Shown here piece by piece: positions 1 through 42,632 of a stretch of 42,632 nucleotides of DNA; position 1 is the first letter of the stretch, and every line of letters starts with the position of its first letter. Origin of the DNA: Planctomyces sp. GTDB lineage: Bacteria > Planctomycetota > Planctomycetia > Planctomycetales > Planctomycetaceae. The DNA lies in the NCBI GenBank assembly GCA_005778225.1, contig SXPC01000226.1, positions 1 through 42,632 of the forward strand, written 5' to 3'. Below the pieces are notes generated by a model. The model saw nothing but the letters and a program-made list of their open reading frames with translations. It was not told the origin of the DNA and searched no databases. A program made the translations under genes and the position numbers.

Positions 1-1187
1 AGCATGTTGAGCGAAAAGCCAAACAACTCCATGAACGCGAACGTCCCGATGAGCGAGACGGGAATCGCCATCAGCGGAATCACACTCGCCCGCCAGTTCT
101 GCAGGAAGATCAGAACGACGATAACGACGAGAACGATCGCTTCAAAGAGGGTATGGATGACCGAATTGATCGACTCCTCCACGAACACAGTCGGGTTGTA
201 AACGATTCGGTATTCAAGACCTTGGGGAAACTTTTCGGATTGTGTCCCGATTGACTCGATGACCCGTTCGGCTGTCGCGATCGCGTTGGCACCGGGCAAC
301 TGAAGGACGGCAATCCCGACGGCTGGCGTGGAGTCAAGATAGCTGTTGGTCGAATAATCCCGGGCTCCGAGTTCGATTCGCGCGACATCTTTAACGGTCA
401 CAATCCGCCCTGCTTCTCCGCGTTTGATGATGATGTCACCAAACTGTTCCACAGATTCCAAACGTCCCAGCGTCGTCACAGTAAATTGAAACGGACTCCC
501 TTTCGGAGCCGGTGGCTGACCAAGAACGCCGGAGGCAACCTGAATGTTCTGCTCCTGCATAGCGGCCATCAGTTCCTGCGTGGTCAATGAGAGGTGAGCC
601 AGCTTATCGGGATCGATCCAGACCCGCATGCTGTATTCACGCAGACCGAAGATGTTGATATCGCCAACCCCTTCGACGCGAGCCAGTTCGTCGCGAACCT
701 GAATCAGGGCATAGTTGCCGATGTAAAGAGAATCCAATGACGCATCGGGTGAGATGAGGTGGATGACCATCAACAAGTCAGGCGAGGTTTTCTTCGTCGT
801 GATCCCAAGTCGACGAACCGTCTCCGGGAGTCGAGGTTCAGCAACGGCGACACGGTTCTGAACCAGAACCTGAGCATTATCCAGGTCAGTGCCGATTTTG
901 AAGGTGATTGTCAGTTGCATCGTGCCGTCGTTGGTGCATTGAGACGACATGTAGAGCATGTCTTCAACGCCGTTGACTTCCTGCTCAATTGGAGTGGCAA
1001 CAGTCTGAGCGATGATCTCTGGCGGTGCTCCCGGGTAAGTCGCGCGGACCACAATCGTCGGCGGAACGACATCAGGGTACTGCGACGATGGCAGCACCAG
1101 ATAAGCGATCGAGCCAACGATCATCATCACGACTGAGAGAACGGTCGCGAAAATTGGTCGATCAATAAAGAAGTGTGCGATACCCAT
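1..1187 (-). CDS. RND efflux permease (HAE1/AcrB type), partial
   Basis: This is the N-terminal 395 residues of an inner-membrane proton-driven multidrug exporter; the rest lies beyond the left edge. The ATG at 1187-1185 begins MGIAHFFIDRPIFATVLSVV, the typical first transmembrane helix of the AcrB/MexB family. It is followed by the porter-domain hallmarks SQYPDVVPPTI, PGAPPEIIAQTVATPIEQ and LDNAQVLVQNRV. Near the visible end comes the second helix region (LFEAIVLVVIVVLIFLQNWR, then IPVSLIGTF). The reading frame is open to the edge. It lies 81 bp downstream of the membrane fusion protein gene on the same strand, so the two are probably co-transcribed. No outer-membrane channel gene is visible. 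The family assignment is secure; the transported substrate cannot be told. Confidence 0.95.
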   Translation of the reverse strand, partial: MGIAHFFIDRPIFATVLSVVMMIVGSIAYLVLPSSQYPDVVPPTIVVRATYPGAPPEIIAQTVATPIEQEVNGVEDMLYMSSQCTNDGTMQLTITFKIGTDLDNAQVLVQNRVAVAEPRLPETVRRLGITTKKTSPDLLMVIHLISPDASLDSLYIGNYALIQVRDELARVEGVGDINIFGLREYSMRVWIDPDKLAHLSLTTQELMAAMQEQNIQVASGVLGQPPAPKGSPFQFTVTTLGRLESVEQFGDIIIKRGEAGRIVTVKDVARIELGARDYSTNSYLDSTPAVGIAVLQLPGANAIATAERVIESIGTQSEKFPQGLEYRIVYNPTVFVEESINSVIHTLFEAIVLVVIVVLIFLQNWRASVIPLMAIPVSLIGTFAFMELFGFSLNM

Positions 1188-1268
1188 AAAGTCCCTTGCA
1201 CCCGCTGCGGCCGTCGACGTGAGTCACTCGATGTTGTTTCAGATTTCCGATCAATCCCGACAAATTTG

Positions 1269-2717
1269 TTAAATCGGATCGACGACAGCGGACTTGTTCG
1301 GCTGTCCCGTCGCTTCTGCTGGTTTGGTTTCGGGGGGCGCGATCAGCCATTTTTCGCGAGGCACATCTTCATATTCATCAGGCAAGTTCTGATTGTTCGT
1401 CGGCTTGATCAGCTCTTCAGTTTTCTTCTGATCAACTTTGACTTCTGCGCCAGGCCGAATTTTCTGCACGCCCTGAATCACGACGTTTTCGCTTCCTGTC
1501 AGTCCCTTTTCAATCACTCGCAAACCGTGACTGACCGGGCCCAGCGTGACGGGGACGCGGTCAACCTTCTTCTGATCATTGATGACGTAGACGAACTTGG
1601 AATCCTGATCGGTGTTGATCGCTTCGTCGGGAAGCAGAATCGTCTCACGCGGGTCGCTGCCGGGAAGTCGCAGCCGAACGAACATTCCGGGTGTCAAAAA
1701 GCCATCCGTATTCGGAAGGATTGCGCGTCCGAGGATGGTTGCTGTGCTGGAATCGAGCCGGTTGTCCACGAAGTCCATGTGACCAATATGGACGTATTCC
1801 GTCTCATCAGCGAGGGCGACATAAACCGGCTTGCGATAATCGCGAGAGCTCTTGCGAACCCCTTCCTGGCTGAGACGGGAGTACTTGAGAAAGTCGCTTT
1901 CGTCGGCATAGAAAACGCAGTAGATAGGATCAAGAGACACAAGCGTCGTCAGCATTGTCGACTCACTTGTCCCCCCTCCGATCAGGTTGCCAATCGTCAC
2001 GTTCCGCTGACTGATCCGACCTTTGACCGGTGCCGTGATATTTGTGTAAGACAGGTTCAGGCGTGCAATTGATAACGATGCTTCCGAGACCGCGATATCC
2101 GCATCCGCGGTGACTAGGGCGGCTTCTGAGGCTTCAATTTGTGCATCGGCTTGTTCGAGATTCGCGGTCGCTTCCAACAACCCTGCTGATCTGTTCTCAA
2201 ACTCTTCTGCCGTGATGACGTTTCGATCCTTCAGTGTCTGTGCACGATCAAGATCATTCTTCGCCAGATCGAACCGCGCCTTGGCCGCGTTACGCTGTGC
2301 CTTCGAAACAGAGAGATTCGACTCAGCCTGTTTTTTCTGAGCCTTGGCCTGAACAACGGAAGCAAGCGCCTGTTCGACCTCGGCTTGAAACGGCTTCGGA
2401 TCAATCACAAACAGGAGATCCCCCTCGTTGACGAATTCTCCTTCATCGAAGTTCATCGATTCCAGATACCCACTCACGCGGGCCCGGACCTCAACATAAT
2501 TCACCGCTTCCAGGCGACCTGTGTACTCATCCCAGATGACGATTTTCTTTTTGAGAGGCTGTGTTGCTACAACCGTTGGCACTGGCATCCCACCTGGAGG
2601 CCCCTGTGGTTGCCCCTGACAACCACTGACACAGATAAGCGCCGTCACTGCCATCATTACAAACACGATGCGGACGGCGGCAATTTGATGGACAGGTGTG
2701 AGACGGGCGTTCTTCAT
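1269..2717 (-). CDS. RND efflux membrane fusion protein (periplasmic adaptor, lipoprotein)
   Basis: This 482-residue adaptor joins the inner-membrane RND pump to an outer-membrane channel. A hydrophobic signal segment ends in a lipobox (VSGC, Cys33), so the protein should be lipid-anchored. Next come the half-motif of the lipoyl-like domain (VEVRARVSGYLESMNFDEGE), a long alpha-helical hairpin (about residues 110-205, Ala/Glu/Lys-rich coiled coil), the second lipoyl half (SYTNITAPVKGRISQRNVTI) and the beta-barrel and membrane-proximal domains (GFLTPGMFVRLRL). The C-terminal tail of about 50 residues is polar and Pro/Lys-rich. It is the first gene of the pump operon. Length and order match AcrA/MexA relatives. 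Confidence 0.93.
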   Translation of the reverse strand: MKNARLTPVHQIAAVRIVFVMMAVTALICVSGCQGQPQGPPGGMPVPTVVATQPLKKKIVIWDEYTGRLEAVNYVEVRARVSGYLESMNFDEGEFVNEGDLLFVIDPKPFQAEVEQALASVVQAKAQKKQAESNLSVSKAQRNAAKARFDLAKNDLDRAQTLKDRNVITAEEFENRSAGLLEATANLEQADAQIEASEAALVTADADIAVSEASLSIARLNLSYTNITAPVKGRISQRNVTIGNLIGGGTSESTMLTTLVSLDPIYCVFYADESDFLKYSRLSQEGVRKSSRDYRKPVYVALADETEYVHIGHMDFVDNRLDSSTATILGRAILPNTDGFLTPGMFVRLRLPGSDPRETILLPDEAINTDQDSKFVYVINDQKKVDRVPVTLGPVSHGLRVIEKGLTGSENVVIQGVQKIRPGAEVKVDQKKTEELIKPTNNQNLPDEYEDVPREKWLIAPPETKPAEATGQPNKSAVVDPI

Positions 2718-3128
2718 ACGTTCACAGTGGTCTATTGAAATCAGTGGTCTGTTGGGAATAGGTAGGAATCATCAAGATGTTCCCGCAACGTTCGTCGTAT
2801 CAAGTCTCTATCGTGACGATCAGACTCCCTGTCAGTCAACGACCTGGGCGAGGCGAATTTCAATTCCGCTGTGGAACTGGTCTCGCCAGTATTTTTCTAG
2901 GGAAGTCATGGGTGGCCTGAGGTCATTCTCACCGCTAGAATCCATTCCAACCAGTGAAAAATGGGAAATGTGGCCAGGGATCGCCACGAAAAAAGATGCT
3001 GCGATGCTGAAAGGTCGTGGCTCAGCCTTGCTGATCGGCTCGACAATTGATGTTCTCACTTTGATGAAATTCAAGACGCCATTCTGGATGTCACTCCGGA
3101 TGCAATTCTGAAAGTCTCTGCCGTGGTT
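2718..3128. other. Intergenic region between divergent efflux and amylosucrase genes
   Basis: About 410 bp separate the two divergent starts. Two opposing open frames cross it (2698-3111 on + and 2832-3323 on -), but neither has a recognisable domain or convincing ribosome-binding site, and the minus one runs through the amylosucrase N-terminus. I see no clear terminator or RNA structure. It presumably carries the two divergent promoters, though I could not identify convincing -35/-10 pairs. Confidence 0.4.
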
Positions 3129-5075
3129 ATGCTTACTGCCCAAATCATGGAGCATTCCGAGAAAACGTTGTCTCGCCTGCTCCCACGCCTGGAAAACCGC
3201 TTCAAAGGACACCTCGAGCCAGAAGTCTGGGAAGACTACAGCCGTCGCCTGAGTAAGAATTTTCCTCAGCTGTTTGGATGCCTCCATCACTTGTATGGCC
3301 ATTTGTATGACTTCTTCTTTCACGTCGAGTCGATCCTGATTTCCACGACCGAACTGTGGATCAGTCGCAATGACGAACTCAAGGCTCTTGATGCGTTACG
3401 CGAGATGCACCCCGACTGGTTCCAGTCCAACCGCATGGTCGGTGCCATGTGTTACGTCGATCTTTATGCCGACAACCTTACAGGCTTAAAGGAGCGAGTT
3501 GGATATTTGAAGGAACTGGGGATCACGTACCTGCACCTGATGCCTCTCTTCAAAGTCCCTGAAGGGGATAACGACGGCGGATATGCCGTCAGCGATTACC
3601 GCGAAGTCGACCCGCGCCTGGGAACGATGCAGGAACTCTCGGAACTGGCTCAACTGCTGCGTCACCACGGCATTTCGTTATGCATCGACTTCGTTTTCAA
3701 TCACACGTCGGAAGAACACGAATGGGCACAGCGAGCACTGGCCGGCGAGAAGGAGTTCCAGGACTACTACCTGATGTTCCCGGACCGTTCGCAGCCGGAT
3801 GCCTTCGATCGCGACATGCTGGACGTCTTCCCGGATGATCACATTGGCGCGTTCACGTACCGCAACCGCATCAAAAAATGGGTCTGGACGACGTTCCACA
3901 ATTACCAGTGGGATCTCAACTATCAAAACCCGGTTGTGTTCAACCGCATGGTTGAGGAGATGCTCTTTCTGGCCAATCAGGGCGTGGAAGTCATTCGCCT
4001 GGATGCCGTCGCCTTCCTGTGGAAGCGACTGGGGACCAACTGCCAGAACCTGCCCGAAGCTCACATCATCATACAGGCTTTCTCCGCGTTGGCTCGAATC
4101 GCAGCCCCTGCGATCGCGCTCAAGTCCGAAGCCATCGTCCATCCCGATGAAGTGATCAAGTACATTTCACGTGACGAATGTTCGCTGTCCTATAACCCAC
4201 AACTCATGGCGCTAATCTGGAACTCACTGGCGACTCGCGACATTCGCATCCTGCGCATGGCCATGGAGAAACGCTTTCGTATTCCCAATGACTGCGGCTG
4301 GGTCAATTACATTCGCTGCCATGACGACATTGGTTGGGTCATCACTGATGAGGACATCGCAGCGGCTGGATATGAACCGGCCTCCCATCGACGCTTTCTG
4401 TCTGATTTCTTCGTCGGCAAATTCGAAGGAAGCTTCTCCCGTGGACAGCCTTTCCAGGAAAACCCGAAGACGGGTGATGCACGGGTCTCAGGGATGACCG
4501 CCTCACTGGCTGGTCTTGAATATGCCCTCGAACGGGACGATCAATATGAGATCGACCTGGCCATTCGACGCATCCTGCTCATCCACGGCGTCATCATGAC
4601 CATCGGCGGCATTCCTCTCATCTACCTCGGCGATGAGATCGCGATGCTCAATGACTACGAATACAACACATTCCCGATCAAGACAGGAGATTCACGCTGG
4701 TTGCACCGCCCCAGATTCGACTGGGTACGCTCCCAAAGCCGCGACAACACCGAAACAGCAGCCGGTAAGGTGTATCAGGGAATGCTCCGCCTGACATCGC
4801 TCCGCAAACAGAATCTCGCCTTCGACCGAGCAGAGACCGAATTCATCGACACAGGCAACGATCATGTCTTCGGTTACTTCCGTAACCACAACGAACACAG
4901 CGTCCTGATCCTCGCGAACTTCTCCGAACACCCGCAGAAGATCCTGGGGCAGTCCCTCCGACGACTCGGCCTCAGACGCAGCGTCGTCGACATGATGGCC
5001 GGCCAGGTGATCACCGCCTCAGCAGAGATCACGCTGGAACCGTATCAGTTCGTTGTTCTCGCACGACCAAGGTAG
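3129..5075 (+). CDS. Amylosucrase (GH13 subfamily 4)
   Basis: This enzyme transfers glucose from sucrose onto an alpha-1,4-glucan, releasing fructose. The 648-residue product matches the Neisseria polysaccharea enzyme, as I recall it, along its whole length, including the helical N-terminal domain (WEDYSRRLSKNFPQL) and the start YVDLYADNLTGLKERVGYLK of the barrel. The catalytic residues are all present: nucleophile Asp292 in RLDAVAF, acid/base Glu334 in KSEAIVHPDE and Asp399 in RCHDDIGW. The family-specific sucrose-site elements NDGGYAV and DSRWLHRPR are also there, which favours true amylosucrase over a generic alpha-amylase. There is no signal peptide, so it should be cytoplasmic. The start is ATG 3129 (GTG 3123 and ATG 3147 are alternatives); no clear Shine-Dalgarno is seen. 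Its stop lies one base from the stop of the convergent DUF1501 gene. Confidence 0.93.
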   Translation: MLTAQIMEHSEKTLSRLLPRLENRFKGHLEPEVWEDYSRRLSKNFPQLFGCLHHLYGHLYDFFFHVESILISTTELWISRNDELKALDALREMHPDWFQSNRMVGAMCYVDLYADNLTGLKERVGYLKELGITYLHLMPLFKVPEGDNDGGYAVSDYREVDPRLGTMQELSELAQLLRHHGISLCIDFVFNHTSEEHEWAQRALAGEKEFQDYYLMFPDRSQPDAFDRDMLDVFPDDHIGAFTYRNRIKKWVWTTFHNYQWDLNYQNPVVFNRMVEEMLFLANQGVEVIRLDAVAFLWKRLGTNCQNLPEAHIIIQAFSALARIAAPAIALKSEAIVHPDEVIKYISRDECSLSYNPQLMALIWNSLATRDIRILRMAMEKRFRIPNDCGWVNYIRCHDDIGWVITDEDIAAAGYEPASHRRFLSDFFVGKFEGSFSRGQPFQENPKTGDARVSGMTASLAGLEYALERDDQYEIDLAIRRILLIHGVIMTIGGIPLIYLGDEIAMLNDYEYNTFPIKTGDSRWLHRPRFDWVRSQSRDNTETAAGKVYQGMLRLTSLRKQNLAFDRAETEFIDTGNDHVFGYFRNHNEHSVLILANFSEHPQKILGQSLRRLGLRRSVVDMMAGQVITASAEITLEPYQFVVLARPR

Positions 5076-5076
5076 G

Positions 5077-6492
5077 TCACGCCAGAATATCGGTGACCAC
5101 ATTTCCAAACACATCAGTCAATCGGAAGTCGCGCCCAGCATAACGGTAGGTCAACCGCTTATGATCCAGGCCCAGCAGGTGCAGGATCGTTGCGTGGAGG
5201 TCATGTACGTGGACAGGATTTTCTGCCGCGGCGAATCCGAGTTCGTCAGTCGTCCCGTATTTGTATCCGCCTTTGACACCGCCACCAGCCATCCAGACGG
5301 AGAAGCCGTGGTGGTTGTGGTCGCGTCCGAGGACGACGTTTTCTTTGCTCGGCAGCTCCACCGTTGGAGTACGGCCAAACTCGCCGCCGCAGATGACAAG
5401 TGTTTCGTCGAGCATGCCACGCTGTTTGAGGTCGATCAAGAGAGCTGCGACAGCCTGATCCGATTCCTTCGCCAGTCGGCCGTGTTCTTCTTCCAGCTTG
5501 TTGTGTGAATCCCAGGGCTGACCATTGCCATGATAAAGTTGTACATAGCGGACGCCACGTTCGATCAGGCGTCGAGTCATCATGACATACTTGGCATACT
5601 TCGAAGTCTTGGTCCCGTAAAGCTCGTGCATAGCTTCCGGCTCATTGCTGATGTCAAAAGCGTCGCTGGCTTCCGTCTGCATCCGGAAGGCGAGTTCATA
5701 CGATTGAATCGCTGACTCGAGTTGAGGATCTTTATTACGCAGCGACAGGTGCTGAGAATTGAGTTGTTGCAGCAGATCGAGCTGGTGACGCTGCGCCTGA
5801 GTGTTCAGACGCGCGTTCGTCAGATCATCCAGAATCTTCTTGGGATCATCTTTGGCGGGGTTGATGTAGGTCCCTTGATAAACGCCCGGCAGGAATGAAC
5901 TCGTCCAGTTCTGGGTACGCTTGATCGGGTAACCATTCGGGCACATCGCGATAAAACCCGGCAGGTTCTGATTTTCACTCCCCAGTCCATAGTTGACCCA
6001 CGATCCCATTGATGGACGCACCGTGACTGATGCCCCGCAATTCATCAGCATCAGCGAAGGCTCATGGTTGGGGACTTCCGCTTTCATCGAGTTAATGATG
6101 CAGATGTCATCAATGCACTCGGCGATCTTCGGAAATAGTTCGCTGACCATGATGCCACTTTTGCCACGCGGCTTGAACTCCCATGGCGATTTCATCACGG
6201 TCCCTGTCGGGCGCTCTGTCTTCAAAGAGATCGGACCTGTCTGGCCGTGGTACTTTTCCAGAGCAGGCTTGTAGTCAAACGAATCGACGTGCGAGCAGCC
6301 GCCGTTCTGGAAGATGTGAATGACGGCCTTGGCGCGGCCTTTGAAATGCGGCTCTTTCGTTGCCGTTGGATTCGAGGAAGTATCCGCCATCAGGCGTCCT
6401 TCGCTTTGCATCAGCGCTGCCAGCCCCAGCGTTCCCATACCAACACCGGCGCGGGCCAGCATATCACGTCGGCTCATTTGATTATCAAACAT
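5077..6492 (-). CDS. DUF1501 family secreted protein
   Basis: This is a 471-residue planctomycete-type DUF1501 protein, related to the alkaline phosphatase/sulfatase fold. The N-terminus has an SRRDML motif followed by a hydrophobic, Gly/Ala-rich stretch, which resembles a Tat signal. Family landmarks include HIFQNGGCSHVDSFDYKP, CGGEFGRTP, GRDHNHHGFSVWMAGGGVKGG (His/Asp-rich, likely metal ligands) and HDLHATILHLLGLDH. The start ATG 6492 has GGAG six bases upstream and is preferred over TTG 6498. It lies 76 bp downstream of the PSCyt/DUF1549/DUF1553 gene on the same strand. The two families almost always occur together in planctomycetes; the biochemical function of the pair is not established. 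Confidence 0.92.
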   Translation of the reverse strand: MFDNQMSRRDMLARAGVGMGTLGLAALMQSEGRLMADTSSNPTATKEPHFKGRAKAVIHIFQNGGCSHVDSFDYKPALEKYHGQTGPISLKTERPTGTVMKSPWEFKPRGKSGIMVSELFPKIAECIDDICIINSMKAEVPNHEPSLMLMNCGASVTVRPSMGSWVNYGLGSENQNLPGFIAMCPNGYPIKRTQNWTSSFLPGVYQGTYINPAKDDPKKILDDLTNARLNTQAQRHQLDLLQQLNSQHLSLRNKDPQLESAIQSYELAFRMQTEASDAFDISNEPEAMHELYGTKTSKYAKYVMMTRRLIERGVRYVQLYHGNGQPWDSHNKLEEEHGRLAKESDQAVAALLIDLKQRGMLDETLVICGGEFGRTPTVELPSKENVVLGRDHNHHGFSVWMAGGGVKGGYKYGTTDELGFAAAENPVHVHDLHATILHLLGLDHKRLTYRYAGRDFRLTDVFGNVVTDILA

Positions 6493-6568
6493 CGTCAATC
6501 TCCAAGAGATGCGGGAGGATGGTCCCGATCGTTTCCACTCTAGACAAAATCAGATCAGACGAAACGAA

Positions 6569-8863
6569 TCACTCGACATAGAGAAATTCATTACTGCACA
6601 ACAAGACCTGCACAAGATTTCCGAAGGCGACCTCGACAGGAAGTTGGTCCGACTGCATGCTGCGAGCCATGTATTCCAGCATCAGGCCCGATTCCTTCTT
6701 CGTCGGTTCGCGCTGCAGGATTGTTCGATAAAGCATCGGAACACCCTTCTCGCGATTCCCCGCTTCTTTCATCACCCGTTCCGTGACGGTTTTGACTTGC
6801 CCATTCACAAACGGTGAATTCATCAGAAACAGCGCCTGTTGTGGCACGGTTGTCTGCGATCGCACGTCGGTACTGGCATCGGGATTTGTGAAGTCAAAGT
6901 TTCTGAGCAGCTCCGGCACATCCTGACGATCGAGGTAAACGTATAGAGTGCGTCGTGTCACTTCTTCATTGAGTTTGTACGACGGGCCATAGACCTCGTC
7001 ATCCATCGTCCCGCAGACCGCCATGATGGAATCACGAGTCGCTTCCCAGTCGAGACGTCGAGCATTTTGACGCCAGACCAGTCGATTCTCGGGATCTTCC
7101 AGGGCCTGCTTGCTGTCAGGCTGTGGAAGAGACGTTTGCTGATACGCATGACTGGACAGAATGACTTTGTGCATCTTCTTGACCGACCAGCCACCATCCA
7201 TGAATTTCTGGGCCAGGAAGTTCAGCAACTCCGGGTTCGTCGGAGCATCGCCGCGATAACCAAAGTCACTTGGCGTACCAACGATTCCGTATCCGAAATG
7301 GTGCTGCCACAGACGGTTCACCATGACGCGAGCCGTCAGAGGATTGTCTCGATTGGCGATCGCCTCAGCGAGTTCCTTACGACCGCTCCCCTCTTTGAAC
7401 GGCTCGTTGTTGCGCAGAGGTCCCAGAACTTCTGGCAGACGACGAGGAACATTCGGGCCGCGTTGCCCTGCACTACCCCGCAGGAAAACATAAGGATTGT
7501 ACGGCTTGTCTCTATCTTTCAGGATCATGGCACGTGTTGGAGCGGCTGGTTCTTTCTTTTCCAACTCCTTGATCTGTTTTTTGATCTCGTCACGTTCTTT
7601 GCGAAGATTCGCTTTGTCTTCTTCTTTCTCCGCTTTACGGACTTGGTCGTCGAGCTCTTTTTCTCGGCCCTTTAAGACTTTGACCTGCTCATAGAATTCC
7701 TTCCACGGTCCGAGTCGATCATCGTGTTCGACGATCGGAAGCTCTGCTTCTTCCGGCTGGAACGAACTGCTGAAGACACCATAAAGTGCGTAATAATCTT
7801 TCGCAGACAGAGGATCATATTTGTGGTCATGACAACGGGCGCACTGCAGAGTTAAACCAAGAAATCCACGACTGACGACATCGATCTTGTCGTCCATCAT
7901 CTCTTCATTCGTGTTCTTACGACCCAGCGTCAGAAACCCCATCGCCGCCATATCGCGAGGATCTTTCAGTTCGATCTGATCCGCTGCGATTTGTTCTTTG
8001 ATGAACTGGTTATACGGCTTATCGTCATTGAAACTTCGGATCACGTAATCGCGGTAGGCGTACGCATACGGGAAGCTGTTATCCTGGTCGAAGTTGTAGC
8101 CCATCGTGTCAGCATAACGGGCGATATCGAGCCAGTAACGGCCCCATCGCTCACCGTATTGTGGACGGGAGAGTAGATCATCAATGACTTTCTCCCAGGC
8201 CTGTTGAGACGGGTCTCGCTTGAATGCCTGGACTTCTTCATACGTCGGCGGCAACCCGATCAAATCATAATAAACGCGACGCAGGCGAGTCCGTGGATCC
8301 GCTTTAGCAGACATCGACATCTTCTTCTCAGCCAGCTTGTTGCTGATGAAATAATCGACTTCGTTCTGAAGCAGTTTCGGGTTGGATGGTTTCGGAAGAG
8401 CAGGCATTGTGACGGGTTGAAAGGCCCAGTGTGTTTCTCGGGCGTAGGCAATTCCCTCGGTGCTCGTCAGATCAACGGGAATGATCTTTCCGTTCTGCGT
8501 TTTTGGCCATTGTGCTCCTGCTTTGACCCACTTTTCCAGGTCAGCGATTTGCTCATTGGACAGCTTGCCGGCTGGCGGCATTTTCGGAGCATCGTCTTCG
8601 AATCGGACTGCTTTGAGTAGCAAACTGGCATTCAGATTGGCTTCATCGATTCCGGTCCCCCAGTCGCCACCTTTTACCAGGGCTTCGCGCGTGTCCAGAC
8701 GCAAGGCTGACTCTTGTTTCTCCGACCCGTGACATCCCAGACACTGGCCAGAAAGCAGCGGGCGGATCTTATTCTCAAAGAATTTTTCATCCACTTCGCC
8801 TGCCATTGCGTTCAGACTGGCAGACATCAACAAAATCGTAGCTGCAACGAGATGTCGCATCAT
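6569..8863 (-). CDS. PSCyt1-DUF1549-DUF1553 planctomycete cytochrome protein
   Basis: This is a 764-residue exported protein. The signal peptide (MMRHLVAATILLMSASLNAM) is followed by a PSCyt1 domain with a haem c site, CLGCH, at residues 41-45. DUF1549 follows (YYDLIGLPPTYEEV, YGERWGRYWLDIARYADT) and holds a second CxxCH in LQCARCHDHKYDPLS. A charged Lys/Glu coiled coil (about residues 390-440) comes next, then DUF1553 (NPLTARVMVNRLWQHHFGYG, NARRLDWEATRDS, NDQ-type end region). ATG 8863 (or the adjacent ATG 8860) is chosen because a longer reading of 38 extra residues would bury the signal peptide. It forms an operon with the DUF1501 gene. The family is expected to be periplasmic and haem-binding; its substrate is unknown. 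Confidence 0.93.
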   Translation of the reverse strand: MMRHLVAATILLMSASLNAMAGEVDEKFFENKIRPLLSGQCLGCHGSEKQESALRLDTREALVKGGDWGTGIDEANLNASLLLKAVRFEDDAPKMPPAGKLSNEQIADLEKWVKAGAQWPKTQNGKIIPVDLTSTEGIAYARETHWAFQPVTMPALPKPSNPKLLQNEVDYFISNKLAEKKMSMSAKADPRTRLRRVYYDLIGLPPTYEEVQAFKRDPSQQAWEKVIDDLLSRPQYGERWGRYWLDIARYADTMGYNFDQDNSFPYAYAYRDYVIRSFNDDKPYNQFIKEQIAADQIELKDPRDMAAMGFLTLGRKNTNEEMMDDKIDVVSRGFLGLTLQCARCHDHKYDPLSAKDYYALYGVFSSSFQPEEAELPIVEHDDRLGPWKEFYEQVKVLKGREKELDDQVRKAEKEEDKANLRKERDEIKKQIKELEKKEPAAPTRAMILKDRDKPYNPYVFLRGSAGQRGPNVPRRLPEVLGPLRNNEPFKEGSGRKELAEAIANRDNPLTARVMVNRLWQHHFGYGIVGTPSDFGYRGDAPTNPELLNFLAQKFMDGGWSVKKMHKVILSSHAYQQTSLPQPDSKQALEDPENRLVWRQNARRLDWEATRDSIMAVCGTMDDEVYGPSYKLNEEVTRRTLYVYLDRQDVPELLRNFDFTNPDASTDVRSQTTVPQQALFLMNSPFVNGQVKTVTERVMKEAGNREKGVPMLYRTILQREPTKKESGLMLEYMARSMQSDQLPVEVAFGNLVQVLLCSNEFLYVE

Positions 8864-8912
8864 GGAGGGTACCTTCGAGGCAGGTCGGCAGGCGGGAAAG
8901 ACGAGGGAGGAT

Positions 8913-8946
8913 GTTACTCTATTGCGGTAACAACATAAGCTTATGT
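8913..8946. promoter_or_regulatory. Candidate operator: nested palindromes upstream of the PSCyt gene
   Basis: Two perfect inverted repeats sit next to each other 50-85 bp upstream of the PSCyt start. One is GTTAC-N9-GTAAC (8913-8931); the other is the 14-bp palindrome ACATAAGCTTATGT (8933-8946). The spacing suits binding of a dimeric regulator in the PSCyt promoter, or in the divergent promoter of the gene at 9135. A short hairpin with a TTCG loop lies at 9010-9023 on the other side. No regulator can be assigned. Confidence 0.35.
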
Positions 8947-9134
8947 GATATTCGTCACAATTTCCAGAACGTGTCAAAGAATCTCAATTTGTTTAGGGGA
9001 AAAATATAAGGATGTTCGCATCCAGAGTGAACATTCCGTAAAGTGTCTGGCGTGTTCCGATTGGACAGCTTTTACTTAGAGTTTCCCAACTTTCTGACAA
9101 AGACTAGTTTTTCTGACTAATAAAGGTATCACCG

Positions 9135-9800
9135 ATGTCCACTTCGACTCCATCGCCCGAAGAGAAAGATCTCGTCATTGGAGTCACCGCTCCGGCTGGC
9201 GCAGGTGGCGGAGCGATTACGGCCCGCAAAGCTGGTGGGATGAAGGACTTGGAGCTATGTGTCTCCCATAGCAAAATTCCGCTGCGGGAAGCACTTCAAA
9301 ACGTCGCCCAAGCGATCAATTTGGCCCTCCAGGAAGACTATCTCGAGACCGATCTGGACCGCGTCTATAAAGGCGCCCGTGTCCGCAAAGGAGCAGTCGA
9401 AGTTAAACATCGGGATTACATCGGATTAGGCGACGGAATCTTTGCCAGCGTCGGAAAACTGAATAAGTCTTTCCAGCTGACTCTCAAAGGGCCCGACCCC
9501 GCTTCCCCAGAAGGACGCGAAGCCATCGAAAAAAACGGCGGCGGCATGATCTCCGGACTGGTCAGCCTCATGGGGCGCAAGCTCGATCTATTCCAGGAAT
9601 TCGAAGACAAAGTCCCCCTCTACGTCGAACAAGCCTTCGACCGTCTCGAAGCCAAAGGGATGATCGTCGACTGGAACCGACACGAATGGGAAATCACAAC
9701 CACCTTCGTCGGCCTCAACATCATCATCAAGCCCGTCCTGCCGGAGGAAGTAGAAACGCCAGCGAAAGTTCAGGAAACTCCGGATGTGAAGCCGGAATAA
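9135..9800 (+). CDS. Hypothetical soluble protein
   Basis: I do not recognise this 221-residue protein. It begins with a Ser/Pro/Glu-rich segment and a Gly/Ala-rich stretch (residues 15-28). Then come a predicted helix (SKIPLREALQNVAQAINLALQ), a charged middle region, a Gly-rich segment NGGGMISGLVSLMGRK and a C-terminal part (KGMIVDWNRHEWEITTTFVG). There is no signal peptide and no clear membrane segment. AAAGG lies eight bases before the ATG. The small membrane-protein gene at 9815 follows after only 14 bp, so the two are probably one operon, and the product may act at the membrane through that partner. Codon use is like the neighbours. Confidence 0.8.
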   Translation: MSTSTPSPEEKDLVIGVTAPAGAGGGAITARKAGGMKDLELCVSHSKIPLREALQNVAQAINLALQEDYLETDLDRVYKGARVRKGAVEVKHRDYIGLGDGIFASVGKLNKSFQLTLKGPDPASPEGREAIEKNGGGMISGLVSLMGRKLDLFQEFEDKVPLYVEQAFDRLEAKGMIVDWNRHEWEITTTFVGLNIIIKPVLPEEVETPAKVQETPDVKPE

Positions 9801-9814
9801 AAGCGAGGAAGTTG

Positions 9815-10117
9815 ATGATGGCAGAGCAGGACCAATCGCCAGAACTCAGGCAGGACTCTTCAAGCCTCTTTAAGGTGCTGGGAGTCTCTGTAGCGATTAT
9901 TGTCGTTACAGTGATTGTCGTCTACAGTGCCATTGCGATGAGCTGGTACGGAATGCTGATCGGACTTGCCTGTGTAATTGTGTTCACTGGTGCGATCGTG
10001 ATCGTTCTGGCCTATCGTTCATTGAAGGAGAAGTCCGAAGAGATTCATCCGATTCTCGACTTAATCGGTTCCATTTTCAGTTTCATTGGCAATTTATTTA
10101 TGTTCTTTTCTATCTAG
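9815..10117 (+). CDS. Small membrane protein, unknown function
   Basis: This is a 100-residue protein with a charged N-terminus and three hydrophobic segments: VLGVSVAIIVVTVIVVYSAI, GMLIGLACVIVFTGAIVIVL and a shorter C-terminal one (LIGSIFSFIGNLFMFFSI). AAGCGAGGAAG lies immediately upstream of the tandem ATGs at 9815 and 9818. A longer in-frame reading from 9686 would overlap the upstream gene by over 100 bp and lacks such a site. It is likely co-transcribed with the gene at 9135. I do not recognise the family. Confidence 0.7.
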   Translation: MMAEQDQSPELRQDSSSLFKVLGVSVAIIVVTVIVVYSAIAMSWYGMLIGLACVIVFTGAIVIVLAYRSLKEKSEEIHPILDLIGSIFSFIGNLFMFFSI

Positions 10118-10137
10118 CCAACAGATGAGAATACCCC

Positions 10138-11037
10138 TTACTCTCTCTCCTCCCCCACGACCATCCGAATCGCTCCTTCCATCACTGTGAACTCAATCGG
10201 CAGCTCATCGACGACTTCCCCATCGACGGTGAACTTCATCGCCGGGGTGGATTCAATTTTGACGTGTCTGGCTCGTTGCAGATGAACCAGCGGGTTCTCC
10301 AGGTAGTTGCCCAGCAGTAAATTGGCACTCACGTCGGCGAACTCCAGCAGATTCCCCTCCTCGATCAGGATCACGTCTAATAGCCCATCGTAAGGCGAAG
10401 CATCCGGGGCGACGAGGAGTCGGCCCGCGTTTGTTTTTCCATTGGCAATCAGGACCGCCCAGACGGATTGCTCGATGACTTCCCCGTCATTCACCGTCAG
10501 TTTGATCTTGTAACTCTCCAGCTGCGAAACGGCTTCAATCGCCCCCCGGACGTAAACGAGCGGTCCCCATTTCTGCTTCAGTTCATCGGTAATGCTTTCG
10601 GTCACCTTGACGCTGTTTCCCCCCGCAGCGATGTTGGCGAAGTGGACCGTGCCGTCATGCGTCGTCATCGCGACAACGTCAACCTGTCGAGTAATTCCCG
10701 TCGCGACGAGATCCCAGGCTTCTCGTGGGGCATCCGGCAAGCCTAACGTCCACGCAAAATCATTAGCGGTACCCAACGGGACAATTCCCATCGCGGGGCG
10801 TTTCTCAGCAGGAACACTCATCAGGGCATTCACGACCGAGTTCACCGTCCCATCGCCCCCAGCTGCGACAATGAGTTCGACGCCCTGCTCTGCTGCTTTC
10901 TTGACTTCGTCTTTCAGGTCGACAGACTCCTCGAGCAGCAGTTGTTCGACATCCAGTTCTTCCCACAGCCTCTCTGCTTCCTGGTCTTTTTTCTTCAGCT
11001 TCCCGGAACGGGGATTTCGAATTACCAGCGTCTTCAC
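10138..11037 (-). CDS. Diacylglycerol/sphingosine kinase family lipid kinase (YegS/DagK-like)
   Basis: This 299-residue ATP-dependent lipid kinase probably phosphorylates diacylglycerol or a related lipid at the inner face of the membrane. The catalytic-domain signatures are IRNPRSGKLKK near the N-terminus, the nucleotide-binding GGDGTVN (from residue 60), PLGTANDFAW, and ANGKTNAGRLLVAPDASPYDGLLDV. The C-terminus shows the family end KFTVDGEVVDELPIEF. The start is GTG 11037, with AGGAG seven bases upstream. The length is typical of the family. It stands alone, convergent with the small membrane-protein gene (20 bp apart). Confidence 0.9.
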   Translation of the reverse strand: MKTLVIRNPRSGKLKKKDQEAERLWEELDVEQLLLEESVDLKDEVKKAAEQGVELIVAAGGDGTVNSVVNALMSVPAEKRPAMGIVPLGTANDFAWTLGLPDAPREAWDLVATGITRQVDVVAMTTHDGTVHFANIAAGGNSVKVTESITDELKQKWGPLVYVRGAIEAVSQLESYKIKLTVNDGEVIEQSVWAVLIANGKTNAGRLLVAPDASPYDGLLDVILIEEGNLLEFADVSANLLLGNYLENPLVHLQRARHVKIESTPAMKFTVDGEVVDELPIEFTVMEGAIRMVVGEERE

Positions 11038-11192
11038 GTTTCACTCCTGTCGGTTGATGCCTGCAATCCGTTTGATCGGTCTATCAAGTCAGCTGCTTCA
11101 TCATGGATGGTCTTGGGACCGAATTCAAATCCCTCATCGAGTCGATTTAGCCGCGACTTGAATTCCTCTATATCATCCATAAGAATGCGTTC

Positions 11193-12512
11193 ATGAATAA
11201 ACACATTCCGCTCGCCATGCCGGTTCTTCTCACCATGTTCATCCAGTTTCCTGAGCTCGCCTACTTGAATGCTCAGGAACCGACGGATCTGAATGATCCG
11301 AAATACGCCGAACTTGCCTACCCGCCCACCGACGACGACATCCCAGGCGGCGGCCCCCTTCGTCGCAATGAGAATCAGATCAAAACCTGGATGACACGTC
11401 GCATCCACTTTGCTAATCGAGGCAACCAGGACAACGGCGCCGTCGTCTTCTACGGCGATTCCATCACCCAAGGCTGGGGCGATGATTTCCGTAAACAGTT
11501 CCCTGGAGTTCATCTGGCCAACCGCGGCATCAGCGGCGATACCACCCGCGGCCTGCTCCTGCGCCTGGAAAAAGATGCCCTCTCGCTCAAGCCCAAGGCA
11601 ATGGTGCTTCTCATCGGTACGAATGACCTCGCCGACGGCATTGAACCAGAAGTCATCGCGGGCAATATGAAGCTCTTGATTGCAGAACTCAAGAAGTACA
11701 GCGGCACGATGCCGATCGTTTTGTGTCAGGTCTTCCCCAGTCACCCCGATAGAAATCGTCCAGCTGACAAAATCAAGAAGTTGAACGAGCTTTACTTCAA
11801 TGTCGTTAAAGGCGATCCCCAGATCACCTTCCTCGATACTTACACTTACTGGGCTCAGCCCGATGGCAACTGTGTCCCGGACTATTTCCCTGACCTGCTG
11901 CACCTGAACGAACAGGGCTATGCCAAATGGGCGTCCGGTCTACGACCGATTTTGACGACACTGCGGCTGATGGAAACCGAGCCAAAGCCTTTCACGCCGG
12001 AAGAAGGCTTCCGCAGTCTCCTCAACGGCAAAGACCTGACCGGCTGGTGTGCCCGTGACAATAAGACCCTCGAGTTTCAGGCATCCTACGACGGCCTGAC
12101 TCAAACACCCGATGCCCGTTTCCGCGCGATCAACAACGGTATCACCGCCGCCACAACCCCGGAAGGCCGCAAGTATCAGGTCATCTGGAGCAAAGAAGAG
12201 TTCCCGAAAGACTTCGTCCTCCGCCTCCAGTTCCGCGCGTCCCCCAACGCCGACGGCGGCGTCTTCATCCGCAAACCACAACTTCAATGCCGCGACTATT
12301 CGATCGCAGGCCCATTCAAAGACCTGAAGAACTACAAGCCACAGGAATGGAACGACCTGGAAGTCACCGTCAAAGGAACGACAGCTTACTGCACCTGCAA
12401 CGGCGAAGTCCTCCTCGACGCAATGCCAGTCCCAGAAAGCGGCCCAATTGGCTTCGAAGGCGATCGTGGGCAGATGGAGTACCGCAACGTGCGGGTGAAG
12501 CTGATTGAATAG
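11193..12512 (+). CDS. Secreted SGNH/GDSL hydrolase fused to DUF1080 domain
   Basis: This 439-residue exported protein has two domains. After a signal-like N-terminus (about residues 1-28), the SGNH hydrolase shows block I FYGDSITQGW (nucleophile Ser90), block II NRGISGDTTRG, block III LIGTNDLADG (Asn144) and block V DLLHLNEQGY (Asp234/His237). All catalytic positions of an esterase, such as an acetyl-xylan or platelet-activating-factor acetylhydrolase relative, are present. From about residue 262 comes a DUF1080 (3-keto-disaccharide hydrolase, concanavalin-like) domain: FRSLLNGKDLTGWCARDN, FRASPNADGGVFIR, QEWNDLEVTVKG, IGFEGDRGQMEYRNVRVK. The combination suggests deacylation and binding or cleavage of a polysaccharide outside the cytoplasm. 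No Shine-Dalgarno is evident. Confidence 0.9.
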   Translation: MNKHIPLAMPVLLTMFIQFPELAYLNAQEPTDLNDPKYAELAYPPTDDDIPGGGPLRRNENQIKTWMTRRIHFANRGNQDNGAVVFYGDSITQGWGDDFRKQFPGVHLANRGISGDTTRGLLLRLEKDALSLKPKAMVLLIGTNDLADGIEPEVIAGNMKLLIAELKKYSGTMPIVLCQVFPSHPDRNRPADKIKKLNELYFNVVKGDPQITFLDTYTYWAQPDGNCVPDYFPDLLHLNEQGYAKWASGLRPILTTLRLMETEPKPFTPEEGFRSLLNGKDLTGWCARDNKTLEFQASYDGLTQTPDARFRAINNGITAATTPEGRKYQVIWSKEEFPKDFVLRLQFRASPNADGGVFIRKPQLQCRDYSIAGPFKDLKNYKPQEWNDLEVTVKGTTAYCTCNGEVLLDAMPVPESGPIGFEGDRGQMEYRNVRVKLIE

Positions 12513-12539
12513 CAGGGATCACCAATCGCGCATGAAAAA

Positions 12540-12572
12540 AGCGGCTGACATCCATTAATGGAATCAGCCGCT
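12540..12572 (-). terminator. Rho-independent terminator of the lipoprotein/DUF1559 operon
   Basis: The 9-bp arms AGCGGCTGA (12540-12548) and TCAGCCGCT (12564-12572) flank an A/T-rich loop that contains CCATTAATGG. Read on the minus strand, the stem is followed by a run of six T (12535-12540 complement). It lies about 30 bp after the lipoprotein stop. The plus-strand side has no T run, so it serves the minus-strand operon. Confidence 0.85.
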
Positions 12573-12602
12573 CACGTCTCGATGGATCAATTGTCGTAGA
12601 CA

Positions 12603-12942
12603 TTACGTCTTTGTTGGCGAAAGCATATCAAGCATTTCTTGCGCAATTTTTTGCCGCTGCTCTGGAGCGGAGGTGGCAGTCAATTTATCGTAAAGAGGCT
12701 TGGTTGGCTCTACGACCGACTTATTACGAATCAGTGCCATAGGGTATGACATTCCTAAATCACTAAGTGATTTCTTGTCTTTACCGTCAGCAGCAATCTT
12801 TTTCAAAATATCCCGCAAGCCTTGAACGTGAGGTGTCTCATTGCTTGCAGCTACTTCGCCGGTAGAAGTCTCATTACAACCAGCGAGTGTAACAATGCTC
12901 GCCAATCCAATGAAGCAAGTCAGTGAAGTCGCTAAAATGGCC

Positions 12943-12953
<11 letters not shown>
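12603..12953 (-). CDS. Small lipoprotein downstream of DUF1559 protein
   Basis: This is a 116-residue lipoprotein of unknown function. The chosen start is GTG 12953: GGGGAGG lies eight bases upstream, the N-terminus then reads as a lipoprotein signal ([18 protein letters not shown], lipobox LAGC), and the alternative longer frame runs inside the DUF1559 gene. The mature part is short, polar and Lys-rich with no recognised motif. It overlaps the end of the DUF1559 gene by 11 bp, which suggests translational coupling. Small lipoproteins frequently follow DUF1559 genes in planctomycetes and may work with the pseudopilin-like protein at the cell surface. Confidence 0.85.
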
Positions 12954-14019
<1,066 letters not shown>

Positions 14020-14145
14020 GAACATGCTCCCGGAGAAATGAAGAAAGATATCAGCGGCGCGAGAAACAAAAATTGGTTAAAAATGAATGAGCGGATGTGT
14101 GGAAGCCATTCTCCGACATTATCGTCCGTTGACAATGGGCGTTGT

Positions 14146-14183
14146 TTGGTATATGAGACAGACAATAGTTGGTATTTGTGACA
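14146..14183. promoter_or_regulatory. Candidate XylR/AraC-type direct-repeat operator
   Basis: Two 15-bp direct repeats match at 13 of 15 positions: TTGGTATATGAGACA (14146-14160) and TTGGTATTTGTGACA (14169-14183). Their centres are 23 bp apart, about two helical turns. A weaker third copy ending CTGTGACA lies at 14198-14212. They sit in the 209-bp gap between the DUF1559 operon and the XylR-type regulator gene. AraC/XylR proteins typically bind such tandem half-sites, so this is a plausible site for control of either gene. Binding is inferred, not shown. Confidence 0.5.
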
Positions 14184-14228
14184 AACCGTCTTGCCCGTTT
14201 TCATCTGTGACAAAGTGAACCTCAGAAC

Positions 14229-15401
14229 GTGCCAGAACCGCCCATCCCACGCGACATTTGCTTCCTCGGACCTTTCCGACATCACGTCGAACGGGTGCTC
14301 GAAGGTGTTCAGGAAGTCATTAAGCAGTTCCCACATCTGCGTCTGCGGGATCTACGCACCTCCGACACGTCGGTCATCTGTGCAGAGCCCTTACCCCCCT
14401 GGTCTCCCCAGACAGCACTGGGCGCCATCGTTTTCCTCGGCGGAAAAGAACTGACCCATTGGCTGCTGTCCGGCGGCGTGCCTGTCGTCTCGGTTTCTGC
14501 TGAATTCGATCCAGAGATCATTCCATCGGTTCACTTGGACTCATTCTCATTTGTTGATATCCAGCTGGCGCACCTGATGGAAGTGGGGCTGGCCCGTGTC
14601 GTGTTTATCTGCGACAGCGTGATCGGGCATGCAGAAGAACGCATCGCCCTCATGCAGGAAGACGGACGCCAGATGAACATGGACGTCCAGACATTCCGAC
14701 TTCCCTTCGACTGCGAACACGAAGCCGAGGAGAGAATTCCCGAGAACACCGCCGGCCTGCGCAAGATGCTTCACGAGATCCCCAAGCCAGCGGGCATCAT
14801 CGCCAAGACAGATCGGGCGGGCGCGCTCGTTTCTCGTGTCTGCCTCGAAGAAGGCATTTCCGTTCCCGATGAAATCGCGATCACCGCTCCCGCTGATGGT
14901 CGCCTGGGACGTTTCTGCGACCCGCCGCTCACGTCGCTGGAATTCCCCAGCGTCGACATCGGTCGACAAGCCATGCTGATGCTCGATTCACTGATCAAAG
15001 GCAAGCCACTTCATAAACGCGAAGTCGTTTTCCCGCCTACCTCGCTCGTCCGTCGTGGCTCGACCAGCCGCGTCTTTGAATGCGATCACGTCGTCCGACA
15101 GGCCATGGGGATCATCCGCCTGCGTGCCTGCGAAGGGCTGACGGTCAATGAGCTGGCCGATAATCTCGGCGTGAACCGTCGTCTGCTGATTCGTCGATTT
15201 GCCGACAGTCTTGGCTCGACCCCCAGTGACGAAATCAACAGCGTTCGTCTCTTGGTCGCCAAACAGCTGCTTGGGATTTCCATGCTTCCGATAACGACAG
15301 TGGCTCGTGAAACAGGGTTTCAACGAGCCACTGATTTCGCCACATTTTTCAAACGTCACACGAACCTCACTCCACGTGAGTTTCGCCATGAGCAGGCTTG
15401 A
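14229..15401 (+). CDS. XylR-type transcriptional regulator (LacI-like sensor + AraC DNA-binding domain)
   Basis: This 390-residue regulator joins a periplasmic-binding-protein-like sensor (residues about 10-285) to a C-terminal AraC HTH domain (about 290-390). The sensor has family landmarks such as GVPVVSVSAEFD, IPSVHLDSFSFVDIQLAHLM, GIIAKTDRAGALVSRVCLEE and PPLTSLEFPSVDIGRQAMLM. The HTH region contains EGLTVNELADNLGVNRRLLI and the second helix set ITTVARETGFQRATDFATFF. By family it should sense a sugar or sugar-like ligand and activate nearby genes. The start is GTG 14229 with no strong Shine-Dalgarno. It is divergent from the DUF1559 operon. The ligand is unknown. Confidence 0.9.
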   Translation: MPEPPIPRDICFLGPFRHHVERVLEGVQEVIKQFPHLRLRDLRTSDTSVICAEPLPPWSPQTALGAIVFLGGKELTHWLLSGGVPVVSVSAEFDPEIIPSVHLDSFSFVDIQLAHLMEVGLARVVFICDSVIGHAEERIALMQEDGRQMNMDVQTFRLPFDCEHEAEERIPENTAGLRKMLHEIPKPAGIIAKTDRAGALVSRVCLEEGISVPDEIAITAPADGRLGRFCDPPLTSLEFPSVDIGRQAMLMLDSLIKGKPLHKREVVFPPTSLVRRGSTSRVFECDHVVRQAMGIIRLRACEGLTVNELADNLGVNRRLLIRRFADSLGSTPSDEINSVRLLVAKQLLGISMLPITTVARETGFQRATDFATFFKRHTNLTPREFRHEQA

Positions 15402-15407
15402 AAAGAA

Positions 15408-16748
15408 CTAATTCTTCTGTAACCGCTTCGTGTGATACGCGATCCACGCATCGTTGAGTTCCTGCTCAGTGAGTCCAGTCGTTTCCTTCCAGAAGTCACT
15501 CGAATATTTGCCCTGTCGAACCGAAGCATTCAGCTTCTTGACCAGATCTTTGTCATAAGTCCGTGAGGCCCAGTCGAGGAAGTTTCCTGTCACGCGGTAG
15601 CTGGCATCGTAGCGGGCGTTCGGCAGTGATCTGGCAGTGATTTCTGCGCCACGGGTTTGTGGTTCGTACAGGAACCAGCGAACGTAATCCGCGACCCCTT
15701 CCTGAACCCAGCCTGGCTTCGCATCGTCGCGTCGCACGTTCGGATACATCTGAGCGACGTGAACCAGTTCGTGGACAGCTGCTCCGAGTGCTTCCCCTTT
15801 GAGTTGACCGCGATACCACTCGATATTGAGCGCAATGTTGGGACCAGCTGCCCAGGCCGGCGTTCCACCCATGTCGTTCTGGAATCTCAACGTGACTTTC
15901 TTGATCGGATCAAAACCATCGGAATCAAGCATCTTGACGATCTTGGGATACCATTCAATCACGACCGGCTTGAGCTTTTCTTCTGACCAATCCTTGAGGT
16001 CAGGCGCCATCGTCGCATCAATCGTGAATTCATACTTGCCACCATCCGCGTCGAAGGTGACCAGGACGGGATCTGGTGTCTTGATACGCTCAACATCCTT
16101 GGCATCTGCGTCAATGACGTCGATCTCGCTGAAGAATGTCTCGCCGAATGGACTGTTAGCATCGGCTTTTGAAACGTCGAACAGCAGGTAACGATAGGTG
16201 CCCAGATTGGCTTTTGGATCTTCGATCAACGCTGCATGCTGTCCACCGCGAGGACCGCGATTACGCCGCGTATCGACATCAGCGACTTTGGTCCAGCCGT
16301 TGTCTGCCGGCGATTGACCAGCTTCGAGGGATGACATCGCGGTGGTGTGACCTTCGCCTGCGCCGTACAGCGTGTAGACCTGAGGAGCGCGTTCATCTGG
16401 ATGCCATGAATAGCTGGCAACATTCTTGACGTTCGTTGCTTTGCCCAGATCAATGACGAAGCGCCTTGCCTCACCTCCAGCGAAAAAGAAATTCGCGCCG
16501 GGATCGTCATCGCCACTTGGAATCTCACCATCGACAAGAGCTTTCACGCCTGCACCGTTGCCATCGTCTTCGCCAGCGACAATGGAGATTTTCGCCGTTG
16601 AAGCAGCGTCATTGATCGCAGGCAGCGGGATCTGTCGAAACTGAAACAGACTGCCTCGGCCACGTTCGGTTGTGACCTTCGCTTCTGCCAGACAGACAGC
16701 CTGCTGACACAACATCAGCAAGCCAGCAAAGCAAATAATTTTCTTCAT
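15408..16748 (-). CDS. Secreted BSP-family (basic secretory protein) putative metallopeptidase
   Basis: This is a 446-residue exported protein. A signal peptide (residues 1-22) is followed by a region of about 190 residues resembling a discoidin-like beta-sandwich (GEARRFVIDLGKATNVKNVA and LGTYRYLLFDVSK). The C-terminal BSP/Peptidase_MA-like domain (about 235-445) has the zinc motif HELVH at 326-330 and, downstream, WVQEGVADYVRWF, whose Glu could be the third ligand. The order and motif resemble plant and bacterial basic secretory proteins, for which protease activity is suspected but not well proven. It is convergent with the XylR-type regulator gene (6 bp apart). A carbohydrate-binding role for the N-terminal domain is an inference. 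Confidence 0.87.
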   Translation of the reverse strand: MKKIICFAGLLMLCQQAVCLAEAKVTTERGRGSLFQFRQIPLPAINDAASTAKISIVAGEDDGNGAGVKALVDGEIPSGDDDPGANFFFAGGEARRFVIDLGKATNVKNVASYSWHPDERAPQVYTLYGAGEGHTTAMSSLEAGQSPADNGWTKVADVDTRRNRGPRGGQHAALIEDPKANLGTYRYLLFDVSKADANSPFGETFFSEIDVIDADAKDVERIKTPDPVLVTFDADGGKYEFTIDATMAPDLKDWSEEKLKPVVIEWYPKIVKMLDSDGFDPIKKVTLRFQNDMGGTPAWAAGPNIALNIEWYRGQLKGEALGAAVHELVHVAQMYPNVRRDDAKPGWVQEGVADYVRWFLYEPQTRGAEITARSLPNARYDASYRVTGNFLDWASRTYDKDLVKKLNASVRQGKYSSDFWKETTGLTEQELNDAWIAYHTKRLQKN

Positions 16749-16937
16749 AAAACTTTCTCTTCGAATTGGAAAAGCATCGTGATTCTGGCGTCGCGCGAAC
16801 CGGAGCTTGAAATTTTGGTCGAGACTGTAGCATGCTCGTCAAGCGAATTCGACAAAGGAATACAGATTTGACTGTGAAATGTCGTGTTGCGGTCGTCTTT
16901 ACGATGAGGCGATGAATCGGTATCATACTTGACACAA

Positions 16938-17011
16938 GCGCCAGTAGCTCAGTTGGATAGAGCAACGGATTTCTAATCCGTCGGTCAGGGGTTCGAATCC
17001 CTTCTGGCGTA
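16938..17011 (+). tRNA. tRNA-Arg (anticodon UCU)
   Basis: This is a 74-base cloverleaf. The acceptor arms are GCGCCAG and CTGGCGT plus discriminator A. The D-arm TAGCTCAGTTGGATAGAGC, anticodon stem ACGGA/TCCGT with loop TTTCTAA (anticodon TCT at 16972-16974) and T-arm with GTTCGAATC are all intact. The first acceptor pair is G-U. The CCA end is not encoded. A T-rich stretch follows at 17012-17034. It reads AGA codons. Confidence 0.96.
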
Positions 17012-17217
17012 TTTTTCAGTTTTTTGTTTTGCGGCTTCGAGGCCGTGAAAAGCATGGGCAGATTTGCAGAAAGCCCAACGGCTCCGTTCGAGAATCTCGT
17101 CGAATAAACTTGCTTGCCGTGATGCTGCGGTTATGTCTGGTGCAAGTAGTCACAGAGCGATCAGCGACTCGAAAGCAGGGTGCTCGTCGTCATGTCCACG
17201 ACGACTGCCAGCATGAA

Positions 17218-17535
17218 CTATTTTTCCTGGCTGAGCATAACCGACGGAAAAGCAGCAATCAGTCTTGAAAGCCCATAATGTGACAAGGGCGGGTTCAGCG
17301 GAATGGTGAAGATACATTCCTGGCTGCCGGCACTCTGAATGATCGGCTCGAAGGTCCGAAAGACGAAAACCTGGCTGAGTTGGAGCAACAGCCAGTTCGC
17401 GTTTTCAAGTCCATCCACCCGGAGTCGACTCAAGTGATCTCTTCGAGAGATAAGCACTGAGAACGGTTTCCTAGCGACAACCTTCTCAGGCCGGTTTGTA
17501 GGAGAATAGTGAGGGCTGGGATTTTCAGGCGTCAT
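17218..17535 (-). CDS. Hypothetical protein, second gene of an overlapping pair
   Basis: This is a 105-residue protein of unknown function. The case for it being real is the start: its ATG (17535-17533) overlaps the stop of the preceding gene in a four-base ATGA, the classic sign of translational coupling. The N-terminal third is basic and Pro-rich; the rest (LENANWLLLQLSQVFVFR, then ECIFTIPLNPPLSHYGLSRL) looks like a small folded alpha/beta domain. I have an impression, not verified, that similar pairs occur in other planctomycetes. There is no signal peptide. It ends about 200 bp from the tRNA-Arg gene on the opposite strand. Confidence 0.6.
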   Translation of the reverse strand: MTPENPSPHYSPTNRPEKVVARKPFSVLISRRDHLSRLRVDGLENANWLLLQLSQVFVFRTFEPIIQSAGSQECIFTIPLNPPLSHYGLSRLIAAFPSVMLSQEK

Positions 17536-18059
17536 TTGGTTTTCGATTTCGATTTCGGCTTGGCTGGAGCGGGTGTTTTCTTGAGCTCCTCGGATCGTAT
17601 CTTGACGCTCGCGAAGGCAAGTTTCTGAGGGCATTGATACCGTTCGGCGCGCACGAACCAGAAAGCCAGACCACCCGAGTTATGCGTGGGGGTGTTCTCA
17701 CGAGACTCTGCTCGCACTCCCAGAGAACCTTTTCGACCGGTTTTCGTCCAGCCGCGGCCTTCCATGATGATACGGACGAGAACGCCCACGGATTGACGAA
17801 ATCGCATACTCCGTTTGGGGTGCACGGCCGTCAGAAACTTATTGACGTGTGGCAATGACTCGAATTCCCGAACAACTCCTGCCATAGGAGCTCGGTCATG
17901 GTGAATCTCCGAGTCTTCCATGCGTTGTTGTCGCTTGGGATCATTGAAGAAACGCAGAACAACATCGAACAGCTTGGGCGAGTCTTCCAGAACATCGGCA
18001 AATGTCTTGCCTTGGGAATGTTGAAGAAAAGTCTCTTTAGTAATGACGACTGGAACCAT
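17532..18059 (-). CDS. Hypothetical basic protein, first gene of an overlapping pair
   Basis: This is a 175-residue protein I cannot assign to a named family. The ATG at 18059 has AAGGAT about nine bases upstream; the extra N-terminal codons of the longer frame have none. The body includes KTFADVLEDSPKLFDVVLRF, a basic segment RFRQSVGVLVRIIMEGRGW, a Gly/Arg-rich loop and GGLAFWFVRAERYQ. The C-terminal tail is a Lys/Pro/Ala/Ser repeat (about the last 22 residues) of the kind seen in nucleic-acid-binding proteins. It is translationally coupled to the downstream gene. Nucleic-acid binding is only a guess from charge. Confidence 0.65.
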   Translation of the reverse strand: MVPVVITKETFLQHSQGKTFADVLEDSPKLFDVVLRFFNDPKRQQRMEDSEIHHDRAPMAGVVREFESLPHVNKFLTAVHPKRSMRFRQSVGVLVRIIMEGRGWTKTGRKGSLGVRAESRENTPTHNSGGLAFWFVRAERYQCPQKLAFASVKIRSEELKKTPAPAKPKSKSKTK

Positions 18060-18422
18060 AAAGAAATCCTTGTGCGCGATAAGCAGGAAATGAGCGTGAG
18101 AAAAACGAACGTACAAATATTGTACCTGCAAATAATGCTAATTGATAGATGAAAGTCCGCGCATCAGTGGAAGTTCCGCTGATCTGTCGAAAACAGTCAC
18201 AAAAACACCATGACGCTCAAGTCCTTGGATCGACATCGACGATAGAAGAATGGATCTGTTGAGACTGACAACCTGCTCGTCGCTCGCTGCTTTCCTGACG
18301 CTTGCAACGTGTACTTGCTGCTATTTCGATCGATTGTCTCTATTCGCCTTGTTTAGGGCTGCCCTGACGGGTACCATCAAGTGGTCTCGAACTGCACTTC
18401 GCTTACTTGAATCGACACTCCC
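18060..18422. other. Intergenic region upstream of the cold-shock genes
   Basis: This is a 363-bp stretch without a convincing gene. It holds a hairpin at 18163-18183 (ATCAGTGG/CCGCTGAT, loop AAGTT) and probably the divergent promoters of the unknown pair and of the first cold-shock gene. An open frame at 18250-18438 (Cys/Leu-rich) overlaps the cold-shock start and has no family resemblance. Confidence 0.35.
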
Positions 18423-18647
18423 ATGCCTGCTGGTATGATTCGGCTACTATCTGACCGAGGATTTGGCTACATAACCTCGGATGCTGGCAGCGATGTCTTC
18501 TTTCATCAATCAAAGGTAGAGGGCGTTCCATTCCGTCTACTGACCATTGGCCAAAGAGTCCGATTCACGAATGCCAACATGGGAGCCAATGGTCCATGTG
18601 CCGAGCACGTTAAAGGCTCGCGTGTTATTGGCGCGGTTTCAGTCTAG
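18423..18647 (+). CDS. Cold-shock domain protein (divergent copy)
   Basis: This 74-residue single-domain protein has the cold-shock fold. RNP1-like DRGFGYI and RNP2-like VFFHQS are present, and the C-terminal NGPCAEHVK matches the second copy 93 bp downstream. The domain binds single-stranded RNA or DNA as a chaperone. Compared with the neighbour it has diverged (GVPFRLLTIGQRVRF) and carries a longer tail (GSRVIGAVSV). ATG 18423 is used, with ATG 18435 as an alternative; no strong Shine-Dalgarno is visible. It appears to have its own terminator at 18678-18702. Confidence 0.85.
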   Translation: MPAGMIRLLSDRGFGYITSDAGSDVFFHQSKVEGVPFRLLTIGQRVRFTNANMGANGPCAEHVKGSRVIGAVSV

Positions 18648-18677
18648 CCTTTATTTGCACTACCTATTTTCAAGCTG

Positions 18678-18702
18678 GAAACTCAAAACGATTCTGAGTT
18701 TC
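18678..18702 (+). terminator. Hairpin between the two cold-shock genes
   Basis: Perfect 8-bp arms GAAACTCA (18678-18685) and TGAGTTTC (18695-18702) enclose a 9-base loop. They are followed by TATCGCTTTTTC. It could end the first cold-shock transcript, or act as a structured 5' leader of the second gene, whose start is 37 bp further on. The stem is A/T-rich, so it would be temperature-sensitive. Confidence 0.5.
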
Positions 18703-18739
18703 TATCGCTTTTTCATTGTTGCGTTGAAAGAATTTCGCT

Positions 18740-18937
18740 ATGCCAGAAGGTACGATCGCTCGCTTGACAGACAAAGGTTTCGGATTTATCACCACATCTA
18801 CTGGCAAAGACTTGTTCTTTCACCATTCTCAAGTCGAGGGTGGAAAATTCGAATCGCTGCAACAAGGACAGAAAGTGTCCTATAACGCTGGCCAGGGCAA
18901 AAAAGGCCCATGTGCTGAAAATGTTAAGCCTGCTTAA
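18740..18937 (+). CDS. Cold-shock protein (CspA family)
   Basis: This is a 65-residue canonical cold-shock domain: MPEGTIARLTDKGFGFITTS begins the fold, RNP1 is KGFGFI and RNP2 is LFFHHS, followed by GQKVSYNAGQGKKGPCAENV. It binds single-stranded nucleic acid and melts RNA structure. GAAAGAA precedes the ATG by about eight bases. It is the better-conserved member of a tandem pair that probably arose by duplication. A strong terminator follows at 18985-19045. Confidence 0.95.
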   Translation: MPEGTIARLTDKGFGFITTSTGKDLFFHHSQVEGGKFESLQQGQKVSYNAGQGKKGPCAENVKPA

Positions 18938-18984
18938 CTCAGCAAATTTGATCCAAGACGCCCACGCGTCTTTGCTCTTGCATC

Positions 18985-19045
18985 ATAAGGCACTTCTCCA
19001 GTCGCCGCGATCTCTGTTCGCGCCTGGAGGCGATGCCTTATTTTT
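18985..19045 (+). terminator. Nested-stem terminator after the cold-shock gene
   Basis: This is an elaborate hairpin. The outer arms are ATAAGGCA (18985-18992) and TGCCTTAT (19034-19041), the middle arms CTCCAG/CTGGAG and the inner arms CGCGA/TCGCG. A run of T follows at 19041-19045. It ends plus-strand transcription from the cold-shock gene just before the convergent EAL gene stop. The minus-strand side has no T run. Confidence 0.75.
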
Positions 19046-19047
19046 CG

Positions 19048-20133
19048 TTAGCCTCGGAACGGCTGTGGGCGCCCAAAGAAAAACCCCTGTGCCAGATCGA
19101 ATCCAAGATCCAGGCAGGTATCTGCTTCTGCTTTTGTTTCGATTCCCTCAGCCAAGCAGATTGTATTGAACTGCCTGGCAGCGGCAACGAGGGCAGCAAT
19201 CAGATTGAGGCGACTGAGACTGGCTTTGTCGATCTCGCGAATCAGCTTGATATCGAATTTCAGATAGTCAGGTGGCGTCTGAGTCAGTTCATCCAGACGA
19301 GCCTGCCCTGATCCAAAGTCATCGAAGGCAATCTTCATCTTCAGATTGTGGAGCTCCTGACAAAGCTCGTTCATTGATTCACAGTTGGTGATCGCTGCTT
19401 CGTGAATCTCAATTGTGATTTTGAGTTCCGGAGCCAGACGCCTCAGTTCCGTCAACGAATCTAGCAGCCGAACATGGTCGACTTCTTTCGGATGGGTGTT
19501 CAGAAAGAGCTGTCCCGGAGAATGCATCTTCAGAGCAGTCAGCGTTCCGCACTTACGAAGAATCTCGCTGAGTGTGCACTCCATATCAAGCTTGGCGGCC
19601 GCAGAAAACATCGTGCCAGGATTCTCAAGGCCACTGACCGTACTGCGAGCCAGCATCTCGAATCCATAATTGACACCCGTCTTCAGCCAGACAATCGGCT
19701 GAAAGTGAGGCACGATCCCATCGTCGTTGAGTAGACGATCGAACTGCATCATCGACATGCTCCATGGAAATGCACCTTCGACCTGGGTGTGACATTGTGG
19801 CGTTTCTTCAACGAGTTCTTTCACCCGGAAGACCGAGTTCGCAAACTGGACGATGTCATTGAAACTCAGCCGACAAACTTCGATACGATTTCCGTTGACG
19901 AACGTCCCGTTTCGCGATCCCAGATCGCGCACCACATAGCCATTGTCGGCTGGTTCCAGAACAGCATGACGTGAAGAGACTGCGCCCGATGAAAGACAAA
20001 GCAATGACGTCGGCGAACGACCAACCGAAATGGTCTGCCCATTCAACTTCATCATGATCGTCGGCGTATCGTCATCGCGACATTCCACGAGTTGCAGTGG
20101 TTTTGTAGAGGATTTGGAGGGTGTCCAGATCAT
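19048..20133 (-). CDS. FHA-EAL protein, predicted c-di-GMP phosphodiesterase
   Basis: This is a 361-residue protein. An FHA domain (about residues 25-107) has ISVGRSP, SSRHA and LGSRNGTFVNG, the phosphothreonine-binding set. A complete EAL domain (about 130-358) follows. The metal and catalytic residues look intact: Glu159 in EMLAR, Asn212, Glu242 in IEIHE, Asp271/Asp272 in FDDFGSG, Lys292, Glu329 and Glu332 in AEGIET, and Gln349 in AQGFFFGRP. It should therefore hydrolyse c-di-GMP in the cytoplasm. Its ATG overlaps the stop of the upstream kinase gene in ATGA (20130-20133), so the two are translationally coupled. The likely logic is that the kinase phosphorylates itself or a partner and the FHA domain docks there, tying c-di-GMP breakdown to the kinase signal. 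Confidence 0.9.
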   Translation of the reverse strand: MIWTPSKSSTKPLQLVECRDDDTPTIMMKLNGQTISVGRSPTSLLCLSSGAVSSRHAVLEPADNGYVVRDLGSRNGTFVNGNRIEVCRLSFNDIVQFANSVFRVKELVEETPQCHTQVEGAFPWSMSMMQFDRLLNDDGIVPHFQPIVWLKTGVNYGFEMLARSTVSGLENPGTMFSAAAKLDMECTLSEILRKCGTLTALKMHSPGQLFLNTHPKEVDHVRLLDSLTELRRLAPELKITIEIHEAAITNCESMNELCQELHNLKMKIAFDDFGSGQARLDELTQTPPDYLKFDIKLIREIDKASLSRLNLIAALVAAARQFNTICLAEGIETKAEADTCLDLGFDLAQGFFFGRPQPFRG

Positions 20134-23100
20134 GGTGAGGTTTTCTCAATAATGAAATGCTGGATAAGCTCGGTCTTCTGGTCACCGACTTTCATCGATG
20201 CGAGCTCGCCTTTGATGTTTTGTTGGGCCAGCCAACTGGAAACGAGCGGATCGCGGTACACCGCTTCCGTGAGGACAATTCCTCTGGCCTGGTCTGGCAG
20301 TCTGGTCACAAGTCGTGCGGCTCCGCCGAAATAGTCGAGTCGACCATTCACCGTCGTCACGACGGCAGGTCCTGAGTGAACGCCGATTCTTAGTGACAGA
20401 TGTGCTGTCGAATCATCATCACGAAGTCGCTGTGGCAACTTAAATGACGTTCGTACGGCGTGGCCTGATTCCTGAAACGCAGCCAACAATCCTTCGCCAA
20501 CCGACTTGATCACACATCCGCCATGAGTGCGGATCTCGTCTTCCATCGCTCGCAACGCGTATTGAATCTGACGACAGGCAACCGTGTCACCGAGACGCTC
20601 ATAGAGTGACTCAGAGTCAGCGATGACAGCCATCAACAACGTCACCTGTTCTGTCGAGACGAGTTGCTCTGGTCGCAACACTTCGTCCGGAAACAAACGA
20701 CGGAAACTGTCATAGGCAGTCGCACGAGCGGCCGTGATGACATCATGACGAGGAATCGTTCGCTCGACGCGAATAATGCGATCATGCTCCATCGAATTGC
20801 GAATCTGCAGAACCTGTTTACCGGCTCGTAAAACCGGAGTATGCCGAGGATCAATTTTCGCAGCGAACTCGAGTTCCGCATGCGAGGGAGCGACCCCGTT
20901 GTTGACGTGCAATGAAATCGAATACGGCAGATGCTGTCCACGGACAAGGTATTCTCCCGGCCCAAGTTGCAACTCAAGCTCGACGCATTCCCCGCTTCGA
21001 ACTTTCATCTGAGAAACAACGTGCGGTGCATGCCAAGGGCCACCAATGCAATACTTCCCCGGCGTTGCTTCACGCAGTTCCGGATGAATCTGAAAGATCA
21101 TCTCAATTGAGTTGGCCAAGTCCGATTTGAAATCGAGGTGACAGGCTTCGCAGTGAGTATGGCTTTCCAGTTCCTTCAACGATTGACGAGTATCCGCAGC
21201 AACACGACACGTCGGACACAAAATGTCCCACTGCAGCGTCAGCAGCCCTGCTTCCGCCGCATAAAGACACAGGTCGAGTGTCTCTTCTTCACTGGCGTGT
21301 AATTTGGAAGCCAGCGGCACCGGACGGATTTTCTGAAGCTCCTGAATCGGACTCTTCTGCAGCCATTCACCGAAAGCATCAATCAGACGAGAAGAGACCG
21401 GTTGCAGACGCAACTTCTCCAGACGCTGGACGACACGCTTCTGCTGCATCGACTGCAACTTGCCGCCATCTTCAAACGGATCGCAGCCAGTTACATTTTG
21501 TTTCTGCTGACGAATCGACTGATCAATCCGTCGATAGACACGCTCGATGATCCTGGCTGACTTGATCTTCACTTCAAAACGAGCCAGCCACTTCCCAAAT
21601 GTATTGGCCGGATCGATCCGAACCTTATGGTGCAACCGCGTTCCGCCATCTTCACGACGTTCCAGCTCGACGATACTGGTAAACCATTTGAACGGCCCCT
21701 TCTCAAAGGTCCGCAGAACGCTCATGCGTTTGCCTTCGACCCATTCAAACGGATGCTCTTCCCAGGAAATGGAAACGCCACCCATCTTGAAGGAACCAAA
21801 GCGACGCGTCCCGTTCACGTCATCGTAGGTTGTCTTGAAATTGACCGCAGGAATTCCGACAGCGCGATTGAATCGCTCTGTGTTCGAGACAAAAGGCCAT
21901 AGCTCTTCCGGTGTCGAATCAAGTTCCCAGACAAAGTCGCAGCGGAACAACTTGGCAGGATCGTACGTCGGCAGAATCGGATGCAATTCGATATCCGACA
22001 CGCCCCCGGTAAGAAGCCGCTCAATGTCTTTCAACAGGTGAGCAGCATCGGCATAGCGATCTTCCGGCTTCTTCGCGAGTGCCTTCGTAATGATCTCATC
22101 AACGGCAGTGGTGACTTTGGGATTCAGCTTGGACGGCAGCGGAATCGCATCGAAGCAGTGCATCGATGCCAGCCGCATCGCGTCAGGCGCGAAGTAAGGC
22201 ACCTTGCCAGTCAGCAGTTCAAACAGAGTCGCACCCAGAGCATACACATCACTCTGAGAAGTGATGTCCCCCTGCCCTTTAAACTGCTCAGGCGACATAT
22301 ACAACGGCGTTCCGACAAGCGAATAGGCTTGCGTCATCGCCATCGATTCACTCTGGTCAATGAATCTCGCGATCCCGAAATCCGACAGCTTGACTCGATC
22401 ATCACCTTCAATCTGACTGCCACGCCACGAGGTCGGATCGCCTTCGATCTCGATCAGAATGTTTTCCGGCTTGATGTCACGATGGACCATCCCCATCTCA
22501 TGAGCATCTCGCAGCGCGCGACAGACATCCGCAATGATCCCCAACGCCTGTCTCTCATCCAGCGAAATCGTTTGATTGAGAACTTTCTTGAGATCAATCC
22601 CCGAAACAAATTCGAGTACCAGATAGTGAGAGTTGTTGTGCAGCCCGACATCAATCAGGTTCGTGATATGGGGATTCTTGATCGAAGACAGCAGTCGGGC
22701 TTCCTTTTGAAAGCGTCGAATCGACTGCGTATTATTCATGCTCCGCTGCGAGAGGACTTTGATCGCAACGAGTTTCCCCGAGTCGCAATTCTTCGCCTTG
22801 AAGACGGCACCCATGCCCCCTTCGCCCAGCTTGCGGATCACTTCATAGTTGCCAAGTCGTGTTCCTGCACCGACGACATCCCCGCTTTGCGATTGCTGCG
22901 CGGGGGAACTGCCATCGATCGTCGCCCCATCGAAAGTCCCCGATGACGCAAGAGGCAATGGTGTGACCAGAGTGAAGGAATCCGACGACTGAAATTCACC
23001 TGCATGATTGACTTCAGACGTTAGGCCGGAACTCGTCGGGTGATTTATTCGCGTTTCACGTACGACGTCTTTAAAATCTTCAATGATCGGCTGCTCGCGA

Positions 23101-23807
23101 AGCTCTTGGCTTTGAGAACGTGAAATCAGTTTTGACCATTTGAGCTTGAGCAGTTTGGATAAGCCCATCAGATCGTCATGAAACTGAGTCCGTGACAACA
23201 GTCGTTCGATAACCTGACCAAGTCCTCGCAGGTCGTCTATTCGATGGGAAGCAGTCGATGGCTTCAGTCCAAAGTCGAGGTTCAGCAGATCGAGTTTGAG
23301 CTCCCCTTCTGCATCCACCATCACGGTGGTCGATGTCACAGATCCGTGACTCAACCCGCAGCGCTGCGCCTCGGCGATGAGTTCAACGAGTGTCTGACAA
23401 TGATTTCGAAACGCCCGTTCGCTCAGATGTTCGATACTGTCCAGATACTGGTCCAGCGTCAATTCCGGCCACGAGAGATAAACGACATACGCGCTGCCGT
23501 CTCTGAATTCACAATCGTCGATCGCCAGCAGGCCTTTCGACGTGATTCGTCGAATCTGCTCGACTCGCTTTTGCACAGACGCCAGCTCAGTCGATTTCTG
23601 ATTGATCCGGCAGTGAATGACCGATTCACCCGAGTTCGCACAATACGCCAGATACGCAACGCCGTCTTGACCGCTGGACAACTGACGTTTGAGTTCATAG
23701 CTCCGTTTGGATTCCACGTCCGTTGCTCCCCTTTGTCGCAAACGTGCGCCCAGAGCATGCGCATGCGATGCTTCTGGTGCAATCACGATCAAGTCGGTAT
23801 ATGACAT
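20130..23807 (-). CDS. Multidomain Ser/Thr protein kinase with SRPBCC, DUF5939-like and degenerate class III cyclase domains
   Basis: This is a 1,225-residue signalling protein. Residues about 37-210 resemble a decayed kinase (HGSV and LDFGL in place of HRD and DFG, no Gly-loop). Residues about 318-600 are a full Hanks kinase: GEGGMGAVFK, AIKVL (Lys350), HRDIKPEN (Asp444) and SDFGIA (Asp476). About 618-765 is an SRPBCC/START-like domain (VWELDSTPEELWPFVSN). About 780-1045 resembles DUF5939 and holds a CPTC/CEAC zinc-ribbon pair. About 1052-1222 is a class III nucleotide cyclase fold (YERLGD, RTHGGCVIKSVGEGLLAAF, LDYFGGAARLVTRL). Both metal aspartates (one Val, one Glu) and the transition-state Asn (Arg) are replaced, so it is probably a sensor rather than an enzyme. 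ATG 23807 is chosen over TTG 23816. It overlaps the FHA-EAL gene by four bases. Confidence 0.9.
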   Translation of the reverse strand: MSYTDLIVIAPEASHAHALGARLRQRGATDVESKRSYELKRQLSSGQDGVAYLAYCANSGESVIHCRINQKSTELASVQKRVEQIRRITSKGLLAIDDCEFRDGSAYVVYLSWPELTLDQYLDSIEHLSERAFRNHCQTLVELIAEAQRCGLSHGSVTSTTVMVDAEGELKLDLLNLDFGLKPSTASHRIDDLRGLGQVIERLLSRTQFHDDLMGLSKLLKLKWSKLISRSQSQELREQPIIEDFKDVVRETRINHPTSSGLTSEVNHAGEFQSSDSFTLVTPLPLASSGTFDGATIDGSSPAQQSQSGDVVGAGTRLGNYEVIRKLGEGGMGAVFKAKNCDSGKLVAIKVLSQRSMNNTQSIRRFQKEARLLSSIKNPHITNLIDVGLHNNSHYLVLEFVSGIDLKKVLNQTISLDERQALGIIADVCRALRDAHEMGMVHRDIKPENILIEIEGDPTSWRGSQIEGDDRVKLSDFGIARFIDQSESMAMTQAYSLVGTPLYMSPEQFKGQGDITSQSDVYALGATLFELLTGKVPYFAPDAMRLASMHCFDAIPLPSKLNPKVTTAVDEIITKALAKKPEDRYADAAHLLKDIERLLTGGVSDIELHPILPTYDPAKLFRCDFVWELDSTPEELWPFVSNTERFNRAVGIPAVNFKTTYDDVNGTRRFGSFKMGGVSISWEEHPFEWVEGKRMSVLRTFEKGPFKWFTSIVELERREDGGTRLHHKVRIDPANTFGKWLARFEVKIKSARIIERVYRRIDQSIRQQKQNVTGCDPFEDGGKLQSMQQKRVVQRLEKLRLQPVSSRLIDAFGEWLQKSPIQELQKIRPVPLASKLHASEEETLDLCLYAAEAGLLTLQWDILCPTCRVAADTRQSLKELESHTHCEACHLDFKSDLANSIEMIFQIHPELREATPGKYCIGGPWHAPHVVSQMKVRSGECVELELQLGPGEYLVRGQHLPYSISLHVNNGVAPSHAELEFAAKIDPRHTPVLRAGKQVLQIRNSMEHDRIIRVERTIPRHDVITAARATAYDSFRRLFPDEVLRPEQLVSTEQVTLLMAVIADSESLYERLGDTVACRQIQYALRAMEDEIRTHGGCVIKSVGEGLLAAFQESGHAVRTSFKLPQRLRDDDSTAHLSLRIGVHSGPAVVTTVNGRLDYFGGAARLVTRLPDQARGIVLTEAVYRDPLVSSWLAQQNIKGELASMKVGDQKTELIQHFIIEKTSP

Positions 23808-24061
23808 GATATCCAAATGTTAACAGGGTCAGACGAAGATAACGAACGCGCTGAATCTTTCGCGTCGTTCTATTCAATCTGTGTTAACCAGTAACGGCTG
23901 CACGATTTTGTGGTGACTTCACCTCACGTTTGGGGCGAATGCCTATCAAGAGATTCGCGTTATAACGATTTTGCAGATAACCTCGCAGGAATTTCATCTG
24001 AACGCACGTCACAAAATCGCCTCAGATTTGACGCACAGTTGAGCAGTCACGGTTCACGACA

Positions 24062-25072
24062 TTACAGGAATGAGGCATCGATCGACATCTGTGTCGGCGA
24101 AGCCACCGGAAGAACAGGAGCAAACCGATTCCGACGATTCTTGTAGCCACCGCCCCAGGGATACCATTGGAAACCCACAAACGCATCGACCGTTCCCGTA
24201 TCACTCGGCAGGACCAGATTCGTTTCCCCGAAGAGCACCAAGTGATCATTGAGCGGCATCAGGATATCGGCTCCGATCACCGGCACGGCTCCCGTCGGCT
24301 CATGATACCCTGTCACGGCGTTCGATTCGCCGTGACCATCGACCCAACCCAGCCACACGGTCGTCTGAGCCGAACTCTCATAATAGTGACGCCAGAAGGC
24401 CGTGTACTGGTTCATCGCATCAAGCCGCACACGTGATGCCAGGAAGTCCCCCTCATCGTCTTTTCCCGACAGCGTCAACGTCACACCGACTTCGTTACTG
24501 TCATTAAGGAGATACTGACCACGAAGACGCCATTGGCTGAGTCGGAACTGGTCGTAGCTGTCCTGGTATAGAGAGTCGTAAACCGCACCCCAGCTGACTC
24601 CATTTTCCAGACGTTGATAGACCCCGACTGTCGTATAACTCTGAAACCGCGTGTTGGTCTCGCCAACGATTTCATAGACACGGACCGCGTTCCCTGTCCC
24701 CAGCAACGCAGAGCCAAACTGGGCACCCAGCCCATATTCTTCCCAGACGGGAATCCCGATATTCGAGCTGAAATGCCCGCCAATATTCGCATTGACCCCC
24801 AGATCCTGAGGCTGCTTCGATCCATCCACGCCAGCGAAGAACGTCAGGTTCTCCAGCCAGGGATTCGCGCACTCGGGCACGCAATTGTCTTTGAATGCGT
24901 CCGAGCAACCAGTCGATGGATTCTGATCGCTCTGGCAGGCTGAGGCCGAATAGCTCGTCAGGCCGCCAATCGAATGACCTGAATTAGCCATAAGATTTTC
25001 AGACGCGCGGACAATGCCCGCCTCAAGACAACACCAGCAGGCAATAATAAACAGTCCGGAAAATCGCGTCAT
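24062..25072 (-). CDS. DUF6666-like exported planctomycete protein
   Basis: This is a 336-residue protein with a signal peptide (MTRFSGLFIIACWCCLEAG). The first mature part is Cys-rich (four Cys in about 25 residues: ACQSDQ, STGCSD, DNCVPECANP). The rest is a series of amphipathic beta-like segments (LTFFAGVDGSKQPQDLGVNA, EYGLGAQFGSALLG, SYTTVGVYQRLENGVSWGAV, RLSQWRLRGQYLL) ending near FVGFQWYPWGGGYKNR, consistent with an outer-membrane beta-barrel. It resembles the planctomycete DUF6666 family from memory. ATG 25072 is chosen because it places the signal peptide at the N-terminus. It is a single gene, same strand as the kinase gene but 254 bp upstream. Confidence 0.75.
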   Translation of the reverse strand: MTRFSGLFIIACWCCLEAGIVRASENLMANSGHSIGGLTSYSASACQSDQNPSTGCSDAFKDNCVPECANPWLENLTFFAGVDGSKQPQDLGVNANIGGHFSSNIGIPVWEEYGLGAQFGSALLGTGNAVRVYEIVGETNTRFQSYTTVGVYQRLENGVSWGAVYDSLYQDSYDQFRLSQWRLRGQYLLNDSNEVGVTLTLSGKDDEGDFLASRVRLDAMNQYTAFWRHYYESSAQTTVWLGWVDGHGESNAVTGYHEPTGAVPVIGADILMPLNDHLVLFGETNLVLPSDTGTVDAFVGFQWYPWGGGYKNRRNRFAPVLPVASPTQMSIDASFL

Positions 25073-25285
25073 GGAAGGACCCTGAATGAAGTCTGTAATC
25101 AACGAATGAAACATCACCGTTAAAGCTGTTAAGATCCGCATATTCGGTATCGACGTCAGAACCGGCAAAACTTGTCCGGCTTGACGACGTCGACCACAGG
25201 TTTACCCCTATCATTCGTAAAACCGTTACTACCTGAAAATTCTCCTCAACCTGCCCACTTTGACATCCCACCGGAAAGCCATCCC

Positions 25286-26116
25286 ATGCGCCTCGGATAC
25301 AACACCAACGGCTTCGCTCACCATCGCTGGCAGGACACCCTCTCGATCCTCTCGGAACTTGGCTACCAGTCTGTGGCTTTGACGCTCGACCACAATCTCC
25401 TCGATCCCTATCAGGCGACCTCGCAAGACATTGATGAAATCAAGAGCGGACTCCAGGAACACAGCATGCACTGCGTCATTGAAACAGGCGCACGCTTCCT
25501 TCTGGACCCATTTCACAAACACGAACCCACCCTGCTCCATCCCGACGTCGAGCGCCGGGCCCTTCGCATCGACTTTCTCAAACGCTGCATCGATCTGGCG
25601 AAAATGCTCGATGCTGATGCCGTCTCATTCTGGTCAGGCATTCTCAAAGAGGACATCTCCTACTCGACAGCTCTCGATCGTCTCAGCGAAGGCTGCCAGG
25701 AAGTACTCGACTATGCAGAAGACAAACACATCCGCCTCGCCTTCGAACCAGAGCCCGGCATGCTCATCGAGTCGATGGCCCAGTTCGCAGAACTCAAGGA
25801 CCGGCTTCCCTCTCCTCTCTTCGGATTGACGATGGATATCGGCCACCTGCAGTGCGTCGAAGAGCAGCCGATCGCGCGATTCCTGAAAGACTGGTCATCC
25901 CTCATTTACAACATCCACATCGAAGACATGAAAACAGGCATTCATGAGCATTTGAAGTTCGGCCACGGAGACATCGATTTTGAGTCGGTATTCCAGACAC
26001 TTCAGTCATCCGGTTATGAGCATGGAGTGCACGTCGAACTCAGCCGTCATTCTCACGAAGCACCGACAGCCGCTGCCGAATCCATGGAATTCATGCGGAA
26101 AATGTTGATAATGTAG
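25286..26116 (+). CDS. TIM-barrel sugar phosphate isomerase/epimerase-like protein (EboE-like)
   Basis: This is a 276-residue xylose-isomerase-like TIM barrel. It starts MRLGYNTNGFAHHRWQD; a longer frame from 25172 adds 38 residues without family match. The metal ligands typical of this superfamily can be placed: Glu154 in LAFEPEPG, Asp184 and His187 in TMDIGHLQ, His211 in IHIED and Glu251 in HVELSRHSHEAP. The reaction is probably isomerisation or epimerisation of a sugar-like or inositol-like substrate in the cytoplasm. It is followed after 84 bp by a phosphodiesterase-family gene. The pairing recalls EboE and EboF of the ebo cluster, although eboA-D are absent here; that link is a guess. 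Confidence 0.85.
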   Translation: MRLGYNTNGFAHHRWQDTLSILSELGYQSVALTLDHNLLDPYQATSQDIDEIKSGLQEHSMHCVIETGARFLLDPFHKHEPTLLHPDVERRALRIDFLKRCIDLAKMLDADAVSFWSGILKEDISYSTALDRLSEGCQEVLDYAEDKHIRLAFEPEPGMLIESMAQFAELKDRLPSPLFGLTMDIGHLQCVEEQPIARFLKDWSSLIYNIHIEDMKTGIHEHLKFGHGDIDFESVFQTLQSSGYEHGVHVELSRHSHEAPTAAAESMEFMRKMLIM

Positions 26117-26200
26117 AATATTGATGCCAGTCCACAGTGACCGATCAGGTTGACGACTTTCGCCCATTACCAAAGCCCGACGCACATCCAAGGAAATCTC

Positions 26201-27520
26201 ATGGCCGATAGAGCAGTTGTCTTCATTTCGATTCCCGGACTCCGGCAAAAAGATCTCCTCAACATGCCGAACCTCCTGGCGATTGCCTCGCGAGGCGACA
26301 GCGCCCCACTGATTCCGACATTTCCTGCCCTGACGTGTCCTGCTCAAGTCACGATGACAACGGGCGTCGCTCCCGCAGAACATGGTGCGATCGCCAATGG
26401 TTATTACGATCGACAGAAGCATCAGCTCGAGATGTGGACCGCCTGGAACTCCATCATCGATCGCCCGCAAATCTGGGAAGTCCTGCAGCAGAAAGACCCG
26501 TCGATCAAGACCGCGGTCTGGTTTCCCATGCTCTCCAAAGGTGCCAAAGCGGATTACATCTGCACCCCTGCCCCGATCCATAATCCCGATGGCTCCGAGT
26601 CACTGTGGTGCTACACCGAGCCGAGCGAACTTTACGGCGAATTGAAAGATGGTCTGGGCGACTTCCCGCTCATGAACTTCTGGGGCCCGATGGCCGACAT
26701 CAAATCCAGCGAGTGGATCGTCGATTCTGTCATTCATACGATGAGAAAGTATCAGCCTCGTTTCTACTACATTTATCTGCCCCATCTCGATTACACCGCT
26801 CAGAAGTTCGGGCCCAATTCCCCCGAGGCGCTTCAGGCAGCTCACGACCTCGACGACGTCATCGGCAAGCTGTATCCAGAATTCGAAGACACTCTCCCTT
26901 ACGACATCGACTGGCTGATCGCCGGCGAATACGCCATCACCGACGTTGATCACGTCTCTTATCCCAACCGTGTCCTGCGTGAAGCAGGGCTGCTAAGGGT
27001 CTCGAAAACCGGCGATCACGAAGATCTTGATTTCGCCCACTCCCAAGCCTGGGCCTTGGCGGATCACCAGATCGCTCACATTTATCTGTCGGATAAATCG
27101 TTGACTGAAAAAGTCGTTGAACTCTTTAAAGACAAGCCAGGAATCGATCAGGTTCTCGTTGGCGAGCAACTCAAAGACGTCGGAATTGACCACCCCAACT
27201 CGGGCGACATCGTCCTCGTCGCCACGCCGAACAGCTGGTTCGCTTACTATTTCTGGAACGACGACGCAGCCGCTCCCAGCTATGCCCACACGGTCGATAT
27301 CCACCGTAAGCCAGGATACGACCCTGTCGAACTGTTCCTCGACACCCAAAGCAAGTCGATTCCGCTCGACGCGACTCTGGTCAAAGGCTCTCACGGAGCC
27401 TTGATCAAACATGACTCTCAAAAGTCGCTTTTCATCTCCACCTGCATTCGTAAGATCTCCAAAGCCTCTTACACGCAGACAGAAATGTTCGACATTATTT
27501 TGAAATCATTCGGACTTTGA
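26201..27520 (+). CDS. Nucleotide pyrophosphatase/phosphodiesterase family protein (EboF-like)
   Basis: This is a 439-residue member of the alkaline phosphatase superfamily. Thr45 in FPALTCPAQVTMTTG is the nucleophile position, followed by AEHGAIANGYY, YLPHLDYTAQKFGPNS, GEYAITDVDHVSYPNRVLRE, DHQIAHIYL and the C-terminal VDIHRKPGYDPVELF and VKGSHGAL. Compared with classical NPPs the first metal Asp (DGLR) is Pro (IPGLR) and the usual SDHGM reads EYAITDVDH. These appear to be traits of this subfamily, which includes EboF. ATG 26201 is chosen because AAGGAA stands nine bases upstream. It probably forms an operon with the TIM-barrel gene and overlaps the convergent gene by 15 bp. Its substrate is unknown. 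Confidence 0.87.
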   Translation: MADRAVVFISIPGLRQKDLLNMPNLLAIASRGDSAPLIPTFPALTCPAQVTMTTGVAPAEHGAIANGYYDRQKHQLEMWTAWNSIIDRPQIWEVLQQKDPSIKTAVWFPMLSKGAKADYICTPAPIHNPDGSESLWCYTEPSELYGELKDGLGDFPLMNFWGPMADIKSSEWIVDSVIHTMRKYQPRFYYIYLPHLDYTAQKFGPNSPEALQAAHDLDDVIGKLYPEFEDTLPYDIDWLIAGEYAITDVDHVSYPNRVLREAGLLRVSKTGDHEDLDFAHSQAWALADHQIAHIYLSDKSLTEKVVELFKDKPGIDQVLVGEQLKDVGIDHPNSGDIVLVATPNSWFAYYFWNDDAAAPSYAHTVDIHRKPGYDPVELFLDTQSKSIPLDATLVKGSHGALIKHDSQKSLFISTCIRKISKASYTQTEMFDIILKSFGL

Positions 27521-29134
27521 TTCAGTCGAATCAACGCGTCCGCTAAGCGCCATGCGGACACGCGTCGGTTCATCATCTGTCGTCAACTGAATCTCTGCAA
27601 AGATATCCAGCAACGAAAGAAGAACCCGATACTCATGCGACTTCATGACGTCTTCTTTCATCCGGCTGCCCGGTTTGACAGAATCTGAACGACTGACGAG
27701 AAATGCTCTCACCAGTTTCGGGCGGAAGACCATCTCGAAATCGTGCGCTGGCTCTCTGGTATCAATTTTGGCGGCATCAAACTGGCTCATCAGCGTTGCA
27801 ACCGTGAAGGAATTGTCCGTCATCGCATAACCCGGCGTCATCCCCAGAATTGATTCCAGCCACATCCCGGTCACCTGAGTCGCACCCTCCTGGACCATCA
27901 GCTTGACCTCGGGCGTCATCTTGCGCTCGGTATAAGCTGAGACGGCCGCCATATTGACCGTCGACGTCGCCACGCGATCAATTCGCTCTTTCAGCTTCGC
28001 AGACATTTCAGGCAGGAGAACCGTCCACGTTGCATCGAGCAGATTTTGTGGACCAATTTCCTTCGTCGATGCGGTCAACGTCACCGCAAGTGACCATCTC
28101 CATGGCTGTTCCCAGGCCTTGAGTAATTCAGCGTGATCCTCACCCCAGATCATTTTCCCCAGGAGACGAAAGTTCTCCCATTCCTGGCGGTCTTTTTCTT
28201 CCACCACACGGTCAATGAGTGAGACCACATCAGCAGGACAAGTCATGCCACGAACAGACAGCATGACCGTAGGCGAACCTGTGACTGAGTGAGTCACATC
28301 CTGAGAAGTGAGAGAGTCAACGCTTTCTTGATGGCTCTTATGCAGACTGACAAGCAACGTCAGACCGGTATCCAGCGTCGCCACCATTTCCAACTGCTGA
28401 AACGACTGCAGAAACAGTTTAAAAAATTCATCATCCTGTTCGGTTGTGTCATGGCTCCATGTATCAAGGTGAATGATGGCGCGAATGTTCGGGAGATCAA
28501 ATGAACTCTTCGACCAGCTGACCGCCCGAGCAGTCTTGGAAGTGACGCCACGCTGGTGATTTTCCAGACACAACGTGATCGCATCAAGGATCGTCTGATC
28601 CGTCGCCACCACGACATACTCGTTCAGGAATCCAAAGACCGGCTGAGTCCGCTGCGAAGAGTTATGTAGCAACAGCAGCGTCTCAATCGACTTCTCACTC
28701 GCAGGACGCAGAATCATCGCTGCTTCAATCGCATTCTCAGACGTCTCTGTCGTCGAGGGACGAATCACCACCAGAAACCGCTCGGAAGCCAGTTCACTCA
28801 GGAACTCGCGCAACGGTTGCCCCGTCTCACGCTCAATTGCTCCCTTCAATCGTGAAAGGGGCCTGAACTTCTCACTCGACAGCCATTGGCGTACGACAGG
28901 AAAGCCCTTGACCTTGTGCCACAGCCCGCTCGTCTCCACATCATTCAGCAGGCCCGCAAAATCATTGACCTCAACGATCACTCCGACATCTTCTGGCACC
29001 AGTTCGATCAGATCGGGCGCCTCTTTAGCGTGCGCGGATCTCGGAACCACAGTCACGAACGCAGCGATCACAAAGACGCACGCGACGCTCAAAATTCGTG
29101 CACAGACTCGATGGGAAATTATCATTGATTTCAT
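27506..29134 (-). CDS. Secreted hypothetical protein of the ECF sigma operon
   Basis: This is a 542-residue exported protein of unknown function. A signal peptide (about residues 11-36, ending SAHA) precedes a mature protein opening LIELVPEDVGVIVEVNDFAG, a pattern seen in planctomycete secreted proteins resembling DUF3352. The remainder is alpha/beta with no catalytic motif that I can name. ATG 29134 has GGGAG nine bases upstream and starts 14 bp after the stop of the membrane regulator gene, so it is the third gene of the sigma operon. It could be the periplasmic input or an output of that sigma/anti-sigma system. Its last 15 bp overlap the convergent phosphodiesterase gene. Confidence 0.85.
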   Translation of the reverse strand: MKSMIISHRVCARILSVACVFVIAAFVTVVPRSAHAKEAPDLIELVPEDVGVIVEVNDFAGLLNDVETSGLWHKVKGFPVVRQWLSSEKFRPLSRLKGAIERETGQPLREFLSELASERFLVVIRPSTTETSENAIEAAMILRPASEKSIETLLLLHNSSQRTQPVFGFLNEYVVVATDQTILDAITLCLENHQRGVTSKTARAVSWSKSSFDLPNIRAIIHLDTWSHDTTEQDDEFFKLFLQSFQQLEMVATLDTGLTLLVSLHKSHQESVDSLTSQDVTHSVTGSPTVMLSVRGMTCPADVVSLIDRVVEEKDRQEWENFRLLGKMIWGEDHAELLKAWEQPWRWSLAVTLTASTKEIGPQNLLDATWTVLLPEMSAKLKERIDRVATSTVNMAAVSAYTERKMTPEVKLMVQEGATQVTGMWLESILGMTPGYAMTDNSFTVATLMSQFDAAKIDTREPAHDFEMVFRPKLVRAFLVSRSDSVKPGSRMKEDVMKSHEYRVLLSLLDIFAEIQLTTDDEPTRVRMALSGRVDSTESKSE

Positions 29135-29148
29135 CCTGAACAGCTCCC

Positions 29149-29820
29149 TTATGATCCCATCAGTTCCTGCCACAGACTTGGCTCTGCGGTCGTCTTTGGT
29201 TCATCAAACAATTTGCGAAACGACGCGGGAACCATCTCGTCCAGTCGCAACTCAGGAGCCGTCAGCCCACCGCCGACCGCTTCTTTCAGAATCGCTCCAC
29301 TCCCAGTGACCGACGTTTTCGTCTCGTTCATCAACGAACTCCACGACTCCCCCGCTTCCGCCAGCAGCGACGATAAATCCTCTCCGTCATTGTTCGTTCT
29401 CACAGGAGGAGTCCTCGGAGTCTCGACTTTGTTCTCGACAACAGAAACCTGATTGTTCTGCAAGTTCTGCCAAACGATAACCAGCATCACCAGGCACAGA
29501 CAAACCGCCACCGACGAGACGATCGAAAAAGCCATCCGCCGAGCGCGACGAGTCACCGTCGCTTTTTCACGATGCAACCGTTCCCAGACGATATCACCCC
29601 ATGTTTCCGACGTCTCAGGAGCGGTTGGAGTCTGCTCTTTCCACGCATCGATCGCCTGACTGAGCAGTAGCTCCTGAGACAGGCGTTGAACATGGTGCCC
29701 ATCGAGTTCCGCCTGCTGTCGCAATCGCTCGAGCGCACTCTCGTCGCGAGACGCAATCGCGTCTTCCCAGGCCTTCAAGTCGGTTTCAAGTTCCAGAAAT
29801 TCGTTTTCGTCGTTATTCAC
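29149..29820 (-). CDS. Putative membrane anti-sigma factor
   Basis: This is a 223-residue single-pass membrane protein. A cytoplasmic acidic helical N-terminus (residues 1-92, LELETDLKAWEDAIASRDES) is followed by a basic patch (RRARRM), one transmembrane helix (about 95-118, FSIVSSVAVCLCLVMLVIVW) and a periplasmic tail. No zinc-binding HxxxCxxC motif is present. The placement directly after an ECF sigma gene, with a four-base overlap (29817-29820), is the main reason to call it an anti-sigma factor. The Gly/Ala/Pro-rich tail may receive the signal from the secreted partner encoded downstream. Confidence 0.75.
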   Translation of the reverse strand: MNNDENEFLELETDLKAWEDAIASRDESALERLRQQAELDGHHVQRLSQELLLSQAIDAWKEQTPTAPETSETWGDIVWERLHREKATVTRRARRMAFSIVSSVAVCLCLVMLVIVWQNLQNNQVSVVENKVETPRTPPVRTNNDGEDLSSLLAEAGESWSSLMNETKTSVTGSGAILKEAVGGGLTAPELRLDEMVPASFRKLFDEPKTTAEPSLWQELMGS

Positions 29821-30389
29821 AAAATGTTCTCCGGCGTAATCTGCCGACGAGACAAAAGACCCATCAGTTCGTGACGGGCGCGGTACAACCAGGTCTTGAT
29901 TGTGCCCACAGGTGTATTCATAGACGCTGCAATTTCCTCGCAGCTGAGTTCCTGCAGGTAAAACAGGACAAAACAGGTTTTGTAGTTTGGTTTGAGTTCA
30001 TCGAGAGCCTTCTGAAGCTCCTCAGCCAGATCGTGACGACTGCCACGGTGGTCGGTCTGAGGGAATGTCATCGACTCCATCTCCATCATCGGCTGGGGAA
30101 CTCGGGATCGCTTCCTCAATGCCGTCTTACAACAGTTGACCGCGATCGTAGTCAGCCAGGGCTTGAAATCCCGCTCTGGATCGCAGCGATGAAGATTCCG
30201 GATCGCCCGGAACAAAACCTCTTGCGCCACGTCCTCGGCATCCTGCTGATGACACAATCTCCGGTAACAAAGGCCATAAACATTTTGACGATGGCGACGC
30301 ACGAACTCAGCCACGGCTTCACGACGATGCGCAAGGCACGCCGCGATTAACCGCCTGTCGTCCCAGGCTTCCATCGCCGTTTCGCTCAT
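29817..30389 (-). CDS. ECF-type RNA polymerase sigma factor
   Basis: This is a 190-residue sigma-70 family factor. Region 2 is visible as FVRRHRQNVYGLCYRRL and DAEDVAQEVLFRAIRNL, then DFKPWLTTIAVNCCKTALRK. Region 4 is visible as LQELSCEEIAASMNTPVGTI and KTWLYRARHELM, the -35-recognising helix-turn-helix. Length and spacing are those of an ECF sigma factor without extra domains. It is the first gene of a three-gene operon with a membrane regulator and a secreted protein, and is probably autoregulated. I could not identify its target promoter sequence. Confidence 0.95.
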   Translation of the reverse strand: MSETAMEAWDDRRLIAACLAHRREAVAEFVRRHRQNVYGLCYRRLCHQQDAEDVAQEVLFRAIRNLHRCDPERDFKPWLTTIAVNCCKTALRKRSRVPQPMMEMESMTFPQTDHRGSRHDLAEELQKALDELKPNYKTCFVLFYLQELSCEEIAASMNTPVGTIKTWLYRARHELMGLLSRRQITPENIL

Positions 30390-30509
30390 ATCTCGATTAC
30401 TCGCCGACTTATCGGAAGGTTTCAGGATTCCACGACTGTCGTACTTGGAAGATGCAAATGCGAATAGTGAATGGCCAAACTTTCCAGACTCTCCATTCTA
30501 TCAACGAAA

Positions 30510-30539
30510 AAAGGACCTGATGTCAACATCAGGTCCTTT
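30510..30539 (-). terminator. Strong Rho-independent terminator of the 70-residue protein gene
   Basis: Perfect 13-bp arms AAAGGACCTGATG (30510-30522) and CATCAGGTCCTTT (30527-30539) enclose the loop TCAA. On the minus strand the stem runs into a T tract (complement of 30507-30512). It lies 24 bp after the stop of the small gene at 30563. Confidence 0.93.
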
Positions 30540-30562
30540 GCAATGGAGTCGCGGAAGCAATT

Positions 30563-30775
30563 CTAACTTCCGCTTTTTTGAACAAACTCGCGAGCCAAGG
30601 CCCGGGAAGCTTTATAAGCATGTCGGACAGCAAAAATGCGAGTCTCGATCTGCTCTTCGGTAAAGTAACGACCGACATCGCTATGTGGCAAACCTGCCAA
30701 TGCGAGTGTCAGCGGCATCAGATCAAGAAATTCTTTGTAACGTCGTTGAATGTCGGCGGTATTCTGGTCGCTCAC
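30563..30775 (-). CDS. Small conserved-looking hypothetical protein
   Basis: This is a 70-residue soluble protein of unknown function. The GTG start (30775) has GAGGA seven bases upstream, and a textbook terminator follows, so it is a real single-gene transcript. The sequence is mostly helical and charged: IQRRYKEFLDLMPLTLALAG, then YFTEEQIETRIFAVRHAYKA. It has no Cys, no membrane segment and no DNA-binding motif I can name. It is neither clearly a toxin nor an antitoxin, and no partner gene is adjacent. Confidence 0.85.
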   Translation of the reverse strand: MSDQNTADIQRRYKEFLDLMPLTLALAGLPHSDVGRYFTEEQIETRIFAVRHAYKASRALAREFVQKSGS

Positions 30776-30903
30776 CTTGATGTCCTCGAAACAGTGACCC
30801 TAAACAATGCTTCAAGTCGCTCCGAGACCGCATCGGAATCCCGATCAGTCTCATTAGAACATACAGTCATCGAAAGAAAACGTCCAGATCTGGCAAGCAA
30901 CAA

Positions 30904-31893
30904 CTAAGTAGGGCGCCGCTGAGACATCTGTTTGAGAATTTCAGTAGCCGCTTTTCTCGGATCCGTGGGAGCAGCACCACCTGCAGCAGCCGCCTTTTTC
31001 TCTGGAGGAACAGCCGCTTTCGCGCCTGTCTCTTTCGGATCTGGCAGTCGCGTTGGCATCGCCTTGCGTTCAACCACGACAGGTTCTTCTTCTTCGATCA
31101 CTGCGGGAGCCTGCGGCATTTGCTGCTGAGGTGCGCCATACGGAGGTTGAGGCATCGGCGCATATCCCTGTGGCGGATACTGCGGATACATCATCGGCGG
31201 CATGGCTGGATAGTTCGGGTATCCGCCATAGCCCATCGGCATCTGAGGATACATCGGCTGAGGTGCACCATAGGGCATTCCTGGCATCATCTGGCCGAAA
31301 CCACCATAAGCAGGCCCTGGCGGCATCATCTGTTGTGCCACTGGCATTTCGTAAGCAGTCCCCTGCTCTTCATCAACCTCTGCAGCAGGCTCTTCTTCCT
31401 CAACCATCTCTGGTTCGGGAGTCGGCGTGAAGACAGGAATAGTAACCGTCTTATTGTGGGACAGCATCGCTGTGTCTGACTCGGCAGGATGCTCGACGAG
31501 TTTTTGACCAGCGCGAGTCGACTGAAGAGGAATTTCACCAGCCGATGAGTCAGTGTCCAAAACAGTTCCCACGGGAACAGCCGCAGTAACCATCGCGCCT
31601 TTGAGGCTGACTTCAAATTCGAGTTTACCAATCCCGACCTTGTCACCCTGGTTCAGGATCACCTGTCCACGGATTCGTTCACCATTGACAATAGTGCCGT
31701 TCGTGCTGCCAAGGTCACGCAATCGAACAACGAACTCATCCACTGTAAAGACACAGTGGTGACGGCTGACCAGCTCGTTATTCGGCCGGAGATGGCAGTC
31801 TTCCCCGCGACCCACCATGAATTTACCGATCTTCAGGGGGATCGCTTTGCCCTTCTGTTTTCCAGAAGCTACCCGCAATTCCGCAGACAGCAT
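30904..31893 (-). CDS. FHA domain protein with Pro/Met/Tyr/Gly-rich region
   Basis: This is a 329-residue protein. An N-terminal FHA domain (about residues 1-95) has FMVGRGEDCHLRP, SRHH and LGSTNGTIVNGERI, so it should bind phosphothreonine peptides. An acidic linker (EMVEEEEPAAEVDEEQ) leads into a low-complexity stretch of about 90 residues rich in Pro, Met, Tyr, Gly and Gln (for example MYPQMPMGYGGYPNYP). The tail is Lys/Ala/Pro-rich and ends EILKQMSQRRPT. GGAGGA lies five bases before ATG 31893; ten more codons upstream in frame are unlikely. No kinase is adjacent. The low-complexity part could act as a flexible scaffold or drive condensation; that is inference. Confidence 0.9.
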   Translation of the reverse strand: MLSAELRVASGKQKGKAIPLKIGKFMVGRGEDCHLRPNNELVSRHHCVFTVDEFVVRLRDLGSTNGTIVNGERIRGQVILNQGDKVGIGKLEFEVSLKGAMVTAAVPVGTVLDTDSSAGEIPLQSTRAGQKLVEHPAESDTAMLSHNKTVTIPVFTPTPEPEMVEEEEPAAEVDEEQGTAYEMPVAQQMMPPGPAYGGFGQMMPGMPYGAPQPMYPQMPMGYGGYPNYPAMPPMMYPQYPPQGYAPMPQPPYGAPQQQMPQAPAVIEEEEPVVVERKAMPTRLPDPKETGAKAAVPPEKKAAAAGGAAPTDPRKAATEILKQMSQRRPT

Positions 31894-32317
31894 AGAAGTC
31901 CTCCAAGGCTGCAAACGTGACAAACCCTCGATGGTTCACACATAAGCAAGCGAGTTACTGACCTGAACTCAACAAATGGAGACAGGTTCAATGCAAAGGG
32001 CGTCGGGCAACATGCACCGCGCGCAGGCAACGAAGTAGCGCTCTATCCGGGGGATAGACAGACCGAGGCAACGACGCCACAACGGGGAATACCCCATCGG
32101 AACGCGGCTTTCGGCGCGAACTTCGATACTTTCAGCCATCCTTCGTGGAGTCGCAGAGCCCCTGCAGAGAATAAGAATTGAATACAGCGAGGGGGAGCAA
32201 ACGAAGTGAGCAGAAGAAGGAAACAGAATAGGAATAAGAACATAGAAATTATCAGTGATAGACTGACAGAAATCAAGAGGAGATAAATAGCTATCGATGT
32301 GTTCGCGGGAGAAAGAT
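31894..32317. other. Non-coding region upstream of the FHA gene
   Basis: This 424-bp stretch contains no convincing gene. It has a tight hairpin at 32042-32058 (TCTATCC-GGG-GGATAGA) inside a GC-rich block (about 32000-32170). A purine-rich AGAAG/GGAAA-containing block follows (about 32190-32290). An open frame crossing it on the minus strand (32043-32387) overlaps the lipoate ligase gene in another frame and is Leu/Phe/Ser-rich without family match. The GC-rich block has the look of a dispersed planctomycete repeat, which I cannot test here. Confidence 0.35.
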
Positions 32318-33049
32318 TCACTGTAGGGTGTACCTTTGCTGAATTTCGCGAATGCGTTCCATCATAGCGGCGCTCCATGGAATACAATGCGTATTTTTAC
32401 CTACGACATCGGAAATTTTCATCCCTAATTTTCTGAAGTATTCAATATCTTCGTGAAATGTTATCGGATAAAAATCCAGCAACCCTTGAAACTCACCAAT
32501 ACTGCCCCGCCGCAGCAAAATGCTGCCGTGCTGCAGAACGGCGCCCTTCCGCCGCCTCTGTGCACTACCGACCACTTTCTCCCCGCCAACCATCAGATCT
32601 CGTTGGTCACCACGTGCATAACAGAGAAAATTTCCCTCTTTATCACTCTCCATTTGCCCCCTGGAGGTCACAGCCATGCCATCCTGGCCCAACTGGTCCT
32701 GAATGACCCCGTGAACAGCGTCATACAGCTTAGACGGATCAAATGCGAAGTGGTGTACCGCAGGGATCACGCACGAATAGGTGATCTCCTGGTCATGAAT
32801 AATCGCCCCTCCGCCTGAGAGTCGCCGCACAACCGGAAGCGATCGCAATGGTGGAGGAACGTCTTCCAGATTCCATTTCTGGAAATGGCCCAAAGAAAGC
32901 GTGGCCTGTTCCCAGCGATAAATTCGGACAAAGGTCTTACCAGTCGTGATCGATTCTTCTAACAGAAGCTCATCGGCGGCCATATTCCAGGCCCCCGACT
33001 TCGGCTCCTCGTCCACCAGAAGAAACACATCGTCTGACAAGTCGATCAC
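32318..33049 (-). CDS. Lipoate--protein ligase A family protein (BPL_LplA_LipB fold)
   Basis: This is a 243-residue protein that attaches lipoate or octanoate to a carrier lysine. The fold signatures are EPKSGAWNMAADELLL, RIYRWEQATLSLGHFQ, VVRRLSGGGAIIHDQEITYS (substrate-binding Gly-rich motif) and LMVGGEKVVGSAQRRRKGAV, which contains the catalytic lysine. The start is GTG 33049 with an AGAGG-like site before it; TTG 33064 is an alternative. It begins 5-20 bp after the gcvPB stop on the same strand, so its natural target is very probably the GcvH protein encoded in the same cluster. Whether it uses free lipoate, or octanoyl-carrier protein as LipM does, cannot be told. Confidence 0.9.
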   Translation of the reverse strand: MIDLSDDVFLLVDEEPKSGAWNMAADELLLEESITTGKTFVRIYRWEQATLSLGHFQKWNLEDVPPPLRSLPVVRRLSGGGAIIHDQEITYSCVIPAVHHFAFDPSKLYDAVHGVIQDQLGQDGMAVTSRGQMESDKEGNFLCYARGDQRDLMVGGEKVVGSAQRRRKGAVLQHGSILLRRGSIGEFQGLLDFYPITFHEDIEYFRKLGMKISDVVGKNTHCIPWSAAMMERIREIQQRYTLQ

Positions 33050-33069
33050 AAGCCCTCTCTTCAATCAAC

Positions 33070-34536
33070 TCAGGTCCCGCATGGCGAGCAATACTGCGTC
33101 ACCGGAGTACGAGCGGCTGAGACTTCGTCCGGACGGGAAACCGTCGTGCTGTGAGGAGCCTGTTTGAGAAAGGCTGGCTCTTCGCCACAGATCGTTTCGA
33201 GGGCCGTGATGAACGCATCCATCGTCTCCTTCGATTCAGTTTCTGTTGGCTCGATCATCAACGCCTCTGGCACGACGAGCGGGAAGTAAACCGTTGGAGC
33301 ATGGAAACCATAGTCAAGCAGACGCTTAGCGACGTCCATCGCCGAGATGCCACGCTTCTTCAGCTCCGAAGCGGACGCGACGAACTCGTGCATACAATGC
33401 TTGCCGTGAGGAACCGGCAGAAACTTGGAAACCTTCGCCTTGATGTAATTGGCGTTCAAAACGGCTTGTTCAGAGACTTCACGGACACCGTCTGGTCCCA
33501 GGGTACGTAGGTAGAAATACCCACGCATCAGGATCCCGAGGTTCCCGAAGAAACTACGGACTCGCCCGATGGAATGCTCCGGGGTGCTCAAGTGATACGT
33601 TGTCTGGCCATCTTTTTCCGACTTGGTGACAATGGGACCTGGCAGGAAAGGAGCCAGGAAGTCACGAACTGCGATTGGTCCAGAACCTGGACCACCGCCG
33701 CCGTGTGGGCCGGTGAAGGTTTTGTGAACGTTGTAGTGCATCATGTCGCCGCCGAAATCGCCCGGGCGGGTCTTGCCCAGGATCGCATTCATGTTGGCCC
33801 CATCGATGTATACCAGTCCGCCGGCATCATGGATGATCTTGGCAATCTCTTCGATATTCTCTTCGAACAGTCCCAGCGTATTCGGGTTGGTGATCATGAA
33901 GACGGCTGTGTGTTCATCGACCAGGCTTTTCAGTTCTTCCAGATCAACGAGGCCTTTGACCGACTTATTGAGTTGAACGCACTGGAAACCCGCTAGTGCA
34001 GCACTGGCTGGATTCGTCCCGTGGGCACTGTTGGGGAACAGGACCTTGGTGCGTTTTTCACCCTTGGCTTTGAAGTAAGCAGACGCAGTCAGCAGGGCCG
34101 CGAATTCTCCTTGGGCACCTGCAGCTGGTTGCAGCGAAACGCCCGGCAGTCCCGCGATCTCAGCCAGGAAACTCTGCATTTCGTAGAGCATCTGCAACAT
34201 GCCCTGAATGTTTTCTTCAGGCAAGTAGGGATGCAGGTCGCCGATGCCACCTTTCTTGGCGAACTTCTCGTGACGCTTGGGGTTGTGCTTCATCGTGCAG
34301 CTGCCCAGCGGATAGAAGTGTGTATCGACCGACATATTGTACTGAGACAGGTTCACAAAGTGACGCACAACATCTGGCTCGGTCACTTCGGGAAGATCAG
34401 GAGTCTTCTCGGCGACGAGCGACTTCGGAATCGCGGAAATGGAGACTTCCGGAACATCGCAGGCAGGCAGGCGAGTTCCGCGTCGTCCCGGGTACGACAG
34501 CTCGAAAATGGGTTTGATAGCCTGAAGATTCTTCAT
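33070..34536 (-). CDS. gcvPB: Glycine dehydrogenase (decarboxylating) subunit 2
   Basis: This 488-residue subunit of the split P-protein of the glycine cleavage system decarboxylates glycine with pyridoxal phosphate and passes aminomethyl to GcvH. The PLP-lysine motif YNVHKTFTGPHGGGGPGSGP is intact, and FYPLGSCTMKHNPK, PNSAHGTNPASAAL and GLVYIDGANMNAILG are also present. The length agrees with bacterial GcvPB. The C-terminus has a short species-specific tail. It follows gcvPA after about 100 bp and precedes the lipoate ligase gene. Confidence 0.97.
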   Translation of the reverse strand: MKNLQAIKPIFELSYPGRRGTRLPACDVPEVSISAIPKSLVAEKTPDLPEVTEPDVVRHFVNLSQYNMSVDTHFYPLGSCTMKHNPKRHEKFAKKGGIGDLHPYLPEENIQGMLQMLYEMQSFLAEIAGLPGVSLQPAAGAQGEFAALLTASAYFKAKGEKRTKVLFPNSAHGTNPASAALAGFQCVQLNKSVKGLVDLEELKSLVDEHTAVFMITNPNTLGLFEENIEEIAKIIHDAGGLVYIDGANMNAILGKTRPGDFGGDMMHYNVHKTFTGPHGGGGPGSGPIAVRDFLAPFLPGPIVTKSEKDGQTTYHLSTPEHSIGRVRSFFGNLGILMRGYFYLRTLGPDGVREVSEQAVLNANYIKAKVSKFLPVPHGKHCMHEFVASASELKKRGISAMDVAKRLLDYGFHAPTVYFPLVVPEALMIEPTETESKETMDAFITALETICGEEPAFLKQAPHSTTVSRPDEVSAARTPVTQYCSPCGT

Positions 34537-34633
34537 TGTCTTATCTCTTAAAAGGCGGCCGCACTGTTTGTCAGCTCACCGGGAATCGCAGAATGGTCGG
34601 GGGAAAGAACGCGTTCGATTCGCTAACGGGAAA

Positions 34634-35992
34634 CTAGCGGTCCTGTGACGCCAGTTGTTTGACCAGCGAATCGATTTCTTCCTTGGTTCGTTTTTCCGTG
34701 ACGGCGATGACGAGCTGACGATCACTGACCGACGACTCGGGGATGTTCTTAAACTGCCCAAAGCGAGGACCCACCATCAAGCCGTCAGCTGCCAGCTTGG
34801 ATTGAAGTGCTTTCGCTGAGGTTTTCGTCTCAATGACAAATTCTTTGAAGAACGGGCGGTCATAGCTGAGCTTGTAACCAGCCTTCTGGAGAGAATCAGC
34901 AGCATAAGCCGCTTTGCGGTGACACAGATCAGCGGTTTCTTTGAGACCTTGTGGACCCAGGCAGCTCAGGTAGATGGTCGCGCGGATCGCCAGAAGACCT
35001 TGGTTGGTGCAGATGTTACTGGTTGCCTTATCGCGACGAATGTGTTGCTCGCGAGTCTGCAGATTCAGGGTGTAGCAGAGACGTCCGAGGCGATCACTTG
35101 TCGTCCCGATGATACGACCTGGCATCTTGCGAAGGAATTCATTGCGACAGGTCATGACACCCAGATACGGCCCGCCGTATTGCAGTGGCACGCCCATCGA
35201 CTGCCCTTCCGCAACCGCGATATCGGCACCGAGTTCACCTGGCGTCTTCAAAATCCCCAAGCTGATCGGGTCGAACGAAACCACGGACAAGGCGCCAACT
35301 GCTTTCGCAGCTGCGATACAGTCCTGAACCTCTTCCACGCAGCCATAGAAATTCGGATGCTGGATCAGCAGGCAGGCCGTTTTGTCGTCGAGAGCCTTCT
35401 TGACGAGTTCCGGATCCGCGTAACCGTTGGGAGTCGGGATCGTCACGATCTCGATGTTGAGTTGTTCGCAGTAAGTATCGAGGACCGCGCGGTACTCTGG
35501 ATGAACTGAACCCAGGATCGCGACCTTGTGATTGCGATCGGTCACTCGCATCGCCATGAACGCCGCTTCGACGAGGCTGGTGCCCCCTTCGTACAAGCTG
35601 GCATTACAGGCATCCATGTCGGTCAGGCGGCACATCATCGACTGATATTCGAAGAAGACCTGCAGCAGCCCCTGGCTGGCTTCCGCCTGATACGGGGTGT
35701 AAGCCGTATAGTACTCGCCACGGCCTGCAATTTCATCGACAACAGCCGGGATGAAGTGATCGTAAGCACCGCCGCCCAGGAAGCAGACGCCGGAAGCCAG
35801 GCCGGTGTTCTTGGCAGCCAGTTTCGAGGTGTACTGGTCGAGCTCCATTTCTTCCATCGCTTCAGGCAGATTGAGGCGGCCTTTGAAGCGGAGATGGGCT
35901 GGAATCGATTCAAAGAGATCATCGATCGAAGAAACGCCAATGGTCTTCAGCATTTCTTCCTGCTGCTCGACCGTGTTAATCAGGTAGCTCAC
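34634..35992 (-). CDS. gcvPA: Glycine dehydrogenase (decarboxylating) subunit 1
   Basis: This 452-residue partner of GcvPB forms the other half of the P-protein. It starts MSYLINTVEQQEEMLKTIGV and shows the family strings FLGGGAYDHFIPAVVDEIAG, YTPYQAEASQGLLQVFFEYQ, DACNASLYEGGTSLVEAAFM and REQHIRRDKATSNICTNQGL. The GTG start (35992) has AAGGA seven bases upstream. It lies between gcvH and gcvPB, same strand; a hairpin at 36183 may separate it from gcvH transcripts. Confidence 0.97.
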   Translation of the reverse strand: MSYLINTVEQQEEMLKTIGVSSIDDLFESIPAHLRFKGRLNLPEAMEEMELDQYTSKLAAKNTGLASGVCFLGGGAYDHFIPAVVDEIAGRGEYYTAYTPYQAEASQGLLQVFFEYQSMMCRLTDMDACNASLYEGGTSLVEAAFMAMRVTDRNHKVAILGSVHPEYRAVLDTYCEQLNIEIVTIPTPNGYADPELVKKALDDKTACLLIQHPNFYGCVEEVQDCIAAAKAVGALSVVSFDPISLGILKTPGELGADIAVAEGQSMGVPLQYGGPYLGVMTCRNEFLRKMPGRIIGTTSDRLGRLCYTLNLQTREQHIRRDKATSNICTNQGLLAIRATIYLSCLGPQGLKETADLCHRKAAYAADSLQKAGYKLSYDRPFFKEFVIETKTSAKALQSKLAADGLMVGPRFGQFKNIPESSVSDRQLVIAVTEKRTKEEIDSLVKQLASQDR

Positions 35993-36182
35993 GCGGGATC
36001 CTTGTCGCGATAGTGACTGTCCGGGCGATGAACGTCTGGCAGTCTTGAAGGTGAAAAGAAAGCGGTTCCGCCAGCGGTAAGCTTTGGAAACCGAAATTGA
36101 ACAGGTTCGTTAACCGGCTGGAAATGCTGATTGGCTGGTGTTTGTCACTGACATGTAAAGATCGAGGTCTATCACGCAAACA

Positions 36183-36206
36183 GCCCCGGATGAAATCATC
36201 CGGGGC
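36183..36206 (-). terminator. GC-rich hairpin between gcvH and gcvPA
   Basis: The arms GCCCCGGATG and CATCCGGGGC (36183-36192, 36197-36206) form a perfect 10-bp stem with a 4-base loop, 23 bp after the gcvH stop. The minus-strand continuation TGTTTGCG is only a weak T tract. It is probably a partial terminator or an mRNA-stabilising structure that lets gcvH be made in excess over gcvPA/gcvPB. Confidence 0.6.
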
Positions 36207-36228
36207 CAGTCTGAGATGTCAGTTGTTT

Positions 36229-36615
36229 TTAGTGACCGCCATCCGCCTTATGTGTTTCGTAGGCGTTGGAATCCATGAGTGAGTCCGTCTCACTCGGGTT
36301 GGAGAGCTTGACCTTGATCATCCAGCCTTTGGTATAAGGATCTTCGGACAACCAGGTCAGTTTGTCAGCCAGTGGAGCGTTGACTTCCACCACCTTGCCA
36401 GAGACTGGAGCATACAAGTCGCTGACGGCTTTCACGCTTTCAACTTCGCCGAACGTCTCGCCTTTTTTCAGGTCGCGACCAACTTCAGGCAGCTGGATGA
36501 AAACCAGGTCGGTCAGCTCAGCCACCGCAAAATCGCTGATGCCGATCGTCGCGGTGTCTCCCTCGACGAATGCCCATTCATGCGAAGGAAGATATTTGAG
36601 CTTCGATTGATCCAT
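36229..36615 (-). CDS. gcvH: Glycine cleavage system H protein
   Basis: This 128-residue lipoyl carrier shuttles the aminomethyl group between the P, T and L proteins. It begins MDQSKLKYLPSHEWAFVEGD and includes TIGISDFAVAELTDLVFIQL and the lipoylation motif GEVESVKAVSDLYAPVSG with Lys62 as the modified residue. The start ATG 36615 matches the family N-terminus; an upstream in-frame ATG at 36651 adds 12 unlikely residues. No clear Shine-Dalgarno is present. I saw no glycine riboswitch upstream. gcvT is not in this cluster. Confidence 0.97.
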   Translation of the reverse strand: MDQSKLKYLPSHEWAFVEGDTATIGISDFAVAELTDLVFIQLPEVGRDLKKGETFGEVESVKAVSDLYAPVSGKVVEVNAPLADKLTWLSEDPYTKGWMIKVKLSNPSETDSLMDSNAYETHKADGGH

Positions 36616-36802
36616 GAGAGGATGGTCCGATCTAAGAGTGTAAAACGACAAATACCAGATAGGAAAGCGGTCAGGCAGCTCGCGAGACGGAAATAAAGCC
36701 GTCGCAGCTTGTATTTCACCGGATCGTCTTGAGGACGCCGGTGCCCAATAGCCTAAGGGTATTGTGGTGATCGGAGTAAATCAATCGAGACAGGCTGTCA
36801 TT

Positions 36803-37261
36803 TCAGCTGCCGCAGCAGTCGCTCGATGATTCGACATCTGCAATTTTCTCGATCCGTCGCGCGTGGCGTCCACCTTCGAATTCGGTCTGAGCAAAAATTT
36901 CCGTGATGCGGGCAATCAATTGTTCGCTAATCAGGTCCGCCGACATGCACAGGACGTTGGCGTCGTTGTGACGACGGCTCATCTCAGCGGTCACTTCGTC
37001 AAAACACAACGCAGCGCGGACGCCGCGGAACTTATTGGCCGTGATGCACATTCCCAACCCAGTTCCGCAGATCAGGATGCCACGCTCGGCCCCCTTGCAG
37101 GAGACAGCTTTCGAGACTTTGACGGCGAAGTCTGGATAATCGACGCTCTCTTCGCTGGTCGGGCCAAAATCCTGAACATCGTGTCCATGGTCAGACAACA
37201 TCTGAACGAGTCGAGATTTGAGCTTCACGCCGCGATGGTCGCTGGCAATGGCAAATTTCAT
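36803..37261 (-). CDS. rpiB: Ribose-5-phosphate isomerase B
   Basis: This 152-residue cytoplasmic enzyme interconverts ribose 5-phosphate and ribulose 5-phosphate (RpiB/LacAB family). The motifs are ASDHRGVKLK at the N-terminus, the active-site Cys65 in GILICGTGLGMCITANK, RGVRAALCFDE, SRRHNDANVLCMSA and FEGGRHARRIEKI. A short Ser/Cys-rich tail (SSSDCCGS) extends past the usual end. The gene starts at ATG 37261, about 100 bp after the YrdC-phosphatase fusion stop. In many bacteria rpiB stands beside ywlE-like phosphatase and ywlC (Sua5) genes, and the same neighbourhood is kept here. Confidence 0.96.
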   Translation of the reverse strand: MKFAIASDHRGVKLKSRLVQMLSDHGHDVQDFGPTSEESVDYPDFAVKVSKAVSCKGAERGILICGTGLGMCITANKFRGVRAALCFDEVTAEMSRRHNDANVLCMSADLISEQLIARITEIFAQTEFEGGRHARRIEKIADVESSSDCCGS

Positions 37262-37361
37262 AGTAGTGGTCGGCTTGATCGTGACTTGATAACTAAAATT
37301 GCTGGCGAATTCGTTTCGCTGAGTTCAGCCAGCGGCAAGATGGGAAATTGGGCAGGTCGAC

Positions 37362-38522
37362 TTATGTGGCCTGCAACAGGAACTGGTCGATCCGTCGTTG
37401 TAGTGCAGATTCAATGAGTTGTAAACACTGCTGATAGTCTGCCTGGGAACCCCCATACGGATCGATGATGTCTTCGTGATCTGGGCTAAGTAGGTCGACT
37501 CGACCAGCCAATTCTGGCACAACCGAAAGGAGGGCCTGACGGTGTCCCTGAGTCATCGTGAAGATGAAATCAGGCTGAGCGAGCATTTCGTGACTGATCT
37601 GGCGCGAAAAGTGAGTCGTCAGATCAATCCCCCTGGAAAGCAGAATCTCGACCGCATGAGCAGTCGCTGTCTGACCTTCTACAGCAGAGATCCCCGCTGA
37701 GAGGATATTGAACCCGCGGTCGATCAGTTCGTCAGTACTGCATTTCAAACGACGTGCCAAAAGCGACCGACAGACCCCTTCGGCCATCGGACTGCGGCAC
37801 GTATTTCCCGTGCAGACAAACAGAATCATTTGATTGAGCATGCGCTTGATCGTCGTCTCGTGAACCAGACCGGAGGACAACATGCCCCAACTTTCGCCGT
37901 CCAGAGTGACATGGGTGGCTGGCTGATGATATCGCGTTGGTCCATCATCGACGATCATGCTCGTCTGTTCAAGGACCCCATGGTTAATATCAATGATTTC
38001 TGATGCAGTCCGTCCGGTTGAGCAGATTCCAGGTGCTAATTGAATTAGCGGGAACTCGGCTTGAGTCACGATTTCCCGGACAAAAGGATGCGACGGACAC
38101 GAGCAGTGGATGCGTCCATCGGGTGCAGAGATAAATTCACGGGTGATTTCCGGCAGAACCGACAGCAAATTCCCGTTTTCTGATTCATTGGCCGGGACAA
38201 AGACATCAATCGGACCAGGCCAGCAGCGTTCCAGGAATCGCTGCATGAAGGGAGTCATGGTCGACGCATAGTCTTGCACCTGGCCACCTTCCACCAAACA
38301 CAAGGAAGAGGTATGCCAGTTTTCGTCAACGGCTCCGGAGGCACATAACGCCTCGAACTCCATCATTTTCTGGACAGCTAGCGGTTCGATGGCAGAAGCA
38401 AACAGGGCATATGACCATTCCGTCGGAACAGCGACAACACCCCCGCTCTCAAGCTGAGCGACGACTTCATGTGCCAGCTCCTGCATGGACTGGCCACGGT
38501 TCAGTTTGGTGACTGTCGGCAC
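37362..38522 (-). CDS. Fusion of YrdC/Sua5-like domain and low-molecular-weight protein tyrosine phosphatase
   Basis: This 386-residue protein joins two proteins that are separate in most bacteria. Residues about 8-220 have the YrdC/Sua5 fold (GGVVAVPTEWSYALFAS, CWPGPIDVFVP, HCSCPSHPFVREI). The substrate motifs are weakened, however: PTDTVYGL reads PTEWSYAL and SAN reads APG, so threonylcarbamoyl-AMP synthesis is doubtful. Residues about 231-386 are a low-molecular-weight phosphatase with an intact P-loop, VCTGNTCRSPMAEG (Cys237, Arg243), and the acid loop DPYGG. The start is GTG 38522. Neighbouring rpiB fits the Firmicutes-like ywlC-ywlE-ywlF order. The phosphatase could act on protein phosphotyrosine or phosphoarginine. 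Confidence 0.9.
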   Translation of the reverse strand: MPTVTKLNRGQSMQELAHEVVAQLESGGVVAVPTEWSYALFASAIEPLAVQKMMEFEALCASGAVDENWHTSSLCLVEGGQVQDYASTMTPFMQRFLERCWPGPIDVFVPANESENGNLLSVLPEITREFISAPDGRIHCSCPSHPFVREIVTQAEFPLIQLAPGICSTGRTASEIIDINHGVLEQTSMIVDDGPTRYHQPATHVTLDGESWGMLSSGLVHETTIKRMLNQMILFVCTGNTCRSPMAEGVCRSLLARRLKCSTDELIDRGFNILSAGISAVEGQTATAHAVEILLSRGIDLTTHFSRQISHEMLAQPDFIFTMTQGHRQALLSVVPELAGRVDLLSPDHEDIIDPYGGSQADYQQCLQLIESALQRRIDQFLLQAT

Positions 38523-38682
38523 AGACAGGGTGCTCTCTTGAACGAAGGTGAAAGGGGCAGCGTCAGTTACGTCCAGATCGGGATTCTACCAATGAAACGC
38601 GTGTGACACCAAATCCCTTCGCCAAAATCTCGCGATACGACGCGCATTTCTTGGTTCCGGAAGGCAAGTCGCGACAGGGATC

Positions 38683-39600
38683 TCAATCCCGGTATCGACG
38701 TTGATCCCAATCTTTCGCAACACGAACGAGTTTATCAAGATGTTCCTTGTTGATTGCAGTGGCAATCACCCCAGGAAGACGCAACATGCCTGCACGCTCG
38801 TCCATCCATGTCGTCCTGAAGTTCACAGGTTCCCCATTGTGAACCCAGACCGATTCACCACCCAGCAGGCGAGCCAGATGCAGCGAGACCGGATAGTCGT
38901 AAATGTTCGGAGTATGGATCAACGAACCGCCGAAACGTCCCTGAGCCATCAAGGGGTAAATGCTGCCCGGCATGTCATCTGGCAGGAAGGCTTTCAGCCC
39001 GGTCTCGTTGACGAGGGCAGCTTTGATCGGGTCTTCCTTCATGAAATTAATCATGTAGACATTTTCCGAGGGGGGGATGTTCTCTTTCGTGACGACCGGA
39101 AAGCTCGCGATTACTTCCTCTGCCGAGCGTGACCAGTCATCCAGGCCGCAGCGAATGCCGTTCAGGCCTGCTTCTAACCATGTCCCCTGTTCTCCCATCG
39201 CTGGCGTGAGAACCAGTGAGTAAATGACTGACGTCTCATTTCGGATGTGCAGCATGATCGCCCACCCATCGCCTGAGTGATCACGGAATTGCTTGGTCCC
39301 GTCGATTGGGTCGAGGGCGATGACGTATTCGCTTTCTGTGGCGAAAGCCGTCAGAGCGCCGTTGGCCTCCTCGGCTTCGATTCGCAACTGTCGGCTAGAG
39401 GGAACATGATCGCGAAGAGCCGCAACGACGAGTTCCTGGACTGTCAGATCCGCCAGCGTGAGCGCATCGGTGGTCGCGTAGCCGCTGGATTTGTTGGTCA
39501 ACGAGACGTTGTGTTTGCGAAGTTCACTCGCGATCGCCCCGGCCCAGCGAATGACGGATGGCATTTTGGCAGAGATGTCAGCGATGATGGTGTTGATCAT
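38683..39600 (-). CDS. Inositol monophosphatase/CysQ-like phosphatase
   Basis: This is a 305-residue Mg-dependent, Li-sensitive-type phosphatase fold. The metal-site motif is LDPIDGTKQFRDHSGDGWAI, with EAEEANG before it and a late Asp in IYDYPVSLHLARLLGG (usually WDxA/G). GTKQF rather than GTTNF is closer to CysQ (3'(2'),5'-bisphosphate nucleotidase) than to inositol monophosphatase. Its ATG lies 16 bp after the stop of the ATP-grasp gene, itself downstream of mch. It therefore sits in the putative C1 operon and could act on a pterin-pathway phosphate instead; that is a guess. Confidence 0.88.
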   Translation of the reverse strand: MINTIIADISAKMPSVIRWAGAIASELRKHNVSLTNKSSGYATTDALTLADLTVQELVVAALRDHVPSSRQLRIEAEEANGALTAFATESEYVIALDPIDGTKQFRDHSGDGWAIMLHIRNETSVIYSLVLTPAMGEQGTWLEAGLNGIRCGLDDWSRSAEEVIASFPVVTKENIPPSENVYMINFMKEDPIKAALVNETGLKAFLPDDMPGSIYPLMAQGRFGGSLIHTPNIYDYPVSLHLARLLGGESVWVHNGEPVNFRTTWMDERAGMLRLPGVIATAINKEHLDKLVRVAKDWDQRRYRD

Positions 39601-39616
39601 GATGAGTCAGTGAATG

Positions 39617-40492
39617 CTATTGAGGAATAATGGTCCGCCAGAAGGCGTCCGCGATACGGATCGTAGTCGTTTGCTGCAGTCCCTTCCATCCTGGGACGCC
39701 ATTGACTTCGATGACGAAGAGTTCGTTGGATCGGGTCCTGATGAGGTCGATCCCCGCGAATCTTGCACCCACTGCCTGGGCGGCGCGACGGGCCAGGTCG
39801 ACCTCCTCGTCGCTGGGAACATAGACGACCGGTTGAGCCGAGCGAGCCAGATTCGTGCGGAAGTCGAGCGGATTAACTCGTTTCATCGCGCCGAGAACTA
39901 CGCCATCAAGCAGCAGGATGCGGATGTCGGACCCGCCGTGGTCGAGGAATTCCTGCTGGTAGATGACTTGTCGCGTTTGTTCGAGTGTCTTAAAGACTCG
40001 CCAGGCCAGATCGGGATCATTCAGTCGCGTGATCCCGCGTCCCTCGGCTCCGAAGATTGGTTTGACGACCACATCGCTGCCGAGGCTTTGAAAACCATTC
40101 ATCGCCGCGTCCGTCGTTTCCGAGACGATCGTCCGTGGCACCGACACCCCTGCTCTTTGCAACCGCACGAGTGTCAGGTATTTGTCGATCGCACACTCGA
40201 GAGCTTTGGGACTGTTGACGACCTCAATCCCGGCCTGCTCCCAACTCCACAGCAGGTCCATCCGAAAGACCACCTGCTCCAACGACCCGGGAGGCATGGA
40301 ACGAACCACGACTGTCCTGATATTGGATAGAGATTCGCCGTCAACGCCGGTCACGGTCAGGCTCTGCCCGTCAACAGACCCCGACAACTTCTCAAACGGC
40401 ATCGCGCTTGCCTTGATGCTTAGCTCCGCAGCCGAAGCCAGCAGTTCTCGCACATACCAGCCCAGTGGATCGCCGAGGATGAGAAAAGACAC
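39617..40492 (-). CDS. RimK-like ATP-grasp ligase (MptN/Orf5-like)
   Basis: This is a 291-residue ATP-grasp enzyme. RimK-family signatures are IEVVNSPKALECAIDKYLTL, VVVKPIFGAEGRGITRL, IYQQEFLDHGGSDIRILLLD, AMKRVNPLDFRTNLARSA and LFVIEVNGVPGWKGLQQTTT, the last holding the Mg-binding Glu/Asn. ATP-grasp enzymes of this type sit next to mch in methylotrophs (Orf5) and in archaea add glutamate to tetrahydromethanopterin (MptN). With mch upstream and on the same strand, the likely role is tailoring of the C1 carrier. GTG 40492 has AAGG eight to eleven bases upstream. Confidence 0.88.
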   Translation of the reverse strand: MSFLILGDPLGWYVRELLASAAELSIKASAMPFEKLSGSVDGQSLTVTGVDGESLSNIRTVVVRSMPPGSLEQVVFRMDLLWSWEQAGIEVVNSPKALECAIDKYLTLVRLQRAGVSVPRTIVSETTDAAMNGFQSLGSDVVVKPIFGAEGRGITRLNDPDLAWRVFKTLEQTRQVIYQQEFLDHGGSDIRILLLDGVVLGAMKRVNPLDFRTNLARSAQPVVYVPSDEEVDLARRAAQAVGARFAGIDLIRTRSNELFVIEVNGVPGWKGLQQTTTIRIADAFWRTIIPQ

Positions 40493-40522
40493 CGGAAAAC
40501 CTTATTGTACGCAGAACGCTAC

Positions 40523-40664
40523 GGGTGCCACTGGCTATGCCAGTGTTCTGCAGATTACGAATCGCGTCCAATCCGAAACACTCTGCATTCGATCATTGTG
40601 GAATGAAAATTGACTTGCCCTCAGCATCCTGTCCGAGCGGGCACTGGCATAGCCAGTGGCACCC
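40523..40664. repeat. Inverted repeat pair between mch and the ATP-grasp gene
   Basis: A 23-bp sequence starting GGGTGCCACT and ending TGCCAGTG (40523-40545) is repeated exactly in inverted orientation at 40642-40664, 96 bp apart. The core TGGCTATGCCA is itself a near-palindrome, and the first copy sits inside further arms GCAGAAC/GTTCTGC (40511-40517, 40545-40551). It resembles the short interspersed palindromes common in planctomycete intergenic regions (REP/MITE-like). Confidence 0.85.
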
Positions 40665-40707
40665 AGAATGAAATTTTCTCCGCGTCCTCCGCTGTTCCGT
40701 TTGCGTC

Positions 40708-41661
40708 TTAATTCAGTCCGAACGATGCTTTCAACACGTCATGGTTCACCTTCCCCGCAGTGTGGACCTTGCCGGTGGTTGTGTTCTCAATCGTGATTGA
40801 GGCAGGACTGAAGAGCATGGGGTCGAGGGCATAGAAGTCGTACTTGGCGTCTTTGAAGAGTTCGATGAACGGCCGGCCGGCATGTGGCGATGAGCCCGAG
40901 GGGACTTTCGTGATCAACTCTGCCAGCTCTGCATCATCTGCTTCGACGATGAGATGGACATGGCCGCCATAGAGGATGGCGTCGTTGGTGCGTCCGATCG
41001 CTGCCAGATCGTCCTTGGCAATGGGCGGTAACGGGGCACTGCCGAGGCCCGCGGCAACTTTGGTCACGTCGAAGCCGAGAGCGAACAGCTTATGCATCGC
41101 GGTTTCCACCGACCGGGCGACGATCTGCAGATTGCCGGCAATACTCGCCGTCGGGGCGACGAGCAGCATGAGGTTGCGTGGCTCAATGTTGGCTTTCTGT
41201 GCGATCTGTGCGACAACTTCACAATCGGGAAGTTGTCGCGTTTCGAGCACGCCGACGGCACAGTAAAAATTCTCTTTGTAGCCAAGAGTCTTGAATAGGT
41301 CTTCCTGAGCCGCGGTAGCTCGCATCGGGCCTGAACCCATCGCGAAGAACTTCCCTGCTTCAATTCGCCAGCCCGCATACTGGCTGAACAGGCAGGCCTC
41401 GACGGGGTGATCCGTGCGGACATGAACCATCGGCCAGCCGCAATCTGCCAGTTGGCCCATCTCGACCGAGATCTCCATCAGTCCCGAGGTGCAGATTTCT
41501 GCGAGTCGCAGTCCCGCATTGAGACTCCCTTTGGTGTTCACTCCGAAATCGACGACGCGTGCACCGCATTTGAGTTCATGAGACTCGATCCGGTAGTCGG
41601 AGGCAGTTTTGAGAACGTGATCCACCAGATCCCACGCGCGCGGGTTCAGCAAAATTGACAT
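40708..41661 (-). CDS. mch: Methenyltetrahydromethanopterin cyclohydrolase
   Basis: This 317-residue enzyme converts methenyl-H4MPT to formyl-H4MPT (N5) in the C1 oxidation pathway. The family strings are clear: LNAGLRLAEICTSGLMEISV, VHVRTDHPVEACLFSQYAGW, KFFAMGSGPMRATAA, YGGHVHLIVEADDAE and SGSSPHAGRPFIELFKDAKY. The length is normal for bacterial Mch. ATG 41661 has no strong Shine-Dalgarno. It is separated from the ATP-grasp gene by 215 bp that contain an inverted repeat. Other pathway genes (fae, mtd, fhc/fmd) are not in the window. Its presence in planctomycetes is known; formaldehyde detoxification is the usual proposed role. Confidence 0.97.
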   Translation of the reverse strand: MSILLNPRAWDLVDHVLKTASDYRIESHELKCGARVVDFGVNTKGSLNAGLRLAEICTSGLMEISVEMGQLADCGWPMVHVRTDHPVEACLFSQYAGWRIEAGKFFAMGSGPMRATAAQEDLFKTLGYKENFYCAVGVLETRQLPDCEVVAQIAQKANIEPRNLMLLVAPTASIAGNLQIVARSVETAMHKLFALGFDVTKVAAGLGSAPLPPIAKDDLAAIGRTNDAILYGGHVHLIVEADDAELAELITKVPSGSSPHAGRPFIELFKDAKYDFYALDPMLFSPASITIENTTTGKVHTAGKVNHDVLKASFGLN

Positions 41662-41905
41662 CCGGGATCTCGACTCTCTGGTGAAGGTTCATCCGTGAAA
41701 GGCGTTGCTCACAGTTCCTGCGAGCCTTCAAGCAAGCTGGTCTGAGGCTGCCTGTGCAACTATTAAAAAGCATCCCGCAATCTGTCGCAAGGCAGGCGTT
41801 GCATTTCGTCAACGAACGATCGTATCGCGACCTCTCGATGTCGTATTGAACAGGATTTTCAGAAGAGACTGGACTCATCGGCATCGGGATCGTCAAGATA
41901 GAGTC

Positions 41906-42178
41906 ATGTCGACAACTACTTTTACAATCTCTGACTCTCTTTGCCTGACGCACCAGCTGCTTGCGGACCGGTCTGTGCCGGGGCATCGATTGTGCCCACG
42001 GTGTCAGCATCTCTTCTATGCTCATGGCGGTCCGTTGTCATTGCGAACATATCACCTTAGCCAGCCCAGAGCCTACAGCCTCGATCGAGCCCCCTGCTTC
42101 GTCCAGCTGATCGACTTCGGCGACTTCCTCGTGACACATCTGTTACCGCCGGATGAAACTGCGGAACGCGTGGCTTGA
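41906..42178 (+). CDS. Small hypothetical protein with CxxC motif
   Basis: This is a 90-residue candidate protein. ATG 41906 begins MSTTTFTISDSLCLTHQLLA, and a zinc-knuckle-like CPRCQHLFYAH follows at about residues 32-42. The rest has polar beta-like segments (CFVQLIDFGDFLVTHLLPPD). A longer frame from 41705 exists but its N-terminal part is Arg-rich and unconvincing. The spacing of 42 bp to the MOSC gene and the shared strand are consistent with a small operon, but the MOSC gene seems to have its own promoter. Coding status is uncertain. Confidence 0.45.
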   Translation: MSTTTFTISDSLCLTHQLLADRSVPGHRLCPRCQHLFYAHGGPLSLRTYHLSQPRAYSLDRAPCFVQLIDFGDFLVTHLLPPDETAERVA

Positions 42179-42205
42179 ATACGCTGTGAGGTCGTACGAG
42201 GAATG

Positions 42206-42214
42206 TGATATAAT
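42206..42214 (+). promoter_or_regulatory. Extended -10 promoter of a leaderless MOSC gene
   Basis: TGATATAAT is a perfect extended -10 (TG-N-TATAAT) ending six bases before the MOSC ATG at 42221. The usual start of transcription, about seven bases after the -10 box, would be the A of that ATG, so the mRNA should have no leader. No good -35 stands 17 bp upstream, which extended -10 promoters do not need. Confidence 0.6.
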
Positions 42215-42220
42215 GCCAGC

Positions 42221-42632
42221 ATGAAACCATTATCGAATGTCCTATCAACAATCCCCCAGGTTGGCCGACTCGAATGGATTGGCCTGGCCCCGGCCCGCAT
42301 GGAAGATTTGGTAACGCCGGATTCGGCAGAACTGGTCGTGGGCAAAGGCATTGTTGGCGAGCATCATGCCAAACGACGCGAATCAAAACGCGAAGTCACA
42401 TTGATCCAGTGGGAACATCTTCCCGTGATCGCCTCGATCTTGAAACGCGATTCCGTTTCACCAGCTCAACTGCGACGAAATCTTGCCGTATCCGGGATCA
42501 ATTTGTTGTCATTGAAGAACGCGACGTTTCAAATTGGTGACGTCGTACTTCTCGGGACAGGACCATGTGAGCCATGTTCCCGCATGGAATGGGTTCTCGG
42601 CCCCGGCGGCTACAACGCCATGCGCGGCCATG
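42221..42632 (+). CDS. MOSC domain protein, partial
   Basis: The first 137 residues of a MOSC-domain protein are visible; the gene runs off the right edge. It starts at ATG 42221 with VGRLEWIGLAPARMEDL, then shows GKGIVGEHHAKRRESKREVT, LRRNLAVSGINLLSLKNATF and the C-terminal signature GTGPCEPCSRMEWVLGPGGY with NAMRGH at the edge. The Cys in the PCSRME segment is the expected sulfur-carrying residue. The stand-alone domain (YiiM/YuaD-like) belongs to the molybdenum cofactor sulfurase superfamily and may bind or transfer sulfur or handle N-hydroxylated compounds. The coding region seems leaderless. Confidence 0.9.
   Translation, partial: MKPLSNVLSTIPQVGRLEWIGLAPARMEDLVTPDSAELVVGKGIVGEHHAKRRESKREVTLIQWEHLPVIASILKRDSVSPAQLRRNLAVSGINLLSLKNATFQIGDVVLLGTGPCEPCSRMEWVLGPGGYNAMRGH

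Follow-up and report, generated by a model that had tools for sequence, protein, structure and literature searches.

A planctomycete kinase-pseudocyclase gene paired with an FHA-EAL gene: a conserved locus that may relay threonine phosphorylation to c-di-GMP

Does a kinase gene that runs into a gene for an FHA domain fused to an EAL domain link threonine phosphorylation to c-di-GMP? The question is raised by a window of 42,632 nucleotides (the whole stretch of DNA that was analysed), in which the initial annotation described these two genes as a self-contained circuit. That interpretation is, as a whole, partly supported. The locus is real, conserved and larger than first reported; it varies two established themes (kinase/FHA and FHA/c-di-GMP) and does not found a new category of system. 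We give a probability of about 0.6 to the reading that it forms a phosphothreonine to c-di-GMP relay. The setting is a 5.1-Mb genome (305 contigs, 87% complete) with 39 kinase-domain ORFs. Its gene content and kinase number point to a planctomycete (compare PMC11032199). A c-di-GMP system is present, since four GGDEF and two EAL matches are returned, and a search for a PilZ receptor found none in this 87%-complete genome, which counts against the relay. The first gene of the pair and its parts are as follows.

20130-23807, minus strand: pseudokinase-kinase-SRPBCC-DUF5939-pseudocyclase gene, 1,225 aa (ORF; Pfam domains; homologues in 66/398 class genomes)
23262-23699, minus strand: N-terminal degenerate kinase domain, a partial match (PF00069, E 0.0057 in the window protein)
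22035-22847, minus strand: intact Ser/Thr kinase domain (PF00069, 1.6e-57; catalytic motifs kept in about 66/67)
21525-21962, minus strand: SRPBCC-like domain, approximate limits (PF10604 matches at the aligned position in homologues L146, L186, L249 and L252)
21069-21416, minus strand: DUF5939 domain (PF19363, 7e-16)
21141-21218, minus strand: CxxC...CxxC zinc-ribbon-like motif within DUF5939, its four Cys invariant
20286-20657, minus strand: degenerate class III nucleotide cyclase domain, or pseudocyclase (Guanylate_cyc PF00211, 2e-4, below its cut-off)
20130-20133, minus strand: ATGA stop/start overlap of the kinase and FHA-EAL genes (sequence; a -4 overlap is also found in L181 and L188)

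The kinase ORF starts with an ATG, a TTG lying 9 nt earlier at 23816. All the motifs of a Hanks-type Ser/Thr kinase are present (G-loop, VAIK Lys, HRD...N, DFG, APE-type), in agreement with the initial description of the kinase as active-looking. The activation loop carries Thr495 and Thr503 (numbered from the TTG at 23816); the Thr of the LTQT-like motif is invariant in the 16 paired kinases described below, and the GTP Thr is also present. The degenerate N-terminal kinase domain, absent from the initial annotation, is better matched in homologues (PF00069, 8e-16, 2e-11 and 3e-9). The SRPBCC-like assignment holds only by way of the homologues: Pfam returns no such match in the window protein itself, and the PF10604 scores of the homologues stay under the 27.4 cut-off except for L249 (28.7) and L252 (28.0). 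In contrast, DUF5939 is firmly placed, with 58.6 bits against a gathering cut-off of 22.5, and the four cysteines of its ribbon, a second feature that had escaped notice, are invariant across 48 aligned sequences. The C-terminal domain possesses the class III cyclase fold, as the family profile matches the Ma1120 cyclase (5e-18), but its site is degenerate: both metal-binding Asp and the transition-state Asn are replaced (D1 by V, D2 by E, N by R). This rules out an active class III cyclase and agrees with the earlier label of pseudo-cyclase. The TOMM kinase/cyclase fusion family (TIGR03903) also joins a Ser/Thr kinase to further domains under the name kinase/cyclase; the window protein matches its kinase part only, and membership is rejected (122 bits against a curated cut-off of 705.75). 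The kinase module has no relative among viral contigs. AlphaFold models of the C-terminal half of the kinase protein, made without alignments, and of the DUF6666 protein introduced below, made from the single sequence, reached a pLDDT of 34-35 and were discarded.

The second gene lies on the same strand and comprises the following features.

19048-20133, minus strand: FHA-EAL gene, 361 aa (ORF; PF00498, 4e-16; PF00563, 1.5e-39; 16 syntenic loci)
19843-20031, minus strand: FHA domain, phosphothreonine pocket G38, R39, S53, H56, N75 and G76 intact (Pfam)
19786-19788, minus strand: codon of Thr116 in the FHA-EAL linker, a candidate phospho-acceptor or FHA ligand (invariance in the pairs)
19066-19743, minus strand: predicted EAL phosphodiesterase domain with the full catalytic set (PF00563)

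The junction of the two genes reads ...cctcaccATGAtc..., where stop and start overlap by 4 nt, as first described. Promoter and terminator scans gave nothing clearly over shuffled expectation. The nine EAL catalytic residues (E159, N212, E242, E245, D271, D272, K292, E329 and Q349) and the residues of the FHA pocket are all present and invariant in the 44 FHA-EALs aligned, which bears out the initial assignment of a phosphothreonine-type FHA domain fused to a catalytically complete EAL domain. Judged by its PF00563 match and catalytic set, the protein is a predicted c-di-GMP phosphodiesterase. Thr116 lies in an otherwise variable linker and is found in 16/16 paired FHA-EALs, while an aligned Thr occurs in 18 of 28 unpaired ones, both counts coming from an alignment without hand adjustment; most of the unpaired proteins without an aligned Thr116 carry a Thr a few positions off. 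This residue could instead be structural, for instance a helix cap. When genome contigs were scanned with FHA-EAL, the alignments to the relatives retrieved, a planctomycete one included, were for the most part confined to the EAL domain, and viral contigs gave single-domain matches only. We found no mention of FHA-EAL, DUF5939 or DUF6666 in the open-access literature, a coverage outside which most subscription papers fall. Elsewhere in the window, two ORFs have no relation to the kinase/FHA-EAL locus: 14229-15401 (plus strand) encodes a LacI-type sensor with an AraC helix-turn-helix, of the sugar-regulator type, and 15408-16748 (minus strand) a protein of the BSP peptidase family (PF04450).

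Whether the two genes belong together can be assessed from their relatives. With the C-terminal module as query, kinase homologues are found in 66 of the 398 sampled genomes of the class, and 71 kinase loci were examined, window included. In 16 of these 71 loci (window counted), spread over three families (f1, f5 and f11), the kinase gene is followed directly by FHA-EAL in the same orientation; the kinase is always first, and the gap ranges from about -14 to +57 nt once plausible starts are chosen. The exact ATGA overlap of -4 is restricted to three of the 16 pairs (the window, L181 and L188) and is rejected as a conserved hallmark. The expectation that the pair is conserved with its overlap is thus borne out for the pair but not for the overlap, and translational coupling, compatible with the overlap in the window, is not a conserved feature because so few pairs share it. 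In a tree of 67 kinase sequences, all 16 paired kinases fall inside one clade of 24 (SH-aLRT 99), and pairing takes 6 label changes against 14.7 in shuffles. The paired genes also cluster in the FHA-EAL tree, with subclades matching those of the kinase tree; a single origin of the paired FHA-EALs is not shown yet not rejected (p-AU 0.19). The conservation of the locus is far above chance.

The clade members without FHA-EAL downstream are L131, L133, L150, L155, L156 and L170, L170 having only 700 bases downstream; L138 ends at the contig end. When 20 clade genomes were searched, FHA-EAL was found somewhere in all except G044. Together with the tree placement, these exceptions make the pair an old unit of a single clade, lost in some of its members. 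The kinase family extends beyond the pair: an adjacent FHA-EAL is missing from 51 of the 67 homologues in the tree, and FHA-EAL also occurs without this kinase. The idea of a self-contained circuit is therefore not supported, and the kinase and the FHA-EAL are probably each able to work alone, since most kinase homologues lack an FHA-EAL next to them and many FHA-EALs lack this kinase; this counts against the relay. Downstream of the kinase in L183 (7504-7899), which also belongs to the clade, stands an FHA match alone, 61% identical to the FHA-EAL of L180 and with no EAL match beside it, which is either an FHA-only gene or a decayed copy. In L132, L157 and L161, the gene directly downstream of the kinase encodes instead a trypsin-like protein whose end is of the PEP-CTERM type.

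The fate of the cyclase domain sheds light on the kinase protein. Stand-alone SRPBCC-DUF5939-class III cyclases of the same phylum share the C-terminal module over about 600 residues but have no kinase, and their cyclase site is kept in 15/16, whereas D1, D2 and N are together kept in none of the 52 kinase-fused copies. Two proteins with other N-terminal extensions (L237 and L252) keep the site. The kinase fusion is a single change on the tree and the cyclase decay about one event, so that the correlation of kinase with dead cyclase is clean yet not statistically independent; the direction of change, cyclase first, is what these patterns suggest. We tentatively propose, as a scenario somewhat short of even odds, that a sensor-cyclase became a sensor-kinase by fusion and cyclase loss, one clade being wired via FHA-EAL to c-di-GMP and tied to DUF6666. 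It would then be a case of output replacement, the cyclase module being active when stand-alone and dead once kinase-fused. One protein (L244, 5259-8084) has the reverse order, with the kinase C-terminal to SRPBCC-DUF5939-pseudocyclase, and its cyclase site is also dead. Distant relatives of the DUF5939/cyclase region are found in rhizobial-plasmid proteins annotated as cyclases (partial match, 25-27% identity).

A third gene, also missing from the initial annotation and outside its reported coordinates, lies upstream of the kinase.

24062-25168, minus strand: DUF6666 gene, ORF of 368 aa (PF20371, 6e-25)

Its likely start is at about 25072, at a signal-peptide-like segment, and the product looks like an exported protein. 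It returned neither a PDB match nor a plasmid match, and the window genome has one copy of it. According to a profile built from the neighbour genes, 20 of the 24 clade members have DUF6666 next to the kinase, versus 4 of the 47 other kinase loci; it occurs in none of 20 unpaired FHA-EAL loci, nor in any of the 20 loci that encode related module proteins elsewhere in the phylum. Among the 16 pairs, 14 have it; L147 is without it and L148 ends at the contig end. Its placement varies: upstream of the kinase on the same strand or divergent, downstream on the same strand (L133, L155 and L156), or just past FHA-EAL on the opposite strand (L181 and L188); negative distances at L134, L146 and L167 are overlaps that come from choosing the first start codon. 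Chance is an unlikely cause of this linkage because the gene is single copy and its orientation varies.

DUF6666 is thus a more persistent neighbour of the kinase than FHA-EAL, and this feeds the strongest alternative to the relay: FHA-EAL would merely be co-transcribed, its FHA domain reading phosphothreonines of other kinases (it could bind one from another of the 39), and the true partner of the kinase would be DUF6666. The varying orientation of DUF6666 suggests selection for linkage, which extends to four loci outside the clade; in L133, L155 and L156, DUF6666 accompanies the kinase with no FHA-EAL nearby; and FHA-EALs elsewhere lie near a different kinase. However, the 16 pairs keep order, strand and narrow gap across three families, and the kinase and FHA-EAL trees share subclades. 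We regard this alternative as rather unlikely, though it is the one to be taken most seriously.

If the relay reading holds, the C-terminal half of the kinase protein (SRPBCC-like pocket, DUF5939 with its zinc ribbon, dead cyclase) would have been taken from a sensor-cyclase and would now serve as an input or regulatory module, the kinase having replaced the cyclase as output. The activated kinase would autophosphorylate its PknB-like activation loop (LTQT...GTP), phosphorylate Thr116 in the FHA-EAL linker, or both. The FHA domain may then dock on the kinase or fold onto its own phosphorylated linker, and either event could switch or relocate the EAL enzyme and change the c-di-GMP level. DUF6666 may act in the same functional unit, as an upstream signal partner or a downstream target. 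Domain architecture, intact active sites, synteny, co-inheritance across the clade and decay of the cyclase are observed, whereas phosphorylation, binding, the direction of regulation and the part played by DUF6666 are inferred.

Precedents exist for each half of this scheme. The FHA domain of Bdellovibrio DgcB, an FHA-GGDEF protein, is gated by a phosphothreonine tail, and a putative kinase-tail-FHA-GGDEF fusion occurs in Sorangium (PMC6733907). As proposed here, an FHA domain gates a c-di-GMP enzyme, a flanking phosphothreonine of the same protein is the proposed ligand, and a Ser/Thr kinase provides the input. The output differs, being GGDEF there and a predicted EAL phosphodiesterase, the hydrolytic counterpart, in the window; the conserved Thr of DgcB lies in an N-terminal tail and Thr116 in a linker; and in the window the kinase has a gene of its own, next to FHA-EAL, and is joined to a dead cyclase module. 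On the kinase side, the activation loop of PknQ is bound by MupFHA, an FHA protein of its gene neighbourhood (PMC4238996). This pair, as well as GarA and OdhI with their Pkn kinases, combines a kinase with an FHA partner through activation-loop docking or phospho-tail switching, but unlike the window FHA-EAL, these partners carry no c-di-GMP enzyme. If true, the relay would be a kinase-to-c-di-GMP circuit on the hydrolysis side, whereas the FHA control that we found described concerns synthesis (DgcB). It would also provide, in bacteria with many Ser/Thr kinases, a concrete substrate candidate, FHA-EAL, with Thr116 as candidate site.

A second alternative makes FHA-EAL a scaffold or c-di-GMP receptor, c-di-GMP bound by the EAL domain being read back to the kinase via FHA and hydrolysis being secondary. 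EAL proteins such as LapD do act as receptors, and the FHA remnant downstream of the kinase in L183 stands without a full EAL match. An FHA protein can moreover inhibit its partner kinase, as in PknQ/MupFHA (PMC4238996). The catalytic residues, invariant in all 44 FHA-EALs unlike in typical receptor-only EALs, leave this alternative improbable. Lastly, the genes might form a plain operon, neutral and without any signalling from the kinase to c-di-GMP. This accords with the absence of the pairing from most kinase homologues but is very improbable, as the FHA-EALs of the syntenic loci, 33-48% identical to that of the window, keep both phosphothreonine pocket and catalytic residues.

Returning to the FHA-EALs found away from this kinase, 9 of 20 unpaired neighbourhoods include, close by and in the same orientation, an ORF with a kinase domain, where about 0.1 kinases are expected per 14-kb stretch (39 kinases per 5.1 Mb). 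Pfam analysis of two of the nine reports a fusion of kinase and tubulin-like (Tubulin_2) domains, following a gene of ~450 aa, and the remaining neighbour kinases are ORFs similar in size and position. Given this excess, the FHA-EALs of this group tend to lie near Ser/Thr kinases of two kinds, which speaks for the relay. The Tubulin_2 arrangement, from the same bacterial family, resembles the window in that FHA-EAL is close to a Ser/Thr kinase; it differs in that FHA-EAL comes first and is separated by the ~450-aa gene from the kinase, which bears a tubulin-like domain. The succession of FHA-EAL, ~450-aa gene and large kinase ORF recurs in L206, L208, L209, L211, L212, L216, L218 and others, and the intervening gene displays a weak AAA_16 similarity in two loci.
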